This document shows, in pieces, positions 1 to 64,000 of a stretch of 64,000 nt of DNA. The stretch covers positions 186,001 to 250,000 of the forward strand of contig JADZCT010000020.1 in NCBI GenBank assembly GCA_020851455.1, in the 5' to 3' direction. The DNA is from Gemmatimonadaceae bacterium. GTDB lineage: Bacteria; Gemmatimonadota; Gemmatimonadetes; Gemmatimonadales; Gemmatimonadaceae. The notes beneath the pieces were generated by a model. That model ran no database searches, was not told where the DNA came from, and was given only the letters and a program-made list of their open reading frames with translations. The position numbers were made by a program, and so were the translations under genes. Each line of letters opens with the position of its first letter. Position 1 is the first letter of the stretch.

Positions 1-675
1 TTCGAAATGGAGGCCGAAGCCGACGTCATCCTCATGGTCGGCGTCGGCGCCGCGAACGCCGGTGAACTTGTCGTCCACGGCGACGCTGCGGCATTCGTAT
101 GCCTCGAACATTTCACGAGTGCCGTCAACCCAGCCACGAGAAGCCTGGGGCTCGACCCTGAACTGATTCCGATGTGGCTGGCGCACGAACTGGCGCACGG
201 CGTGCGCTACACTTCTCCTGCAAGCCGTAGCGAGACTCGCGACATCGTGGCGTCGTCAGACGGCTACTACTCTTACTGGGATACCGGCCGGCGGGCCACG
301 CTGCGCGAACACCTCGTCAACGAAGGGCTCGCCGTGCACGCTGCCCGTCAAGTAAGCCCCGGCCACGCGCCGTGGGAGTATTTCGGATACGAGCGCCGGC
401 AGTACGTGCGTATCCGCGAACTCGAGGACTCCATCGCGCGGGCGGCGCGCGAAGACCTCGACAACACCGGACTTGGCCTCCGCCTCCGCTATCTCTCCGG
501 CGGCATGAGCGATGCCGCGCGTACCGTCAATCGCACCGTGCTGCCGGAGCGATCGGGATACTACATTGGCGCGCGCATGGTAGAAGCGTCCGTGGGCGAA
601 CTGGGCCTCGCACGCGCCCTTCGCGCCTCCGCCGCCGCGCTCTGCACGCCCGCGAGCACAGTTCGTAGCGCTTGA
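1..675 (+). CDS. Putative zinc metallopeptidase (HExxH), 5' end outside window
   Basis: The frame is already open at base 1 and ends with TGA at 673-675, so the N-terminus lies upstream of the window. The fragment carries the zinc-binding signature HELAH (bases 184-198). About 45 residues later comes NEGLAVH (around 318-338), which would supply a glutamate third ligand as in gluzincin-type peptidases. The arrangement resembles the DUF2268 family of predicted Zn-dependent proteases. Substrate and location are unknown, and no signal peptide can be judged without the start. It converges on mnmE with a 3-nt gap between the two stop codons. Confident as a coding region; moderately confident as a peptidase. 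Confidence 0.7.
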   Translation, partial: FEMEAEADVILMVGVGAANAGELVVHGDAAAFVCLEHFTSAVNPATRSLGLDPELIPMWLAHELAHGVRYTSPASRSETRDIVASSDGYYSYWDTGRRATLREHLVNEGLAVHAARQVSPGHAPWEYFGYERRQYVRIRELEDSIARAAREDLDNTGLGLRLRYLSGGMSDAARTVNRTVLPERSGYYIGARMVEASVGELGLARALRASAAALCTPASTVRSA

Positions 676-678
676 TCG

Positions 679-2097
679 TCACTTCCCTACGCAGAAACTG
701 GAGAATACGCGCGCCAGGACATCGTCCGGCGAGACTGACCCGATGAGTTCGTCCAGCTCGTGAGCAGCAGCTCTCACGTGCGTCGCGCAAACGACGACGG
801 GCAACTCCTGGCTCCGCCATGCACCCAGAAAAGTCGCCACTTCCCTCCGGGCTGCCTTGAGCGCTGAGTGCTGGCGCACGGTGACCGCTGCCGCGGCCGG
901 CAACACGCCGCTGCCAGCCGCCCGTTGCACAGCGGCACGGATTCGCTCCCAGAGGACGGCCAGCCCGGCACCCGTCTGAGCGCTTACGGTCACGGGCAAG
1001 ACTGTGTCACCTGCCTGTACCGACAGTCGGTCGCCGACGTCGCCCTTGGTCCTGACTCCGATTACCTCGGCGCTCGTGCGCAACTTTAGTTCTCCCGTCA
1101 GGTGCGCCAGCTCGGCTGTATCGTCTGCGCACGCAAGGACGACGCTCGCCGCCCTCAGATAGCGATCGCTTACCTCGATCCCAAGCCGCTCGACCGCATC
1201 TGCCTCATCCCTGAGCCCCGCCGTGTCAACCAGGCGCACCGGCCATGGCTCCTCGTCCACGAGCACTTCCACTGCGTCCCTCGTGGTGCCTGGTTGGTCG
1301 CTCACTATCACGCGCGACTCGCCAACGAGAGCATTCAGCAGCGACGACTTTCCAGCGTTTGGCGGACCCGCCAGTACGACCAGAGCTCCATCCCGGGCGA
1401 TCGGCGCGGCAGGAACTGCGGCCAGCACGGAATCCAGCTTTGCGGCAAGGCTCCTTGCGGCTGTCTCGATTGTATCGCGGTGAATCGGCCCGCCGTCCTC
1501 CTCCGGAAAGTCAATGTCGTAGGCAAGCATCGCGTCCAAGCCTATCGCAGCCTCACGAAGCTCACGAAACAGCCGCGACAATGTGCCCGAGAGCGCACTC
1601 AGGGCTGCCCGGTGCGCAGCGCGCGTCCGTGCGTCCACCAGAGCGCCGATCGCTTCCGCCTCCAGCAGATCCATGCGACCGTTGAGCACGGCCCGCTCCG
1701 TGAACTCACCCGGGAGCGCCTCGCGCGCTCCTGATGCCACGCACGCGTCACGAATCACGGACGGGCCCGCCATCCCCCCGTGAATGTGCAGTTCGAGCGT
1801 CGGCTCGCCGGTGTAGGAGCTTCCCTGCGGAAAGAACACGGCGAGGGCGTCATCGAGCGGCCGGCCGCGCTCTCCGGGCTCGCGCAGTGCGCAGCGCACA
1901 AGCCGCCGCGGCGTCCGTGGCCAAGGGGTGACCATGCCCCTGCCGATACGCTCCGCATCAGGCCCGCTCAACCTCACGATGGCCACTGCGCCGCGCCCCG
2001 GCGCAGTGGCTATCGCGACAATCGTGTCACCGCGCACACCCGGCGCGCGACTCTTACCCGCGGGCCTGGCGGGGTGCCTGAGCTTTCCGTCGCTCAT
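679..2097 (-). CDS. mnmE: tRNA modification GTPase MnmE
   Basis: MnmE partners with MnmG (encoded at 29.7-31.6 kb) to install the carboxymethylaminomethyl group on the wobble uridine of certain tRNAs. Visible are the N-terminal TrmE folate-binding domain (DTIVAIATAPGRGAVAIVRLSG), the G1 loop GPPNAGKSS near residue 240, the G2/G3 region with DQPGTTRD and DTAGLRD, and the C-terminal catalytic cysteine motif FCVGK. The ATG at 2097 gives 472 aa and overlaps the end of yidC by 44 nt. A GTG at 2037 would give 452 aa, begin just before DTIVAIAT as in E. coli MnmE, and remove the overlap, so it may be the true start. Last gene of the rpmH-rnpA-yidD-yidC-mnmE run. Confidence 0.95.
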   Translation of the reverse strand: MSDGKLRHPARPAGKSRAPGVRGDTIVAIATAPGRGAVAIVRLSGPDAERIGRGMVTPWPRTPRRLVRCALREPGERGRPLDDALAVFFPQGSSYTGEPTLELHIHGGMAGPSVIRDACVASGAREALPGEFTERAVLNGRMDLLEAEAIGALVDARTRAAHRAALSALSGTLSRLFRELREAAIGLDAMLAYDIDFPEEDGGPIHRDTIETAARSLAAKLDSVLAAVPAAPIARDGALVVLAGPPNAGKSSLLNALVGESRVIVSDQPGTTRDAVEVLVDEEPWPVRLVDTAGLRDEADAVERLGIEVSDRYLRAASVVLACADDTAELAHLTGELKLRTSAEVIGVRTKGDVGDRLSVQAGDTVLPVTVSAQTGAGLAVLWERIRAAVQRAAGSGVLPAAAAVTVRQHSALKAARREVATFLGAWRSQELPVVVCATHVRAAAHELDELIGSVSPDDVLARVFSSFCVGK

Positions 2098-3694
2098 TGG
2101 CGATCATCCATTGCTGCGGAATCGCCGCAATCTGCTGTACCAGATAGTAGATGCTGAGGCCCGATGCCGTGCTGAGCAGAAACACCGTGAACATTCCCGG
2201 CATGAGGTACAGCATCATCGTCGTCTGCGGGTTCTTCGGGGTGTTCCGCATGCCAATCCATGACAGCAGGAACATGGAAGCACCCGTCAGGACGGGAAGG
2301 ATGTACAGCGGATCCCTGAGTGATATGTCGGCCAGCCACGCGAACGGAACACCGCGGAACTCAATCGTGTTCTGGAACACGAAGAACAGCGCAAAAAACA
2401 CTGGCATCGGAATGAGCGCAGGAAGACAACCGGAAAGCGCCGAAAAGGGGCTCATCCCGTGCTCCTGGTATACCCGCATCAACTCCTGCTGCTGCCTGGT
2501 ACGGTCGTTCTTGTAGCGCTGCTGCACCTCGGCAAGTTCTGGTTGGATGCGTTGCATCTTGATGCTCGATCTCATTGCGCTCTGGTTCAGGGGCCAGAGC
2601 ACGATGCGAACGGCAATGCCGAAAATGACCAGTACCCACCCATAGTCCAGTTTGACGACGCGCTTGAGCCAGAGCATCAGGCGCATCACAATCGTCGCAA
2701 ACGGCTGCACCACCGGCTGCATGAATCCGCCATACGGGTTCGCCGTTTCGAAATCACGGCCAAGTGCCCGCATGCGATCCCATGCCTGAGGACCGGTATA
2801 GAGGCCGAACACGGCGTGACCATCCAACAGCGGAACAACCACGGTTCCAGCCGCCCGCGTCGCCAGCTTGCCGTCCCTGCGCCCCCCAACGGCCTGAAGC
2901 TCCGAGAACGGTGTCGAGTCACTCTGGGACAGAACCCCGACTACGAAATACTTACTCTTCGCCACCGCCCACGACAGAGGCCCCGCTACGAGCTTCCGCT
3001 CTCCGGGATCCATGCTGGAGAACGTCACCGCCTGGGCGCCGCGGCTCACCGGCTTCGCCGCGAATGCCAGGTGCCTGATGTCATCAAGCGTGTCTGCGTC
3101 TTGCGACACGAGCCCGCCAGGCAGGTCAATCAACAGGAATGCCTTCCCGGGTACGTCAGTCCTGAAGCTGACACTGGAGAGGTATGCGCCGTTCTGCCTG
3201 TACTCTACGGTGGCCCGTCTGCCCCCTCCGGTGGACTCGAACGTCACGGCACTATCGGATGTCACGCTGGCAAATGACACGCCGGCATAGTCAACCGTGT
3301 CCGCCCCGACAAGCACACGATAGCGGAGCAGCGGTCCGGTTCCATCCTCCAGCACTGCCGGCTCTCCTCGGGACGCCGCCGCAAACGACCGGTAACCGGC
3401 CATCCGAATCTCGACCGGAGCGGCTCCGCGCGTCGAGAAGTCGTAAGTCGCCACGTCCGTCTTCAGCGCTACCGTGTCCACACGCAATACCGCTGCCACA
3501 GCTGCGTCGCTGGAAGCCACCGCGCTGCGAATGGCAGATGGCGGAAGCGCTGCTGGCTCGCTGGACGCAGTGGCCGTCGCAGCGCTCTCGTTGCCAGCCA
3601 GCGGGACTGGCGCAGGACGCGTGGGCATGAGCATCGGCGTCGCTACGAGCACGACGCCGGTAAGCAGGAGGGCCAGGAAGAACCGCTTGTCCAT
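2054..3694 (-). CDS. yidC: Membrane protein insertase YidC
   Basis: YidC/Oxa1-type insertase that helps inner-membrane proteins insert and fold, alone or with SecYEG. The 546-aa protein starts with a transmembrane segment (FFLALLLTGVVLVATPML), followed by a large periplasmic beta-sandwich domain of roughly 300 residues. The conserved hydrophobic core follows, with the hallmark stretch beginning WPLNQSAMRSSIKMQ and the cytoplasmic loop after it, then further helices (LSGCLPALIPMPVFFALFFV). Length and layout fit the long Gram-negative form with a periplasmic domain. It lies 17 nt downstream of yidD, the usual partner order. Confidence 0.96.
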   Translation of the reverse strand: MDKRFFLALLLTGVVLVATPMLMPTRPAPVPLAGNESAATATASSEPAALPPSAIRSAVASSDAAVAAVLRVDTVALKTDVATYDFSTRGAAPVEIRMAGYRSFAAASRGEPAVLEDGTGPLLRYRVLVGADTVDYAGVSFASVTSDSAVTFESTGGGRRATVEYRQNGAYLSSVSFRTDVPGKAFLLIDLPGGLVSQDADTLDDIRHLAFAAKPVSRGAQAVTFSSMDPGERKLVAGPLSWAVAKSKYFVVGVLSQSDSTPFSELQAVGGRRDGKLATRAAGTVVVPLLDGHAVFGLYTGPQAWDRMRALGRDFETANPYGGFMQPVVQPFATIVMRLMLWLKRVVKLDYGWVLVIFGIAVRIVLWPLNQSAMRSSIKMQRIQPELAEVQQRYKNDRTRQQQELMRVYQEHGMSPFSALSGCLPALIPMPVFFALFFVFQNTIEFRGVPFAWLADISLRDPLYILPVLTGASMFLLSWIGMRNTPKNPQTTMMLYLMPGMFTVFLLSTASGLSIYYLVQQIAAIPQQWMIANERRKAQAPRQARG

Positions 3695-3711
3695 TCGTAG
3701 TTGCGCTTAGC

Positions 3712-3921
3712 TCATGGTACCGGGTCGTAGCCGCCCGGCGTGAAGGGATGACATCGCCCGATTCGTCGCGCCGCCAGCCAGGTTCCCTTGATTGCACCGT
3801 GCCTTTCGAGCGCCTCGATCGCATAGGCAGAGCACGATGGGAAGTACCGGCATGATGGAGGGAGCAGCGGACCGATCGTCACCTGATACGCACGAACCAT
3901 CAAGATCAACACGTGGCGCAT
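3712..3921 (-). CDS. yidD: Membrane protein insertion efficiency factor YidD
   Basis: A 69-aa protein with the family hallmark cysteine-rich motif [15 protein letters not shown], and [15 protein letters not shown] in the C-terminal half. YidD is a small, peripherally membrane-associated protein that aids YidC-dependent insertion. It lies 8 nt downstream of rnpA and 17 nt upstream of yidC, the classical order, so it is almost certainly co-transcribed with both. ATG start at 3921. Confidence 0.93.
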
Positions 3922-3929
3922 TGCCGGCG

Positions 3930-4247
3930 TCAGGATCCCGCCCGTTCGTGCAGCGAAAGCAACTCCGAGCGCAGCGCGGCAAATGGCAACCGGTACGCCC
4001 GCGGAAGCGCAACAATAACGGAATCGGCAAGCACCATTCCAGAGAGGCCAACTCGTTCCGTGCGCACGATCTCACGCAGGCGTCGCTTGACGGAGTTCCG
4101 CGCCACGGCTGTGTTACCGTGTCTCGGTACGATGATCCCAACGCGCGACACGGCCGCACCTGGTGAGGCCACCCGGAGCTCGAGCGCCTGCCCCCGCAAA
4201 CGGCGTCCGGTCGCACGGACCCGCGCAAGGTCCTGAGCTCGCGTCAA
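3930..4247 (-). CDS. rnpA: Ribonuclease P protein component
   Basis: Protein cofactor of RNase P, which matures tRNA 5' ends together with the rnpB RNA found at 8.2-8.6 kb. The family signature [14 protein letters not shown] (RNR motif) is intact. The only standard start codon in the frame is TTG at 4247, giving 105 aa. The frame stays open upstream to 4304 and encodes FPRARRL just before the TTG, a string typical of RnpA N-termini. An unusual start codon upstream, or an N-terminus extended into the rpmH 3' end, is therefore possible. Operon with rpmH (28-nt gap) and yidD. Confidence 0.92.
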
Positions 4248-4275
4248 TCGCCGCGCTCGCGGGAACGTGAAGTCG

Positions 4276-4440
4276 TCAGGCGCCGGCGTACTTGGACGGG
4301 AGTTTCACCGTCAGGCGCTGACGCCCCTTCTTGCGGCGTCGGCTCAAGACCTCCCGCCCCCACTTGGTCGACATCCGGGTCCGAAACCCATGCTTACGAA
4401 TGCGGCGCTTATTTCTTGGGCGGTACGTCGGCTTTCCCAT
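4276..4440 (-). CDS. rpmH: 50S ribosomal protein L34
   Basis: A 54-codon gene with ATG at 4438-4440 and TGA at 4276-4278. The translation begins [19 protein letters not shown] and continues [20 protein letters not shown], ending KLPSKYAGA. This is the L34 core with a slightly extended, very basic C-terminus. L34 is a small late-assembling protein of the large ribosomal subunit. An AGGAG ribosome-binding site lies just upstream of the ATG (bases 4443-4449). First gene of the rpmH-rnpA-yidD-yidC-mnmE operon, divergent from dnaA. Confidence 0.96.
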
Positions 4441-4485
4441 TACAACTCCTGACGGTTCTGATTCCTCATCCTAGACAAGCGGCTA

Positions 4486-4514
4486 AACCTATCTGGTGCT
4501 TCCATATACATCAA
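4486..4514 (-). promoter_or_regulatory. Putative rpmH operon promoter
   Basis: On the minus strand TTGATG (4509-4514) is followed after 17 nt by TAGGTT (4486-4491), a sigma-70-like pair 45 nt upstream of the rpmH ATG. Assigned by pattern and position only. Confidence 0.4.
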
Positions 4515-4544
4515 GTCATCTATTCTTGCTTGCCAACACGAACG

Positions 4545-4573
4545 TTGACTTATCCACATACCGCACGTACGTT
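4545..4573 (+). promoter_or_regulatory. Putative dnaA promoter with internal DnaA box
   Basis: TTGACT (4545-4550), a 17-nt spacer and TACGTT (4568-4573) form a sigma-70-like promoter about 30 nt upstream of the dnaA ATG. A perfect consensus DnaA box TTATCCACA occupies 4550-4558, overlapping the end of the -35 element and the spacer. DnaA bound there would occlude RNA polymerase, the usual arrangement for dnaA autorepression. The box is directly visible; the promoter and its regulation are inferred. Confidence 0.6.
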
Positions 4574-4603
4574 CGCTCCCCGCCCTCCCCCTGCCTCCGT
4601 TTC

Positions 4604-5995
4604 ATGACATTGCCTGCCGCGGACGCCTGGTCAACCCTCCTTGAACGGGCCCGCCTGGAACTCCCGGAGCACGTCGTGCAGGCTTGGCTTGGCCCGCTCA
4701 AGGCCGGCGACTACGACGGTACAACACTCGTCCTCACCGCTCCCGACTCATGGTCCGTGGAGTGGAACGAGTCGAAGCATGGCCAAGTCCTTGAAGCGCT
4801 TGCCCCGCAGTGCTTCGGCCATCCAGTACGCATTCGATTCACGGTTGAGCAGGAGCGTGTCTCTCGCGCTCAAATGGATTTATTCGCTCCTCGTGCAGGT
4901 GGATATTCCGCGCCAACAACACAACACAATACGGTCAAACAGGCGACACTAAACGAAAGATATACGTTCGATGAGTTTGTCGTGGGAAAGTCAAATGAGC
5001 TTGCCGCGGCAGCGGCGTCCGCTGTGGCCGCCGCCCCAGGCAAAGCCTACAACCCTCTTTTCATCTACGGCGCGACCGGACTCGGCAAGACCCACTTGAT
5101 GCAGGCTATCGCCCACGAGATCCGCGCTCACAACCCCAACTGCAGAATCACCTTCATCACGACCGAGCAGTTTACCAACGACGTAATCACGTCCATCGCG
5201 AAGCGGGCCATGGCGGACTTCCGCCGGCGTTATCGCGAGACTGATCTCCTCTTGGTGGACGATGTTCACTTCCTCGGTGGCAAGGAGACCACCCAGGAGG
5301 AGTTCTTCCATACCTTCAACGCCATCTATGAGGCGGGTCGGCAGGTCGTCCTCACCAGCGATCGGCCACCATCCGAAATTCCAAGACTGGAATCCAGGCT
5401 TGTAAGCCGCTTCGAATGGGGAATGGTGGCCGACATCGCCCAACCGGACCTCGAGCATCGCATCGCAATCCTCCGCCAGAAGGCGCACGCAGACCGGCTG
5501 GAGCAGGCAATCCCAGATCCAGTAATCGAGTTCGTAGCCGCCAACGTTCAGGCGAACGTCCGGGAGTTGGAGGGGTCACTGATTCGGCTGTTGGCGTATG
5601 CCTCGCTCCGCAACCGCCCGGTAACCATGGACCTGGCGCGCGACGCACTCCGCGATAAGGTGCGGTCTTCCACCGAGGCACGGCTCCAGCGGCCAAGTCG
5701 GCACGACCGCCTGCGCACTATTCAGCAGCGCGTGGCACGCGAGTGGGGCGTAACGGCGGAAGGACTGCAGGCAAAGTCCAGAAGCCGGGCAGTCACGGTA
5801 CCCCGACAAGTTGCCATGTTTCTTGCCCGCGAGCTCCTCGGCCTGCAACTCGTAGAGATCGGCCAAGCCTTTGGCGGCCGGGACCATTCTACTGTCATCC
5901 ACAGTCTTGATCGGGTTTCGTCGTCGCTTCGTGGAGACGCCGAGTTCCGTGCGCGCGTTGAGAGACTCAGGGAAACCCTGAGGACAGATGCGTAA
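4604..5995 (+). CDS. dnaA: Chromosomal replication initiator protein DnaA
   Basis: AAA+ ATPase that binds DnaA boxes and melts the origin. From the ATG at 4604 (MTLPAADAW) the product is 463 aa. Domain I is at the N-terminus (WSTLLERARLELPEHVVQAWL), followed by a short linker. The AAA+ core has Walker A GATGLGKTH near residue 156 and Walker B LLLVDDVHFL near 214. The DNA-binding domain IV signature GGRDHSTVIHS is near residue 424. An in-frame ATG at 4496 would add 36 residues but would precede the promoter and DnaA box, so it is rejected. Divergent from rpmH and followed by dnaN. Confidence 0.97.
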   Translation: MTLPAADAWSTLLERARLELPEHVVQAWLGPLKAGDYDGTTLVLTAPDSWSVEWNESKHGQVLEALAPQCFGHPVRIRFTVEQERVSRAQMDLFAPRAGGYSAPTTQHNTVKQATLNERYTFDEFVVGKSNELAAAAASAVAAAPGKAYNPLFIYGATGLGKTHLMQAIAHEIRAHNPNCRITFITTEQFTNDVITSIAKRAMADFRRRYRETDLLLVDDVHFLGGKETTQEEFFHTFNAIYEAGRQVVLTSDRPPSEIPRLESRLVSRFEWGMVADIAQPDLEHRIAILRQKAHADRLEQAIPDPVIEFVAANVQANVRELEGSLIRLLAYASLRNRPVTMDLARDALRDKVRSSTEARLQRPSRHDRLRTIQQRVAREWGVTAEGLQAKSRSRAVTVPRQVAMFLARELLGLQLVEIGQAFGGRDHSTVIHSLDRVSSSLRGDAEFRARVERLRETLRTDA

Positions 5996-6036
5996 TTACC
6001 CACGAATGATGGAACGGATGCTGCCCCCCGGCAGCC

Positions 6037-6160
6037 GGCTCCACGGCAATCCTCGCACCTTCACCAGTAGTTCTACATTCCACAACAGCCGAAAAGTCGT
6101 TGCAGGCACATCAGTTGCATTGCTTTTCAACTTTCCACGCCTTACTACTTCTACTTCTTT
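6037..6160 (+). other. Candidate replication-origin unwinding element in the dnaA-dnaN gap
   Basis: The 260-nt dnaA-dnaN spacer is pyrimidine-rich and codes for nothing recognisable. It holds three same-orientation TCCAC cores: GGCTCCACG (6037-6045), CATTCCACA (6076-6084) and CTTTCCACG (6131-6139). Each is a degenerate DnaA box. Two bases after the last core comes TTACTACTTCTACTTCTT (6142-6159). Read on the other strand as triplets, this is six successive DnaA-trio-type repeats (3'-[G/A]A[T/A]-5'). The order box, short GC step, trios matches the basal unwinding system described for other bacteria. No perfect DnaA box lies in this gap, so the call is tentative. Confidence 0.45.
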
Positions 6161-6255
6161 TGCGCTACCTATCCTTTTGCTAGTACATAGTCCGATTGTT
6201 CATCGCAGCATCCGGTCGCCTTCTGGAACCCAATCAAGCACAAGGAAGTGACGCT

Positions 6256-7374
6256 ATGCGCTTCACCATCTCGCGGGAGAAGCTGCAGGAAGGCCTGAAC
6301 GCAGTGGCCGGCACTGTCCCGCCGAAGACGACGCTTCCAGTCCTGGCGAACATCCTCATTCAGACCAGCGACAAGGGTATCCGCCTCTCCGGCACGGACC
6401 TCGACGTATCGGTGAGTACCGAAATAGCAGCTGACGTTGAGAGCGCAGGCGGGATCACTATCCCGGCAAAGAAGCTGTCCGATATCGCACGTGAGCTGCC
6501 GGCTGCTCCAGTGAAGATCGCATCATCGGGCGATCAGCGAATCACGCTCGAGTGTGGCCGTTCGCGATTCAAGCTCCTTGGTCTTCCGAAGAGCGAGTTC
6601 CCAGGGTTTCCTGCGGTTCCATTCGAGAAGGCAACGCGAATTCCATCGGGCGAGCTGCAGAAGCTTATTGCGCACACTGCCTTTGCGGCGTCAACGGAGG
6701 AGAGCCGTCCCACGCTGAACGGAGTACTGTGGGAGCTTCAAGGCAGTGAGATGAGAATGGTGGCAACCAACGGACACCGCCTGGCGAAGATGGAACTCTC
6801 TGCTGCATCCGGCATTGCGGGAAAGGCGCAGGAAAGCTTCATCATTCCCCCCAAGGCGCTCGACCACATTCGGCGGCTCTTTCCGGCAGAAGAAGAGCTT
6901 GAGGTGGCCCACGGCGACAACCACGTTGGCTTCCGGTCTCCGTTTACCGCCGTGTACACACGCTTGATAGAAGGTCCGTATCCAGCTTATGACCAGGTGA
7001 TTCCCAAGGATAACGACAAGGTGGCAATCATAGACCGTCACGCCCTTGCTGGCGCGCTCAAGCGGATGTCTGTGGTTGCCTCCGACCAAACGCACAGGAT
7101 CCGCCTGGCATTCAACAGCGCGATGCTGAAGTTCAGCGTGAGTACACCGGACCTCGGTGAAGCGCAGGACGAGCTCCCGGTTCGGTACACAGGTGACCCG
7201 CTCGATATTGGCTTCAATGCAGCGTACCTGCTCGAGATACTTCGCTACATGCCCACCGATGAGATCCGCATGACATTCAAGGCGCCGGAACGGGCAGCAA
7301 CAATCGAACCGGAAGGTTGGGCTGACACGGCGAAATTCATGTGCCTCGTGATGCCGCTGCGACTAGTTGACTAG
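6256..7374 (+). CDS. dnaN: DNA polymerase III sliding clamp (beta subunit)
   Basis: The ring-shaped processivity clamp that tethers replicative polymerase to DNA. It has 372 aa, beginning MRFTISREKLQEGLNAVAGTV, and ends with the typical CLVMPLRLVD tail. The three-domain length matches the family. The start at ATG 6256 is supported by the AAGGAAG ribosome-binding site at 6242-6248; a longer in-frame start at 6196 has no such support. Its TAG stop shares the palindrome CTAG (7371-7374) with the stop of the convergent lipoprotein gene. Confidence 0.97.
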   Translation: MRFTISREKLQEGLNAVAGTVPPKTTLPVLANILIQTSDKGIRLSGTDLDVSVSTEIAADVESAGGITIPAKKLSDIARELPAAPVKIASSGDQRITLECGRSRFKLLGLPKSEFPGFPAVPFEKATRIPSGELQKLIAHTAFAASTEESRPTLNGVLWELQGSEMRMVATNGHRLAKMELSAASGIAGKAQESFIIPPKALDHIRRLFPAEEELEVAHGDNHVGFRSPFTAVYTRLIEGPYPAYDQVIPKDNDKVAIIDRHALAGALKRMSVVASDQTHRIRLAFNSAMLKFSVSTPDLGEAQDELPVRYTGDPLDIGFNAAYLLEILRYMPTDEIRMTFKAPERAATIEPEGWADTAKFMCLVMPLRLVD

Positions 7375-8216
7375 CGCCTGCGTTGCCACAGGCGGACGGT
7401 GGACGCCTGTGCGGCCTGCTCCTGCTGCGTTGCTGAACGAGCCGTGACTTGCAGGTTTGCCGTGCCATATCCGGCCAGCACGTCTCCAGTCTGTGTTGCT
7501 ACCAGGAACGTAAGTGTCGACGTTCCCTGACCCAGCACGAACGTCGTGTCGCCACCCCGGAACACATGAGTGTTGATGGTTACCCGGCTTGTGCGGCGGA
7601 TGGCAACGTGGTCAAGTGGAAGCGAATCAACGCTTCCGGCGTCGGCGTGTCGTGTGACGGTGTAGACGCGACCGACGGCCATCGGAATCTCGATGCCACC
7701 GGCACACGCCACCGTACCGACAGAATCCGTCCACGATGCGCCAACGTACAGCGAGTCCGGCAACGGGATCATCAGGTCGTGAAGTGCGTTGAGCGCGACC
7801 GGCACCGGCGATGGGCAGGACGCGGCAGCGGCAGGCAGCCCGGCGGTGAACGCGGGGAGCAGCCGTAGCGTAGCCGGCGGTGCGGCAACAGCGAACGGGA
7901 ATGAGAGGCCGGTGGGGGCCTGTCCGGCGTTGCCGGTTCTGCCGATGGCTATGGCGCTGATTACCCCAGCGAATCCTCCGGCGGCCGTGCGGCGCAACGA
8001 TGCATCTACGCGGATCGCCGCAGAGTCTCGAATCTCAGCACCGGGCATGCCAATGGTGAGGAGGGCACGATGCTCTATTGTGTAGTCGCGTGCGAGGAGG
8101 TCGCGCGTGGGCTTCCAGCTCGATAGCGGCACGGCCCGCTCCGGGAACGTTACTGCAGGTGAGACTGGCTGGCGCGGCACGGGGGGTGCACAAGCGAGCA
8201 AGAGACCCCATGCCAT
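7371..8216 (-). CDS. Hypothetical lipoprotein-like secreted protein
   Basis: Not assigned to a known family. From ATG 8216 the product is 281 aa and begins MAWGLLLACAPP. The LLLAC sequence is lipobox-like, but the n-region before it is unusually short. The remainder is rich in Ala, Val and Thr and looks like a beta-rich envelope protein. Longer starts on this frame would run through the RNase P RNA gene and are rejected; no in-frame start codon exists between the rnpB 3' end (8237) and 8216. The gene begins 20 nt after rnpB and may be read from its promoter. Its stop overlaps the dnaN stop in CTAG. Confidence 0.6.
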   Translation of the reverse strand: MAWGLLLACAPPVPRQPVSPAVTFPERAVPLSSWKPTRDLLARDYTIEHRALLTIGMPGAEIRDSAAIRVDASLRRTAAGGFAGVISAIAIGRTGNAGQAPTGLSFPFAVAAPPATLRLLPAFTAGLPAAAASCPSPVPVALNALHDLMIPLPDSLYVGASWTDSVGTVACAGGIEIPMAVGRVYTVTRHADAGSVDSLPLDHVAIRRTSRVTINTHVFRGGDTTFVLGQGTSTLTFLVATQTGDVLAGYGTANLQVTARSATQQEQAAQASTVRLWQRRR

Positions 8217-8236
8217 GGCGCACGCGGGCGAGAGTA

Positions 8237-8612
8237 GCGAGATCCCCGGCCTGTAAGCCGGGTTCTGTCGAAGCGTCACGCTTCGTACGGTCATTTCTCT
8301 CGATGTGCGGTCACCCGCACCCTCTAGCGGCCTACCCACGACGTCTTTGTCGAAGTGGACTGCTTCTCGTCGTCTATTCGGCCTTGCTCCGGCTGGGGTT
8401 TGCCGTGCCATCCGTGTTACCACGGATGCGGTGGGCTCTTACCCCACCTTTTCACCCTTGCCCACGCATCGCGGGGCGGTCTGTTCTCTGTGGCACTTTC
8501 CGTCACTTTCGTGCCCAGGAGTTACCTGGCAGCCTGTCCAAGGAGCCCGGACTTTCCTCGGCCACAGTTCGTGTGAACAATGGCCGCGACCGTCCGGCCG
8601 GGGAAATCTCGC
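8237..8612 (-). ncRNA. rnpB: RNase P RNA (bacterial class A type)
   Basis: Catalytic RNA of RNase P, which cleaves tRNA 5' leaders. Its conserved signatures are read on the minus strand. GAGGAAAGTCCGGGCTCC is at 8542-8559 near the 5' end. GGGTAAGAGCCCACCGCATC is around 8420-8441. The 3' signature ACAGAACCCGGCTTACAGG is at 8250-8268. The ends are set by a long P1 helix in which the segment at 8596-8612 pairs with the one at 8237-8251 (GCGAGAT plus CCCCGGCC against GGCCGGGG plus ATCTCGC), giving about 376 nt. The protein subunit gene rnpA is 4 kb away. Confidence 0.95.
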
Positions 8613-8618
8613 TCGAGA

Positions 8619-8648
8619 AAGCTAACGACTTTCTGCACGGTGGCGCAA
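8619..8648 (-). promoter_or_regulatory. Putative rnpB promoter
   Basis: On the minus strand TTGCGC (8643-8648), 18 nt, then TAGCTT (8619-8624). The deduced 5' end of the RNA at 8612 lies 6 nt downstream of the -10 element, exactly where transcription should begin. This supports both the promoter and the RNA end. Confidence 0.6.
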
Positions 8649-8776
8649 TTCGCCGTCGCCCAAGGCGGGATCAATGCCAAGGTGACGGGCGACGGGCCTC
8701 GGTTGGCGCTGCCGTGACCGCATGGTGACGCAGCAATAGCAGCGTCTCGCGACCATTGATACCGAGGGCTCCCCCC

Positions 8777-9673
8777 ATGCGAAGTGTACCCGCTCCTGCC
8801 ATGATTCCGCCAGTTGCCACGGTTCTTGATCCACGAGAGCGCTTGGACGTGGACAGGGTCGGGGCAGGCCTTTTCCGCGCCGTCCACCGGGAGCGTGTCG
8901 CAGATGTGCTCAACGACTTGCGTGAGCGACGCGTGAGTGCGGTCATCCTCTCGACTGCGAGATGTCTTGGCGAGGATGCCGTGCGAACCTCGAGGGTGGT
9001 GCGGGAGTTCCCGGGCATCCCGACCGTTGCCGTACTCTCGTTCCACGGGAGCGCAGCTCCGGAAGACGTCCTTGCAGTGGGGAACTGTGGGATCCGGCAC
9101 ATCGTGGACGTAAGGACGGCGACCGGCTGGGGCGCGTTGCGGAACGCGATAGCGTCGGTCGCGGGCCATGAGGGCAGCGAGAAGACGGTCGCGGAGATCC
9201 TGAGTCAGGTGGGCGGACCCGGCAGCGACGTCGCGGCGTTCATGCTGGCGCTGTTCGGTGGGTACTCGAGCCCCCGGACCGTACGCCAGTTGGCGACCTC
9301 ACTGGGCGTGCTGCCCAGTACGCTCGTGAGCAGGTTCTACCGAGCCGGGCTTCCGGCGCCCAAGCAATACCTCGCATACGCCGGGCTGGTGCGCGCGGCA
9401 CGGCTGTTCGAGAACCCCGGAATGTCCATTGCTGATGTTGCCAATCATCTCGGGCATTCCTCGCCGCAGAGTTTCGCAAGGCACGTTCGGACCTACAGCG
9501 GACATCCAGCTGGCGAGTTCCGTCGGAGATATGATGCGTGCGCGATGTTGAGGCGCTTTCGGGACGAACTCGTCATTCCGCACGTTGGAAGACTACGTGC
9601 CCTGTCCCCCGTGGCAGAGAGAATGCGGCGCTACAGGCCCTTTATCGTGACTGAACGCGGCGGAGCCGCCTAG
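8777..9673 (+). CDS. AraC-type helix-turn-helix regulator
   Basis: A 298-aa DNA-binding protein. The N-terminal 140 residues resemble a degenerate response-regulator-like or other sensory domain (RVSAVILSTARCLGEDAV, FPGIPTVAVLSF) without a clear phospho-acceptor pattern. The C-terminal part carries an AraC-like double HTH: VRQLATSLGVLPSTLVSRFYRAGL, then SIADVANHLGHSSPQSFARHVR followed by GHPAGEFRRR. ATG 8777 is preferred to an upstream TTG at 8756. Divergent from rnpB and convergent with the M28 peptidase gene; target genes are unknown. Confidence 0.8.
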   Translation: MRSVPAPAMIPPVATVLDPRERLDVDRVGAGLFRAVHRERVADVLNDLRERRVSAVILSTARCLGEDAVRTSRVVREFPGIPTVAVLSFHGSAAPEDVLAVGNCGIRHIVDVRTATGWGALRNAIASVAGHEGSEKTVAEILSQVGGPGSDVAAFMLALFGGYSSPRTVRQLATSLGVLPSTLVSRFYRAGLPAPKQYLAYAGLVRAARLFENPGMSIADVANHLGHSSPQSFARHVRTYSGHPAGEFRRRYDACAMLRRFRDELVIPHVGRLRALSPVAERMRRYRPFIVTERGGAA

Positions 9674-9703
9674 GCAGCCCCATTACCGCACTGCTCCGGT
9701 CGG

Positions 9704-11503
9704 TCATGGCTGGGGCTTGGGTGGCTTGGCGGGCCGTGTGCCGTTGATGCGGGGCCGCGGCCCGTTCGCGACGTTGACGAGAAGTCCGCTTACGTAGTTG
9801 GTAATCGCCGCGTAGTGCGGATAGTCAATGTACTCTGGCTCGTCCGACGGCTGATGGTAGTCGCCGTGGAGGCCGGTGAAGAAGAAGGCGATCGGAATGC
9901 CGGCTCGTGCGTAGTTGAAGTGATCGCTGCGGCCGTAGATGTTGTTGTAGCCACTCCACGTTGTCGTGGAGTCGAACTGGTAGTCGAGGCGAAACGGCTT
10001 GGCGAGCTTCTTGTTGGCATCCGCGACCTGGTCGCCAAGGTCCTTCGAGTCAAAATAGCTGCCCACGACCCCGAGGTAGTCGTCTCCGCCCCCAGGTAGA
10101 TCCTCGGCGCGGCCGCGCCCGATCATGTCAATGTTGATCTGCGCAACGATGCTGTCGAGCGGCACGGTGGGATTGGCGACGTAATACGCCGAGCCGAGCA
10201 ATCCTGCCTCCTCTCCCGTGTGCCATACGAAGAGCGTACTCCGTTTTGGCTTGACCTGCATTGAAGCGATGTGTTCGGCGATCTCCAGCACCGCCATCGA
10301 GCCGGACCCGTCGTCGTCTGCGCCGTTGGCGATACTGTCGAGCCGCGGCTTCGGGTGAATCTTGCGTATGCTGTCCATGTTGACGCGGATTGCCGCGAGC
10401 TGCTGTTGGTCCAGCTGGACCATCTTGTTGGCGATCAGCAGGCGGTTGCGTATATCGTTGAACGCCTTTAGGGAATCCTTGTCAACGGGAGCGCGCATGC
10501 CGACGTGGTCATTATGGGCTCCGATCGCTACGTACTGGTTCTTGAGCACCGGATCGCTACCGGGAATAATCCCGACGACGTTGCGCGCGTTATCGCTGGG
10601 AAGGACGACATAGTCGAGCGATGCGGTGACTGTCCCGCCCGTTGCGCCTGCGGCAAGGGTCTCGATGGGTCGCTTCCCGAACAGCCCTGCGGCGGCCGAT
10701 CGAGTGAGTCGGATGTTCGCCTGTGGTGCAAGCTGGTTGATCTGCGCGTGAAGAATCGCGAGCGAATCGGCTGGTGCGCCCTGACCTCCGCGCCCGCCAG
10801 GCCCACGGCCTCCACCGGCCGCCGTCGCGACGACTGGCTGGTTGATCTGCGCTCTTGCGGCTGGCGAGAGTGCGTCGAGGTCAACCGTTGCAACGGCTAC
10901 GGCTCCGGTGAAGCGTGCGAGCGGATTCACGAACCCGCCGCGGCCGCCACCTCGTCCCGCAAATCCGGTGGGCGCCGCGGAGGCGGGTGCCGGAAGGAGC
11001 ACTACGAACTTGCCGGCTGCCTGTGCCGCGGAAACCTGGTTCGTTGTGTCGCCGATCGTCCCCCCGAAGATCACGGGCACGTCTGCGATCGGCCGTGGAG
11101 CCTGCGTTCCGGGAGTGGCGAGCCAGTCCTTCTCCCAGGCGAGAGGGTTGCCGTCTACTTGCAGCCGTGAATGATTCGTGAACAGCCGGAAGTGGTAGGG
11201 AAGCAGCTGGAAGTAGGTGCCGTTGTCGCCGGCCGGGGTGACCTTCAGGCGCTTCAGCTCTGACGCGATGTAGTCCGTTGCCTTCTTGTTGCCAATCCGG
11301 CCTATCTGCCGCCCCTGCATCGAATCGTCAGCATACTGGTATAGGCGGATCTGAAGGTCGCGGACGGTGATTGCGCCGGTCGTCGGTGCTGGCGCGACCT
11401 TCTCGGGATTGCCGTAGCGATTGACTTTGCCTTGCGCATGCGCTGAGGCGGCCAGGGAAGCGAAGGCACCGAAAATGGCGGCGGCACGTCGGGCGGTGTT
11501 CAT
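9704..11503 (-). CDS. Secreted M28 family metallopeptidase
   Basis: A 599-aa exported aminopeptidase-type enzyme with signal peptide MNTARRAAAIFGAFASLAASAHAQ. A PA-like insert contains two Gly/Arg-rich loops (GRGGGRGG and GGGRGPGGRGGQG). The M28 zinc site follows: AIGAHNDHVG, NGADDDGSGS, the catalytic glutamates in HTGEEAGLLGS, NIDMIGRG, and the C-terminal histidine in HGDYHQPSDEPEYID. M28 enzymes are di-zinc exopeptidases; the substrate is not predictable here. ATG 11503 is chosen because it places the signal peptide at the N-terminus; a start at 11671 would put 56 charged residues before it and run into pyrE. Confidence 0.9.
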   Translation of the reverse strand: MNTARRAAAIFGAFASLAASAHAQGKVNRYGNPEKVAPAPTTGAITVRDLQIRLYQYADDSMQGRQIGRIGNKKATDYIASELKRLKVTPAGDNGTYFQLLPYHFRLFTNHSRLQVDGNPLAWEKDWLATPGTQAPRPIADVPVIFGGTIGDTTNQVSAAQAAGKFVVLLPAPASAAPTGFAGRGGGRGGFVNPLARFTGAVAVATVDLDALSPAARAQINQPVVATAAGGGRGPGGRGGQGAPADSLAILHAQINQLAPQANIRLTRSAAAGLFGKRPIETLAAGATGGTVTASLDYVVLPSDNARNVVGIIPGSDPVLKNQYVAIGAHNDHVGMRAPVDKDSLKAFNDIRNRLLIANKMVQLDQQQLAAIRVNMDSIRKIHPKPRLDSIANGADDDGSGSMAVLEIAEHIASMQVKPKRSTLFVWHTGEEAGLLGSAYYVANPTVPLDSIVAQINIDMIGRGRAEDLPGGGDDYLGVVGSYFDSKDLGDQVADANKKLAKPFRLDYQFDSTTTWSGYNNIYGRSDHFNYARAGIPIAFFFTGLHGDYHQPSDEPEYIDYPHYAAITNYVSGLLVNVANGPRPRINGTRPAKPPKPQP

Positions 11504-11597
11504 GCATACTCCGATCTGGGGAACAGGCATGAAAGCTCGCAACTGGGCACCACGAAGCGCCAGTCCGGCCTCCCGCCGTGCGCGGGCGATGCGCTGC

Positions 11598-12149
11598 CTA
11601 CGCGCTGCCGGTGAGTCCACTGATGGTCGTGAGTGCCAGGACGGGCATGCCTTCTGCCGCGATCGCCTCACGGCCGCCCTCTTCGCGATCCACGACGGCG
11701 AGAACGCCGATGACGGTTGCTCCGGCGCTGCGGACTGCGGCGATGGCGCGGAGGGCCGAGGCGCCCGTGGTGATGACGTCTTCGATTACCACCGTGCGAT
11801 CGGTCGGGTGAAAGGGGCCTTCGATCAGTCTTCCGGTCCCGTGCGCCTTCGATTCCTTACGCACCGTAAATGCGCGAATCGGTGTTCCGGCGAGCGAGCT
11901 CGCGTAGGCGATCGAGTACGACACAGGATCGGCGCCGAGGGTGAGCCCGCCGACCGAATCGGGGTAGAGTCCCGCCTCATGCATGGTTGCCATTGCCAGC
12001 GGGCCAATGATGCTGAGTCCCTCGGGGCTCATGGTCGTCAGACGGGCATCTACGTACACGGAGGACTGGCGGCCCGAGGCGAGGGTGAAGGACCCGCGCC
12101 GGAGTGAGTCTCTGCGCAGCAGATCCGCAAGGCGTTGATGGTCCGTCAC
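11598..12149 (-). CDS. pyrE: Orotate phosphoribosyltransferase
   Basis: Converts orotate and PRPP to OMP in pyrimidine synthesis. It has 183 aa with a GTG start at 12149. Conserved features are the N-terminal FTLASGRQSSVYVDAR, the flexible-loop region RKESKAHGTGRLIEG, and the PRPP-binding motif VVIEDVITTGASA. It stands between a peptidase gene and a divergent sensor kinase, with no other pyr gene nearby. Confidence 0.95.
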   Translation of the reverse strand: MTDHQRLADLLRRDSLRRGSFTLASGRQSSVYVDARLTTMSPEGLSIIGPLAMATMHEAGLYPDSVGGLTLGADPVSYSIAYASSLAGTPIRAFTVRKESKAHGTGRLIEGPFHPTDRTVVIEDVITTGASALRAIAAVRSAGATVIGVLAVVDREEGGREAIAAEGMPVLALTTISGLTGSA

Positions 12150-12216
12150 GCCTCACACAATACGGCCTGCTAGTTTCTCCGTCAATGCGATCGTTGTCTG
12201 GCTTGGGGCAGTAGCG

Positions 12217-13230
12217 ATGCGAAACGCCATCAACCCTTCGGTCTTCGCCCTGGCGATGGCGGGCGCTGCTGTCGTGGTCGCCTTCGGCGTCGCAGATCGC
12301 TACCTCCGCGACGTGTCAGCCGCGCGACTGGCAGTCTGGTCTGCTCTCGCGGTGGCAGCGGCGGCATTGACGGCCATGCTCGTGTACGAGCGGCGCCAGG
12401 CGCGGCGGACCGAGGAGCGTTCCCGTGAGCTGGAACAGCTGTCCGGGGAACTCTATCGGGCGAATCGGGCGAAGGCCGAGTTTCTCGCCAGCGTGTCGCA
12501 TGAGCTGCGCACGCCATTGGCTGCGATCGTGGGATTCGTTGACCTGCTTCGTGACGGCTCGTACGGAGAACTGACGCCGCGACAGCGTGGCCCAGTCGAG
12601 CGCATCGAATCGTCAGCCAATCATCTGCGAGAGCTCGTTGAGCAAGTGCTGGACCTCGCGAAGATCGCCGCGGGCCGCCTGGAGGTGCATGCCGAGCCGG
12701 TTCGGCTTCGTCCGTTCATCATAGACGTCGTGTCTGAGATGGAGCCGCTTGTATCTGCCCGCGGCCTTGCGCTCAGCATCAGTGTTCCGGCTTCCCTTCC
12801 CAGAGTAATGACTGACGTATCCCACCTCAGGAGGATATTGGTGAACTTGATCGGAAATGCGATAAAGTTCACTGCGTCCGGAACTGTGAGTGTGCGCGCG
12901 GTGGCCGTGGGCGCGGTGGACCTTGAGGCGGTAACGGATGCAACCGGGAAGAAACTGTTGCAGGATCCGCGGGGGACGTGGGTTGCGCTGCAGGTTGCAG
13001 ACACCGGCGTGGGAATCGCAACGAGTGACCTGGAAAGGATATTTGACGACTTTGAGCAGGTGAACGCCGGTCCCAGGGCTGACTCTGAGAGGCGTGGCAC
13101 CGGCCTTGGTCTCACAATCTCACGCCGCCTTGCACGGGTCCTTGGCGGAGAGATCTCGGTAACGAGCGAAGTGGGCCGCGGGTCGGTGTTTACGGTGTGG
13201 ATGCCGGTGGATGCGGTGCCAAGGGCCTAG
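12217..13230 (+). CDS. Membrane-bound sensor histidine kinase
   Basis: A 337-aa kinase with two N-terminal transmembrane helices (about residues 9-27 and 40-57) separated by a very short outer loop, so a membrane or intracellular signal is likely. A coiled-coil stretch leads to the H-box SHELRTPLAAIVGF, with the phospho-accepting His at residue 95. The ATPase domain shows the N-box NLIGNAIKFT, G1 VADTGVGI, the F-box region and G2 GTGLGLTISRRL. No response regulator gene is adjacent, so it is an orphan kinase here. Its TAG stop overlaps the convergent Ser/Thr kinase stop in CTAG. Confidence 0.92.
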   Translation: MRNAINPSVFALAMAGAAVVVAFGVADRYLRDVSAARLAVWSALAVAAAALTAMLVYERRQARRTEERSRELEQLSGELYRANRAKAEFLASVSHELRTPLAAIVGFVDLLRDGSYGELTPRQRGPVERIESSANHLRELVEQVLDLAKIAAGRLEVHAEPVRLRPFIIDVVSEMEPLVSARGLALSISVPASLPRVMTDVSHLRRILVNLIGNAIKFTASGTVSVRAVAVGAVDLEAVTDATGKKLLQDPRGTWVALQVADTGVGIATSDLERIFDDFEQVNAGPRADSERRGTGLGLTISRRLARVLGGEISVTSEVGRGSVFTVWMPVDAVPRA

Positions 13231-14144
13231 CTCTTCGCGCGAAAGATGCCCCTTACCCGCGAGAGCAGGCCGGACTCGGGTACCGCGGCAAACGGGCTGG
13301 ACGCCAGGGCCTCCGTCAGGGTGCTGGCGAAGTCCACCACGCTGGGAAATCGTGCCTTCGGATCCTTGGCCAGGCCACGCATGATTGCCGATTCCACCTT
13401 CTGGTTGTAGACGATCCCCGGCCTCGCCTTGTTGAGGGGAATGGGGGGTTGTGACAACAGCTGGGTGAACATCTCGCGCGGAGACTTGGCCGTGTATGGG
13501 AGGAGGCCGGTCAGCAGCAAGTAGGCGATGCAGGCCAGGCTGTACTGGTCGGCGGACGGTGCCACGATTTCCCCGCTGAGCGCCTCTGGCGCCACGTACA
13601 TCAGCGTACCGACGAAGAACCCGGCTCTGGTCAACCGATCGTCCGGCGCAACATCCGTTGCTGTGGCGATCCCGAAGTCGAGCAGCTTCGTTGTTCGTGA
13701 AGCCGGATCGTACATAAGATTCTCCGGCTTAAGATCTCGATGTACGATATCGTTCACGTGCGCTGCGTGTACGGCGTCGGCAACCTGCGCGATGATCTCC
13801 GCAACCTCGTCAGGCGGCAGGGGGGCATTCTTCTTCGCATATGATTCCAGCAGTTCGCCTTTCGCCCATTCGATCGCGAGGAAGTGCAATCCTCCGTCTG
13901 CCTGCCCGAATTCGATCGTCCTGACGACGTTCGGGTGCAGGACTCGCGTTCCGAACGACGCTTCCCGAAGGAACCTGGCTACTGCCGTCCGGTCATGGCG
14001 AAGCTTCTCGCGCAGGACCTTGAAGGCGACAGTGCCGTGCGTGGCATGCGTGGCCCGATACACGGTTGCCGTTCCCCCTTCGCCGACACGCTCTTCCAGG
14101 ACATAGCCGGCGATAGTGGTGCCGGTAAGCGGATCATGTGACAC
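13227..14144 (-). CDS. Soluble Hanks-type serine/threonine protein kinase
   Basis: A 305-aa eukaryote-like kinase. It has a glycine loop GEGGTATVY (21-29), the ATP lysine in FKVLRE (Lys42), the catalytic loop HRDLKPEN (135-142), the metal-binding DFG (156-158) and the APE motif (185-187). No transmembrane segment or sensor domain follows the catalytic domain; the protein ends in a short basic tail (GLLSRVRGIFRAKS). Substrates are unknown. It converges on the histidine kinase gene, and its start region overlaps the upstream region of the divergent GWxTD gene. Confidence 0.93.
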   Translation of the reverse strand: MSHDPLTGTTIAGYVLEERVGEGGTATVYRATHATHGTVAFKVLREKLRHDRTAVARFLREASFGTRVLHPNVVRTIEFGQADGGLHFLAIEWAKGELLESYAKKNAPLPPDEVAEIIAQVADAVHAAHVNDIVHRDLKPENLMYDPASRTTKLLDFGIATATDVAPDDRLTRAGFFVGTLMYVAPEALSGEIVAPSADQYSLACIAYLLLTGLLPYTAKSPREMFTQLLSQPPIPLNKARPGIVYNQKVESAIMRGLAKDPKARFPSVVDFASTLTEALASSPFAAVPESGLLSRVRGIFRAKS

Positions 14145-14239
14145 GCGGCGAACCTACCTTGCAGCCCGCCCCGGTGCAAGCCAACGGCCAGCCGTGGATT
14201 GCGGTAGGTTTGCGGGTGTCCCAACGATCAATTCCAGCT

Positions 14240-15619
14240 ATGTCAATCGGTTCGCTCGCCCGCTCGTCGAGGATTGTCATTCTTTCTGCGGTCGCCACGG
14301 CATTCGCCTCGGGGTGCAGCGGCGGACGCCCAGGCGGCGCGCCGGCTCCGGCCCCACGGCGAAGCTCCCTCGGGCCGCAGGAGTTCGACGCCGTTGCCCT
14401 GTACCGGCGGATGGGGCTATTGGGCCGGGGGGCGCCGATGCCGTTCGTCGGCGCCGTGTCGTTCTTCGCTTCAGGAAGCCCGGACAGTACGCACGTCCTG
14501 GTTTCCATTGGACTGGCCAACGCGTCGCTTACCTTCGCCCGCGAGGGCGACAGGTTTCGCGCCGGATACACGGTTGCCATCAGCGTGCAGGATGGGGCGA
14601 CACCCGTACGGAGAACCGAGGCTCGGGAGGAAGTGCTGGTCGCGAGCTTTCGCGAAACGTCCCGGGTGGATGAAAGCGTCCTCTACGAAGAGCTCCTGAC
14701 GGTGCCGCCGGGGCGGTACGCCCTGACTGTCAGCGTGCGCGACGACGGGTCCGCGAGGTTGAGCGAGGATGATGCCACTCTGAATGTTCCTCGCCTCGGC
14801 GCCGGATCCCTTTCGTCGCCCGTGGCATTTGCCCGTGCAACTGTTCGGGCGAGCGAACTCGCCCTGCCCAATGTGATTGCAAACCCAGCGGCCAGTGCGA
14901 CGTTTGGGCGGGACACGAGCGTCGTCTTCTTCGTCGAGGGATACGGTCCTGGAGCCGCCGGTCGCGTTGTGCAGGCCGCCGTGCGCACCGACGGCGGGCA
15001 ACTGATATACAGAGATAGCGCCACGCTCGCGCTGCGCGGCGCCGTCTATAGCGGGACCGTGACCTTGCCCATCGCCAAGGTCGGTATTGGCTCGATGACG
15101 TTGAGCATGTGGTCGCCCGGAGGGTCCGACACGGTTCGCGCTCCGTTCTTCGTGGGATTCGGCCTCGACCTGCCTCTTGCGTCCTACGATGAGATGGTCA
15201 ACTACCTGAGGTGGTTCGCTCCGGCCCCGGACGTGCAGGCGCTGCGAGACGCAACACCTGCATCGCGCCCGGCCGCATGGGGAGCTTTCGTGAAGAAGTT
15301 CTCGGGCGCCGATGGTTCGATGGAGCCGCTTCGTGACTACTTCGCCCGTATGGTTGACGCCAACGCGCGGTTCAGGGAAGAAGCTTCGCCGGGATGGATG
15401 ACAGACCGCGGAAAGGTTCTCCTGGGCCTTGGCAGACCCGACCAGGTATACCAGCAAATGAGCCGCACCTTGGTGCAACCGGGTCGTCAGGAGACGTGGG
15501 AGTACCGCAATCTGAACGTTGTGCTCACGTTCTACGATCAGGATGGGTTTGGCCGGTGGAAGCTCACGCCTTCCAGCGACGCCGCGTTCATGGCTGCGTG
15601 GCGCCGTCGTTTTCAATGA
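14240..15619 (+). CDS. GWxTD-domain lipoprotein
   Basis: A 459-aa protein with signal peptide and lipobox (AVATAFASGC) and the GWMTDRGKVLLGLGRPD motif near residue 383 that defines the GWxTD domain. The domain is common in Gemmatimonadota, Acidobacteria and Bacteroidetes envelope proteins of unknown function. The central part is predicted beta-rich. ATG 14240 is preferred to 14138 because it puts the export signal at the N-terminus. It ends 10 nt before polA, so the two may be co-transcribed. Confidence 0.82.
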   Translation: MSIGSLARSSRIVILSAVATAFASGCSGGRPGGAPAPAPRRSSLGPQEFDAVALYRRMGLLGRGAPMPFVGAVSFFASGSPDSTHVLVSIGLANASLTFAREGDRFRAGYTVAISVQDGATPVRRTEAREEVLVASFRETSRVDESVLYEELLTVPPGRYALTVSVRDDGSARLSEDDATLNVPRLGAGSLSSPVAFARATVRASELALPNVIANPAASATFGRDTSVVFFVEGYGPGAAGRVVQAAVRTDGGQLIYRDSATLALRGAVYSGTVTLPIAKVGIGSMTLSMWSPGGSDTVRAPFFVGFGLDLPLASYDEMVNYLRWFAPAPDVQALRDATPASRPAAWGAFVKKFSGADGSMEPLRDYFARMVDANARFREEASPGWMTDRGKVLLGLGRPDQVYQQMSRTLVQPGRQETWEYRNLNVVLTFYDQDGFGRWKLTPSSDAAFMAAWRRRFQ

Positions 15620-15629
15620 TGCGCGCCAT

Positions 15630-18452
15630 ATGCCCGTAGAGAAGCCGAGGCGCCTGTTCCTGATCGATGGCTACGCGCTGATCTATCGCGCGTTCTTCGC
15701 CTTGGGCGAACAGCGCATGGTCAACAGCAAGGGCGAGAACACGGCGATTGCCTATGGCACGCAAGACTTCATCCGGCGACTGCTCGAGCGGCACCAGCCG
15801 GAAGCCATCGCATGGGTGGAAGACGCGGGTCTGTCGTTTCGCCACGAGCTGTACCCTGCCTACAAGGCGACGCGTGAACGGCTCGACCCGGCGCAGCAGG
15901 CTGACTTCGACACGGGCGTGGCGCGCGCGCGGGAAATCCTCAGGGCATTCCGCATTCCGGTGCTTGCAAAGGACGGATTCGAGGCGGACGATGTGATTGG
16001 CACGATTGCGGTCAAGGCGGCTGCGCAAGGCGTCGAGGTGGTGATCATTTCCGGTGACAAGGATTTCATGCAGATGGTCAGGCCGGGCATCAGCGTGCTG
16101 AACCCGTGGCACGGACGCCCGGGACGAAGCACGGAGAAGTGGTATGATGCCGCGAACGCAGCGGAACGGCTTGGTGTGCCAGCCGAGCGAGTGACCGACT
16201 ACCTCGCCCTTCTGGGTGACGCGTCGGACAACGTACCCGGCGTGCGCGGGATCGGCGAGAAGACAGCGCATGCGCTGGTTGCACGCTGGGGCAGCGTCGA
16301 GAGCATGCTTGCCCACGTTGGAGAGGTTGAGCCAGTACGAGCCCGCAGGGCGCTCGAGGAGTTCGGCGAGATGGGGGTGATGTCGAAGCGTCTCGTGACC
16401 ATACGCACGGATCTTGATGTCGAACCGGATTATGGTCAGTTGGCATTTCAGACGCCCGATTGGCAGGGGCTGCGGGACGTGTTTGTCGCTCTGGAATTCC
16501 GGGGAGCGGCGCAGGCGGCAGCTACAAGCGCGGAAATCACGGTAAGTGATGCGATATTACGCCCGCGCGATTACCGCACGGTATCGGACCTGGCAGGTGT
16601 GAGGGAGATCGTACAGCAGGCCAGGGAGTGCGGTGCGATCACCATTGACGTGTGCGCGGTGCCTGCACGCAGCGGGCACGACAGCCCGGTTCGCGCCCGC
16701 ATTGTCGGGCTTGCCATTTGCCTTGCGCCCGGAGAAGCACGTTACCTCCCGATCGGGCACGTCGCGCTTTCGGGGCGCGAGATGATGCCCCTCGGTCTTG
16801 GAGTTGCGCCACCGCCTGGGACGGAAACGGTCTCCAGCGAAAACTTGCCGGCCTTGTCCGATCCGGCGATGTCGAACCTGAGAATGCTTCTGGAAGACAG
16901 CGCTGTCCGCAAGTCGGGCCATGACCTGAAACGACAGATGCTCGTTCTCCGGAGCGGCGGCGTGGCGCTCAGGGGGATTGACTTCGACGTAATGCTTGCG
17001 AGCTACCTGATCGACCCCGGGAAGCGATCGCACGACCTTGGCGACCTTGCGATCGAGTTGCTCCACCAACCACTGCCAACAGCGGACGACGTGCTCGGGC
17101 GCGGCAGGGAGCGCAGGGGGCTCGATGAACTGGCGATAGCCGACGCATCGCGCTACATGGGAGGCCGCGTTGATGCGTCCGCCCGCCTGCGGCCCCTGCT
17201 GGCGCAAAGGTTGTCCGAAGTCGGCGCCGAGAAGTTGCTCGCGACCGTCGAGTTGCCGTTGCTGGCTGTTCTCGCCGACATGGAATGGGAAGGAGTGCGG
17301 ATTGACCTCCCGTGGTTTCATTCCTTGCGCAAGAGGTTCGCGCAGGAGCGGCAGCGTGTCGAGGCAGCGATCTACCTGGCTGCCGGCGAGGAGTTCAACA
17401 TCAACTCCAGCCGGCAACTGGCGGGAATCCTGTTCGATCGGCTGGGACTGCCCGTGCGCAAGAAGACGGCGACCGGGCCGAGCACCGATGCTGCCGTGCT
17501 CCAGCAGATGGCAGACGAAGGCCATGCCTTGCCGGCGTTGATTATCGAATACCGGGAGTTCGCCAAACTGGAAAGCACGTACCTGGCGACCCTCCCCGAA
17601 CTCGTGAATCCCGTCACTGGCCGCATTCACACGACTTACCATCAGGCAGTCGCGGCTACTGGCCGGCTTGCATCGAGCAACCCCAACCTCCAGAACATCC
17701 CAGTCCGGACTGCGATCGGGCGCGATATCCGCCGGGGATTTGTTCCCAGGCCGGAATGGTTGCTGATGGCAGCAGACTACTCGCAGGTGGAGTTGCGGCT
17801 GCTGGCGCACCTCTCCGGTGACCGGGCGTTCGTGGACGCATTTCTCGCGGGTGAAGACATTCACCGCCAGACTGCAGCGGCGATCTTCGGCGTTTCCGGC
17901 GACCAGGTCACCCCGGAGATGAGGGCTCAGGCAAAGACCATCAATTTTGCGACGATTTACGGGCAAGGACCACACGCCCTGTCACGGCAGCTCAAGGTTG
18001 ATCATGCAACCGCGAAAGCCTTCATTGACACGTACTTTGAACGCTTTGCCGGAGTCAGGGCGTTTCTCGATGCCACGGTGCTGCAGGCGCGATCGAGTGG
18101 GTTCGTCGAGACTATCCTGGGGCGCCGCAGGTACATCCCCGAACTGAAGGATCGAAACGCCAATATCCGTGCGTTCGGTGAACGTACGGCGCAAAACTCG
18201 CCCATCCAGGGATCAGCCGCTGACCTGATCAAAGTCGCCATGATCGCCATTGCAGGCGCGATTGGCGAAGCGGATCTGCGGGCGAGAATGCTGATGCAGG
18301 TGCATGATGAGCTTGTCTTCGAGGCACCCGCGCAGGAGCTGCCGGTCCTGCGCACCTTGGTGGAAAGGGCAATGACGACGGCAGTTCCGCTTCGCGTGCC
18401 GCTGGTCGTGGACATTGGAACTGGCGTCAACTGGGTAGAGGCCAAGGCTTGA
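15630..18452 (+). CDS. polA: DNA polymerase I
   Basis: A 940-aa family A polymerase for Okazaki-fragment processing and repair. The N-terminal 5' nuclease domain (FLIDGYALIYRAFFAL, the acidic DGFEADDVIGTIA, and GDASDNVPGVRGIGEKTA) covers about residues 1-300. Polymerase motif A DYSQVELRLLAHL is near 715, motif B RAQAKTINFATIYG near 767, and motif C QVHDELVFE near 890. The middle 3'-5' exonuclease-like domain is degenerate: motif I reads IDVC where E. coli has DTE, and motif III has Arg where the second Asp is expected (RYMGGRVD). Proofreading is therefore probably lost. Start at ATG 15630 after the lipoprotein stop. Confidence 0.96.
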   Translation: MPVEKPRRLFLIDGYALIYRAFFALGEQRMVNSKGENTAIAYGTQDFIRRLLERHQPEAIAWVEDAGLSFRHELYPAYKATRERLDPAQQADFDTGVARAREILRAFRIPVLAKDGFEADDVIGTIAVKAAAQGVEVVIISGDKDFMQMVRPGISVLNPWHGRPGRSTEKWYDAANAAERLGVPAERVTDYLALLGDASDNVPGVRGIGEKTAHALVARWGSVESMLAHVGEVEPVRARRALEEFGEMGVMSKRLVTIRTDLDVEPDYGQLAFQTPDWQGLRDVFVALEFRGAAQAAATSAEITVSDAILRPRDYRTVSDLAGVREIVQQARECGAITIDVCAVPARSGHDSPVRARIVGLAICLAPGEARYLPIGHVALSGREMMPLGLGVAPPPGTETVSSENLPALSDPAMSNLRMLLEDSAVRKSGHDLKRQMLVLRSGGVALRGIDFDVMLASYLIDPGKRSHDLGDLAIELLHQPLPTADDVLGRGRERRGLDELAIADASRYMGGRVDASARLRPLLAQRLSEVGAEKLLATVELPLLAVLADMEWEGVRIDLPWFHSLRKRFAQERQRVEAAIYLAAGEEFNINSSRQLAGILFDRLGLPVRKKTATGPSTDAAVLQQMADEGHALPALIIEYREFAKLESTYLATLPELVNPVTGRIHTTYHQAVAATGRLASSNPNLQNIPVRTAIGRDIRRGFVPRPEWLLMAADYSQVELRLLAHLSGDRAFVDAFLAGEDIHRQTAAAIFGVSGDQVTPEMRAQAKTINFATIYGQGPHALSRQLKVDHATAKAFIDTYFERFAGVRAFLDATVLQARSSGFVETILGRRRYIPELKDRNANIRAFGERTAQNSPIQGSAADLIKVAMIAIAGAIGEADLRARMLMQVHDELVFEAPAQELPVLRTLVERAMTTAVPLRVPLVVDIGTGVNWVEAKA

Positions 18453-18540
18453 TGGCCGCAGGAACGTTGCAGAGTGCGTCAACACAACGCGAAACGAACG
18501 TCATTTCGTGATGACAGCGGAACGGTGGACGAGGCTAATC

Positions 18541-18564
18541 TGTTGTGTTACAACACGTTACAAC
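18541..18564 (+). promoter_or_regulatory. Phased repeats upstream of the pilin gene
   Basis: The 192-nt gap before the pilin gene holds two direct copies of GTTACAAC (18547-18554 and 18557-18564) spaced one helical turn apart. The first also forms the inverted repeat TGTTGT-GTT-ACAACA (18541-18555). A second short inverted repeat, GTCAT-N6-ATGAC, lies at 18500-18515. These look like binding sites for a pilin regulator, but no protein is assigned. Confidence 0.4.
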
Positions 18565-18644
18565 TGCCCACCTGTACGGCCCTTGGATTGCCATCATCAT
18601 CGGGGCGAGGCACGATGGACTTCGCAAACGCTGGAGCGATCGTG

Positions 18645-19085
18645 ATGTCAATCACCAGAATGCTGGCTCGCCATAGCACGGTAAGGCATCAGACCCCTCC
18701 TCGCGACGGCGGGCGGGGCGGCTTCACGCTCATCGAGTTGCTCATCGTCGTCGTGATCATCGGAATTCTTGCGGCAATCGCGATCCCCAAGTTCCAGAAC
18801 ACAAAGGGCAAGGCCAATGCCGCAGCGCTTAAGAGCGACCTGCGCAACCTTGCGACTGCTCAGGAAGCTTATTTCTTCGAGCATGAGGTGTATACGGACG
18901 ACACCAACCTGCTCGCCTATCATACCTCGCCAGGAGTCGTCCTGACGATCGTGGAAGCAACGGCATCGGGATGGTCTGCGAAGGCGACTCACCCGGCATC
19001 GTTTCCGCTTACCTGCGCCCTGTTCGCCGGATCGGTTGCGGTGCTTGCCCCGGCAACGGCCGAAGGAATTATCAACTGCCAGTGA
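18645..19085 (+). CDS. Type IV pilin-like protein (major pilin or pseudopilin)
   Basis: A 146-aa protein with a 26-residue basic leader ending GGRGG and then the class III signal FTLIELLIVVVIIGILAAIAIP, including the conserved Glu5 for subunit assembly. It is processed by a PilD-type prepilin peptidase and assembled in a type IV pilus or type II secretion pseudopilus. The C-terminal domain has two cysteines (LTCALF and IINCQ) that probably form the usual D-loop disulfide. ATG 18645 has a GGAG site 8 nt upstream (18633-18636). No other pilus genes are near. The next gene's GTG overlaps its TGA. Confidence 0.9.
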   Translation: MSITRMLARHSTVRHQTPPRDGGRGGFTLIELLIVVVIIGILAAIAIPKFQNTKGKANAAALKSDLRNLATAQEAYFFEHEVYTDDTNLLAYHTSPGVVLTIVEATASGWSAKATHPASFPLTCALFAGSVAVLAPATAEGIINCQ

Positions 19086-19387
19086 TCGAGTGGCTGGTAG
19101 GGCAGGACGCTCCCTGGCGCGAGTTCAACCTGTGGCGTGACGGCGTTGACCATGCCGTGCATGGGGGCCTCTGGCTCCACCGGCATACATGGTATGGTCA
19201 CAGCATGGCTCATCTGGTGTCGTCAGATCGCGGCAGGCTCGAGCGCGTCGGCTTCTCGCTGGGATTACATCCGGCGAGGCTTCAGTACAGGCCGATCAAG
19301 TGTCTGGGGCTTGACGCCCCGCAGCCGGCTTGGCACTGGGATCTTGTTGGCCCGTGGGTGCCCGCGAGGGATCGTCGAGCGCTCTAG
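19082..19387 (+). CDS. Small DUF4031-like protein
   Basis: Candidate gene of 101 codons starting at GTG 19082, which overlaps the pilin stop as GTGA, and ending at TAG 19385-19387, which overlaps the ABC permease stop as CTAG. The translation contains WYGHSMAHLVSSDRGRLERV and, later, AWHWDLVGPWVPARDRRAL. The order (HL plus Asp, ExL-like helix, then WDL and R-AL) resembles DUF4031, a short family of unknown function. The tight fit between both neighbours and the protein-like composition favour a real gene. No biochemical role is known. Confidence 0.5.
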   Translation: MIEWLVGQDAPWREFNLWRDGVDHAVHGGLWLHRHTWYGHSMAHLVSSDRGRLERVGFSLGLHPARLQYRPIKCLGLDAPQPAWHWDLVGPWVPARDRRAL

Positions 19388-20298
19388 CCTGGAAGGTCTA
19401 TCGTTCGCCCCAATCGCGCAGGGGCCCTGTGCGAGCCCCGCAACGCCGCGAGCACGAACAGGGTGACAGCATAGGGTGCGGCAAGCGTCAGGTTGTACGG
19501 TATCGCGACTCCGTACGCCTGCACGATGTACTGCAGCGAGCTCGCAGCGCCGAACAGCAGTGATCCGACCAGCACGCCAGCGGGGGTCCACCGTCCAAGC
19601 GCTACGACGGCGATGGCGATGTAGCCTCGTCCTGCGGACATGTTCTCCGTGAACGTTCCGGCCTGTGCAACCACGAGCGTTGCGCCAGCCAGGCCAGTCA
19701 ACGCCCCTGACACAACCAGCGCCGCCCATTGGAACAGCGCTGGGTCTTTGCCGGCGGCCCGTACGGCCGAAGGGTCTTCTCCGGTTGCCCGAAGAGAGAG
19801 GCCGCCGATCGTCCTGTAGAGGAACCACGCAACGCTCGCGCCAGCCGCATAGAGAACGTAGGTTGGCAGTGGCTGTGCAAGCAGCTGCCCGACTCCCGGG
19901 AGGGCGGAGAGCACCGGGACGCGCATCGGCGGTAGGGTGTGTACCTGCGGCGCTGCCGACAGGCCTGCGTAGAGCACCCTGTTGAGCACCGTGCTCAGGC
20001 CGAGCGCCATCATGCTGACTGCGGTCCCGACGATGACCTGCTGCGCACGCAGGCGGATGACGAACAGCGCGAATACCGAGGCGGTAAGGATCCCCGCGAG
20101 GACACCGGCCATTAGACCAGCGACGGGGCTGCCTGCTCCGGCAACGACGGCAGCAAACGCCGCAAGGCACATGCCGCCTTCGATTCCGATGTTCAGAATG
20201 CCGGCACGCTCGGCGAGCAGTTCGCCAATTGCGGCGAGGCCAATAGGGGTGGCTGCCCTTATTGTGGCGTCAATGACGCCAAGCGGAACGTCGCTCAT
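19384..20298 (-). CDS. Nucleoside-type ABC transporter permease (second subunit)
   Basis: A 304-aa polytopic permease of the BPD_transp_2 family, with the hallmark ERAGILNIGIEGGMCLAAF near the N-terminus and LRATGEDPSAVRAAGKD in the coupling region. This matches the YufQ/NupQ-type subunit of BMP-dependent nucleoside importers. Final gene of the five-gene operon that starts at 24587. Its start overlaps the other permease by 4 nt, and its stop overlaps the convergent small gene in CTAG. Substrate is inferred from family only. Confidence 0.9.
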   Translation of the reverse strand: MSDVPLGVIDATIRAATPIGLAAIGELLAERAGILNIGIEGGMCLAAFAAVVAGAGSPVAGLMAGVLAGILTASVFALFVIRLRAQQVIVGTAVSMMALGLSTVLNRVLYAGLSAAPQVHTLPPMRVPVLSALPGVGQLLAQPLPTYVLYAAGASVAWFLYRTIGGLSLRATGEDPSAVRAAGKDPALFQWAALVVSGALTGLAGATLVVAQAGTFTENMSAGRGYIAIAVVALGRWTPAGVLVGSLLFGAASSLQYIVQAYGVAIPYNLTLAAPYAVTLFVLAALRGSHRAPARLGRTIDLPG

Positions 20299-21329
20299 GA
20301 ATCCCGCCGGAATTGACGGTGCAGCTCTGGCGTCGTGACAACGCCGAGTATTACGAGTCCGGCGATGACCGAGGCCGTCGCCGCCGGAATACCGGCATCG
20401 CGCTGGGCGGCATCAGCCCCGGCATTCAAGGCGCCGAAGAACACCGCGGCCACGACGATTCCCGTGGGTTGCAGGGCGCCGAGGAGTGCGACGGCGATTG
20501 CCATATAGCCATATCCCGGCGACAGTCCCTCGTACAGCGCGTACGTCACCCCCGTGACTTCGCTGAAGCCGGCCACGCCGGCAATGGCGCCGCTCGTGAT
20601 CAGTGCGATGGCGCGCACTCGTGCCACGGATATTCGGCCCGCACTCTCCGCGGCAGAAGGGTTAAGCCCCACTGCTTTCGCGCGAAATCCTGCGGCAGTT
20701 CCGTTGAATGACCATGCTGCGAAGGCACAAGCGCAGAGCGCAGCGATGAAGCCCCAGTGCAGTTGTTCGCCAGCCACGAGCGAGGGCAGTCGCGCGGAGT
20801 GCGGCAGGATCCCCGACTGCGGATAGGCGTGCGTCGGTTCTTGCATCGGTCCACGCACCAGAAAGCCAACCAGGTTTACGGCGACCATATTGAGAAGCAG
20901 GGTGCTGACTACTTCGGCTACTTCAAAGCGGGAGCGAAGCCACGCAGCTATCGCTGCCCACGCTGCACCACCGAGCGCGCCCGCTGCTAGTTCGGTGGGT
21001 ATTGTGACCGAGGCGGGCTGACCGGCCATCGCAAGGCCGGCGGCTACCGCGGCCGCTCCCCCAGCCAGGAATTGGCCGTCCGCGCCAATGTTCAGAACCC
21101 CTGCCCTGAACGCAACGGCAACCGCCAGGCCCAGGAACAGGAACGGCGTGGCTCGCTTCAGTGTGGCCGATATCACCGCGGACGAACTCCCGAGCGCGCC
21201 ACGCCAGAGAGCTATGCCTGCCCCTGTAACGTCATACCCTGCCGAACGAAGGATCGCGGCAGCAACCAGCAAGGCTGCCAGTACCATCAGCACGGAGAGG
21301 CCAGCTTGTCTCGGTGTATCGCGCGTCAT
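20295..21329 (-). CDS. Nucleoside-type ABC transporter permease (first subunit)
   Basis: A 344-aa membrane permease with about eight to ten helices and the signature FRAGVLNIGADGQFLAGG. It has the YufP/NupP-like layout and pairs with the 19384-20298 subunit. ATG 21329 overlaps the ATPase stop by 4 nt (ATGA), which indicates translational coupling; a start at 21401 would intrude far into the ATPase gene. The coupling-helix-like segment FRAKAVGLNPSAAESAG contacts the ATPase in this family. Confidence 0.9.
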   Translation of the reverse strand: MTRDTPRQAGLSVLMVLAALLVAAAILRSAGYDVTGAGIALWRGALGSSSAVISATLKRATPFLFLGLAVAVAFRAGVLNIGADGQFLAGGAAAVAAGLAMAGQPASVTIPTELAAGALGGAAWAAIAAWLRSRFEVAEVVSTLLLNMVAVNLVGFLVRGPMQEPTHAYPQSGILPHSARLPSLVAGEQLHWGFIAALCACAFAAWSFNGTAAGFRAKAVGLNPSAAESAGRISVARVRAIALITSGAIAGVAGFSEVTGVTYALYEGLSPGYGYMAIAVALLGALQPTGIVVAAVFFGALNAGADAAQRDAGIPAATASVIAGLVILGVVTTPELHRQFRRDS

Positions 21330-22786
21330 TCGGCGGCTACCATCGCGGCTGCGATGGCAGGCAGTGTTGGCGCCACCTCGCGAAGAGTCCCGCGGTGGCA
21401 CGCGACCACGCGGTCGGAGAACTCGATCAGCTCTTCCGCATTACTGGAATACCAGAGAACCGCTGCACCGCGGGTGCACCCTTCCCGCAGGCGATCGTGC
21501 ACGATTCTTGCACCGCGCACGTCCAGTCCCCTGGTTGGATTCTCGGCGATGATGGCAGGTGGATCGCCGTCGAGTTCGCGCGCAAGCACGAGCCTCTGCT
21601 GATTCCCGCCAGACAGCGTCGCTGCAGCCGCATGCACGTCGCTGGCTGGGATGTCGAACGTGACAATCGCGTTGCGCGTCCGGGCGTCGGTCTCCCTCCA
21701 GTCAATTACTCCCCGCAGGTCTCCGGCATCGCGCAGGCGGAAGTTCTCTCGCAACGACATCTCGCCGATCATGGCGTCCCGATGCCTGTGCTCCGGGATG
21801 AAGCCCACGTGTTCTGGTGCCACGACAACGCCCCGCGATGGCGTGACCATACCGGTGAACAGCCGCAGCAGATCGGCCTGTCCGGCGCCTTCGAAACCTG
21901 CAACTCCCACCATTTCTCCGCGCCGTACCTCGAGTGTCACGTCGCGCAACGTCGCGATGCCGGCCCGCGTTACGGTCACCCCCGCCGCCGAGAGCACGAC
22001 TGGAGCGCTTGCGGCGGCAGGCCCTGCGCTCCGCGAAGGTGTGCTTACCCTGAATACGGGGACTTCGCCCACCATGGCGGTTACGACCTCAGTCTCGCTT
22101 GGCACGCTTGCATCTGTGATCCGGGCAATCCTTCCTCTTCTAAGCACCGTAATCGAATCACCGTACGTCATCGCCTCGCGAAGGCGGTGGGTTATGACCA
22201 CGGCGGTACCGCCGCCTGACACGAACCGGCGAAGCCATGCGAACAGCTTCTCGGCGTCTGGCGGATCGAGAACGGCGGTTGGCTCGTCGAGCATGATGAT
22301 GCGGGGGTCGGTTGCAATCGCCTTGACCAGCTCGACGCGCTGCTGACTCGCTGCCGACAGGCCGTTCACTCTTGCGTCCGGGTCTATGGCGAGTCCGGTG
22401 CGTTGCGCAGCCTCGATGGCTTCCGGTGCAGCCCTCGACGGACTGAACCTGCGAATGGTGCCGCGACGCGCCAAGGCGATATTCTCCGCGACTGTCATCG
22501 TCGGTACTAGCGAAAAGTGCTGCGAAACGACGGCGATTCCCTGAGTGCGGATCGGCCTGCCCCGGAGTCCGCTGAGTGCAGCGCCACCCACGATCACGCG
22601 GCCTGAATCGGCTCGGTCGAGACCGGCGGCAATGCGAAGCAACGTGGTCTTCCCTGCCCCGTTCTCGCCAAGGAGCATGTGCAGGGTTCCCTGTTCAACC
22701 CGGAGAGAAACCCGATCCAGTGCTTGCACAGCTCCGAAGGCGCGTGATACGTCACGCATCTCGATTGCAGGTGCGGACTGCGTCAC
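21326..22786 (-). CDS. ABC transporter ATP-binding protein (two ATPase domains)
   Basis: A 486-aa fused double ATPase of the sugar/nucleoside importer type (RbsA/YufO-like). Domain 1 has Walker A GENGAGKTT, the signature LSAASQQRVELVKAI (degenerate LSGGQ) and Walker B IIMLDEPTAVL. Domain 2 has a Walker A region degenerate at GFEGAGQADLL and the signature LSGGNQQRLVLARELD. The degenerate second Walker A is common in this family. Energises the two adjacent permeases; overlaps the Nif3-like gene upstream by 4 nt. Confidence 0.92.
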   Translation of the reverse strand: MTQSAPAIEMRDVSRAFGAVQALDRVSLRVEQGTLHMLLGENGAGKTTLLRIAAGLDRADSGRVIVGGAALSGLRGRPIRTQGIAVVSQHFSLVPTMTVAENIALARRGTIRRFSPSRAAPEAIEAAQRTGLAIDPDARVNGLSAASQQRVELVKAIATDPRIIMLDEPTAVLDPPDAEKLFAWLRRFVSGGGTAVVITHRLREAMTYGDSITVLRRGRIARITDASVPSETEVVTAMVGEVPVFRVSTPSRSAGPAAASAPVVLSAAGVTVTRAGIATLRDVTLEVRRGEMVGVAGFEGAGQADLLRLFTGMVTPSRGVVVAPEHVGFIPEHRHRDAMIGEMSLRENFRLRDAGDLRGVIDWRETDARTRNAIVTFDIPASDVHAAAATLSGGNQQRLVLARELDGDPPAIIAENPTRGLDVRGARIVHDRLREGCTRGAAVLWYSSNAEELIEFSDRVVACHRGTLREVAPTLPAIAAAMVAAE

Positions 22787-23559
22787 AACCCCGTGGGCGC
22801 TGCGATGAATTCGTGGCGCAGGTTGAATGTCGCTGCCACATGGCGTCCCAGCGATTCGATTCCCAGCGTCTCCGTGGCGTAATGCCCGGCGTATATGATC
22901 ACCAAGCCACGTTCCGGAGCTTCAACCGCGCTCCAGTGTGGACCTTCACCGACCACCAGCGTGTCGATGTTCATGGACTCGGCTTCGGCAAGGAACGAAG
23001 CGTCTGCCCCCGAGCCAGAGCAAATGGCCCAGCGACGCGTGCGGTGTTCCTGCGAAAACCTGCTTGCACGCGCGCGCCCACCATGCTCTGTAGCGAATGT
23101 GTCAGCGGCTCTCACCAGCAACTCGGTGGGCATGTCCGTGGTTCCGTGAACGCCGCAGAAGACGCCCTGATACGTGGCGAAACCACCGGCAACGTGCAGG
23201 CCCAGCCGGTTGGCAAGCAGTCGCGAGTTCCCAAACGTCCCGTGCGCATCGAGGGGCAGGTGGGCGGAATACACGGCTACGTCGTGCTCGACGAGGAAGC
23301 GCATTCGCTCGTAATGGCGTCCTGTTTGTGGCTGCAGACCGCTCCAGAAAAGGCCGTGGTGAACCATGAGGAGGTTCGCACCCGCAGCAGCTGCCTGCGT
23401 TGCCGTCGCGAGGCACGCGTCGACTGCGGTGGCAATTGCGGTAATAGGCCCCCGGTGGCTTACTTGCACGCCGTTCAATGCGTGCGGGAAGTCCGGGACC
23501 GTGCTCACTTGCAGGAGGTCGTCCAGGTAAGCGGCGACCGTGGACAGGGTTACCGTCAT
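22783..23559 (-). CDS. Nif3-like dinuclear metal-binding protein
   Basis: A 258-aa member of the Nif3/YbgI family (GTP cyclohydrolase I type 2 homologues). It shows the metal-ligand motif MVHHGLFW near residue 65, HLPLDAH downstream, and the C-terminal YAGHYATETLGIESL. The family forms toroidal hexamers with two-metal sites; the reaction is not established. Its position between the BMP lipoprotein and the ATPase genes, with 4-nt overlaps on both sides, is unusual and suggests a role on the imported substrate. Confidence 0.9.
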   Translation of the reverse strand: MTVTLSTVAAYLDDLLQVSTVPDFPHALNGVQVSHRGPITAIATAVDACLATATQAAAAGANLLMVHHGLFWSGLQPQTGRHYERMRFLVEHDVAVYSAHLPLDAHGTFGNSRLLANRLGLHVAGGFATYQGVFCGVHGTTDMPTELLVRAADTFATEHGGRARASRFSQEHRTRRWAICSGSGADASFLAEAESMNIDTLVVGEGPHWSAVEAPERGLVIIYAGHYATETLGIESLGRHVAATFNLRHEFIAAPTGL

Positions 23560-24587
23560 GGGGTGGGCGGAAGCGTGAAGCGGCCTTGGCGCATCAGAGA
23601 AGCGGTGGAGGCGATCTGCTCTCGATCGGCTGCGGGCAGTTCATTCATCAGGGCTGGGTTCGGCACCCAGCGTACGACCTCCTCCTTTGTCGTGAAGCGG
23701 TACAGGCGCGGCGTGAAGGAGCCGTCCTTCACCTGCGTCGCTAGCAGGAGCAGGGCACGCGGTACGTCTATAACGACGCTGCCAAGCGTCGCTCTCGGCG
23801 CGACGTCGTTCTGGTTTGCATTCGATCCGATGATGCGCAACGCCCGCTGCTCGCGTGCCGCCTGGAACACCCCAAGTCCGGCTGCGTCGGCGTCCTGAAA
23901 TATCACGTCAACTCCTCGCCGGGCCAGCGCCAGCGCCTGCTCGCGCCCCGCGCTTGCGTCGTCCCAGTTCCCAAGGTACGCAGTGATTACCGAAACCTGC
24001 GGGCGGATCGCCGACGCGCCTGCAGCGAAGGCGCGGAACGATGACTTCACTGTAGGAAGTTGTGTACCCCCGACGCACGCTACCATGCCAGTGCGTGAGG
24101 CTGCTGCGGCAGCCATCCCTGCGAGGTACGATGGTTCCTCGAAGGCGAAAGAAACCGAGGCGAGGTTCTCTCCCGTCACCCTGCCTCCTGTGATCAAATA
24201 AACGGTCCGGGGATAAGCCGGCGCGACACGCTTCGCAGCATCCTGAAACTCGAAGCCGTGCCCGATTACGATACTATATCCTGCGGCGCCATACTGGCGA
24301 AAGTTCTCCTCGAAGTCAGCAGGGGTCTTTGCCTGTACGTGGCTGATCTTCGCGCCGAGGCTGTCTCGTATGAACTCCAGGCCCTCGTACGCGCTGCCGT
24401 TCCATGACCGATCGGAAACCGGCCCCGGCGTGACAAGAGCAACGCGAAATTCATTGGTTGCCGCTTGCTGGGTGCCCGAACATGCAGCGGCAACGATCAT
24501 TGCCGCTATGAGGAGGCAAGCTCCTGCTGAGCGCACCGGAGTTTCCAACCTTGTCTGTATGGAGAGTCGGCATGGCAGTGGCGCCAA
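23556..24587 (-). CDS. BMP-family substrate-binding lipoprotein
   Basis: A 343-aa solute-binding protein of the basic membrane protein (BMP/Med) family. The signal peptide ends in the lipobox IVAAAC (Cys36). The mature part starts with the BMP pattern FRVALVTPGPVSDRSWNGSAYEGL and includes YSIVIGHGFEFQDAAKRVA. Relatives bind purine nucleosides and deliver them to YufOPQ/Nup-type permeases. First gene of the operon BMP, Nif3-like, ATPase, permease, permease, all linked by 4-nt overlaps. Ligand unproven. Confidence 0.92.
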   Translation of the reverse strand: MAPLPCRLSIQTRLETPVRSAGACLLIAAMIVAAACSGTQQAATNEFRVALVTPGPVSDRSWNGSAYEGLEFIRDSLGAKISHVQAKTPADFEENFRQYGAAGYSIVIGHGFEFQDAAKRVAPAYPRTVYLITGGRVTGENLASVSFAFEEPSYLAGMAAAAASRTGMVACVGGTQLPTVKSSFRAFAAGASAIRPQVSVITAYLGNWDDASAGREQALALARRGVDVIFQDADAAGLGVFQAAREQRALRIIGSNANQNDVAPRATLGSVVIDVPRALLLLATQVKDGSFTPRLYRFTTKEEVVRWVPNPALMNELPAADREQIASTASLMRQGRFTLPPTP

Positions 24588-24606
24588 GCCAACCGGCCAA
24601 GGACTG

Positions 24607-25029
24607 CTAGCCCCTTGCCAGGCGCAGCGGCTCCTGGCGAGGAGCGGATGCTTCGCTCATTCGAACGAGTCCGTTGATGCGCGCCCCCTCGATGACGACT
24701 ATCGAGCGGGTGTCAATGTCTCCCTTGACCGCCGCAGTTGACTGAAGCTCCAGGCGCTCGACCGCGGCAACGGCGCCTTCGACGGTGCCTCCGATGACTA
24801 TCTCTCCGCCCGCCACGTTCCCTCGAACCACTCCCCCACGCCCAAGCAGAACCTGTCGCGCACCCGTTATGGAGCCATTGATCTCGCCGTCAACCTTTAT
24901 CACACCGGACGTGTCAATATCGCCCGTGACCTTCATGCCGGCCGCAATGATCGACAGGACCGCCTCGACCGGAGCGTTGGGGTTGCGTGATTCCGCTCTT
25001 GCTGGTGCATCCTTGGAGAACATTGCCAT
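24607..25029 (-). CDS. Bactofilin (polymer-forming cytoskeletal protein)
   Basis: A 140-aa protein dominated by a DUF583 right-handed beta-helix made of short repeats such as VTGDIDTSGVIKVDGEINGS, VVRGNVAGGEIVIGG and VKGDIDTRSIVVIEG, with short disordered termini. Bactofilins self-assemble without nucleotides into filaments that organise cell shape or chromosome-segregation proteins. It sits downstream of parAB and the small membrane coiled-coil gene, consistent with reports of bactofilin-ParABS links in myxobacteria. Upstream gap to the 25067 gene is 37 nt. Confidence 0.93.
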   Translation of the reverse strand: MAMFSKDAPARAESRNPNAPVEAVLSIIAAGMKVTGDIDTSGVIKVDGEINGSITGARQVLLGRGGVVRGNVAGGEIVIGGTVEGAVAAVERLELQSTAAVKGDIDTRSIVVIEGARINGLVRMSEASAPRQEPLRLARG

Positions 25030-25066
25030 CGCTCCTCCTGTTGAAGTCTCGGGGACAAACGTTGAT

Positions 25067-25477
25067 CTACCGCGGTGGAGGCTCTGCGCGCGAACCAGAG
25101 GGCGCCGGTGGACTCGCCGGACGGCTTAGCATTGTCTGCACTTGGTCGTAACGAGCCTGTAGTTCCCTCAGCGTCGCTTGCAGGGTGTCCAGTCGAGCGG
25201 CATCCCGTTCCATCTTCGCTATCTGCCTCGTCAGCAGCGGCACGCGTACTGCCTGCAGTGCCAGGTACATCCAGCTGAGCAACACAACACCAAGCGCAAC
25301 CCTGGTTGCGCGAAGCCGCAGGGCGCGCAGCAGAAACACCTGCCACGGCTTGAAAATGAACGTTCGGTGCGCAACGCCGCGCTCGCGCTGCACGTGAACG
25401 ATCATCGCGCCCTGCTCTGGCGCAAACACGTCGCCGTGTCCGTCCGGGGATGCTGCGGCAGGGCCAGTGAACCCCAT
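25067..25477 (-). CDS. Small membrane protein with C-terminal coiled coil
   Basis: No family recognised. The 136-aa protein has a cytoplasmic N-terminal part (about 45 residues, with a basic patch), one transmembrane segment (VALGVVLLSWMYLALQAV), then a coiled coil (IAKMERDAARLDTLQATL) and a Pro-rich tail. The layout resembles N-terminal regions of cell-wall-associated M23 peptidases that neighbour bactofilins, but no peptidase domain is present. Its ATG overlaps the parB stop by one base (TGATG), so it is translationally coupled to parB. Confidence 0.7.
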   Translation of the reverse strand: MGFTGPAAASPDGHGDVFAPEQGAMIVHVQRERGVAHRTFIFKPWQVFLLRALRLRATRVALGVVLLSWMYLALQAVRVPLLTRQIAKMERDAARLDTLQATLRELQARYDQVQTMLSRPASPPAPSGSRAEPPPR

Positions 25478-26418
25478 CAGATGACTTCTCTATCCTTGCC
25501 GAGCAGTATATCGAGCAGACGTTCCAGGTCGTCGGCGGAGTAGAACGATAAGCGAATATCACCGCGCCTACTTCCCGATGCTGTGATGACGGCATCAGTC
25601 TGGAAGCGTCGTCTTAGCTGCTCTTCTATCGGCTTCAGTTCTACTGGGCGTTGGCCATTCCCGCCCTTGGCGGCACGGCGATTGTGCTTCCCTTGACTGG
25701 ACGCGGTATTGGCGTGCCGAACACGGCGCTCTACCTCACGTACCGTGAGTCCCTGGGCGACGATTTCGCGCGCCATGGCAACCATTTCGGCTTGCTCCGT
25801 GAGTCCGAGGAGCGTCCGGGCATGGCCCAGCGACAGTTCTCCGGTGCGCACCATGGTGCGCACGGCAGCCGGAAGTCCTAGCAGACGTATGCTGTTGGCG
25901 ATCGTCGAGCGCTCACGACCGACAGCGGTAGCCACCTGTTGTTGCGTCAGAGAGAAGCGCGAAATCAGATCCTGATACCCTTCCGCTTCCTCGATCGGGT
26001 CCAAGTCGCTTCGCTGGAGGTTCTCGATGAGCGCCAGCGTTAGCACATCCTGGTCGTCTAGATCGCGAACCTGTGCCGGAACGTCCTTCCAGCCAAGCTG
26101 TTGGATCGCACGGAACCTTCGCTCGCCGGCTACGAGTTCATACCCCGACTCGCGTGGACGGACCAACAGCGGCTGCAAGAGCCCGTTTGCTTCTATGCTT
26201 GCCCGCAACTCGGCGAGCTCGCCGGCATCAAACACCTTGCGCGGCTGCAATGGATTGGCGGCGATCGCCGAGACAAGAATTCGCCGGAATCCGTCGCGTG
26301 TTGTCGTCGCGTCTTCGCGCGAAAGTCGGATCGAGCTGCTGTGGCCTGCTGAGGGCGGCCCGATAAGCGCGTCCAGTCCGCGCCCCAGTCGCTTGGCTTT
26401 GTCTGGCGTTGGCGTCAT
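25477..26418 (-). CDS. parB: Chromosome-partitioning protein ParB
   Basis: A 313-aa ParB CTPase/clamp that loads at parS and spreads along DNA. The N-terminal CTP-binding motif YELVAGERRFRAIQQLG and the box-I region NPLQPRKVFD are present. They are followed by the HTH (FSLTQQQVATAVGRERSTIANSIRL) and the C-terminal dimerisation domain. It lies 25 nt downstream of parA. The matching parS site is at 27304-27319. Confidence 0.96.
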   Translation of the reverse strand: MTPTPDKAKRLGRGLDALIGPPSAGHSSSIRLSREDATTTRDGFRRILVSAIAANPLQPRKVFDAGELAELRASIEANGLLQPLLVRPRESGYELVAGERRFRAIQQLGWKDVPAQVRDLDDQDVLTLALIENLQRSDLDPIEEAEGYQDLISRFSLTQQQVATAVGRERSTIANSIRLLGLPAAVRTMVRTGELSLGHARTLLGLTEQAEMVAMAREIVAQGLTVREVERRVRHANTASSQGKHNRRAAKGGNGQRPVELKPIEEQLRRRFQTDAVITASGSRRGDIRLSFYSADDLERLLDILLGKDREVI

Positions 26419-26443
26419 AATACGGTCTTGTTGTGAGATCTAA

Positions 26444-27244
26444 TTATGTGATCGCCAGGCCATTGCGATCTCGTGCTTCTGTCCGCGCAATCAGTTCCCC
26501 GACTATGCCCAGGTATGCCTGGGCACCGACTGAAGATACGTCATATGAGATAATTGACTTGCCGAAGCTCGGAGCTTCGGCAAGTCGAATGTTGCGCGGA
26601 ACTACCCCTGAGAAAACCGTGTCGCCAAAGTGGGCCTTGGCGTCTTCCACCACCTGACGCGACAGATTCAGCCTGGAATCATACATCGTCAGGACGACGC
26701 CGTCGATTACCAGGTCGGGGTTCAGGTGGGTCTGGACGCGCTCGATGGTGTGCAACAGTTGAGACAGCCCCTCGAGTGCGTAATACTCGCATTGAAGGGG
26801 GATCAATAGCGCGTCGGCTGCAACCAGCATGTTGATGGTCAGAAGGCCCAGCGAAGGCGGACAGTCAATGATGATGTAATCGTATGAGCCACTTACACTG
26901 CCGAGCGCTTGGCGCATCCGACTTTCGCGACCGTCCGTGCCAACGAGTTCGAGTTCCGCAGCAGCAAGATCTGGCGTTGCGGGCAGAAGGTCTAGCCGAT
27001 CGAACTGGACCCCTCGTTGAATGCAGCTCCCGATCGTCTCTGGTGACAACAGGACGTCGTAGGATGAGCCGCTAACGCCATGATGATCAACGCCGAGGCC
27101 GCTGGTCGCATTGGCCTGCGGATCGCCATCAACCAGGAGAACATTTCGCTCCGCGGCAGCAAGTCCAGCCGCGACGTTCACAGCCGTGGTCGTCTTGCCA
27201 ACACCACCCTTTTGATTCGCAACAGCGAGTATCCGCGCCATCAT
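26444..27244 (-). CDS. parA: Chromosome-partitioning ATPase ParA
   Basis: A 266-aa Walker-type ATPase with deviant Walker A KGGVGKTTTAV (residues 12-22), A' segment and Walker B-like YIIIDCPPSLGLL, as in Soj/ParA. It forms the nucleoid-bound gradient that moves ParB-parS complexes. Two adjacent ATG codons (27244 and 27241) make the exact start ambiguous by one residue. First gene of the parA-parB-membrane protein-bactofilin run. Confidence 0.96.
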   Translation of the reverse strand: MMARILAVANQKGGVGKTTTAVNVAAGLAAAERNVLLVDGDPQANATSGLGVDHHGVSGSSYDVLLSPETIGSCIQRGVQFDRLDLLPATPDLAAAELELVGTDGRESRMRQALGSVSGSYDYIIIDCPPSLGLLTINMLVAADALLIPLQCEYYALEGLSQLLHTIERVQTHLNPDLVIDGVVLTMYDSRLNLSRQVVEDAKAHFGDTVFSGVVPRNIRLAEAPSFGKSIISYDVSSVGAQAYLGIVGELIARTEARDRNGLAIT

Positions 27245-27268
27245 GCTCCATGTGACTATCGGCTACAC

Positions 27269-27297
27269 AACCTAAGAATGTGTCGTCACAACCGCAA
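27269..27297 (-). promoter_or_regulatory. Putative parA promoter
   Basis: On the minus strand TTGCGG (27292-27297), 17 nt, TAGGTT (27269-27274), ending about 25 nt upstream of the parA ATG. The parS site lies just upstream of the -35 element, so ParB loading could influence transcription. Pattern-based call. Confidence 0.4.
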
Positions 27298-27303
27298 GCA
27301 AAA

Positions 27304-27319
27304 TGTTTCACGTGGAACA
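27304..27319. other. parS centromere site
   Basis: Read on the minus strand this is TGTTCCACGTGAAACA, a full match to the bacterial parS consensus TGTTNCACGTGAAACA. It lies 60 nt upstream of parA, where chromosomal parS sites are commonly found. Only this copy was noticed in the window. Confidence 0.93.
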
Positions 27320-27675
27320 TGCCCTACTGCTGGTAGTAGCGTCCATGTGCTGGCGCGTCTCCTCCGGCTACGCGGTTCTTAGAGAACAACGCTCGGCAAC
27401 GGGCCGTGCACTTCGGCCACGTACCCAGACATCGTCTCCCGCCAATTGCTGCCGCAGCAAGCTGCGGCGGGGGGGGGCGCTTCGGAGTTTGTGGCAATGC
27501 GCTCAAGCCGGGTACCGCTGGGCGGCTAGACCGGCTGATCGCCTCAGTGGCACATGATAGATTCGGTTATGTCATTAGGTGTATTGATGTTTGTCGTATT
27601 GTGCAAACATTTGTCTACTTGATCAGAGCCCGCCACCGCGATGCGACTCATACAGCGCGGTTCCTTCGCACATGA
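27320..27675. other. Non-coding spacer upstream of parS
   Basis: About 355 nt with no supported gene. It contains the perfect inverted repeat GCCGCAGC-AA-GCTGCGGC (27451-27468) followed by a run of nine G (27469-27477), and an AT-rich stretch around 27550-27625. No rsmG gene is present in this interval, although rsmG often lies between mnmG and parA in other bacteria. Confidence 0.6.
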
Positions 27676-29709
27676 TCAGTGACGCTCTATCCGAGTCCAC
27701 ATCAGCGGTGCGGTTCCATCTACGCCATCGCGGGTAACGCGAAATACGGGGCGATCAGGGTGCATCCGCACCAGCACCGAATCACGTGGCCCAAAATCGC
27801 GCGCGTACAGGTTCCCCGTCCTGTTGTCAAGGAGAAACGGCGGATACAATGCGTACCCGTCGCGATCGGCTACAACTTGTGCGCTGCACTCCGCGTCGTA
27901 CACCGAGCCTGGAAGCATTCGCTCGGTGGTATCGGGCGACACGTTGCTGGATCGTATCCTGAGAGAATCCGCGAGAAGCGGACGCAAGGCTTGCTCGGCG
28001 GCATCGCCGGTCACACGCCGCTCTTCCAGCTCCGTAATGCGATGATCCAGTGCGCACGCGTCTACCCGCGCGTACAGCGTGGCAGTTGCCGGCCGCGATA
28101 CACCCAGCGCCCAAAGCCGAGCAACGAGTTGTGCTCCCCAGCTTTCGTGGACGAACACGAGCGCATGCGTTGCCCCGGCAGCCTTGGCAGCCCCGGCATA
28201 GTCGGTACGCATGCTCGAGAGCCCTGAACGGTACTGCGCAATGCGTCCCGGGATGTCGCTCCCAAGCGTGAGCCCGATCGTTGCCACGAGCACACCGGGC
28301 GCAGCGGCTCGGACTACTGGAGGCAGCTGGCGTGCGGCAAGCAACCGAGCCGCCCTGATGCACACGAGAACAAGAAATGCCGCCCACGGCGTGACGAATC
28401 GCGGACCCAGGTAGAACCCATCGTGCCAATAGGCGAAGTACAACACTGCGTGCGCGATCGTACCGGCAAAGAGGAACTGCTCGATACGGTCAAGGCGCCT
28501 GATCACGAGCAATCCCGCCGCCACGGGAAGCAGGGATGGGAAGGGCGTCTCAAAGAGATAGGTGTTGAGCCGCGTCAAGTACAGCGATATGAGTTCGAGC
28601 CCCCGCTGCGGAGTGTGCGCCTCGCCCCAGGGTGCCGCGTGAAAGCCAAGACTGTGCGCAGAGCCCCATAGCACTTCGTAGCCAAACGCGGTCGCGGAGC
28701 CTGTCGTGACCACATTCACCCAGCACACAAGTGCGATGGGTAGCGCCAATCCCGCGCCGGCGAGGGCCAGCGTCCAATAAGTATTGCGCTGGCGCGGCGC
28801 AACGAGAACGACCGCTGCGGCAGCGGGCGCCGCGTACGCCACCGCGTCGAGCGGGCGAACCGCGAATGCACACCCCGCGAACAAACCTGCGAGGACTCCA
28901 GGAACTATAGTGCTGCGGAAGTCACGCGACTCGGCGGCAACGGCAAGGGCGAGGGTGGCCAGCAGTATCCACATGAGCACAGGGCCGTGGCTCATGTGAG
29001 ATCCGAACTGAAATGCAACAAACGGGCCTAATCCGAAGAGCAGGGTGCCCGCAATGACCGTGAGCGACGCCGCCTGCCCGTAGATCCGGCGCAGGAGCCG
29101 CGCGAATGTCGCGACCGCCACCGCGCCGCACAGCGGGCCGACGATCCACTCCTGTCCGATGAGCGATCCGATGCTGAGCATTGCCGGCCAGCCCGGGGGA
29201 AACTGCGAATAGACCTTGGGGCCGACGTCAACCACATGGAGCACAGAAAAAAACTCCGGAGCAGCGGGCGCGGGCACTGTCAGCCTGCCGGTGGCATAAA
29301 GCCGGGCCTGAAGCACCTGGACTATCTCATCTATCAGCAGCGGGCGCCCGCTGAAAACGAAACGGGCAATGACCAGGTACACGATGCAGCAGGTTGCGGC
29401 GAGGGCTACATCGGTGCGGAGTGGCTTTCGGTCAAGCCTGGACGCAGCACGCCGCGCAGCCTCGAGCGGTTTGCCGGTGCGGTGTTGCCTGAACAGGAGC
29501 GCCGATACCGTTCCGGCCCCCGCGCAGATCAGAAGGCCAAGTGCCCATTCCCGCCAGCGCTGCGTGTACCCCCCGTCGCGCATGCCCTCCGGGAGCAACG
29601 ACGATATGGGCAGAAACCCGAGCACGAGTATGACCGCGGCGGTCGCCCACAGCGCGACGCGTTCGGACCGGATCGCAATCTGGCCAGCGCCGTTGCTCCC
29701 GGAGTTCAA
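27676..29709 (-). CDS. Polytopic membrane protein, GT-C glycosyltransferase-like
   Basis: A 677-aa protein with roughly twelve predicted transmembrane helices and a hydrophilic C-terminal domain of about 180 residues. After a transmembrane helix the segment GRPLLIDEIVQVLQARLY places an acidic DE pair (127-128) in an outer loop. This is the position of the catalytic acidic motif of GT-C enzymes that use lipid-linked sugar donors (GT39/GT83-like). Later GPRFVTPWAAFLV also fits such proteins. Donor and acceptor are unknown. Its start overlaps the mnmG stop by 4 nt. Confidence 0.65.
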   Translation of the reverse strand: MNSGSNGAGQIAIRSERVALWATAAVILVLGFLPISSLLPEGMRDGGYTQRWREWALGLLICAGAGTVSALLFRQHRTGKPLEAARRAASRLDRKPLRTDVALAATCCIVYLVIARFVFSGRPLLIDEIVQVLQARLYATGRLTVPAPAAPEFFSVLHVVDVGPKVYSQFPPGWPAMLSIGSLIGQEWIVGPLCGAVAVATFARLLRRIYGQAASLTVIAGTLLFGLGPFVAFQFGSHMSHGPVLMWILLATLALAVAAESRDFRSTIVPGVLAGLFAGCAFAVRPLDAVAYAAPAAAAVVLVAPRQRNTYWTLALAGAGLALPIALVCWVNVVTTGSATAFGYEVLWGSAHSLGFHAAPWGEAHTPQRGLELISLYLTRLNTYLFETPFPSLLPVAAGLLVIRRLDRIEQFLFAGTIAHAVLYFAYWHDGFYLGPRFVTPWAAFLVLVCIRAARLLAARQLPPVVRAAAPGVLVATIGLTLGSDIPGRIAQYRSGLSSMRTDYAGAAKAAGATHALVFVHESWGAQLVARLWALGVSRPATATLYARVDACALDHRITELEERRVTGDAAEQALRPLLADSLRIRSSNVSPDTTERMLPGSVYDAECSAQVVADRDGYALYPPFLLDNRTGNLYARDFGPRDSVLVRMHPDRPVFRVTRDGVDGTAPLMWTRIERH

Positions 29710-31628
29710 GTATCCGCCGCTCGGCTGCCAGCGTTTCGCCGCCGTTCCGTTTCCAGTATCAAGTTCTGCAGGTCAGATGGACTGATGCCTGGGATGCTTG
29801 CTGCCTGCGCCAGGGTAGGAGGGCGGTGGCGCTCGAGCTTCTCCCGTGACTCGATGCTCAAGGATCGCATCGAGGCATAAGCCGCGTCCTGGTCGAGGCG
29901 ATACGCGCCCATCTGCCGCAGCCGCTGGGCCGCTGCGCGCTCGCGGGCAAAGTATCCGGCGTACTTGATCTCGAGATCCGCGCTCAGCAAGGCTTCCCTG
30001 TCGGCAGGCACCGGTTCACCAACGGCGCGAAGCACGTCGCCGAGCGGTACAGCGACGCGGCGTGCGACTTCACTGGCGTGCATGGCGTGCGGCAGAGGGG
30101 TTGATCCGGCGGCTGCGAGCAATGCCGCCACAGACGCTGGTGGCACGCTGATGCTGCCTGCACGAGCGAGCAGATCGTCTTCACGCGCCAGTCGCTCGTC
30201 AATCAGCCTGCGTTCGCGGTCGTCGTACAAGCCCATGCGCTCCCCGATCGAAGACATGCGACGCACCGCGTTGTCGTGTCGCACGGTCAGCCGGAACTCG
30301 CTGCGCGAGGTGAAGAGCCGGTAAGGCTCGTCAACCCCCTTCGAGACGAGATCGTCTACGAGCACCCCGATATACGACGTCTCCCTGCCGAGGATAATCG
30401 GTTCACGATCCCTGACGCGAAGGGCCGCGTTCAGTCCGGCAACCACCCCCTGAGCTGCGGCCTCCTCGTAGCCAGTGGTGCCGTTGACCTGGCCGGCGAA
30501 GTACAGGCCGGGAATGGTCTTCGATTCGAGCCACGGATGGAGGTCCGTAGGTGGCAGGTAGTCGTACTCTATGGCATAGCCAGGCCGGGTCATCTCGACG
30601 CGCTCGAGGCCGGGAACCGACCGAAGCATGTCGGCCTGAACGGCAACCGGAAGTGATGTCGAGAGACCGTTCACGTACATCTCAGCAGTATCGAGCCCTT
30701 CTGGTTCAAGAAACACCTGGTGGCGTGGAGCGTCAGGGAACCGCACGATCTTGTCTTCGATCGACGGGCAGTAGCGCGGGCCACGCGCTCCTATGGCGCC
30801 TCCGTACATGGCAGACTTCCCGATATTTTCCGTGACGATCTGCTTCGTGGGTTCGCCAGCCCATGTGAGCCAGCACGGTGCCTGCTCCCTGGGCGTGACC
30901 GGATGCTCGAGCCGTGACCATCGGTACGCAAAGGCATCCATTTCGCTGTCCTGCCGCTCCAGCGTGTGGAGGGCCACCGTCCGTCCGTCTATGCGCGGTG
31001 GAGTACCGGTCTTGAAACGGCCCACCTTCAGTCCGAGTTCCGTCAGCTGCAGGGCAAGCTCCGTAGCCGGCTGCTCTCCGGCTCGCCCGCCGGGAGACTG
31101 GCACTCGGTTCCTATGAAGATCCGCCCGCGAAGAAAGGTTCCCGTGGCCACTACGACCGATCGCGCAGCGATACGGGTTCCATCCAGGGTCCTGACCCCA
31201 GTGGCGTCGCCGCCGGGCCCGATCTCAACCGAGCCGACGGTTGCTTCGACGATGTCGAGACCCTCACGCGTCTCGACAAGCTCTCTCGCCGCTGCGCGGT
31301 ACAGTGCACGATCGCACTGCGCGCGTGGCGCCCAGACGGCCGGCCCCTTGCCACGGTTTAGCATCCGAAACTGGATTGCCGCGCGGTCGGTAGCGCGTCC
31401 CATGATGCCGCCGAGTGCGTCCACTTCGCGTACGAGGGTACCTTTGGCAACTCCTCCAACCGCAGGATTGCACGACATCTGACCAATTGTCGCGGCGCTG
31501 CTCGATACCAAGGCGACACGAACCGCGCCGGCACGAGACGCGGCGATCGCCGCCTCGATACCCGCGTGTCCGCCGCCCAGTACGATCACGTCATAACGCC
31601 GCACACTTGTCTCCAGCCATCTGGTCAT
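29706..31628 (-). CDS. mnmG: tRNA uridine 5-carboxymethylaminomethyl modification enzyme MnmG
   Basis: FAD-dependent partner of MnmE for wobble-uridine modification. The 640-aa protein has the dinucleotide-binding motif VIVLGGGHAGIEAA (GGGHAG at 18-23), the conserved SCNPAVGGVAKGTLVREVDALGG block, and the GidA C-terminal helical domain with YAGYFARERAAAQRL and PGISPSDLQNL. A GTG at 31604 would start directly at VRRYDVIVLGGG and is an alternative. Divergent from the 31643 gene with only 14 nt between start codons. Confidence 0.96.
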   Translation of the reverse strand: MTRWLETSVRRYDVIVLGGGHAGIEAAIAASRAGAVRVALVSSSAATIGQMSCNPAVGGVAKGTLVREVDALGGIMGRATDRAAIQFRMLNRGKGPAVWAPRAQCDRALYRAAARELVETREGLDIVEATVGSVEIGPGGDATGVRTLDGTRIAARSVVVATGTFLRGRIFIGTECQSPGGRAGEQPATELALQLTELGLKVGRFKTGTPPRIDGRTVALHTLERQDSEMDAFAYRWSRLEHPVTPREQAPCWLTWAGEPTKQIVTENIGKSAMYGGAIGARGPRYCPSIEDKIVRFPDAPRHQVFLEPEGLDTAEMYVNGLSTSLPVAVQADMLRSVPGLERVEMTRPGYAIEYDYLPPTDLHPWLESKTIPGLYFAGQVNGTTGYEEAAAQGVVAGLNAALRVRDREPIILGRETSYIGVLVDDLVSKGVDEPYRLFTSRSEFRLTVRHDNAVRRMSSIGERMGLYDDRERRLIDERLAREDDLLARAGSISVPPASVAALLAAAGSTPLPHAMHASEVARRVAVPLGDVLRAVGEPVPADREALLSADLEIKYAGYFARERAAAQRLRQMGAYRLDQDAAYASMRSLSIESREKLERHRPPTLAQAASIPGISPSDLQNLILETERRRNAGSRAADT

Positions 31629-31642
31629 TGTAACGTCGCGAC

Positions 31643-31933
31643 ATGCCGATTCGCATTCCAGAAGGTGCGCCGACGATCCTGATTCGCCGCGCCGCGTTCG
31701 AGCGGGCCGGGTTCGAGCGACAGGTGATTGACCGTGCGCTGACGCTGACAGACGACGAATTCCGCATGGAACGGGATCTCATAGCCATCGGTCCCATCAA
31801 CGACGACCAAGCGGTGTCGGCGCTTCTCCAGGCGCTTGAGGAGGCAGGGCTCGCCTACTTTGACGACTATTTCGAGTTGAGCGGAAACTGGCCGCAATGG
31901 CTGGTACTGCACGCAATGACGCGTAACTCGTGA
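31643..31933 (+). CDS. Hypothetical protein, 96 aa
   Basis: No family recognised. The 96-aa product is acidic, soluble and predicted mainly helical (LTLTDDEFRMERDLIAIGPI, SALLQALEEAGLAYFDDYFE) with no Cys and no export signal. It starts 14 nt from the divergent mnmG start. The ordered composition and clean start make it likely real; function unknown. Confidence 0.6.
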   Translation: MPIRIPEGAPTILIRRAAFERAGFERQVIDRALTLTDDEFRMERDLIAIGPINDDQAVSALLQALEEAGLAYFDDYFELSGNWPQWLVLHAMTRNS

Positions 31934-31991
31934 TGCTGTGTGGGAAGCGATAGCAGGGTCCCGCCCACCCAGGGTGTCTCTGCACAGCCGC

Positions 31992-32831
31992 TTATTGCGT
32001 CGCGGGAGGCCTTCGCGCGGGTACGGTTACGGCCCGGATGGACCTGCCCGCCACTTGCCATGGCACCGCGTGGCTGACGGCATCATCGTAGCGCCCCGCA
32101 CCGGGCCACGAGATGGCAATATCAAGCGCGATATCGCCGATGGCGAGCGCGACTCGGTCGAGCGTTGAGAAGCAGCTCGGCGCAATCGTGAATCCCGGGC
32201 GGGTCGGTACGGCCCTCGGCCGGGCGCCGAGGGTGGTGAGTGTTTCAGCAAGCCGTACGGCTGTTCCAGCCGCGGAATCCACGAGGAGCTGTAATCGGCG
32301 ATCGTCGTGATGCGCCGTCGGCGCCGGGCCAGGCTGCTCGATGATGATAGGGTTCGATGCGCAGCAGCCCGCCAGCGCGGCGAACAGGCGCTCCTGTGCA
32401 GCCGATAATCTTGGTGCGTGCTCCGGGCTGGTCCGAGGTGATCCGGGGTAAGGGACTGCTGCTTCTCCGGATGGGAGTCGCCGACGGGGTCGCCCTCGGC
32501 GACGGGGCGTCGAGAATGCGATCGCGCTAGCCAAGGCCAGGGCGGCGCAGTCGTGAAAGCGGCTCAGGTCTACCGATAGAGCCACGGTGTCCTCAGCGTT
32601 CGCGCGCAGCCGCACTCGACCCGCTTCGGGATCCAGTCTCAGGAGAGCCGTGGCGGCAGTGGCGGCATCGGCGACCGGTGCATGCGCGCTGTTTACGATT
32701 GCGTACACCATGCGCCACCAGATGGCGTCTGCGTGCGACCTGCGTAGGGGTCGTCGCAGTCGTGCAGCGGCGTTGTGCAACCATTTTGGCGTGCAACCAA
32801 CAGCTGCGGCGAGCGCGGCGTCAGACAGCAC
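31992..32831 (-). CDS. Putative HTH DNA-binding protein (orphan, family not recognised)
   Basis: A 279-aa basic protein with a GTG start at 32831; an in-frame stop lies just upstream. The N-terminus reads LSDAALAAAVGCTPKWLHNA, a pattern compatible with a MerR-like or short HTH helix pair, followed by an Arg-rich segment and a helical region. A central Arg-rich patch (RRRGRPRRRLPSG) could bind nucleic acid. The C-terminal half shows no recognisable domain. The N-terminal layout parallels the protein at 41693-42079. Its promoter region is AT-rich and carries a palindrome. Function and family are inference. Confidence 0.55.
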   Translation of the reverse strand: MLSDAALAAAVGCTPKWLHNAAARLRRPLRRSHADAIWWRMVYAIVNSAHAPVADAATAATALLRLDPEAGRVRLRANAEDTVALSVDLSRFHDCAALALASAIAFSTPRRRGRPRRRLPSGEAAVPYPGSPRTSPEHAPRLSAAQERLFAALAGCCASNPIIIEQPGPAPTAHHDDRRLQLLVDSAAGTAVRLAETLTTLGARPRAVPTRPGFTIAPSCFSTLDRVALAIGDIALDIAISWPGAGRYDDAVSHAVPWQVAGRSIRAVTVPARRPPATQ

Positions 32832-32894
32832 GATTCACGCGGTGTTCGGCGTAAGTGGTGTCATACCTCTCCATCCGAGTACTGACGGTACGGC

Positions 32895-32924
32895 AATATA
32901 GTCTGCATACAAGTATGGTTACAA
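32895..32924 (-). promoter_or_regulatory. Putative promoter with palindrome in the spacer
   Basis: On the minus strand TTGTAA (32919-32924), 18 nt, TATATT (32895-32900), about 65 nt upstream of the GTG at 32831. The spacer contains the perfect 12-bp palindrome CATACTTGTATG (32906-32917), a placement typical of a repressor or MerR-type activator site. The binding protein is presumed, not shown, to be the downstream HTH product. Confidence 0.45.
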
Positions 32925-33305
32925 TTCTAATGGCTCTTCTTCGTTGGCGCATGATTAAGAGTCACTTTGAAGTCAGAATGGCATCATATAGAAGACATTG
33001 TCATTGTTTTTCGATACCTGATTGGCTGACGTAGACTCGTCGGCCGACTGCACACGCGAATCTCTGCTGCGCTCGTGACCATGCGGCCACGCGCAACGGG
33101 ATGCGAGGGCACGCTGAACGGTTTGCCGCTATTCGCGCCGCTGACTGCCCTTCAGCGATGCAGCCACGGCTTGCCGGGTGCGGTGCTTCGGAGCATCGGA
33201 GCGCCACGCGCTTGACTATGGTAGGTACCGTCTGACCGAGCCAGCGTGTACTATGCTGGCACGACCGGGGAGCATGATGCATGGCACCGAGCCGAGGCCG
33301 CGTCC
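32925..33305. other. AT-rich non-coding stretch
   Basis: About 380 nt without a supported gene. The first 120 nt are clearly more AT-rich than the surrounding DNA; the remainder returns to normal composition. Minus-strand open frames here contain no recognisable motif. No tRNA, repeat or integration signature was seen. Confidence 0.5.
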
Positions 33306-33665
33306 GTGGAAGTACAAGTGTTTGGCACAAGAAGGAATCCGGACACACGCAAGGCGCTGCGGTTTTTCAGTGAGCGGCGTGCACGGGTGCACTTCGTTGA
33401 CCTGCAGGAGCGCCCGGCGAGTCGTGGGGAGCTCCTTCGGTTTGTCCAGCGCTTCGGCGTGAGTGCGCTCGTGGATCAGGGCTCTGCGCGCTACCGTGCG
33501 CTTGGCCTCGGCGCCGCGCGGTATTCGGACGACCGGTGGATCCAGCTTCTGTGTGACGAGCCGCTAGTCCTTCGACAGCCGCTGGCGCGGCTCAAGCACT
33601 CCCTGTCCATCGGCCTCGCCGAGAGTGAGTGGCTCTCTTGGGTCGAGGCTGCGGCAAGGCGATGA
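33306..33665 (+). CDS. ArsC/Spx-family thioredoxin-fold protein lacking the catalytic Cys
   Basis: A 119-aa protein with GTG start at 33306. It begins VEVQVFGTRRNPDTRKALRF, the ArsC/Spx-like fold opening normally written GTKKCxDTKKA. The nucleophilic cysteine is replaced by Asn here, and no cysteine is nearby, so arsenate reduction is unlikely. The rest (FVDLQERPASRGELLRFVQR and DEPLVLRQPLARL) fits the family. Its TGA overlaps the TerC ATG (ATGA), so the two are translationally coupled. Upstream ATG codons in the frame add about 20 residues without family similarity. Confidence 0.75.
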   Translation: MEVQVFGTRRNPDTRKALRFFSERRARVHFVDLQERPASRGELLRFVQRFGVSALVDQGSARYRALGLGAARYSDDRWIQLLCDEPLVLRQPLARLKHSLSIGLAESEWLSWVEAAARR

Positions 33666-34645
33666 CCCTCGTCTGGGCGGGGTTCGCGGTCTTCGTTTTG
33701 GGCGTGTTGGCGATTGACCACGGCGTATTCAATCGCCGTTACCATGTGCCGTCCACGCGGGAAGCCCTGGCACTGACCGCCGGGACGGTCGTGCTTGCCA
33801 TGCTCTTTGCCGGCTTCGTGTACTACTCCTACGACGCGCATTGGGAGGGGCTTGGCCTGAGGGTGGATGTCGTTGGCGGAACACCCAATAACGGCCACAC
33901 GGGGGCGATCAAGTTTCTCACCGGCTACATCGTCGAGCTGACGTTGTCCATGGACAACGTATTCGTGATCGCGTTGATATTCCGGCACCTGCGCGTGCCG
34001 GCGATGTACCAGCACCGCGTGCTCTTCTGGGGTGTGCTTGGCGCGTTCGTGATGCGCGGTGCGATGATCGGTGGCGGCGCGGCATTGGTGACGCGCTATC
34101 ACTGGGTGATGTACGTCTTTGGAGGCTTCCTGATCGTTACCGGGCTCAGGATGCTGATGACTCCGAAACAGGCGGCCGTACCCGAGGAACGCTGGATCGT
34201 GCGGCTGCTGACCAGATACGCCCGCGTCACGCCCGAGTATCACAAAGAGCACTTCGTGGTGGTGCGAGACGGCAAGAAGTGGATCACGCCCCTTGCGATC
34301 GCGCTGGTTCTGATCGAGACGACTGACCTGCTCTTTGCGGTGGACTCGATCCCGGCGATCTTCGCCGTCACGACGGATCCGTTTCTCGTCTTCACGTCGA
34401 ACGTATTCGCCGTCCTTGGCCTGCGCTCGCTGTACTTCGCCCTGGCTGGCATGATCGAGAAGTTCCGGTACCTCACGATCTCCCTGGCGGTCATTCTTGG
34501 CGTTGTGGGCATGAAGATGCTGTTCGGGTCGGCGATCACCCGCGCCCTGGGTGATTACCAGAATGCAGCAACGCTCTTGTTCGTAGCAGTCCCCCTCGGT
34601 GTTGGCGTTGTTGCGAGCATCGTTGCAGATCGGCGTTCAGCGTGA
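33662..34645 (+). CDS. TerC-family integral membrane protein
   Basis: A 327-aa polytopic protein of the TerC/Alx family with eight or nine helices. The family landmarks are YIVELTLSMDNVFVIALIF, LFWGVLGAFVMRG, and IETTDLLFAVDSIPAIFAVT with the conserved acidic residues in membrane helices. Relatives are linked to manganese export, tellurite resistance and calcium handling. ATG 33662 overlaps the preceding ArsC-like gene stop. Ion specificity cannot be read from sequence. Confidence 0.93.
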   Translation: MTLVWAGFAVFVLGVLAIDHGVFNRRYHVPSTREALALTAGTVVLAMLFAGFVYYSYDAHWEGLGLRVDVVGGTPNNGHTGAIKFLTGYIVELTLSMDNVFVIALIFRHLRVPAMYQHRVLFWGVLGAFVMRGAMIGGGAALVTRYHWVMYVFGGFLIVTGLRMLMTPKQAAVPEERWIVRLLTRYARVTPEYHKEHFVVVRDGKKWITPLAIALVLIETTDLLFAVDSIPAIFAVTTDPFLVFTSNVFAVLGLRSLYFALAGMIEKFRYLTISLAVILGVVGMKMLFGSAITRALGDYQNAATLLFVAVPLGVGVVASIVADRRSA

Positions 34646-34715
34646 TTCTGAGCGCGTTCGTCGCCCGTTGCCGTCAATGATCGAGAGATGCTGGCCGTGA
34701 CTGGTGCGAAAGTCC

Positions 34716-35681
34716 CTAGAACTCTCCCTTGAAGCCAATCTCCGGCTCGAGCCGCACGCCGAACCGGGCGTGAACCCGCTCCTGAATCTCGCCGATGAGC
34801 GACCGGATGTCGCGTGCCGTAGCATCGCCACGGTTGACGATGATGTTCGCGTGGAGGAATGACACCTGCGCGCCGCCCACCCGATATCCCTTCAGGCCGC
34901 ACTGGTCAATCAAGCGTCCAGCGCCAACTCCTTCCACCTTCCGGAACACCGACCCGGCGCTTGGATGGAATTCAAGCCATGGATGCCTGGCGCCACGCCA
35001 CGCCAGGTTCTCCTGTGCCGTTCGTTCGATCGCATCACGCTCAGCGGGCGCCAGCGCAAACTCCGCTCGCAGGGCAACCTCTTGAGAGGTGTGCAGGCGG
35101 CTTGTGTCGTATCCAAATTGCATCTGCTCGCCACTGACCGTTACGCGCGATCCATCCGGGAGCAGCAGGTCCACCGCGCGCACAACTTCGGCGATGAACA
35201 TTGTTCGCTCCCGGGCCGGGGCAGGAGACAGAAAGTGCAGATTCTGCCAGAGCGCGCCACCAACCGTGCTCGGGATCCCGACATAGTGCTCCAGGCCCCC
35301 TAGTCCGCGCGCAAAGCTTTCCCTGATCAAGGCGCGCACCGAGACGCCGGAATCTGCCAGCATCCGCGTACCTTCCACGGCGAGTGAACCGGACGCATTC
35401 CGGATCACCAGTCCGCGGATCCCATGATCACCCACCAGGACATTCGCCCCGAGTCCAAGGATCGTCCAGGGGATGCCTGCAGCACGCGCCGCAGTGACGG
35501 CGATTGCGAGATCGTCGCCAGAGGTGGCATCGTACAGCAGGTCGGCGGGACCGCCGACCAGAAACGTCGTCAGCGGGGCGAGCGGCACGCCGGCCTTCAG
35601 TCGCGGCGCGTCGAGGGTATCAGACAGGCGGGAACGCATCGCTTCGCCGGATTCGCGCACGGCGGCAACTTCAGGGGTCAT
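34716..35681 (-). CDS. murB: UDP-N-acetylenolpyruvoylglucosamine reductase
   Basis: FAD-dependent reductase that makes UDP-MurNAc for peptidoglycan. From ATG 35681 it has 321 aa. The FAD-binding stretch is PLAPLTTFLVGGPADLL, then ILGLGANVLVGDHGIRGLVI, the GIPSTVGGALWQN block, and HPSAGSVFRK with the catalytic serine region (type II MurB). An internal ATG at 35639 would also give a complete enzyme and would separate its start from the divergent M16 gene by about 40 nt. Longer starts up to 36098 run antisense through the protease gene and are rejected. Confidence 0.94.
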   Translation of the reverse strand: MTPEVAAVRESGEAMRSRLSDTLDAPRLKAGVPLAPLTTFLVGGPADLLYDATSGDDLAIAVTAARAAGIPWTILGLGANVLVGDHGIRGLVIRNASGSLAVEGTRMLADSGVSVRALIRESFARGLGGLEHYVGIPSTVGGALWQNLHFLSPAPARERTMFIAEVVRAVDLLLPDGSRVTVSGEQMQFGYDTSRLHTSQEVALRAEFALAPAERDAIERTAQENLAWRGARHPWLEFHPSAGSVFRKVEGVGAGRLIDQCGLKGYRVGGAQVSFLHANIIVNRGDATARDIRSLIGEIQERVHARFGVRLEPEIGFKGEF

Positions 35682-35682
35682 G

Positions 35683-37140
35683 ATGGTGGAAATCAACAGA
35701 CGATCGGTGGCGACCGCCAGCGGGCGCCGCAAGCGACGGGGTACGTCGTGGCTCGCGGTTGCGCGCCATGCGGGCTTCCTGGCGCTCGCTGCTGCCTTCG
35801 CCGGTAATCCGGCTGCCGCCCAGCGCGCGCAGCTCGAAAAGATCATCCAGCGGCGCGTGCTGCCGAACGGACTGGAGGTGATCGTCATAGAGAACCACGG
35901 CGTTCCGTTGGTGACGGTGGAGGTGACCGTGCGGAACGGCGCGTTCACGCAAACACCCGAGTACGCCGGGCTTGCGCACATGTACGAGCATATGTTCTTC
36001 AAGGCGAACGCGACGTATCCGGAGCCAGACCAGTACGTGGACGAGATGTCGCGGCTGGGCGCGGTATTCAACGCTTCCACCCGCGAGGAGGAGGTCAACT
36101 ACTACCTCACGTTGTCGTCGGATTCGCTTGATGCGGGGCTGCGGCTGTTGGCGAGCGGCTTCCTCGCACCACTGTTCAGGGCAGACGAGCTCGATCGGGA
36201 GCGCCAGGTTGTAATAGGCGAGTACGATCGGAATGAGTCGAGTCCGTTCTTTCGTCTCGAGCAGGAGACGGGCAAGGCCCTCTGGGGATCGCAGTGGAGC
36301 CGCAAGAACGTTATCGGCGACCGGGACGTGATACTCGGTACCACCCCGGAGAAGATGAGGACTATCCAGGGCCTCTACTACGTTCCCAACAACTCCGTCC
36401 TGATAATCTCCGGTGACGTGAATCCGTCGGTGGCGTTTCCAGCCGCCGAGCGCGCATTTGGCAAGTGGCAGCGTGCTCCCGACCCGTTTGCAACCTTACC
36501 GATCCCTCCGATTCCGCCGCTGACCGGGCCGAAGGCGGTCATCATCGAAGAGCCCGTGAATGCAGTGACGGTTCTCGTGCAGTGGCACGGACCCGGCGTG
36601 AAGAGTGACGAAACGTCCACATTCGCCGCCGATGTCTATTCAGATGTCCTGAATAACCCGCAGTCCCGGTTCCAGCGACGGCTGGTTGACTCTGGGCTCT
36701 GGCAGGCCGTAGGAGTGAACTACTACACACTGGCAAACGTTGGCCCGATCTCCGTCAGCGGTCAGACGACTCCCGGGCGGCTTCGCGACGCGATCCGCGC
36801 GATGATGGATGAGCTGCGTGCATCGGCTGATCCCGGATACTTCACCGCAGAGGAACTGGCTGCGATCAAGGCCAACCGGGCTCTGACCACCGAGCTGGGG
36901 ATGGAGCGGAGCTCGGAGTTCGCGCACACGATTGGCTTCTGGTGGAGCGTTTCGGGACTCGATTACTACATGAAATACGTTGATGAAATGGCGGTGCGGA
37001 CCGCAGCGGACCTTCAGGCGTACGCACGGAAGTACGTCATTGGAAAGCCGTACGTCGTTGGCGTGCTCGTTGATGCCGCCGACAGGAAGCGCATTGCACT
37101 CACCGAGCGGGACCTGCTCCAGGTGGGGGTTATGCGATGA
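35683..37140 (+). CDS. Secreted M16 zinc protease (catalytic subunit)
   Basis: A 485-aa exported protease. After a basic n-region comes the hydrophobic signal FLALAAAFAGNPAAAQ. The inverted zinc motif HMYEHMFF (HxxEH) follows NGAFTQTPEYAGLA, with the distal acidic region STREEEVNYYLTL. The C-terminal M16 domain is present. It pairs with the downstream gene, whose ATG overlaps this stop by 4 nt, as the active half of a two-subunit M16 enzyme. ATG 35683 has an AGGGG site 5 nt upstream; it nearly abuts the divergent murB start. Confidence 0.93.
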   Translation: MVEINRRSVATASGRRKRRGTSWLAVARHAGFLALAAAFAGNPAAAQRAQLEKIIQRRVLPNGLEVIVIENHGVPLVTVEVTVRNGAFTQTPEYAGLAHMYEHMFFKANATYPEPDQYVDEMSRLGAVFNASTREEEVNYYLTLSSDSLDAGLRLLASGFLAPLFRADELDRERQVVIGEYDRNESSPFFRLEQETGKALWGSQWSRKNVIGDRDVILGTTPEKMRTIQGLYYVPNNSVLIISGDVNPSVAFPAAERAFGKWQRAPDPFATLPIPPIPPLTGPKAVIIEEPVNAVTVLVQWHGPGVKSDETSTFAADVYSDVLNNPQSRFQRRLVDSGLWQAVGVNYYTLANVGPISVSGQTTPGRLRDAIRAMMDELRASADPGYFTAEELAAIKANRALTTELGMERSSEFAHTIGFWWSVSGLDYYMKYVDEMAVRTAADLQAYARKYVIGKPYVVGVLVDAADRKRIALTERDLLQVGVMR

Positions 37141-38474
37141 TATCCTTCCACTGGGTCGTCCTTGGTGTTGCTGCATTCTTGCACCTTGGGGCAGTGGGTT
37201 CTCCGTCGCCCAGCCGTGCGGCTCAGGCCGCAGTGGCGGCAGACACCCTGACGACTGCATACAGCGTGGATGGCGTGCAGGTGATTCATCGCCGATCGAG
37301 CGTCAGCACGGTGGTGGCTAACGTGTATCTGCTGGGCGGCGTGCGCTCGGCTCCCCCGGGTCGGTCGGGGATCGAGAACTTCCTGCTGCAGGTGAGCGAG
37401 CGGGGCACCGCCCGGTACCCGCGTGATGTCCTTCGGCAGGCCCTGGCGCGAACGGGCGCCGAGATGGTGGTGGAGCCGCACGAGGACTGGACAATGATCG
37501 GCGTCCGATCCACGTTGGCCGAACTGGATTCCGCGTGGTCCATACTCGGCGACCGCGTGTCACAACCTCGCCTGGATTCTGCCGACGTGGAGTTCATCCG
37601 CGCGCAGATGCTTGCCGGAATCCGTCAGCGCCAGGACAGCCCGGACGCGCTGCTCAACTATCTCGCGGACAGCGTGGCGTATAGCGGCGCACCGTATGCG
37701 CTCTCTGCGGTAGGTACCGAAGAGTCACTCGCGCGCACCTCGCGGGCAGACCTGTCGAGTTACCTGCGAACCACGGTGGTGCGCTCACGGATCCTGCTGG
37801 CGGTGGTGGGGAACGTGGACAGGGCAAGAGTCGAACGCATGGTCAGGTCGGCGTTCGGCGCCCTTCCGAAGGGTGACTATCACTGGACCATCCCCGACAC
37901 GCTCGGGGCGCCGGAACGTGATGCTGTGATGGTGCAGCGAACGCTTCCGACGAACTACCTCCAGGGATATTTCCGCGGCCCGCCAGCCGACTCGCGAGAC
38001 GGGGCGGCGTTGCGCGTTGCCGCGGCGGTGCTCTCGGGTCGGTTGTTCGGCGAAATACGCTCGCGGCGGAATCTGACGTACGCGGTGAGCGCCAACTACC
38101 GGGACCGGGCGCTCACGTCCGTTGGCCTCTACGTGACGACCACCCTCCCGGATTCGGTCGTTACGATCATGGCAAACGAGATCCGAACGCTCCAGATGCT
38201 GGAAATTCCGACGGAGTTCCTGCGACCCGTGATCCAGCAGTTCATAACGGAGTATTTCCTGGACAATGAGACTTCGACAGCCCAGGCGGACTTTCTTGCC
38301 CGGTCGCTGCTCTACCGGGGCGATGTCCTTGCGGGCGACCGGTTCGTCGCGGAACTCCGCGGCGTGTCGGGCGAGGATGTCCGGCGCGTAGCCAACCGCT
38401 ACTTCAGGGACGCCCGGTGGGCATATGTCGGCGACCTGTCCGGAATCACGCGCGCGCGGCTGCTGCGCTTCTAG
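37137..38474 (+). CDS. M16 peptidase-like protein (non-catalytic partner)
   Basis: A 445-aa secreted M16 homologue. The zinc motif HxxEH is lost (RSGIENFLLQVSERGT in the equivalent place), while the fold landmarks remain: VYLLGGVRSAPPGRSGIENF, SYLRTTVVRSRILLAVVGNV, and the C-terminal R/Y substrate-binding segment SRRNLTYAVSANYRD. This matches the inactive subunits of heterodimeric M16B proteases. The start overlaps the catalytic gene by 4 nt. A signal peptide precedes ADTLTTAYS. Confidence 0.9.
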   Translation: MISFHWVVLGVAAFLHLGAVGSPSPSRAAQAAVAADTLTTAYSVDGVQVIHRRSSVSTVVANVYLLGGVRSAPPGRSGIENFLLQVSERGTARYPRDVLRQALARTGAEMVVEPHEDWTMIGVRSTLAELDSAWSILGDRVSQPRLDSADVEFIRAQMLAGIRQRQDSPDALLNYLADSVAYSGAPYALSAVGTEESLARTSRADLSSYLRTTVVRSRILLAVVGNVDRARVERMVRSAFGALPKGDYHWTIPDTLGAPERDAVMVQRTLPTNYLQGYFRGPPADSRDGAALRVAAAVLSGRLFGEIRSRRNLTYAVSANYRDRALTSVGLYVTTTLPDSVVTIMANEIRTLQMLEIPTEFLRPVIQQFITEYFLDNETSTAQADFLARSLLYRGDVLAGDRFVAELRGVSGEDVRRVANRYFRDARWAYVGDLSGITRARLLRF

Positions 38475-38489
38475 TGCGATCCGTCACAT

Positions 38490-38518
38490 TTGCATTCCGG
38501 CCTGATTCCCGATAAATA
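38490..38518 (+). promoter_or_regulatory. Putative promoter of the copper lipoprotein gene
   Basis: TTGCAT (38490-38495), 17 nt, TAAATA (38513-38518), in an AT-rich patch about 70 nt upstream of the start codon. Pattern and position only. Confidence 0.5.
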
Positions 38519-38586
38519 AAAAGGCTGGGCTTGGACGAGCTCAGTATCTCAACCCAAACGGCAATTTGGTCCGGAGGTTTTCGCAG

Positions 38587-39093
38587 ATGCGGTTCAACGT
38601 AGTGGCACTGATGGCGGCGAGCGCCATCGTAGTTGCCGCCTGTGGTGGCGGCGAGAGCAAGACAGAATCAGCGCCGAGCGCCGGTGCAGCCGCGCCTGAG
38701 GCGGCGGCCCCTGCGACTGGCGCTACGGCTTCCGGTGCTCCCATCACCGGCAAGACCATCGAAGTCCAGATGCTTGGTGATGCAAAGGGCTACCGGTTCG
38801 AGCCGAGCCAGATCACGGCAAAGGCAGGCGATGGCATCAAGTTCATCGTCGTCGGGCCCGGCGGCCCGCATAACGTTGCGTTCGATCCGGCGAAGATCCC
38901 TGCTGGCGCGGCTGCGCAGATCAACGCCAACCTCGGCCCGGACAAGATGGCGGACCTCTCGAGCACCCTTAAGACGGCGCCCGGGGAGTTCATTCTCCTG
39001 TCACTTGGCGGGTTTCCGGCTGGTGAGTACGATTTCAACTGCACGCCGCATCTCGCTATGGGGATGAAGGGTGTGCTCAAGATCGAGCCGTAA
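38587..39093 (+). CDS. Plastocyanin/azurin-like blue-copper lipoprotein
   Basis: A 168-aa periplasm-facing lipoprotein with signal and lipobox AIVVAAC and an Ala/Pro-rich linker of about 40 residues. A cupredoxin domain follows: GYRFEPSQITAKAGDGIKFI, then the first ligand in GGPHNVAFD, and the Cys-His-Met ligand loop FNCTPHLAMGMKG. All four type-1 copper ligands (His, Cys, His, Met) are present, so electron transfer is likely, as in auracyanin-type proteins. ATG 38587 has a GGAGG site at 38571-38575. Confidence 0.92.
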   Translation: MRFNVVALMAASAIVVAACGGGESKTESAPSAGAAAPEAAAPATGATASGAPITGKTIEVQMLGDAKGYRFEPSQITAKAGDGIKFIVVGPGGPHNVAFDPAKIPAGAAAQINANLGPDKMADLSSTLKTAPGEFILLSLGGFPAGEYDFNCTPHLAMGMKGVLKIEP

Positions 39094-39231
39094 CCACGGT
39101 ATTGCGGGTTCATGCGGCGGGCGTCCGATGTCCAGGCGCCCGCCGCTCCTGTTTTTGCACTTCCCGCAGATCCGTGTACTGGCCGCGCCGCGGCGCTAAC
39201 TTCAGCCCTGTCTCGCAGCCGCCAGGATGGT

Positions 39232-39840
39232 GTGACGGGCTATTCGGATCGGATCAACCACGCGCTTGCGTTCGCCGCCAAGCATCACGATCAGCAGGTT
39301 CGCAAGGGTACGCGGCCGCCTTATGTGACCCGCGCTGCGAACGTTGCCGTCATCCTGGCGAGCTACGGATGCCCGGAAGAAACAGTCGTGGCCGCCATAC
39401 TGCACGATGCAGTCGAGGATTACTCCCTGGCCGGCTGGACACGAGCCATGCTCGAAGAGCGCATCGCCGACAAGTTCGGCATTGGTGCGCTCGAGACTGC
39501 CTATGCTGTGGCCCGCAGGCGGACGGGTCGTGATGGTGCGGAACTCGACAGGAGCGAGCGTAACGCCGACCTGCTCTCACGCGTGGGCGACGCGAGCGAC
39601 GAGTCGCGATGGATACTGGCCGCGAACCACGTGCACACAGGCAACTCCCTGCTTGCCGATCTCCGCAGGACGGTGGACGCCGCCTCGGTGTGGAGCCGCT
39701 CGACGGGCGGGCACGCAACATTCGCCGCATGGCATCGCTCCGTCCTCGATGCCCTGGCTGCGTCGGGCTTTCAGGCTCGCATCATGGAAGAGTTAAGGAG
39801 GAGTGTCGAGAGCCTTGAAGACTCCCCTCCGGGCATCTAG
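39232..39840 (+). CDS. HD-domain hydrolase (SpoT/Mesh1-like)
   Basis: A 202-aa protein from GTG 39232. The N-terminal half follows the SpoT/Mesh1-like HD pattern: HALAFAAKHHDQQVRKGTRPPYVT, then AAILHDAVEDY with the metal-binding His-Asp pair. This could be a (p)ppGpp or nucleotide hydrolase, but the SpoT-specific ED motif was not verified. The helical C-terminal half ends SVESLEDSPPGI. The frame is open upstream (to 39112) but that part is unlike the family. It converges on ispG with a 22-nt gap. Confidence 0.82.
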   Translation: MTGYSDRINHALAFAAKHHDQQVRKGTRPPYVTRAANVAVILASYGCPEETVVAAILHDAVEDYSLAGWTRAMLEERIADKFGIGALETAYAVARRRTGRDGAELDRSERNADLLSRVGDASDESRWILAANHVHTGNSLLADLRRTVDAASVWSRSTGGHATFAAWHRSVLDALAASGFQARIMEELRRSVESLEDSPPGI

Positions 39841-39862
39841 CCGTACCGGGACGATACCGCGC

Positions 39863-41164
39863 TCAGTGCGACGGATACCTTCTGGCGACGTACTCGTTCA
39901 GGATCGTCAGGAACTCCGGGACAATGCCGTCGCCCTTGAGTGTGACGTGGAGCTCGCCGTCAACGTAAACCGGGGCCTTGGGCTCCTCGAACGTTCCCGG
40001 GAGCGAGATGCCAATGTTGGCGTGCTTGCTCTCTCCCGGTCCGTTTACGACGCACCCCATTACCGCAACCTTCATCGTTTCGACGCCAGGGTGGAGATCG
40101 CGCCAAGACGGCATCTGTTCGCGAATGTACTCCTGGATATCCTGCGCCATCCTCTGGAAGAAGTTGCTTGTAGTGCGGCCGCATCCAGGGCACGAGCTTA
40201 CCTGTGGAGCGAAACTCCTGAGGCCCAGCGACTGGAGCACCTGCTGGGCGACGAACACCTCTTCCGCCCTGTCCCCGCCGGGGCGCGGCGTCAGTGACAC
40301 GCGAATAGTGTCGCCAATGCCCTCAGCGATCACCAACGACAGGGCTGCGGTCGTTGCCACGATGCCCTTCATGCCGAGTCCAGCTTCCGTAAGGCCGAGG
40401 TGCAGCGGGTAGTCACACCGGTGAGCAAGACGCCGGTAGCAATCGAGCAGATCCTGCACCTGTGAGATCTTGGCCGAGATGATGATCCGGTCGTGAGGGA
40501 GGCCCGTTTCCTCGGCCAGGGCCGCCGAGCGCAACGCGCTCTCGATCATGGCCTCCATGTAGACGTCGCCCGCTGCCTGCGGCGCCGGCGCGGCGGCGTT
40601 GCTGTTCATCATCTCCGTCAGGAGTTCCTGGTCGAGCGATCCCCAGTTGACCCCGATGCGCACTGGCTTGTCGTTGTCAATCGCAACGCGGATGATCGTG
40701 CGGAAGTTTTCATCCCTGCGGCGCGCACCGACGTTGCCAGGATTGATGCGATACTTAGCCAGGGCTGCGGCGCATCCCGGATGCCGGGCAAGGAGCAGGT
40801 GCCCGTTGTAGTGAAAGTCGCCGATGATCGGTACGGCCGTGCCCGCATCGCGGCAACGGGCGACAATCTCCGGAACGGCCTCAGCTGCCTGGTCCGTGTT
40901 GACGGTTATGCGGACCAGTTGCGAGCCGGCGGCAGCAAGCGCCGCGACTTGGATTGCCGTGGCAGCTGCATCCGCCGTGTCCGTGTTCGTCATGGACTGG
41001 ACGACGATGGGCGCCGCGGAGCCGATTGGTACGCCGCCCACCACCGCCGTGACCGTTTTGCGGCGTGGCTCTAGGATCACTCTACGTTCGCTGGATGCCT
41101 TGGTTGTGAAAGTTAGCGGGTTGATCGGCCATCCAGGGGGCGATACCACTCCACACGGACACAT
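39863..41164 (-). CDS. ispG: 4-hydroxy-3-methylbut-2-enyl diphosphate synthase (IspG)
   Basis: Penultimate enzyme of the MEP isoprenoid pathway, converting MEcPP to HMBPP with a [4Fe-4S] cluster. It has 433 aa from ATG 41164, or 404 aa from GTG 41080. The latter starts at [16 protein letters not shown], closer to typical N-termini. Landmarks are [23 protein letters not shown], and the cluster cysteines in SSCPGCGRT and GCVVNGPGE. It stands alone; other MEP genes are not in the window. Confidence 0.95.
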
Positions 41165-41302
41165 GACCGCCGGCGCACCCTCGGCTCCCGTGGCTCAGAG
41201 GCAGCGCAAACGGCGTACGTTCGGGTGGATGCGCGGAGTGGGCAGGAGGTCCCTCTTGCCGAATGGACCCGGACACCGTAGCTTCGATTCCGATGCGGCA
41301 CC

Positions 41303-41331
41303 AGGGGGGCCTGGATGTTCAGGCCCTCTTT
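41303..41331 (+). other. Terminator-like hairpin in the cold-shock gene leader region
   Basis: AGGGGGGCCTG (41303-41313) pairs with CAGGCCCTCTT (41320-41330) over 11 bp including two G-U pairs, with loop GATGTT and a TTT at 41329-41331. It lies 107 nt before the cold-shock ATG on the sense strand. No plus-strand gene ends here, so it looks like a leader attenuator or the end of a short transcript. No confident promoter was found in 41165-41437. Confidence 0.45.
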
Positions 41332-41437
41332 GTCGTATCAGCCCAGCGGGGGGCATTGGGAGCCCGCGAGACACAGATTGTCCTGATGGGTCCGGCGTGT
41401 TCCGCTCCCCTGCGACAATCCTCACACAGGAGTAGGA

Positions 41438-41656
41438 ATGCGTACGACCGGCAAGGTGAAGTGGTTCAACGATGCGAAGGGCTTTGGATTCATCACTCCG
41501 GACAACGGAACCAAGGACTGCTTCGTGCACTACAGCGCGATTCAGGGAAGCGGCTTCAAGTCGCTTGCCGAGGGCGATGTGGTCGAGTTCGACATCGTGC
41601 AGGGCCAGAAGGGCCCGGCGGCGGAGAACGTGACGAAGGCCGGAGCTGCTTCGTAA
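41438..41656 (+). CDS. Cold-shock protein (CspA family)
   Basis: A 72-aa single-OB-fold RNA chaperone. It starts [17 protein letters not shown] with RNP1 KGFGFI, then RNP2 CFVHYSAI, and ends with the glutamate/glycine-rich strand typical of the family. It melts RNA structure in the cold or during growth. A GGAG site lies 6-9 nt upstream of the ATG. A strong hairpin terminator follows at 41678. Confidence 0.96.
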
Positions 41657-41677
41657 GCCTTCACCGAGCTAGAAAGT

Positions 41678-41715
41678 GCGGGGTGTCCTGTATCACAGGG
41701 CACCCCGCGCTTCTT
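41678..41715. terminator. Bidirectional intrinsic terminator between convergent genes
   Basis: A 13-bp stem (41678-41690 with 41696-41708, one G-T pair) with loop TATCA, flanked by CTTCTTT on the plus side and ACTTTCT on the minus side. It ends the cold-shock gene and also overlaps the last codons and stop (41693-41695) of the convergent HTH gene, so it probably serves both. Confidence 0.8.
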
Positions 41716-42079
41716 TCCGGGGTGGTCGTCCCCGGACAGGAACATGGGTAGCCGCCTCGGCATCGGCAGTGGCATGCCGGAGAACGTCCCGGAGGCGGTC
41801 GCGGTCAAAGCTGAGGATGAACAGAGTGCCGACCCTGATCGTGGCACCTTCGGCAGCCGAAATCGTTTTGGCCAGTGCCACTGCATGGGGCAGTGGGATG
41901 GCGAAGTCCCGCCGCAGCAGTAGCGCGAGAGCGAACAACTCGATTGAGTCGGCGTTGATGTAGCGATTGCGTCCCCGTCGGCCTGGAGACGCCGCGGCCA
42001 GACCAGCTGCTGCGACCAGACTGTCTACCGTGCGCTTGTCCACGCCCAGCGCGACGGCGGCAACCGTGATTGAGTACAC
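41693..42079 (-). CDS. Small MerR-like helix-turn-helix protein
   Basis: A 128-aa protein. The N-terminal part VAAVALGVDKRTVDSLVAAAGL is an HTH, and GRRGRNRYINADSIELFALALL resembles the wing and following helix of MerR/excisionase-type proteins. The C-terminal part ends with a basic tail (PVRGRPPRKEARG). No effector domain or metal ligands are visible. ATG 42079 lies 3 nt from a perfect inverted repeat, suggesting autoregulation. The N-terminal arrangement parallels the protein at 31992-32831. Family not identified. Confidence 0.72.
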   Translation of the reverse strand: MYSITVAAVALGVDKRTVDSLVAAAGLAAASPGRRGRNRYINADSIELFALALLLRRDFAIPLPHAVALAKTISAAEGATIRVGTLFILSFDRDRLRDVLRHATADAEAATHVPVRGRPPRKEARGAL

Positions 42080-42081
42080 AG

Positions 42082-42111
42082 ATAATTATCCGAAGATTGA
42101 CGGATAATTAT
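42082..42111. promoter_or_regulatory. Perfect inverted repeat, probable operator of the HTH gene
   Basis: ATAATTATCCG (42082-42092) and CGGATAATTAT (42101-42111) are exact inverted copies separated by 8 nt. The repeat lies directly before the HTH gene start at 42079 and overlaps the putative -10 element and transcription start. The centre-to-centre distance of about 19 bp suits a dimeric HTH protein. Confidence 0.7.
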
Positions 42112-42136
42112 TTATCAGAGTTCATCTTATTGTCAA
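42109..42136 (-). promoter_or_regulatory. Putative promoter of the small HTH gene
   Basis: On the minus strand TTGACA (42131-42136), 16 nt, TAAATA (42109-42114). The predicted start falls inside the inverted repeat at 42082-42111, leaving a leader of about 25 nt. The region 42080-42170 is strongly AT-rich compared with its neighbours. Confidence 0.55.
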
Positions 42137-42168
42137 TCAAGTTGATAGCCGATACTGGCTACATCTGT

Positions 42169-43590
42169 TTATAGTTTATCCAGCATGCGCATCGCCTCTG
42201 TCAGTTGGCGGCGCACGGCTAACGGCCCAGTCCCGCCTTCGATCTCGCGCTGACGTACTGACCGTTCGGGGTCTAGCTCGCGCCGCGCGTTGATGCCCAG
42301 GGCGGGGTGCGCCTTGGCGAAGGCGGCGGGATCGAGGCCCGAAAGGTCTGTTCCTGTTTCTTCCGCCTGCCGCACGAGCGATCCGACTGCAGCGTGTGCC
42401 TCGCGGAAGGATGCTCGCCGCCGAACCATCTGGTCAGCGAGGTCGGTTGCCATCATGGCGCTGGAGACGGCGCTGCGCATTCTCTGGCGGTCGAATCGCA
42501 GGGTGCGTACCGTGCCGGTGATTGCCGGGAGAAGAAGTGCGGCGGCGTCGAGTGCGTCGAACAGTGGCCGCTTGTCCTCCTGGAAGTCCTTGTTGTACCC
42601 GCTCGGAGTTCCTTTCAGCACCATGAGAAGGGCCATCAAGCTGCCGGTAACCCGACCGGGGAACGCACGCGCGAGCTCCAGTGCGTCTGGGTTTCGCTTC
42701 TGAGGCATCATCGAACTGCCCGTGCTGAATGCGTCCCCGAACCTCACGAAGCCGAACTCGCTCGATCCGAAGAGGATAAGGTCTTCGGCAAGGCGCGAGG
42801 CATGGACGGCGAGCGTAGCCAGCGCGAACAGTGTCTCGAGCATGAAGTCACGATCGCCGACCGCGTCGATGCTGTTGGGTGAAATCGAGTGGAATCCGAG
42901 ATCGCGCGCCAGCCGGCGCCTGTTAGCACGAAACGCGGAACCGGCGACGGCGCCCGAGCCCAGCGGCATCACCCCTGCTGCGCGCCGTGCCGCACGAAGG
43001 CGCTCGACGTCGCGCGTCAGGGCCCAGAAGTGCGCCAGCAACCAATGCGCCGCAGTCACTGGCTGGGCTCGCTGCAGGTGCGTGTACGCTGGCATCAGCG
43101 CGCCGGTCAGCGTCTCGGCACGATCCAGACAGGTGCGCATGAGGGCGCCCATCTTGCCGATCGTCGAGTCTATCGCGTGCATCGTGTAGAGGCGCGACGC
43201 CGTCGCCACCTGGTCATTCCGGCTGCGGCCCGTATGCAGGCGTGACGCCACCGCACCCGCCTCCTCGTGCAGAAGCCGGTCAATGAGCGTATGGACGTCT
43301 TCGTCAGCCGGGAGTATACGCACGCCGGCTGCGATCCGACGGCCAACCCGGTCGAGTCCCCGTCGAATTCGCCCCGCCTCACGCGCCGTGAGGACCCGGG
43401 CGGGCACGAGCGTCGAGGCCCACGCCTTGGAGAGCTGCACGTCGAACGGCCAGAGCCGGAGGTCAACGTCAATGGACCGATTGACTGCGACCAGTGCCGG
43501 GTGAGGCCCGCCAGCGAAACGGCCACCCCACAGCTGGTGTGAGCCGGCAGAGGAGCGCGGGTGCCTTGCGCGTGTCGTGTGTCCCTTCAT
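42169..43590 (-). CDS. argH: Argininosuccinate lyase
   Basis: Last enzyme of arginine synthesis, splitting argininosuccinate to arginine and fumarate. It has 473 aa from ATG 43590, which lies 7 nt after the argG stop. The start LWGGRFAGGPHP, HTGRSRNDQVATASRLY, and the superfamily signature GSSMMPQKRNPDALE with the catalytic serine loop are all intact. Longer starts would run into argG. Operon argG-argH. Confidence 0.96.
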   Translation of the reverse strand: MKGHTTRARHPRSSAGSHQLWGGRFAGGPHPALVAVNRSIDVDLRLWPFDVQLSKAWASTLVPARVLTAREAGRIRRGLDRVGRRIAAGVRILPADEDVHTLIDRLLHEEAGAVASRLHTGRSRNDQVATASRLYTMHAIDSTIGKMGALMRTCLDRAETLTGALMPAYTHLQRAQPVTAAHWLLAHFWALTRDVERLRAARRAAGVMPLGSGAVAGSAFRANRRRLARDLGFHSISPNSIDAVGDRDFMLETLFALATLAVHASRLAEDLILFGSSEFGFVRFGDAFSTGSSMMPQKRNPDALELARAFPGRVTGSLMALLMVLKGTPSGYNKDFQEDKRPLFDALDAAALLLPAITGTVRTLRFDRQRMRSAVSSAMMATDLADQMVRRRASFREAHAAVGSLVRQAEETGTDLSGLDPAAFAKAHPALGINARRELDPERSVRQREIEGGTGPLAVRRQLTEAMRMLDKL

Positions 43591-43597
43591 GAGCGGC

Positions 43598-44845
43598 TCA
43601 GGCACCAGCCGGTTGACCGGGCTTGGGCGGCACGGCGCCCTTGCCGCGTCGGGCCTCGAGATCCTTGAGGGCGCGGACGCGCCCGGCCAGGCCGAAGAGG
43701 CGTATGAAGCCGGCCGCGTCGCTCTGCTCGTACACGTCGTCCTCACCGAAGGTGACGAACCGCTCGTCATACAGGGCCTCGTCGCTCTGGCGGCCCGCGA
43801 TCGTGACAGTGCCACGGCACAGCCGCAGAGTAACGGATCCACTGACACGCGACTGCGTCGCATTGACGAACGCGTCGTATGCTTCGCGCTCAGTTGTCCA
43901 CCAGCGACCTTCGTACACGATGTCGGCGTAGCGCGGCGCGATGAGGTCTTTGGCTGCAAGCGTGCGACGGTCCAGGACAAGCATCTCCAGTTCGGAGTGC
44001 GCCGTGTACAGCAGCGTGCCGCCGGGAGTCTCGTACACGCCGCGCGACTTCATGCCTACGAGCCGGTCTTCAACGATGTCGGCGCGCCCGATTCCGTGCC
44101 TGCCGCCCAGTTCGTTGAGCAGCGTTAGCAGGGAAACCGGGTCAAGCGCCGTTCCATTGACGGCAACCGGCGTGCCGCGGTCGAACCCGATGGTGACATC
44201 TTCCGGAGTTGCAGGAGCGTCTGCTGGATCCGTTGTCAGCATGAACAGGTCCCTGGGAGGAACGCTGTTGGGATCTTCGAGGATGCCTCCCTCGTGCGAG
44301 ATATGCCAGATGTTCCGGTCGCGCGAGTAGATCTTCGCCTTCGAGGCCGCTACCGGCACGTTGTGTGCGGCGGCGTAGGCAAGGGCGTCTTCGCGTGAGC
44401 GGATGTCCCAGAGACGCCACGGTGCGATGACCGGGAGCTCCGGGGCAAACGCCATGTACGTGAGCTCGAAGCGAACCTGGTCGTTGCCCTTTCCGGTGCA
44501 CCCATGGGCCAGCGCGTCGGCGCCTACGGCATGTGCTACCTCGACCTGCTTCTTCGCGATGAGCGGCCGAGCCATTGACGTGCCAAGAAGGTACTTGCGG
44601 TTGTAGATCGCGCCGGCCCGCAGCGTGGGCCAGATGTAGTCGCGGACGTACTCGGCGCGGAGGTCTTCGACGTAGCACTCCGATGCTCCGGATGCAATTG
44701 CCTTCTCCTTCACACCATCGAGTTCATCGCCCTGGCCGATATCGGCGGCTACGCAGACGACGCTGGCGTCATAGTGCTCACGCAGCCAAGGAACGATGAT
44801 GGAAGTGTCGAGCCCGCCAGAGTATGCAAGCACGATCGTGCGCAT
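43598..44845 (-). CDS. argG: Argininosuccinate synthase
   Basis: ATP-dependent condensation of citrulline and aspartate. It has 415 aa from ATG 44845 (MRTIVLAYSGGLDTSIIVPW). The N-type ATP pyrophosphatase loop SGGLDTS is at residues 9-15, and GCTGKGNDQVRFE and YSRDRNIWHISHEGG are conserved. An ARG-box-like site is 22 nt upstream. A start at 44920 would lie across that site and is rejected. Confidence 0.96.
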   Translation of the reverse strand: MRTIVLAYSGGLDTSIIVPWLREHYDASVVCVAADIGQGDELDGVKEKAIASGASECYVEDLRAEYVRDYIWPTLRAGAIYNRKYLLGTSMARPLIAKKQVEVAHAVGADALAHGCTGKGNDQVRFELTYMAFAPELPVIAPWRLWDIRSREDALAYAAAHNVPVAASKAKIYSRDRNIWHISHEGGILEDPNSVPPRDLFMLTTDPADAPATPEDVTIGFDRGTPVAVNGTALDPVSLLTLLNELGGRHGIGRADIVEDRLVGMKSRGVYETPGGTLLYTAHSELEMLVLDRRTLAAKDLIAPRYADIVYEGRWWTTEREAYDAFVNATQSRVSGSVTLRLCRGTVTIAGRQSDEALYDERFVTFGEDDVYEQSDAAGFIRLFGLAGRVRALKDLEARRGKGAVPPKPGQPAGA

Positions 44846-44866
44846 AACCGATTTCCCGTGGTTTGA

Positions 44867-44879
44867 TGAATGGCTATTC
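44867..44879. promoter_or_regulatory. ARG-box-like ArgR operator upstream of argG
   Basis: TGAAT-GGCT-ATTC, an inverted pair matching the half-sites of the classical arginine-repressor box (TGAAT-N4-ATTCA) except for the last base. It sits 22 nt upstream of the argG ATG, between argG and argR. Confidence 0.5.
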
Positions 44880-44997
44880 CGAAGCGATGGATGATAATCC
44901 CATAAATATGCCGCCAGCAAGCTCGCCCCTCCGCAGATTGCGGCGGCGGGCCTCGTCGCTCACGGTCCTCGGGCCAGACGCGGGAACGGCGCCTGCC

Positions 44998-45459
44998 CTA
45001 GCGGCGGGCCATACCAACCAGCCTGCGGGCGACGCGTTCGCGTGCGGCGTCTGAGCGACAGATGACCAGTATCGTATTCTCGCCGGCGATGGTGCCAAGG
45101 ACGTCCGGACTGTCCTCGGCGTCAATGGCCTCGGCGATCGGCTGGGCTCCGGCGATGCGCGTTCGGACGACGATGAACTCCCGGACACTGTCGAGCCGGG
45201 CGAAGAACTGCGGGAGGATTGACGCGAGCGTGGCGCGGTCGTCTGAGGGTGCGGCGACCTCGGCCGTGGTGTACCTGACGCCGGAACCAGTGGCCAACCG
45301 CGCGACGCCCAGGTCGCGCATGTCGCGCGAGAGGGTGGATTGCGTGACCTCCCAGCCGCGTTCGACGAGGAGTTGCCGGAGCTCTTCCTGACTCGCAATC
45401 GCGCGGGCGCTGATGATCTCCCTGATGGCGACCTGACGCTCTTGTTTGGCTGTGGACAT
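44998..45459 (-). CDS. argR: Arginine repressor ArgR
   Basis: A 153-aa hexameric, arginine-responsive regulator. The N-terminal winged helix contains RQVAIREIISARAIASQEEL and VTQSTLSRDMRDLGVARL. The C-terminal arginine-binding oligomerisation domain has FIVVRTRIAGAQPIAEAID and the GTIAGENTILVICR block. ATG 45459 is chosen; longer starts run antisense through argC. It lies between argG-argH and the divergent argC-argB-argD, the genes it most likely controls. Confidence 0.94.
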   Translation of the reverse strand: MSTAKQERQVAIREIISARAIASQEELRQLLVERGWEVTQSTLSRDMRDLGVARLATGSGVRYTTAEVAAPSDDRATLASILPQFFARLDSVREFIVVRTRIAGAQPIAEAIDAEDSPDVLGTIAGENTILVICRSDAARERVARRLVGMARR

Positions 45460-45525
45460 CGGCAGCGCTCGGGCGGAAGGCATTCGGCGGGACGGCTCGC
45501 GGTGTGCTTCAACGATAACCTGGAG

Positions 45526-45554
45526 TTGACAACAATATGCGGCAAACATATGCA
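45526..45554 (+). promoter_or_regulatory. Putative argC promoter
   Basis: TTGACA (45526-45531), 17 nt, TATGCA (45549-45554). The -10 element overlaps the usual ATG (45550), and a GTG at 45562 falls at the expected transcription start. A leaderless argC starting at GTG 45562 is therefore possible. Pattern-based. Confidence 0.4.
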
Positions 45555-46524
45555 TTCCTTTGTGCATAAAATTCCCGTCGGGGTTCTTGGTGCAAGTGGC
45601 TATGCCGGGCGCGAACTGTGCTCTCTCATAGCGGCGCACCCGAAGCTGGAGCTGGCATTCGCAACGGCGAATGCGCAGGCAGGCAAGAGTATTCATGTGC
45701 CGTTCGCCGGGGACGTGCGGTTCATCGAGTCCGAGCAAGCGCCTCTAGGTGACGCAGCGCTGGTTTTCAGTGCGCTTCCCCACGGTGCGTCCAGGGTGTG
45801 GGTGGAGCGTGCGGCTGCCGCCGGCGCAAAGGTGGTTGACCTGTCGAATGACCTGCGGATCGGAAGTGACAGCGATGGCATTCCGTACGGCCTGACCGAG
45901 TTGCGACGAGACCAGGTTCGCACTGCACGCGTCGTGGCCAACCCGGGCTGCTATCCGACGACGACGATGCTGGGGCTTCTTCCGCTGCTCGAACAGGGGC
46001 TTGTTCGCGGAGGCGCGACGATTGCGGTCAACGCAGCGAGCGGCGTAACCGGCGCCGGGCTCACTCCCCGCGTGGACCTGCTCTTTGGCGAGGTGACGGA
46101 GAACTTTCGTGCCTACGGAGTGGGGAATACGCATCGGCACCTTACTGAAATGCGTGCACTCTGCGTTGAGCTCGGCGCGGATGTTGACCTGTTGTTCACG
46201 CCGCACCTGCTGCCGGTCGCGCGCGGGATCCTTGCAACGATGACCGTGCCCCTCGTCGAGCCGCTGGCCGATGCAATGGCGCCGTGGCGCAGGCGCTACG
46301 GTGGCGAGCGTTTCGTGGAACTGAGTGCAGGGCCCCCGGATCTGCGCGATGTCGTGCGACGGAACGTGATTCGGATTTACGCGACGATGGCCGCCCACGT
46401 TCGCGCGCCCACGTTGCTGGTGTTCGCCGCGACCGACAACCTCGTGAAGGGTGCTGCGGGCCAGGCGTTGCAGAATGCGAACCTCATGCTCGGGCTCGAT
46501 GAGGGGCTGGGCCTTCCGTGTTGA
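45550..46524 (+). CDS. argC: N-acetyl-gamma-glutamyl-phosphate reductase
   Basis: NADPH-dependent third step of arginine synthesis. It has 324 aa from ATG 45550, or 320 aa from GTG 45562. The Rossmann motif is VGVLGASGYAGRELCSLI, the catalytic cysteine is in VANPGCYPTTTMLGL, and VNAASGVTGAGLTP and FTPHLLPVARGILATM follow. A close family (LysY of the LysW-dependent pathway) cannot be excluded by eye, but no lysW gene is nearby. Overlaps argB by 7 nt. Confidence 0.94.
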   Translation: MHSFVHKIPVGVLGASGYAGRELCSLIAAHPKLELAFATANAQAGKSIHVPFAGDVRFIESEQAPLGDAALVFSALPHGASRVWVERAAAAGAKVVDLSNDLRIGSDSDGIPYGLTELRRDQVRTARVVANPGCYPTTTMLGLLPLLEQGLVRGGATIAVNAASGVTGAGLTPRVDLLFGEVTENFRAYGVGNTHRHLTEMRALCVELGADVDLLFTPHLLPVARGILATMTVPLVEPLADAMAPWRRRYGGERFVELSAGPPDLRDVVRRNVIRIYATMAAHVRAPTLLVFAATDNLVKGAAGQALQNANLMLGLDEGLGLPC

Positions 46525-47300
46525 GAGGAACCCGTCGCCCACTGCGGGTCGTGAAGGTCGGGGGGCGGGTGCAGTCGGATCCGTCGTTGCCGTCGGTCAT
46601 CGCCGCAGCCGTGAATGCCGGTGGTGATCTCTGCGTGGTTCACGGAGGCGGTGATGAGGTGTCGGCCGTGCAGCGGCGCCTTGGCCTGGTGCCGGCGTTT
46701 CTGGGTGGACGCCGGGTCACCAGTGAAGCGGATCTGGACGTGGTGAGGATGGTGCTGTCGGGCACGGCCAACAAGCGCATCGTTGCCCAGCTTCTGGGGG
46801 TGGGTATCCACGCGGCGGGTATCTCGGGCGAGGACGGCTGGTTACTACGGGCTCGTGTCACCGATCCGCGAATGGGCAGGGTTGGTGGCGACATTACCGC
46901 CGATCCTGCGATTGTGGTCGCGCTCCTGTCTGCTGGCTTTACTCCGGTGATTTCGCCAGTGGCGCGTGACGTCGCGGCGCCCGACGGCGCCGGGCTCAAC
47001 GTGAACGGCGATGACGCAGCGGGCGCGATCGCGAGGGCACTCGGCGCAGAGGAACTCGTGCTCGTTGCAGATGTGGCAGGAGTGCTGGATGGTCCGACTG
47101 TGCTGTCCACGCTCGACGAGGGCGGCGTACGGAGTCTGATCGAACGCGGGGTTGCCACGGGTGGAATGCTGGCGAAGCTCGACGCCGCCCAGCGCGCACT
47201 GGATTCCGGTGTCCCAGCGGTGCGCATCGCCGGGATAAGCGGGATTGTTGAGAGGGACGCCGGCACGAGAATCACCAAATCAAGCGCACCAGCCCACTGA
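46518..47300 (+). CDS. argB: Acetylglutamate kinase
   Basis: Amino-acid kinase that phosphorylates N-acetylglutamate. It has 260 aa with GTG start at 46518, overlapping the argC stop. The nucleotide-binding motif is VVKVGGRVQSD, the substrate-binding block is LCVVHGGGDEVSAV, and NVNGDDAAGAIARAL and GGMLAKLDAAQRAL are conserved. An N-terminal helix for hexameric, arginine-inhibited forms is absent, so feedback inhibition here is uncertain. Followed by argD. Confidence 0.92.
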   Translation: MLRGTRRPLRVVKVGGRVQSDPSLPSVIAAAVNAGGDLCVVHGGGDEVSAVQRRLGLVPAFLGGRRVTSEADLDVVRMVLSGTANKRIVAQLLGVGIHAAGISGEDGWLLRARVTDPRMGRVGGDITADPAIVVALLSAGFTPVISPVARDVAAPDGAGLNVNGDDAAGAIARALGAEELVLVADVAGVLDGPTVLSTLDEGGVRSLIERGVATGGMLAKLDAAQRALDSGVPAVRIAGISGIVERDAGTRITKSSAPAH

Positions 47301-47311
47301 CTCAAGGTATC

Positions 47312-48499
47312 GTGACTACGACAATGGCATCATCATCCAGCGCGCTCCTCGGCGTCTACAGGCAACCGCCCGTTGAAATGGTTCGTGGCGCGGGCGTGGA
47401 GTTGTTCGATGCAGACGGCAAGGCGTACCTCGACTTCGTCGCCGGGATTGCGGTAAATGCGCTCGGGTACGGAGACCCAGGACTGACGCGTGCGATGCAT
47501 GCAGCCGTAGACGCATCGTTGATACATACATCGAACCTGTACCGTACCCAGCCTGGCGAACTGCTTGCGGAGCGACTGGTCGAGCGGAGTTTCGCGGACA
47601 AGGTTTTCTTCTGCAACTCCGGCGGAGAGGCAAACGAGGGTGCGTTCAAGATGGCGCGGCGCTGGGCGCGCCAGCGCGGCGGGCCGGCCAAGCACGAGAT
47701 CATCTCCCTTCGTGGCGGCTTTCACGGTCGGCTGATGGGAACCCTCGCGGCCACGGATCGTCCGCAGTACCGCGCACCGTTCCGGCCGTTGGCCGGCGGG
47801 ATATCCATTTGCGAGCGGGACATCGAAGAGCTGCGTGCTGCCGTTGAGGCCGAGACGACAGCCGCGGTCATTGTGGAGCCGATCCAAGGGGAAGGCGGTG
47901 TACGCGTGATTGAGGCGGAGTTTCTCCGCGACCTGCGAGCTCTCACGCAAGAGCGTGAGGTTCTGCTGATCTTGGATGAAATTCAATGTGGCTACGGCAG
48001 GACCGGCACACTATGGGCACACGAGCAAGCCACGATCAAGCCAGATATAATGACTGTCGCAAAGCCCATGGCAGGCGGACTGCCGATGGGTGCGATTCTC
48101 GTAACGGCCGACGTGGCCACGGCGATTCAGCCCGGGGACCACGGTACGACGTTCGGTGGCGGCCCGTTCGTGTCGAGTGTTGCGTTGCATGTTCTGGAGC
48201 GACTGTCTGAGCCGGCTTTGCTCGCCAATGTTCGTGCTCGCGGGGAGGTACTGCGTCGCGAGTTGGATCGGATGAAGGATTCGAATTCGCGCATCAGGGC
48301 CGTGCGGGGCATTGGCTTGATGTGGGGATTGGATGTCGTCGAACCGGCGAGAGACGTGGTAGCGCGCGCGTACGACCTGGGCCTGCTAGTCTGCTCTGCC
48401 GGAGATCACACAATCCGGCTCTTGCCGCCGCTCGTGATCGCACAGGATGACGTCACGAAGGGTGCGGAACTGCTCGCGAGGGCGATCGGCGAGGCCTGA
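47312..48499 (+). CDS. argD: Acetylornithine aminotransferase
   Basis: PLP-dependent class III aminotransferase of 395 aa. It shows LDFVAGIAVNALGYGDP, FFCNSGGEANEGAFKMAR, LRGGFHGRLMGTLAATD, the PLP-binding aspartate in LLILDEIQCGYGRTG, and the Schiff-base lysine in VAKPMAGGLPMG. The GTG start at 47312 has AAGGT 5 nt upstream; ATG 47324 is an alternative. Last gene of argC-argB-argD. argA/argJ, argE and argF are not in this window. Confidence 0.95.
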   Translation: MTTTMASSSSALLGVYRQPPVEMVRGAGVELFDADGKAYLDFVAGIAVNALGYGDPGLTRAMHAAVDASLIHTSNLYRTQPGELLAERLVERSFADKVFFCNSGGEANEGAFKMARRWARQRGGPAKHEIISLRGGFHGRLMGTLAATDRPQYRAPFRPLAGGISICERDIEELRAAVEAETTAAVIVEPIQGEGGVRVIEAEFLRDLRALTQEREVLLILDEIQCGYGRTGTLWAHEQATIKPDIMTVAKPMAGGLPMGAILVTADVATAIQPGDHGTTFGGGPFVSSVALHVLERLSEPALLANVRARGEVLRRELDRMKDSNSRIRAVRGIGLMWGLDVVEPARDVVARAYDLGLLVCSAGDHTIRLLPPLVIAQDDVTKGAELLARAIGEA

Positions 48500-48613
48500 C
48501 GGGGCTCTCTGCGCGACGTTCTCGCGGCCGGCCGTCGCGTGCGTGTGGCGGGATTGGGAGCCGGAGGGCTATTGTGCTGGTGCAGCTCTCCACTCCAGGC
48601 ATGGATCCGAGCA

Positions 48614-50242
48614 ATGATCGAGACGATGTGGTGGCGTGTGCGCGGACTCTCAGTACTGCTTGCAATGGCGACGGCGCTCGGCTGCGCAATGGCGCAACAG
48701 GGCGCGGGCGGGCAGGCGCAGCGGCCTCGACTGCTGGTATTCATCACGGTAGACCAGATGCGCGCCGATTATTTCCAGCGGTTCGGCGCAGATCTCACGG
48801 GCGGCTTGCGCCGCCTGCACGACGGCGGCGCGTTCTATCCTCTCGGGTTTCAGGATCACGCGATCACCGAGACGGCACCCGGGCATTCCACAACGCTCTC
48901 CGGGCGATTCCCCGTCCACACGGGGATCACCATGAATTCGCTCGGCGTGAACGACGTGCCGGATGCGGAGGTCATTGGGGGGCTGAAGGGCGAGTCCGCC
49001 TCGCCATTTCGTTTTCGCGGCACGACGCTCGTTGATTGGATGCGGGCCGCCAATTCCGAGACCCGGTGGCTATCCGTAAGCCGCAAGGACAGGGGGGCGA
49101 TCCTTCCGGTCGGCAAGAGCAAGGGTGATGTCTACTGGTACGATCGGATGGGCGGGTTCACGACGAGCAGGTACTACATGAAGTCGCTACCCTCCTGGGT
49201 TCTGTCGTTCAATGCCGCGCTGCCAGCGAGCCGGTACGTGGGGAAGCCCTGGACGCTACTGCTCGATCCGTCGCGGTATCCGGAGCCGGATTCGGTGGGC
49301 CTCGAGGCGAACGCCAGTGGTGGGGACTATACGTTCCCACACGTTATGCCAAGCGACCCGGATCGCGCTATGGCAGTGCTGCCCAACTTTCCGTACATGG
49401 ACGAGCTCACGCTGCAGTTTGCGCTGCGAGGCGTCAGTGAGCTCGGGCTCGGCACGGTACGCGGCCGAACCGACGTCCTTGCTGTTTCTCTGTCGTCAAC
49501 AGACGCAGTCGGACATCGGTGGGGCCCTGATTCACGGGAGATCCACGATCAGATCGTGCGGGTGGATCGCTATTTGGGGGCATTCCTTGATTCGCTCATT
49601 GCGCTTCGGGGAGCTGACAACCTGATCATTGCCCTCACAGGCGACCATGGCGTGACGCCGCTACCGATGCTGAGGTCGCAGATCTACCCGAACGGAAATG
49701 CGAAGCGGGTGAACATTGACCAGCCGTGGGCTGCTTTCCGGCAGAAGCTGCTCGCGCAGCGGATAGACACATCCGCCGTGGCGCTTGAGAAGGGGATGGT
49801 GATCGTAACGAATCCAAGGGCATTCAGCGCAGCAAGAGCGGACGTTGACGGTCTCCTGCGCGACTTTGCACGCGACCTCATACGCGTCCAGGGTGTACAG
49901 CGCGTTGACCTGATGACGGACCTCGCAACGGCCGACACTACGCGGGATACCATCGCACGGCGATGGCTCCACATGTTTACGCCGCAGTCCGAGGTACGGC
50001 TCATGATCAGCCTCGAACCATATAGCTACTGGTTATCATCGAAGAGTCCTACTCACGGGTCTCCCAACGACCCGGACGCCAACGTGCCGATCGTATTCTG
50101 GGGAGCTGGCGTGCGGCCGGGCGTTCATCGCGAGGCTGCGCGGGTGGTGGACATCGCGCCAACGCTCGCGGCCATTCTCGGCGTTCGGCCGCTCGAACCG
50201 ATAGACGGACAGGTCCTTCGCGCGGCAATCGCGCAGCCCTGA
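48614..50242 (+). CDS. Secreted PafA-type alkaline phosphatase
   Basis: A 542-aa alkaline-phosphatase-superfamily enzyme with an N-terminal export signal (LSVLLAMATALGCAMAQ). Metal and active-site residues are visible: ITVDQMRADY, the nucleophile in TAPGHSTTLSG, MNSLGVN, and the Lys/Arg pair in SRKDRGAILPVG that marks PafA-type phosphate monoesterases. STDAVGHRWGPD, TGDHGVTPLP and a late His in THGSPNDPDA complete the site. It releases phosphate from organic monoesters outside the cytoplasm. ATG 48626 is an alternative start. Confidence 0.9.
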   Translation: MIETMWWRVRGLSVLLAMATALGCAMAQQGAGGQAQRPRLLVFITVDQMRADYFQRFGADLTGGLRRLHDGGAFYPLGFQDHAITETAPGHSTTLSGRFPVHTGITMNSLGVNDVPDAEVIGGLKGESASPFRFRGTTLVDWMRAANSETRWLSVSRKDRGAILPVGKSKGDVYWYDRMGGFTTSRYYMKSLPSWVLSFNAALPASRYVGKPWTLLLDPSRYPEPDSVGLEANASGGDYTFPHVMPSDPDRAMAVLPNFPYMDELTLQFALRGVSELGLGTVRGRTDVLAVSLSSTDAVGHRWGPDSREIHDQIVRVDRYLGAFLDSLIALRGADNLIIALTGDHGVTPLPMLRSQIYPNGNAKRVNIDQPWAAFRQKLLAQRIDTSAVALEKGMVIVTNPRAFSAARADVDGLLRDFARDLIRVQGVQRVDLMTDLATADTTRDTIARRWLHMFTPQSEVRLMISLEPYSYWLSSKSPTHGSPNDPDANVPIVFWGAGVRPGVHREAARVVDIAPTLAAILGVRPLEPIDGQVLRAAIAQP

Positions 50243-50314
50243 TGACCGCGCAGCCGGCTCGATCGGGGTGCGGGCACGAACGCCGCCATGAGTGGGCGTT
50301 GAACGACATGGCGC

Positions 50315-51250
50315 GTGCCTAAGCCGCCGAGTACGCTGGAGCAGCGGCCGCTGGGGCGCGGTGCGCTGCGCACTTCAATCCTTGCGCTTGGAACGGGCCG
50401 TCTGGCCCAGGCGGGTCAACGGACGGCGATCAACATCGTGCGCGAAGCGATCGATCGTGGCATAACCGCGATCGACGTAGGGCACGACTATGGCGGCGGC
50501 CGGATGGAGCGGTGGCTGGGGCTCGCGCTCCGCGACGGGTATCGGGAGCGGGTGACTCTCATCTGGCAATGTTGTGCACCGATGCGGGATTACAAGACTT
50601 CGATGAACCAGTTCGACGAATCTCTCAGGCGGATCGGTACGCCTGCTGTTGATGTGTGGTGCTTCAGCGACGTCATCTACGACAATGACCCTGAGTGGAT
50701 CTATGACCACGGCGGGCTCGACGCGGCAGAGGAGGCGAGGGAGCAGGGGCGCGCGCGACTAATCGCGTTTGGCGGCCACAAGTCTCCGCACATTCACCTG
50801 AAGCTGCTGGCGCGCGGGTTCGCCTGGGACGCCGTTGCGATGCCGCTGAATCCGCTGGACGCATCGTTTCGTTCGTTCGAACGCCAGGTCTTGCCGGAGG
50901 TGATTCGCCGTGGGGCGACTGTCATCGGACGCAAACCGCTTGCAGGAGGGGCGTTGCCGCGGGTGCGGGCAATGCGCGCCGAGGAAGCGCTGCGCTACTC
51001 ATTCTCGCTGCCAGCCAGTACAGTCGTCTGCGGAATGGAAAGCCATGCCGTGCTCAGGAAGAACGTTCGTGCTGCCGCAGCGTTCGAGCCGTTCCATGCT
51101 GGCGAGATGGACGCAGTTCGGCAGAAAGTGCGCAAGGTGGCGGGCGACGGCCGACATGAGCGCTACAAGACGACGCTGGAGTACGATGGAGCGAATGGCT
51201 TGGCGGCGCATGGTTACGACCTCGAGCAGGGCGGTAGCGGATGGCGCTGA
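50315..51250 (+). CDS. Degenerate aldo/keto reductase-like protein
   Basis: A 311-aa TIM-barrel protein of the aldo/keto reductase superfamily with GTG start at 50315 and the N-terminal pattern RPLGRGALRTSILALGTG. Of the catalytic tetrad, Asp and Tyr remain (AIDVGHDYGGGRMERWLG). The lysine strand reads LIWQCCAP and the histidine strand reads VDVWCFSDV, so Lys and His are missing. The cofactor region (GRKPLAGGALPRV) is still present. Redox activity by the usual mechanism is unlikely. Its last 10 nt overlap the next gene. Confidence 0.82.
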   Translation: MPKPPSTLEQRPLGRGALRTSILALGTGRLAQAGQRTAINIVREAIDRGITAIDVGHDYGGGRMERWLGLALRDGYRERVTLIWQCCAPMRDYKTSMNQFDESLRRIGTPAVDVWCFSDVIYDNDPEWIYDHGGLDAAEEAREQGRARLIAFGGHKSPHIHLKLLARGFAWDAVAMPLNPLDASFRSFERQVLPEVIRRGATVIGRKPLAGGALPRVRAMRAEEALRYSFSLPASTVVCGMESHAVLRKNVRAAAAFEPFHAGEMDAVRQKVRKVAGDGRHERYKTTLEYDGANGLAAHGYDLEQGGSGWR

Positions 51251-52134
51251 CGGAGTGGACATGGCTTGTCGCAGCGCTAGGCATTCTCGTTCTCGCCTGG
51301 TGGCCCGTACGCCTGACGATCGCGCACGGGGCAGAATACCGTTTTGAGGCAGCATATCGTCGAAATGCCGACGGCGTGATTGTGGGAGCGGAGCCGCTCC
51401 TGCTGCGCGGGACGCGGCCAGGGGCGGTGCTCCTGCTGCATGGATTCAACGACTCACCCCAAGCGGTGTCTTCGACCGCGACCGCGTTGCACGACGCAGG
51501 GTGGACCGTGCTGGCGCCGTTGCTGCCGGGCCATGGCCGGACACTCCAGGCGTTCGCCCGATCGGGGGCGGATGAATGGATCGAGGCCGCGCGTCATGCG
51601 CTAGCAGCCCTTCAAAGGGACCATGAGGATGTTGCAACCTGTGGCCTGTCGATGGGAGGCGCCCTCGCGCTTCTTCTGGCAGGGGAAGATCCCTCGGTAA
51701 GGGCAGTGGTTGCGATGGCGCCATACGTCCAGCTCTCGGCACCCATGCGCGTGCTGTTGGCGCTGAGTCCGATTGCGGCCGCAGGCGCCAAGTACGTCGC
51801 CGGCGGTGGGCAGCGTTCAGTGCATGATCCGGATGCCGCGCGGGCAATGATCTCGTACCGCCAGTCAACGCCACGGCTGTTGAGAGAACTGGCGGTTGTT
51901 GCGCGCAGGGCGAAAGGCGCGCTGCCAGATATCAGGCAACCTGTACTCGTAATTCAGTCGCGAGAGGATAACCGGATCCCACCACGAATTGCCGAGTCGG
52001 CGTTTCAGGCCATCGGTTCATCGGACAAGACGCTTGCCTGGCGGACGGGCGCGGGCCACGTCATTACCGTGGATTACGGGCATCGGGAAGTCGGCCAACT
52101 GGCAAGCGAGTGGTTGTCCTCGAGGCTTGCGTAG
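51241..52134 (+). CDS. Membrane-anchored alpha/beta hydrolase
   Basis: A 297-aa serine hydrolase with an N-terminal membrane anchor (WLVAALGILVLAWWPVRL). The oxyanion strand is LLLHGFNDSPQ, the nucleophile elbow is CGLSMGGALALLLA, the acid lies near VIQSREDNRIPP, and the histidine in GAGHVITVDYG. It resembles monoglyceride lipase/carboxylesterase-type enzymes. Co-transcribed with the degenerate reductase through a 10-nt overlap. Confidence 0.9.
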   Translation: MALTEWTWLVAALGILVLAWWPVRLTIAHGAEYRFEAAYRRNADGVIVGAEPLLLRGTRPGAVLLLHGFNDSPQAVSSTATALHDAGWTVLAPLLPGHGRTLQAFARSGADEWIEAARHALAALQRDHEDVATCGLSMGGALALLLAGEDPSVRAVVAMAPYVQLSAPMRVLLALSPIAAAGAKYVAGGGQRSVHDPDAARAMISYRQSTPRLLRELAVVARRAKGALPDIRQPVLVIQSREDNRIPPRIAESAFQAIGSSDKTLAWRTGAGHVITVDYGHREVGQLASEWLSSRLA

Positions 52135-52139
52135 CGAAT

Positions 52140-52157
52140 CCCCGTGTCATCACGGGG
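52140..52157. terminator. Hairpin after the hydrolase gene
   Basis: CCCCGTG-TCAT-CACGGGG, a perfect 7-bp stem 5 nt after the hydrolase stop and 20 nt before the next start. There is no T-tract, so it may act only weakly as a terminator or as an RNA-stability element. Confidence 0.4.
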
Positions 52158-52177
52158 TGACGGCGCTACTTTGCGGG

Positions 52178-52456
52178 ATGGCGACGATCAAGTGCACGTG
52201 CTGCGGCGAGAGCCGGGACGCGTTCGAACGCGCCCCGTTTCCCGGCGCCATCGGGGCCCAGGTACTGGCGGAGACCTGCCGTGACTGCTGGGGGCTGTGG
52301 TTGAAGCAGCAGACGATGCTGATCAACCACTATGGCCTGAACGTGATGGATCCGCAGGCGCGCGAGTTTCTGACACGGAACATGCGCGCCTTTCTCTTCA
52401 AGGCCGGTGCCGCCGACAGCGTTGACGTATCGAGACAGGGAACGATCAACTACTAG
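52178..52456 (+). CDS. YggX-like Fe(2+)-trafficking / oxidative-damage protection protein
   Basis: A 92-aa protein similar to E. coli YggX. It has APFPGAIGAQVLAETCRDCW, then the family hallmark WLKQQTMLINHYGLNVMDP and ARE-F-RNM-FLF in the C-terminal helix. YggX protects iron-sulfur proteins against superoxide. Unlike YggX, it opens with the cluster CTCCGES and has a second pair CRDC, giving five cysteines that could bind metal. ATG 52178 is chosen because upstream sequence is unlike the family. Confidence 0.85.
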   Translation: MATIKCTCCGESRDAFERAPFPGAIGAQVLAETCRDCWGLWLKQQTMLINHYGLNVMDPQAREFLTRNMRAFLFKAGAADSVDVSRQGTINY

Positions 52457-52531
52457 GTACGAGCGCGCCGCAAGCCGCAACCGAGAACCGTCGTATCTGT
52501 GCGAGCCGTTTGGGGTCGCCGATCCTTGGCG

Positions 52532-52741
52532 TCAGGCGGCACCGGCTATGTAGCGGGCGAAGCGACCACAGTTAGTGCACCGGAGGGTCACTTGGCAGCG
52601 GGCCGGGGGAGGTATTTCCGTGGGATCACGCTCAATCATGCCGGAACACGACGGACAGGAAAGCGGGGATCCATTCCGGTCGTTCGCAATGAGGTTCAGG
52701 GCCTGCGCCGGGTTATACGAGGCCGGTCGTGGCTTACGCAT
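52532..52741 (-). CDS. Small zinc-ribbon protein
   Basis: A 69-aa candidate with two CxxC knuckles (LSCPSCSGM and LRCTNCGRF) separated by about 24 residues, a typical zinc-ribbon layout, plus an extra Cys between them. No other domain. It could bind nucleic acid or protein; no family name can be given. Supported only by the Cys pattern and clean frame, so it is tentative. Confidence 0.5.
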   Translation of the reverse strand: MRKPRPASYNPAQALNLIANDRNGSPLSCPSCSGMIERDPTEIPPPARCQVTLRCTNCGRFARYIAGAA

Positions 52742-52921
52742 CTACACTCCGGGAAAGCATTTACGGGCACGGCCACGTCGGTTGCCGACGTCGCAGGTGC
52801 CGATTGGAAAGCTAATCGACCTTCGTTCGAATTCGAAGCCCTCGTTTATACGCACGACTCCGCGAAAACGTCGGAGCGTGGTATGTAAGTGATTGTGGAA
52901 GCTTGTGTTAGCGCTATACTC
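52742..52921. other. Spacer downstream of fumarase
   Basis: About 180 nt without a gene. It contains a possible fumarase terminator hairpin, CTCCG-CG-AAAA-CG-T-CGGAG (52858-52876), and a short palindrome around 52822-52838. Neither has a clear T-tract. Confidence 0.35.
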
Positions 52922-54442
52922 TTAGGTCAGTACAGCCAGTTGGCGGGACTTGGCTCTCCACGCGGCCGGTCCGGTGTCGTGGACGTTGTTTCCGAGGGCA
53001 TCCACGGCGACCGTTACCGGCATCTCCTCGACCGTGAACTCGTAGATCGCTTCCATGCCCAGGTCCTCGAAAGCCACGCACCGCGCGGCCCGGATTGCCT
53101 TGGAAACCAGGTACGCTGCTCCACCCACAGCCATGAGGTAGGCGGCCTTATGCCTACGGATGGCCTCGAGCCCGACCGGCCCCCGTTCCGCCTTGCCGAT
53201 CATCGCGATGAGGCCTGTCTTGGCCAGCATCATTTCCGTGAACTTGTCCATTCTCGTGGCCGTGGTCGGGCCGGCCGGTCCCACCACCTCGTCACGGACG
53301 GGGTCTACGGGGCCTACGTAATAGATGACGCGGTTGTGGAAGTTGACCTCAGGCGGCAATGCGCTGCCGGACGCGAATATGTCAGCGATGCGCTTGTGGG
53401 CGGCGTCGCGGCCGGTGAGCAGTTTCCCGTTCAGGAGGAGGCGGTCGCCAGCTTTCCATGTGGCGACCTCCTGTGCGGTGAGGGCGTCCAGGTTTACTCG
53501 TCTGGCGTTACCGTCCGGCTGCCATGTCACGGAAGGCCATGCGCTGAGCGTGGGGATGGGGAGGTGTGCGACCCCCGTGCCATCGAGGGTGAAGTGCGCG
53601 TGTCTCGTGGCAGCGCAGTTGGGAATCATGGCTATTGGCTTCGACGCCGCGTGGGTGGGGCAATCGCTGATTTTCACATCCAGCACGGTTGAGAGGCCGC
53701 CAAGCCCCTGGGCACCGATTCCAAGCGCGTTGACCTTGTCGTAGAGCTCGATACGGAGTTCTTCCAGCTTGGACCGCGGGCCGCGGGCCTTGAGCTGGGC
53801 CATGTCAATGCGCTCCATCAGGGACTCTTTCGCAAGGAGCATTGCCTTCTCGGCGGTGCCGCCGATGCCGATTCCCAGCATCCCGGGCGGGCACCAGCCA
53901 GCACCCATCGTCGGGACGGTGTTGAGGACCCAGTCAACGATGGAGTCGCTGGGGTTCAGCATGGCGAACTTTGACTTGTTTTCGGAGCCGCCCCCTTTGG
54001 CCGCGAGCCGCACGTCAACGGTATTTCCGGGCACTACCTCGTAGTGAATGACTGCCGGCGTGTTGTCCTTCGTGTTCCTGCGGCTGAATGCCGGGTCTGC
54101 GACGATTGATGCGCGAAGCACGTTGTCGGGCTGGAGGTACGCCCGGCGCACACCCTCGTTCACCATATCGGCAACCGACATCTTCGCATCCCACTGAACT
54201 TCCATGCCAATCCTGAGGAACACAACGACGATTCCCGTATCCTGGCAGATCGGGCGATGTCCTTCCGCACACATTCGTGAGTTTGTGAGGATCTGCGCGA
54301 TCGCGTCCCTGGCAGCCGGCGACTCCTCTTTCTCGTATGCTTCGTTCAGCGCCTCGATGTAATCGAGGGGGTGATAGTACGAGATATGCTGCAGGGCATC
54401 CTGGATGGACTGGATGAAGTCGTCCTGTCTTATCGCGGTCAT
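52922..54442 (-). CDS. Fumarate hydratase, class I (iron-sulfur)
   Basis: A 506-aa single-chain class I fumarase, hydrating fumarate to malate with a [4Fe-4S] cluster. Cluster and substrate motifs include RPICQDTGIVVVF, the lysine region GSENKSKFAMLNP, WCPPGMLGIGIGGTAEKA, and the second domain with GPTTATRMDKFTEMML. It is the oxygen-sensitive type, in contrast to class II FumC. Transcribed alone; the upstream gap to the zinc-ribbon gene is 85 nt. Confidence 0.95.
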   Translation of the reverse strand: MTAIRQDDFIQSIQDALQHISYYHPLDYIEALNEAYEKEESPAARDAIAQILTNSRMCAEGHRPICQDTGIVVVFLRIGMEVQWDAKMSVADMVNEGVRRAYLQPDNVLRASIVADPAFSRRNTKDNTPAVIHYEVVPGNTVDVRLAAKGGGSENKSKFAMLNPSDSIVDWVLNTVPTMGAGWCPPGMLGIGIGGTAEKAMLLAKESLMERIDMAQLKARGPRSKLEELRIELYDKVNALGIGAQGLGGLSTVLDVKISDCPTHAASKPIAMIPNCAATRHAHFTLDGTGVAHLPIPTLSAWPSVTWQPDGNARRVNLDALTAQEVATWKAGDRLLLNGKLLTGRDAAHKRIADIFASGSALPPEVNFHNRVIYYVGPVDPVRDEVVGPAGPTTATRMDKFTEMMLAKTGLIAMIGKAERGPVGLEAIRRHKAAYLMAVGGAAYLVSKAIRAARCVAFEDLGMEAIYEFTVEEMPVTVAVDALGNNVHDTGPAAWRAKSRQLAVLT

Positions 54443-54527
54443 GATGCGATTTCCGGTATTCGTGTAAGTGACATGATCCGGGTGATGCCCCGGCCGTGCC
54501 AGCCGCGAGGCGAGCGTGCGGGTGCGC

Positions 54528-54758
54528 TCAGCTTACGTAGATGACATCGCCGTCAGCGGCAATGCCCATTTCCTGCTCGAGCCCGCAGACACCGCAGGTC
54601 TTGACGGCGTGCCAGGCTTCGTTGAGTTCGCGTCTCTGGGACGGAGTCGGCGTCTTGATCGAGAGCTTCTTGTAAGAGTACTCGCCGCAGTGCTCACACG
54701 CGTGCGCCTTCGCTATGCGCTCGGCGCGTTCGCGGGAGATGGCCTTGTGGCTTGCCAC
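54528..54758 (-). CDS. Small zinc-ribbon protein coupled to SPFH gene
   Basis: A 76-aa protein starting at GTG 54758, one base after the SPFH stop (TGACGTG), so likely re-initiated by the same ribosomes. It has two CxxC pairs, ACEHCGEYSYKKLSIK and KTCGVCGLEQEMG, separated by about 35 residues. The C-terminus IAADGDVIYVS is beta-rich. A longer ATG at 54821 would overlap the SPFH gene and adds low-complexity sequence. Function unknown. Confidence 0.7.
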   Translation of the reverse strand: MASHKAISRERAERIAKAHACEHCGEYSYKKLSIKTPTPSQRRELNEAWHAVKTCGVCGLEQEMGIAADGDVIYVS

Positions 54759-54759
54759 G

Positions 54760-55794
54760 TCACGTCCGTGCCGGCGGGAGCGGGAGGGCGCCTGATGAGG
54801 CGGCTGATACTCCGGCCGCACTACCGGTCTTCAAGACCTCCTTCAGTGCGCCAACGGCGCCCATGACGCCCGCGGCCTCGATTGGCAGGAACACCGTTGA
54901 ACCCTTGCCTTGCGTCAGGGCTGGCAGGGCTTCGATGTACTTCAGGCCGAGCAGGTACATGGCGGCTTCGCCGTCAGGGAGCGCGGAGGCGATTTTCGTT
55001 ACGGCTTCGGCTTCCGCGTTGGCCATGGCAAGGCGTGCTTCAGCAGCGCCCTGGGCCCTCAGGATGGAGGCCTCCCTCTCACCTTCGGCCTTGCGGATCT
55101 GGGCTTCACGGGCGCCTTCCGCCTCGAGGATTGCGGCACGCTTTGTTGCCTCGGCGTTCGTCACCGCGGCGCGGCGCTCGCGTTCGGCGCGCATCTGGAG
55201 TTCCATGGACTGCTGTATGTCGCGTGGAGGCGCGATTGCCTGAAGTTCGACGCGTGTGACATCCACGCCCCACCCGATTGACGCTTCCTCGATGACCTCG
55301 CGCATTCGCCTGTTGATCATGTCGCGGCTGACGAGTGTTGCGTCGAGTTCCATTTCGCCAACGATGTTGCGGAGCGTCGTGCGGGTGAGCGTCTCGAGCG
55401 CAAAGGGAAGGTTCTGCACTGCATAAGTAGCCTTCTGCGGGTCGGCCACGCGATAGTACAGCACCGCGTCAATATCAATCGTCACGTTGTCCTTCGTGAT
55501 GACCGGCTGGCTGGGGAAGTTGAGCACCTGCTCGCGCAGGTCAATGCGCGTCGTTGTTGAGGTGGCGACGCGGAGGCTGCCGCTGACGTCCGATTCCAGG
55601 AACCGGACGTCGAGCGCTTTTGGCCGCTCTATGAACGGGATCAGGATGTTGAGTCCGGAGCGCGCCAACCGGTGGAACCGGCCAAGTCGCTCGATCACCA
55701 TGACCTCGGCCTGTCCAACGATCTTGAACGACGCGGTGGCGACGAACAGACCAACCAACACAGCGCCGCCTAGAAGGACGAGGAGCGCAGTCAT
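54760..55794 (-). CDS. SPFH/band-7 membrane scaffold protein (paraslipin-like)
   Basis: A 344-aa protein with an N-terminal membrane hairpin (LLVLLGGAVLVGLFVA), then the SPFH domain (VMVIERLGRFHRLARSGLNI and VITKDNVTIDIDAVLYYRV). A long Ala/Glu/Arg coiled coil follows (NAEATKRAAILEAEGAREAQ), and a paraslipin-type tail contains YIEALPALTQGKGSTVFLP. It forms oligomeric membrane microdomains, often with an NfeD protein; no nfeD gene is adjacent here. Confidence 0.93.
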   Translation of the reverse strand: MTALLVLLGGAVLVGLFVATASFKIVGQAEVMVIERLGRFHRLARSGLNILIPFIERPKALDVRFLESDVSGSLRVATSTTTRIDLREQVLNFPSQPVITKDNVTIDIDAVLYYRVADPQKATYAVQNLPFALETLTRTTLRNIVGEMELDATLVSRDMINRRMREVIEEASIGWGVDVTRVELQAIAPPRDIQQSMELQMRAERERRAAVTNAEATKRAAILEAEGAREAQIRKAEGEREASILRAQGAAEARLAMANAEAEAVTKIASALPDGEAAMYLLGLKYIEALPALTQGKGSTVFLPIEAAGVMGAVGALKEVLKTGSAAGVSAASSGALPLPPART

Positions 55795-55848
55795 GTTGTA
55801 CCTCCAGTTTGGCCAGGTGGGGGCGAAGAGGCCAGAGGGTATGGCGGC

Positions 55849-56901
55849 CTACGGCCGCCAGTCCGCGATGAATATGTTCACGTCGCGCTCACCCTTCGCG
55901 AACCGCCCGGATCCCCAAATTAGCTTCTTTCCATCCGGGCTGAACATCGGAAAACCGTCGAACCCTTCGTCGGTTGTGACCTGCGTCAGGCCGGATCCAT
56001 CGAGCGCGATGATGTAGAGGTCGAAGTTCGAGCCGTGAGGGTTCTTGTAGTTAGATGAGAAGATGATGTGCTTGCCGTCGGGGGTCCACGACGGGCCGAA
56101 GTTGGCGCCGCCCAGATGGGTGATCTGGCGCTGGTTGGACCCATCGGCGTTCATGACCCAGAGTTCCATCTTGCTGGGGCGAACGATTCGTTGCGCGAGC
56201 AGGTCCTTGTAGTCCTTCAGTTCCGCTGCGTCGGTGGGGTGATAAGCGCGATACACGATCTGCTTGCCATCCGGCGACCACCACGGGCCTCCATCGTAGC
56301 CTACCGTATTTGTGAGGCGGCGAACGTCGGTTCCATCGACGTTCATGGTGTAGATGTCGAGGTCGCCGTCCTTCAGTGACGTGAAGACGATGCGCTTGCC
56401 GTCGGGTGAGAGGACACCCTCGGCGGTGTACACGCCATAGTTGGTAATGCGGCGCAGGTCCGAACCGTCGGTGTTCGCGGTGTAGAAGTCGAACGGATCG
56501 AGGCCCCACACGTAGCCTTTGGAGGGGTCAGGGCGGGGAGGGCAGGCGTCGCCCGTGGCGTGGGTGGAGCTGAAGAACAGCCGCTTGCCGCCCGGGAGGA
56601 TCCATCCGCAGGTGGTCTTGCCGCCCGCAGGCGACACACGGCGCATCTGCGACCCATCGGTTCGCATTACGTACTGCAGGTCGCACGGATGGTCACCGCG
56701 CGTGGCCTGGAATGTGATCCAGTTTCCGTCCTGGCTGAAGTACGCCTCGGCCTGCGTTCCCTCATCCGTGAGTTGCCGGATGTTGGCCAGGTGCGATTCT
56801 CCCGGCCTGACGGGGCGCGGGATATTGACTTGCGCGGGCGCGGGGAGCGCCAGCGCAAGGCCTCCGAGCGCGGCTGCAGCAGCAATGGGAAGGCGTCGCA
56901 T
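55849..56901 (-). CDS. Secreted PD40/TolB-like beta-propeller protein
   Basis: A 350-aa exported protein with signal MRRLPIAAAAALGGLALALPAPAQ cut after AQ. It contains five or six WD40-like PD40 repeats with the pattern xSPDGKxIxF, such as LSPDGKRIVFTSLKDGDLD and WSPDGKQIVYRAY, and T-PDGK-IIFSS. Such propellers bind peptides or polymers in the periplasm or act as non-catalytic parts of peptidases. Its ATG overlaps the S41 peptidase stop by one base, so they form a coupled pair. Confidence 0.88.
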   Translation of the reverse strand: MRRLPIAAAAALGGLALALPAPAQVNIPRPVRPGESHLANIRQLTDEGTQAEAYFSQDGNWITFQATRGDHPCDLQYVMRTDGSQMRRVSPAGGKTTCGWILPGGKRLFFSSTHATGDACPPRPDPSKGYVWGLDPFDFYTANTDGSDLRRITNYGVYTAEGVLSPDGKRIVFTSLKDGDLDIYTMNVDGTDVRRLTNTVGYDGGPWWSPDGKQIVYRAYHPTDAAELKDYKDLLAQRIVRPSKMELWVMNADGSNQRQITHLGGANFGPSWTPDGKHIIFSSNYKNPHGSNFDLYIIALDGSGLTQVTTDEGFDGFPMFSPDGKKLIWGSGRFAKGERDVNIFIADWRP

Positions 56902-58508
56902 CAGCGAGACTCCGGGCGGGACGATGGCGGCTGGGCGGCGGTCGCCCTTGCGAGGAGTTCCTTCGTGGTTCCGCCGTTGTGCAGCATGTCGAGCGCTCGC
57001 CGCAACTGCGGGTCGTTCGGGACGTCGCGCCTCTTGGCAGTGGAGTCGCCAAATGCGAGTGTCGAGATGCGAGCGTCGAGGAGCCGGTCCACGTATGACT
57101 GAGCTGCGTCGTATTCCTTGCGATCCACGGGGACGCCGCGCTTGATCATCTGCTGGTAAAGCCCTTCGCGCATTTCGGGTGTCACGGTGAAGTCCGGGCG
57201 GACTTTCTTGCTCTGGTCGAACGCGTAGTCATAAAGCGCGAGATATGCTTCCTGCGGCTTTGCGGCGAGCGCTTTGTCCAGCCGCTGTTCGGTAGCCGTG
57301 AGCGTGTCGAGCGGGACGACAATGTCGGGAGTGATTGCGCCGCCGCCGTATACGATGCGACCGCCGTCGGACTTATACCTGGGCCTTGCCGCCCGCGCCG
57401 AATCGGTCTCCAGCGAGTCGGGATGAACCTCGACCAGCTGGCCGTCGTCGGTGAGCTTGCGCTCACGCTGGATGGACCGGCCGCTTGGCGTGTACCACTT
57501 GGCCGTGGTGAGCTTGATTGCGTAGCCGCCGTCGAGCCGGTACATGGACTGGACGAGGCCCTTTCCGAACGAAGTGGAGCCCATGAGCAGCGCGCGGTCG
57601 TGGTCCTGCAGCGCGCCCGCGACGATCTCGGAGGCGGACGCCGAACGGCCATTGATCAGCACGACCAGCGGTACCGTCGGCGCGAGCGGGGTCTGCGTCG
57701 TTGTGTGTGTTACAGTTGGCTCGTCACGTGAGCGGACGCTCAGGATCTCGACTCCCTTCGGGAGGAACATGTTGGCGAGCGTGTCGGCCTGCTCGAGGAA
57801 GCCGCCGGGGTTGCCGCGCAGGTCGAGCACGAACGACCTGGCTCCCTCGCGCGTCAGGCGAGCGAGCGATTCGCGAACCTCCGCCGATGCCGTCTCGTTG
57901 AACCCCTGGAGCGGGACGTAGCCGACCTTCCCATCGAGCATGATGGCAAACGGAACGGCAGGAATGCGGACTACCTCCCTCGTGAACTTCACTTCGAACG
58001 GCTCCGGCACCCCTGGGCGCAGGAACCTGGCGGCAACCTGTGTGCCGGCCGGCCCCTTCAAGGACGCCGAGACCTGATCAATCTTCCAGTTGCGGACGCT
58101 CATGGTGTCCACGCCAACGATCTTGTCGCCGACGCGAATCCCGGCGCGTTCAGACGGGGTATGCGGGTACACTTTCGCGACGGTGATGAGCCCGTCCTGG
58201 CTCTCGATCGCCATCCCGATCCCGCCGTAGAATCCGGCGGTGTTCTGGTTGAACATCTCCAGATCCTTTGGCGAATAGAGTTCGGCGTAGGGATCCTTAA
58301 GTTCTGCTACGAGCCCACGTGCTGCCTTCTCGTAGAGACTGCCGACAGCAATGGAGTCTACGTAGCGATCGTTCACGATCGCTATCACCTGCTGAAAGAG
58401 GCGCACGCCGGCCTGCGGCTGGCGTCCCTGAACGATGAAGCCGCCGACCGTCAACGGTATGGCTGCGGCCAAGGTAACGAGGCCGATCCGTGCTCCGGGG
58501 AGTTTCAC
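56901..58508 (-). CDS. S41 (C-terminal processing) peptidase
   Basis: A 535-aa exported serine protease of the CtpA family with an N-terminal membrane or signal segment. The PDZ domain covers about residues 95-175 (HTPSERAGIRVGDKIVGVDT). The catalytic serine lies in NGRSASASEIVAGAL and the lysine in GSTSFGKGLVQ. The C-terminal 140 residues form an additional helical domain beyond the usual Ctp core. It degrades or processes envelope proteins; its coupled PD40 partner may help substrate selection. Confidence 0.93.
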   Translation of the reverse strand: MKLPGARIGLVTLAAAIPLTVGGFIVQGRQPQAGVRLFQQVIAIVNDRYVDSIAVGSLYEKAARGLVAELKDPYAELYSPKDLEMFNQNTAGFYGGIGMAIESQDGLITVAKVYPHTPSERAGIRVGDKIVGVDTMSVRNWKIDQVSASLKGPAGTQVAARFLRPGVPEPFEVKFTREVVRIPAVPFAIMLDGKVGYVPLQGFNETASAEVRESLARLTREGARSFVLDLRGNPGGFLEQADTLANMFLPKGVEILSVRSRDEPTVTHTTTQTPLAPTVPLVVLINGRSASASEIVAGALQDHDRALLMGSTSFGKGLVQSMYRLDGGYAIKLTTAKWYTPSGRSIQRERKLTDDGQLVEVHPDSLETDSARAARPRYKSDGGRIVYGGGAITPDIVVPLDTLTATEQRLDKALAAKPQEAYLALYDYAFDQSKKVRPDFTVTPEMREGLYQQMIKRGVPVDRKEYDAAQSYVDRLLDARISTLAFGDSTAKRRDVPNDPQLRRALDMLHNGGTTKELLARATAAQPPSSRPESR

Positions 58509-58667
58509 TGGCGTGGATCCTTATCTGTAAAGGCGAACTTCGAGACCATGAAAGGGAATATGCCTTGAATACGCTTGAAGCAAAGCCGTCGTTCCCTGTG
58601 GGTCGGGGCTGGCACGGCATCTGGCGATGCCGCGTAAACGGCGGATCGTCAACGACTTGCCTGCCTG

Positions 58668-59525
58668 TCAAGCAACGGGACGGCTGAGTGTGTACTCGAC
58701 GAACCACGCCCGTTCGTCTCTGGTGATCGAGGCGGTTTGCAGCAGTCCGGCCGTGAGGAGCATCTCGTGGGCGGGCTGGAGCACCCGCTGCAGGTGCGAT
58801 GGAAACCGTTGGACGAGCGGGAGTTGCTCGGCGAGCAGTTCGAGAGGAACCCGCCAGAGGCCATCTTCGTGGGCGGGCCGCTGGAATTCTAGCAGTCGGT
58901 AGATTCTCCGAGCAACCGGAGATGACAGCGCGAAGTACCGTGAAGCAGAGACAGCTACAGCGTGGCCGGCTGCCAGGTTAGTCCTGAGCGCCGTCGCAAT
59001 CGTGACGCGGGCATCGCCCGGCTCGGCGTTGGTGAGCGCTGGGAATAGTCCGAGCTGGTCGCGCTCCATCGCCCTTCGCCGTTCGATGGTCAGCGCCGAC
59101 AGCACGGAGAAGGTGCCATTGAACGGCTTTCCGGCGACATGGTACGCGTGGTCAGACTCCAGCCGTGTACGATGAAGCCGGGTGAGCGCGGATCGGAGCT
59201 GTGCATAGGTTCTGCCGTCCACGCGCCGACCCATCGAGCGCAGGAATGCGTGAAGGGTGAAGGCGAGGGAGCCTTCTGGTGGCTGGCCCAAATCATGGTA
59301 GCGGCGGAAGATCTCGACGTACACGTCCTGGTCGAAGGTTCCCGGGAGCCGTTCGCCGGGCGCCGGCATGACACGCCACCGGCCTCCGGTCGTCGGCTCG
59401 AAGTCAATGGAGGCTTCGTCCGACGAATCGCTGAGTCGAAACACGGGCATCTGCTCGAATGAGCGGTCGAGGAGGACAACGCGCGCGGTGCTGCGGTTGC
59501 CGCGGCGTTGGTTCCCGGCAGTCAC
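58668..59525 (-). CDS. Replication initiator protein A (RPA)-like protein
   Basis: A 285-aa protein resembling the plasmid RPA initiator family. The first winged-helix region has DQDVYVEIFRRYHDLGQPPE, FTLHAFLRSMGRRVDGRTYA and QLRSALTRLHRTRLESDHAY. The second half has SRYFALSSPVARRIYRLLEF and LAEQLPLVQRFPSHLQRVL, the same order as plasmid RPA proteins. Here it is a chromosomal gene, about 50 kb from dnaA, at the end of a MerR-like/SDR/RPA operon with 4-nt overlap to the SDR gene. It may be domesticated or a relic of plasmid integration. Initiator activity is not shown. Confidence 0.75.
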   Translation of the reverse strand: MTAGNQRRGNRSTARVVLLDRSFEQMPVFRLSDSSDEASIDFEPTTGGRWRVMPAPGERLPGTFDQDVYVEIFRRYHDLGQPPEGSLAFTLHAFLRSMGRRVDGRTYAQLRSALTRLHRTRLESDHAYHVAGKPFNGTFSVLSALTIERRRAMERDQLGLFPALTNAEPGDARVTIATALRTNLAAGHAVAVSASRYFALSSPVARRIYRLLEFQRPAHEDGLWRVPLELLAEQLPLVQRFPSHLQRVLQPAHEMLLTAGLLQTASITRDERAWFVEYTLSRPVA

Positions 59526-60247
59526 GGTGAGAGTTCCACCACCTGGCCGGTGATAGCGTCCGCATCCGCGGACGCAAGGAACATGATCGCCGATGCGACA
59601 GCGTCGCGTTCGACGTAACGCGTGTCCCCAGGCATGGAGGCGAGGTTGGTTGATGTCCGAACGGGGCCCGGGGCGATGGCGTTTGCTCTTACGCCATGTG
59701 AGTGCCCTTCCTGTGCGACTGCCTGCATCAGCCCGATGACGGCCATCTTGGCCATGACGTAGGCGGACATGCCGCGGACGCGGGCTCCGGGAAGCGCAGT
59801 GGCGCTGGTCGTGAAGATCACCACTCCGGACGACTCGCGAAGCGCCGGAAGGAAAGCGCGTGTAGCGCAGTACGCTGTCGCAACGTTGACTGCGTACTGC
59901 GAGGCAAGGACGGCCGGGTCGCTATCCGCTACCGGGCCGGAGAACGCGAAGCCGCCCGCGATGTTCACGAGGACGTCCACCCGGCCTGCGACGCGCAGAA
60001 CGTCGCGTGCGAGCACGGTGCATGCCGAGTGGTCGGTCAGGTCGCACGCGAACGGGTGGACGCGGCTCCCTGCAGCGGCGAGGTCGGCTGCTCGTTCCTC
60101 TGCGTCGGCGAGGCGTCTGGCGACGATTGATACCACCGCGCCGGTCAGGGCGAATGCGTGCGCGACCGTCTCGCCGATCTGGCCCGAGCGCCCTACGCCA
60201 GTAACGACCACAGACCTGGCGTGCATGGCGCGTTCAGTCGAGGTCAT
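59522..60247 (-). CDS. Short-chain dehydrogenase/reductase
   Basis: A 241-aa NAD(P)-dependent SDR from ATG 60247. The cofactor motif VVVTGVGRSGQIGETVA is a variant of TGxxxGxG. NIAGG follows, then the catalytic Ser (TTSATALPG), and YVMAKMA supplies the YxxxK pair. The C-terminus SADADAITGQVVELSP fits FabG-like enzymes. It overlaps the MerR-like gene by 14 nt and the RPA gene by 4 nt. Substrate unknown. Confidence 0.9.
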   Translation of the reverse strand: MTSTERAMHARSVVVTGVGRSGQIGETVAHAFALTGAVVSIVARRLADAEERAADLAAAGSRVHPFACDLTDHSACTVLARDVLRVAGRVDVLVNIAGGFAFSGPVADSDPAVLASQYAVNVATAYCATRAFLPALRESSGVVIFTTSATALPGARVRGMSAYVMAKMAVIGLMQAVAQEGHSHGVRANAIAPGPVRTSTNLASMPGDTRYVERDAVASAIMFLASADADAITGQVVELSP

Positions 60248-60782
60248 CGCGAGCAATCGCGGCGCGGATGGCCTCACGCATGGCGATTAGCGTAGCTGGG
60301 CTTGCGGCCGGAAGGTCGCCACGAACGGTGACTTCGATGCCATCGCTGACCACGATCCGGCGCCAATTGGTTGGCTGATCCATGGGGTCGGGCTGTCCGG
60401 CCACCGCGGCGATTTCCAGGGCCGGCCCCAGCGCGGCGGCGACGCGGCGCTCGAGCGCGTCGCCGGCAAGGCCACTCAGTTCCGCTCGGATGCCGTCGAG
60501 AGTCCGACCTTCGCGTTGGCGAATCTTGATGGCAAGGAGCTGCAGCAGGTGCCGGTAGTGATAGGTCGCTGCCGTGCCGCGGCCTTCAGGGTGATCCATG
60601 AGGCCTGTGGCCACATAGAAGCGAACGGCCCGTGCACTGGGAATGGCGCGAGCTGACGCGTTGGTTGGGCGGATGCCGGCGGCATCAATGAGCGCCGTGA
60701 CATGCGCGGCCAGGCCGCGTGCGTTCCACGGCGCCTGCCGCGCATGGGCGCGTAGCATCATTACCGGCGTCTCGGGCGCCAT
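60234..60782 (-). CDS. MerR-like transcriptional regulator
   Basis: A 182-aa protein with a winged-helix pattern of the MerR superfamily: SARAVRFYVATGLMDHPEGRGTAA followed by YHYRHLLQLLAIKIRQREGRTLDGIRAEL, where the wing and the helix that selects spacing are clear. The C-terminal region (VVSDGIEVTVRGDLPAASP) is unlike known effector domains. First gene of the MerR-like/SDR/RPA operon. No operator was identified. Confidence 0.8.
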   Translation of the reverse strand: MAPETPVMMLRAHARQAPWNARGLAAHVTALIDAAGIRPTNASARAIPSARAVRFYVATGLMDHPEGRGTAATYHYRHLLQLLAIKIRQREGRTLDGIRAELSGLAGDALERRVAAALGPALEIAAVAGQPDPMDQPTNWRRIVVSDGIEVTVRGDLPAASPATLIAMREAIRAAIARDDLD

Positions 60783-60815
60783 TGGCTGGCCCAGACCGGG
60801 CGGCTTCAGCCCCGT

Positions 60816-61424
60816 CTACTTCTTGGGGCGTGCCTTCGGGCGCGGAGCCGACTTCTTGCTGGACGCGGCCTTCTTGCGGGCTCCGCCCTTGCTGCCGGCC
60901 TTCTTCGCTGAGGGCTTGACCGACTTGCGTCCCGCCGACGTTGTCCTTACGGCCTTTCTGGCTACGGCCTTTTTCTTCGGCTTGGTCGCCGCCTTCTTCG
61001 CGGCTGACTTCACCGGCTTGGCCTTGGTCTTCGGCTCTGGCCTGGATGCCTTTGTGGGGGACTTCGGCGCATACTCGGACGGCGCACGCGGTCTGGGCGG
61101 GCTAACCGGGGCAGCCGGTGCCGGGGAGGGGGGGGGCGATACCGTGGCGGGCTGCCGGCCGCGGCGCCCAATGGGGGTTTCGCCGAAGAGGTCGGACTCT
61201 TCCTCTTCTTCTGTCGCCTCTACCGGCTCGGCGGGCTCTTCGTCGTCGTCGGGGGCATCCTCGGCGCTGTCCCACAGGGAGTCGCTGTGGTCCTTGGTCA
61301 CCGCCCAGCCGCCATCCTCGTCGTCATCCTCGTCGTATGACGAACTGCCGCCACCCGTATACCCGCTGCTGTCTTCGCTGTCGTCGTCGTAGCCGCGTTC
61401 GAAACCTGCCGCGTCGCTCGCCAT
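60816..61424 (-). CDS. Bipolar acidic/basic protein with histone H1-like tail
   Basis: A 202-aa low-complexity protein. Residues about 10-80 are acidic (YDEDDDEDGGWAV, ATEEEEESDLFGE). A Pro-rich linker follows, and from about 115 to the end the chain is Lys/Ala/Ser-rich (KPVKSAAKKAATKPKKK and similar), like histone H1 or AlgP/HU C-terminal tails. Such tails bind DNA. ATG 61424 has a GGGAGG site 5 nt upstream, better than the ATG at 61466. The DNA-binding role is inferred from composition only. Confidence 0.78.
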   Translation of the reverse strand: MASDAAGFERGYDDDSEDSSGYTGGGSSSYDEDDDEDGGWAVTKDHSDSLWDSAEDAPDDDEEPAEPVEATEEEEESDLFGETPIGRRGRQPATVSPPPSPAPAAPVSPPRPRAPSEYAPKSPTKASRPEPKTKAKPVKSAAKKAATKPKKKAVARKAVRTTSAGRKSVKPSAKKAGSKGGARKKAASSKKSAPRPKARPKK

Positions 61425-61494
61425 GGGAGCCTCCCTGAAGTGCCGAAAACCACGTTCAATATGCACCGCTGAATACTATGCGCACGCTGAAACG

Positions 61495-64000
61495 TCAAGC
61501 GGACGTCCGGACGTTCGCGTCGGCGAGGGCCGGAACCGGGCCGTGCGTCTGCTTGGCGCGGGTACGCCGGCGATGGCGGACCCACTCCGTGGCGTCATCC
61601 AGGAGGGCGTAGACCACAGGCACAACGAAGAGAGTGAGCAGGGTAGATGTAATCAGGCCGCCAATGACCGCCCGGGCCATTGGCGCCCGCTGCTCCGCAC
61701 CTTCGCCGATGGCCACGGCCAGCGGGATCATCCCGAAGATCATGGACATCGTGGTCATAATTATCGGCCTGAGCCGGATTCGGCCGGACTGCAGGATGGC
61801 ATCGAGCCGGGATTCGCCTTCGGCGCGGCGCTGGTTCACGAAATCAATCAGCAGGATCCCGTTCTTGGTCACCAGCCCCATCAGCATGATGATTCCGATC
61901 ATGGACATCACGTTGAGCGTGCCTTTCGTCAGCAGGAGGGCGAGGACAACGCCCAGGAAGCTGAGCGGCAGCGAGAGCATGATCGAGAGCGGTTGTATGA
62001 ACGACCCGAAGAGCGAGGCGAGGATGAGGTAGATGAACACGACTGCGAGGCCCAGCGCCTCCAGCACGTAGCCCTTGGTTTCGTTGAGGTTCTTCACGTC
62101 GCCGCCGAATCTGGTGCGATACCCGGCAGGCAGGACCAGTGAGTCAATTGCCGCCTGTGCGCGGACAGCCACGTCGCCGACCGCCGCGCCCGGCAGCACC
62201 TGCGCGGAGATTGAGATCTGGCGCTCAAGCTGGAGCCTCTGGATGGTCTGCGGGCCGACGCCGCTGCGAAACTCCGCAACCTGGGCGAGCGGGACGCTGG
62301 CGTTCCGGCCAGTGCGCGCGTCAATGCCGGCTCCCGCGATCGGGATATCGGCGACATTGCTTGCGGTGGCGCGCAGGGAATCGGGATAGATCACGACGAC
62401 GTCGTGCGAGTATCCCTGCGGGTCCTGCCAGGTGGTTGCGCGGCCTCCCGTGAACAGCGGCTGGAGCGTGGTGGCAATGGTGCCAATACCAAGTCCGGCC
62501 GCCCATGCCTGCTGGCGGTCCACCTCGACGTCGAGCTGCGGAATCTCGCCGTCGTCGGAAGAGGTCGGCTCGGCCATGCCCTCCACGCGGCGCATTGCGT
62601 CCAGCACCTGAGCTGCAATCAGGCGCAGGCGCGCGGGTTCGGGGCCCTGAACGTTGATCTGGATTGGCGCACCACGCCCGCCGAACATGGACGGCGTAGA
62701 TCCAATGCTCACGCGCACGCCGGGGAACCGGTTGAGCTGGCTTCTGATTTCGGACTGGATCTGGAACTGCGACCTGGGCCGATCCGACTTGGGCTTGAGC
62801 CGGACGTAGATGTTGCCACCGCCACCGCGTCCGCCGCCGCCGGCGTTGACGGACACTTGCGTGAACTCCGTCTCGGGGAGTGACTGCAGGTACCGGTCCA
62901 CGGCCTGCACGCGCGTGGTCATGTACTGCATGCTCGAGCCGGGCGCCGTGCGGGCGTTGACGTTGAACTCGCCGGCGTCGTAGTCAGGCATCCAGGTGAA
63001 GCCGACGAACTTCAGCAGCACGAATGCGCCGATGATCGAGGCCGCAGCCCCGCCAAGGATGATGCCGCGGTGAGCAAGCGACCAGCGAAGCCAGCCCGGA
63101 TACCGGTTGGCGACGCGCTCGAATGCAGCGTCGAACGCCAGCGCCACGCGCCGGATGGGCCCCGCGTGGCGGCGGGCTTCTTCGCCGTGCTCCATTGCAT
63201 CCGGGTCGTGCCAGATGCTAGAGAGCATTGGGTCGAGTGTGAACGACACGAAGAGCGATACCAGCACCGCCAGCGCGACGGTGACGCCAAACTGGAAGAA
63301 CATCTTGCCGATCATGCCGCCCATGAAGGCCACTGGTATGAAGACGGCGATGACGGCAAGCGACGTGGAGAGGACCGCGAGGCCGATCTCGTCGGTTCCA
63401 TCCTTGGCCGCGCGGTGGTGGTCCTTTCCCATCGCGACATGGCGAACGATGTTCTCGCGCACTACGATTGCGTCGTCTATCAGCAGGCCGATTGCCAGCG
63501 ACAAGGCCATCAGCGTCATGGTGTTGAGCGTGAAGCCGAATGCCCACATGATGAAGAACGCCGAGATAATGCTGACCGGCAGGGTGAGTCCCGTGATGAC
63601 GGTCGAACGCCATGAGTTCAGGAACAGATAGATGATCGCGATCGTGAGGACGGCGCCGAGCACGATCGTGAGTTCCACGTCAGCGAGCGCCTCGCGAATA
63701 TGCTTGGCGTTGTCACGTACAACGGTGAGTTCCAGGTCGGCCGGGAGGGTGCGCTCTACCTCGGCAACGACGGCGTTGACGCGCTCGACGACGTCAACGG
63801 TATTTGAGCCGGAGATCTTGAGAACGTCGAGGGAGACGTTCGGCGCGCCGCGCAGGAAGGATGTGGACCGCTTCTCCGCGACCGTATCAACGACCCGCCC
63901 GATGTCGCGAACCCGAACCGGGGTCCCGGAGCGCACCTGGACGACGATATCGCGGAAAGCGAGAGGGTTGTCAACGCGGCCCGTGATTCTCACCAGTCGC
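61495..64000 (-). CDS. RND efflux transporter permease (HAE1 family), 5' end outside window
   Basis: The last 834 or so residues of an inner-membrane RND pump; the frame is open through base 64000. The proton-relay pair DD in TM4 (LSLAIGLLIDDAIVVREN, about bases 63472-63477) and RND hallmarks such as DVELTIVLGAVLTIAIIYLF, NAGGGGRGGGGNIYVRLKPK and the C-terminal repeat with GLVTKNGILLIDFVNQRRAE are present. The final domain ends TSTLLTLFVVPVVYALLDD. Partners (membrane fusion protein, outer-membrane channel) would lie outside the window. Confidence 0.93.
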   Translation of the reverse strand, partial: RLVRITGRVDNPLAFRDIVVQVRSGTPVRVRDIGRVVDTVAEKRSTSFLRGAPNVSLDVLKISGSNTVDVVERVNAVVAEVERTLPADLELTVVRDNAKHIREALADVELTIVLGAVLTIAIIYLFLNSWRSTVITGLTLPVSIISAFFIMWAFGFTLNTMTLMALSLAIGLLIDDAIVVRENIVRHVAMGKDHHRAAKDGTDEIGLAVLSTSLAVIAVFIPVAFMGGMIGKMFFQFGVTVALAVLVSLFVSFTLDPMLSSIWHDPDAMEHGEEARRHAGPIRRVALAFDAAFERVANRYPGWLRWSLAHRGIILGGAAASIIGAFVLLKFVGFTWMPDYDAGEFNVNARTAPGSSMQYMTTRVQAVDRYLQSLPETEFTQVSVNAGGGGRGGGGNIYVRLKPKSDRPRSQFQIQSEIRSQLNRFPGVRVSIGSTPSMFGGRGAPIQINVQGPEPARLRLIAAQVLDAMRRVEGMAEPTSSDDGEIPQLDVEVDRQQAWAAGLGIGTIATTLQPLFTGGRATTWQDPQGYSHDVVVIYPDSLRATASNVADIPIAGAGIDARTGRNASVPLAQVAEFRSGVGPQTIQRLQLERQISISAQVLPGAAVGDVAVRAQAAIDSLVLPAGYRTRFGGDVKNLNETKGYVLEALGLAVVFIYLILASLFGSFIQPLSIMLSLPLSFLGVVLALLLTKGTLNVMSMIGIIMLMGLVTKNGILLIDFVNQRRAEGESRLDAILQSGRIRLRPIIMTTMSMIFGMIPLAVAIGEGAEQRAPMARAVIGGLITSTLLTLFVVPVVYALLDDATEWVRHRRRTRAKQTHGPVPALADANVRTSA

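Follow-up and report, generated by a model that had tools for sequence, protein, structure and literature searches.

A conserved DnaA box and DnaA-trio element next to dnaA as the probable unwinding core of the Gemmatimonadota replication origin

In this study, we examined the gap between dnaA and dnaN in a Gemmatimonadaceae genome of 2.96 Mb and compared it with related genomes of the same genus, family and phylum. The tract next to dnaA is, with high confidence, the site at which DnaA opens the chromosome, i.e. the unwinding core of the Gemmatimonadota oriC, and is predicted to work like the basal unwinding system (BUS) of B. subtilis. A sequence-only reading of the same DNA had recognised the order of box, step and trios as such a system, which is supported by its position, uniqueness, conservation, spacing and coincidence with the GC-skew minimum. 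In the following, the window refers to the whole stretch of 64,000 nucleotides that was analysed (bases 186001–250000 of a 353-kb contig). Around the site the genes are ordered rpmH (minus strand), dnaA (plus), a gap of 260 bp and dnaN (plus), with the features collected in Table 1. The encoded DnaA is 59% identical to its closest named relatives, which are Gemmatimonadetes metagenome assemblies. Further along, a class A RNase P RNA lies at window positions 8238–8605 on the minus strand and overlaps the 5' part of an open reading frame (7371–8423, minus strand), the true start of which is probably located further inside the frame.

Table 1. Features of the origin region, in window coordinates
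Feature	Position	Strand	Remarks
rpmH		-	first gene in the order around the site, followed by dnaA
Likely dnaA promoter	4545..4573	+	TTGACT (4545-4550), 17-nt spacer, TACGTT (4568-4573)
Perfect DnaA box TTATCCACA	4550..4558	+	overlaps the dnaA promoter
dnaA, 463 aa	4604..5995	+	Bac_DnaA 6.8e-70, Bac_DnaA_C 7.3e-25
Upstream (distal) degenerate DnaA box TTTTCAACT	6124..6132	+	ends 12 bp before the first CTA; position as in relatives and Firmicutes
Proximal degenerate DnaA box CTTTCCACG	6131..6139	+	TTTCCAC almost unchanged among 16 congeneric species
DnaA-trios TTA CTA CTT CTA CT(T)	6142..6156	+	complementary strand 3'-AAT GAT GAA GAT GA(A)-5'
Sixth triplet CTT	6157..6159	+	specific to the window's genome; congeners carry other bases
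Less constrained tract past the trios	6160..6215	.	mean identity 0.62 over 6160-6199 vs 0.94-0.95 in the box-trio block
dnaN, DNA polymerase III beta clamp	6256..7374	+	three Pfam domains, best 1.6e-38

Three TCCAC cores in one orientation had been named as the lead-in to the triplets, and they are present at 6040–6044, 6079–6083 and 6134–6138, all on the plus strand; the two upstream ones, however, do not belong to the conserved block. A different site, TTTTCAACT, had been overlooked, which lies in tandem with the proximal box and overlaps it by two bases. The distance to the TTA triplet is 2 bp for the proximal box and 9 bp for the upstream one. Both boxes differ from TTATCCACA at three positions each. 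As had been noticed, the gap contains no perfect DnaA box, and the only one of the window (TTATCCACA, 4550–4558) is found on the far side of dnaA. The tract TTACTACTTCTACTTCTT reads TTA CTA CTT CTA CTT CTT (6142–6159), with TAA, TAG and AAG as the complements of its triplets. Its reported distance of two bases from the last core applies to the end of the 9-bp box, whereas three bases separate it from the TCCAC core itself. Six consecutive [CT]T[AT] triplets did not arise in any of 20,000 dinucleotide shuffles of the gap on either strand. A box with at most three mismatches followed by at least four triplets has a single occurrence on both strands of the 353-kb contig, and a TYCMAC core followed by five triplets is found at one place in the whole 2.96-Mb genome (as two overlapping matches), where the reversed pattern, used as control, gave no match.

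Conservation of the triplets in close relatives, on which the sequence-only reading had made its proposal depend, is observed in 16 congeneric species of the window's genome and also phylum-wide. In the genus alignment of these 16 species, TACTACTnCTACT is invariant save one wobble base: positions 6143–6149 and 6151–6155 are identical at every base, and the sole variable position within 6143–6155 is 6150, the third base of the third triplet, which is T, A or G. Judged from the alignment, this variation is trio wobble, in which the middle base stays fixed. Mean identity to the majority base is 61% over the gap and 94–95% in the best 18-mers, which start at 6131–6141, making the box-trio block the best conserved part of the dnaA–dnaN gap among the 16 species. 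Of the six triplets originally proposed, five are conserved, while the sixth is not shared by the congeners. On the level of the phylum, a CTA-based trio score, devised for this analysis together with its cut-offs, reached at least 8 in 111 of 129 gaps compared to 5.6% of shuffled gaps, and at least 10 in 96 of 129 compared to 0.6%. Since species within one genus are not independent, we also counted by genus and found the tract in 64 of 74 genera. About 14% of the sampled relatives score low for the CTA-type trio form, a point against the assignment. Deviant tracts, which this CTA-based score counts as low, are seen as CTAATAATAATAG in loci L028 and L072 (family f9) and as CTATGATGACGAT or TTATGATGACGAT in L088, L095 and L105 (genus g39 of family f5).

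The spacing of the element is retained as well. In the commonest geometry of the phylum, the upstream box ends 12 bp and the second box 4 bp before the first CTA; the 12-bp spacer is the most frequent one (42/102 relatives), and Firmicutes loci compared alongside show the same box-to-trio step. With the upstream box of the window also placed 12 bp before the first CTA, the genus can be described as having one more triplet at the front, TTA, and boxes set slightly closer.

A skew minimum located elsewhere had been named as an argument against an origin at this site. The minimum of the cumulative GC skew of the 353-kb contig lies at window position 6402, which is 240 bp away from where the trios end. 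For a relative of the same family with a complete chromosome (G074), the skew obtained from twenty 20-kb samples is negative between 0.52 and 3.58 Mb, with a single exception at 1.30 Mb, and positive from 3.72 Mb past the zero coordinate to 0.28 Mb, with dnaA at 3.688 Mb inside the interval of the sign change (3.58–3.72 Mb). In its oriC location, at the skew minimum and between dnaA and dnaN, the element of the window conforms to a BUS. This coincidence also speaks against the conserved block being a promoter or leader element of dnaN rather than a part of the origin, a reading to which its orientation and its distance of about 115 bp from dnaN would lend themselves. A pattern scan of the gap found neither an intrinsic terminator nor a sigma-70 promoter, the block has no Rfam match, and box, 12-bp step and trios are the same in Firmicutes, leaving a dnaN element as a highly improbable explanation.

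The published BUS search pattern demands a box with at most two mismatches, a spacer of at most 16 bp and at least three NAN trios, and, applied to 2070 bacterial species, predicted the system in 85% of them (PMC8287927). Where a BUS needs three or more DnaA-trios in a row on a single strand (3'-NAN-5', consensus GAT), the window offers five conserved ones and six in total; a box lies within 16 bp of them, and the trios occupy the strand complementary to the top strand of the box. The box rule itself is missed by one mismatch, as both boxes carry three relative to TTATCCACA, while the congeners G063 and G083 comply with it (CTTTCCACA, 2 mismatches). The rule is a search threshold rather than a demonstrated functional limit, and DnaA binds low-affinity boxes (PMC8287927). 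It should nevertheless be noted that three mismatches in both boxes render the affinity of DnaA uncertain, which counts against the assignment, and we therefore classify the element as a member of the BUS with this caveat. The DnaA protein has the required residues by sequence: its best solved match over the whole length is B. subtilis DnaA (8btg, a chain of the BUS cryo-EM structure; E 5.7e-123), and I195 and R269 align with the ssDNA-binding isoleucine I190 of the ISM and the arginine finger R264.

The BUS of B. subtilis (PMC6669920, PMC10721633) and the element of the window are alike in their tandem boxes in the dnaA–dnaN gap, in the step of about 12 bp between upstream box and trios, in triplets of the CTA type whose trio strand is the complement of the box top strand, and in a DnaA that keeps both the isoleucine and the arginine finger. 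The complement of the B. subtilis trios, CTACTATTACTTCTACTA (PMC10201434), and the tract of the window have ACTTCTACT in common. In contrast to B. subtilis, the boxes of the window are more degenerate and overlap by two bases, the genome is high in GC, and DciA is found in place of DnaD. As in the DnaD recognition element (PMC10201434), TnnT motifs are present on the top strand opposite the trios (6142–6159), but a DnaB_2/DnaD reader (PF07261) is absent from all 21 genomes searched, i.e. the window's and 20 relatives, in a search that was positive for B. subtilis and L. lactis as controls. With DciA present in the window's genome and in 19 of the 20 relatives, helicase loading is probably DciA-based.

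We propose a model in which DnaA would bind the tandem degenerate boxes (6124–6139) as double-stranded DNA, from where an AAA+ oligomer would grow onto the complementary strand of the trios (6142–6156), the strand on which DnaA would read them. The oligomer would stretch this strand and capture its bases, the duplex would open toward dnaN, and the helicase could then be loaded in the opened region, probably through DciA. The less constrained tract at 6160–6215 is likely the region into which unwinding spreads. As a separate observation on DnaA-like proteins, locus L002 (G000:C76:180997-184482, outside the window) encodes a protein of 806 aa that has two Bac_DnaA AAA+ domains in tandem and lacks the DnaA box-binding domain, and such two-domain Bac_DnaA matches are seen again in many Gemmatimonadota genomes.

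A two-part origin had been considered possible in the sequence-only reading, given the perfect box beyond dnaA and the lack of one in the gap; boxes on both sides of dnaA are indeed seen, while the proposal is weakened by the embedding of the perfect box in a conserved dnaA promoter. The motif with the perfect box, TTGACTTATCCACA, has its counterpart in relatives, where the region upstream of dnaA again shows G-TTGACTTWTCCACA and, behind it, a TA-box-like hexamer, and the fusion of the box to the putative -35 element is conserved across the family. Our assignment of this promoter follows from conservation, as a strict sigma-70 scan at 4545–4573 called none and the -10 element is weak. A DnaA site within the dnaA promoter is the usual layout of autoregulation, as in E. 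coli and B. subtilis, and consequently conservation of the box alone is no proof of a two-part origin. In such an origin, which has reportedly been proposed for B. subtilis and Helicobacter pylori, the perfect box and the downstream box-trio unit would act in one looped complex, both being needed. This would agree with the weakness of the downstream boxes and with a near-perfect box (at most one mismatch) upstream of dnaA in 87 of 125 genomes; the dnaA strand holds 97 of the 99 boxes of this kind. However, the box upstream of dnaA is tied to TTGAC and to the downstream TA-hexamer, a layout of an autoregulated promoter that explains its conservation by itself. We therefore regard a two-part origin as rather unlikely: the perfect box is probably an autoregulatory site and possibly a second origin half, with autoregulation being the better account.

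A classical DNA unwinding element, in which opening would take place mainly in the AT-rich tract past the trios with the trios in a secondary role, could draw on the inverted repeat with genome-specific pairing that lies behind the trios in many genomes of the window's family. The tract is, however, variable and far less conserved than the trios, and neither a significant fold nor an inverted repeat was found there in the window's genome, so that we consider this reading improbable compared to opening at the trios.

The tract past the trios shows a further feature in relatives. Trio-like triplets on the opposite strand were found there in 26 of 63 genera (9.9 expected), most strongly in the sister family f2 (11/17, 4.0 expected). 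A fresh f2 sample gave 28 compared to 11.7 expected, with no simulation above 22, and the 14 f2 genera new to this second sample gave 7 compared to 2.3 (p 0.001), replicating an enrichment of about 2.5-fold. In L063, L033, L266, L065 and other f2 loci, these triplets lie about 12–30 bp past the forward trios (e.g. CTACTACTACTACTAGTATTTCTATATAGAGAAGCAGTAGTA), and in the f2 genus g36 a conserved AG-AGTAG arm borders a variable centre. For comparison, 21 origins from outside the phylum, most of them from Firmicutes, gave 3 compared to 1.6 expected. In the window's own family (f1), arms pair better within than between genomes, with none of 5000 permutations reaching the observed value, while an upstream control gave p 0.19. 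By this comparison the f1 arms are a covarying inverted repeat. Such AT-rich repeats lie just downstream of the trios in L138, L139, L055, L043, L058 and L040 (f1) and in L005 (f4), for example CTGCTGTTA...TAACAGCAG. The window itself has no clear example of opposite-strand trios, and the covarying repeat is absent in its genome; CTAGTACATAG (6180–6190, inside the less constrained tract) is a weak candidate for a remnant of opposite-strand trios, and this genome keeps at most such a remnant.

Three accounts of these arms were rejected. A hairpin is at odds with a mean fold z of -0.73 over 111 genomes (about 0 in controls; -0.03 for the window), and a complete convergent second BUS with an enrichment that is seen for reverse trios and not for reverse boxes (7/56, expected 5.3). 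Genome-specific pairing as the sole explanation holds in f1 but fails in f2 (p 0.99), where the arms resemble consensus trios. Loading of the second helicase is listed as unresolved in PMC10721633, and opposite-strand trios in a DciA lineage without DnaD may bear on it. We tentatively suggest, as a possibility we hold to be doubtful, that many Gemmatimonadota origins carry a second, opposite-strand trio set past an AT-rich centre, or a covarying inverted repeat equivalent to it, as a loading site on each strand, allowing the second helicase of bidirectional replication to be loaded independently of DnaD. If true, both single strands would be marked for loading. Opposite-strand trios may also have duller origins, as a melting aid or as AT-rich palindromes retained by chance.

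Gemmatimonadota do not appear in the main text of PMC8287927, PMC6669920 or PMC10721633, and in the open literature searched, which covers PMC8287927 by its main text, we found no report or earlier description of a Gemmatimonadota oriC with trios. The kind of site is known, and what this analysis adds is its conservation across a whole little-studied phylum, to which a box-trio element is here extended base by base. The element further implies that a box rule of two mismatches misses real-looking elements. With its fixed spacing between box and trios, an invariant middle base and wobble at the third base of a triplet, the Gemmatimonadota origin provides an evolutionary test of the register in which DnaA would engage the trios.
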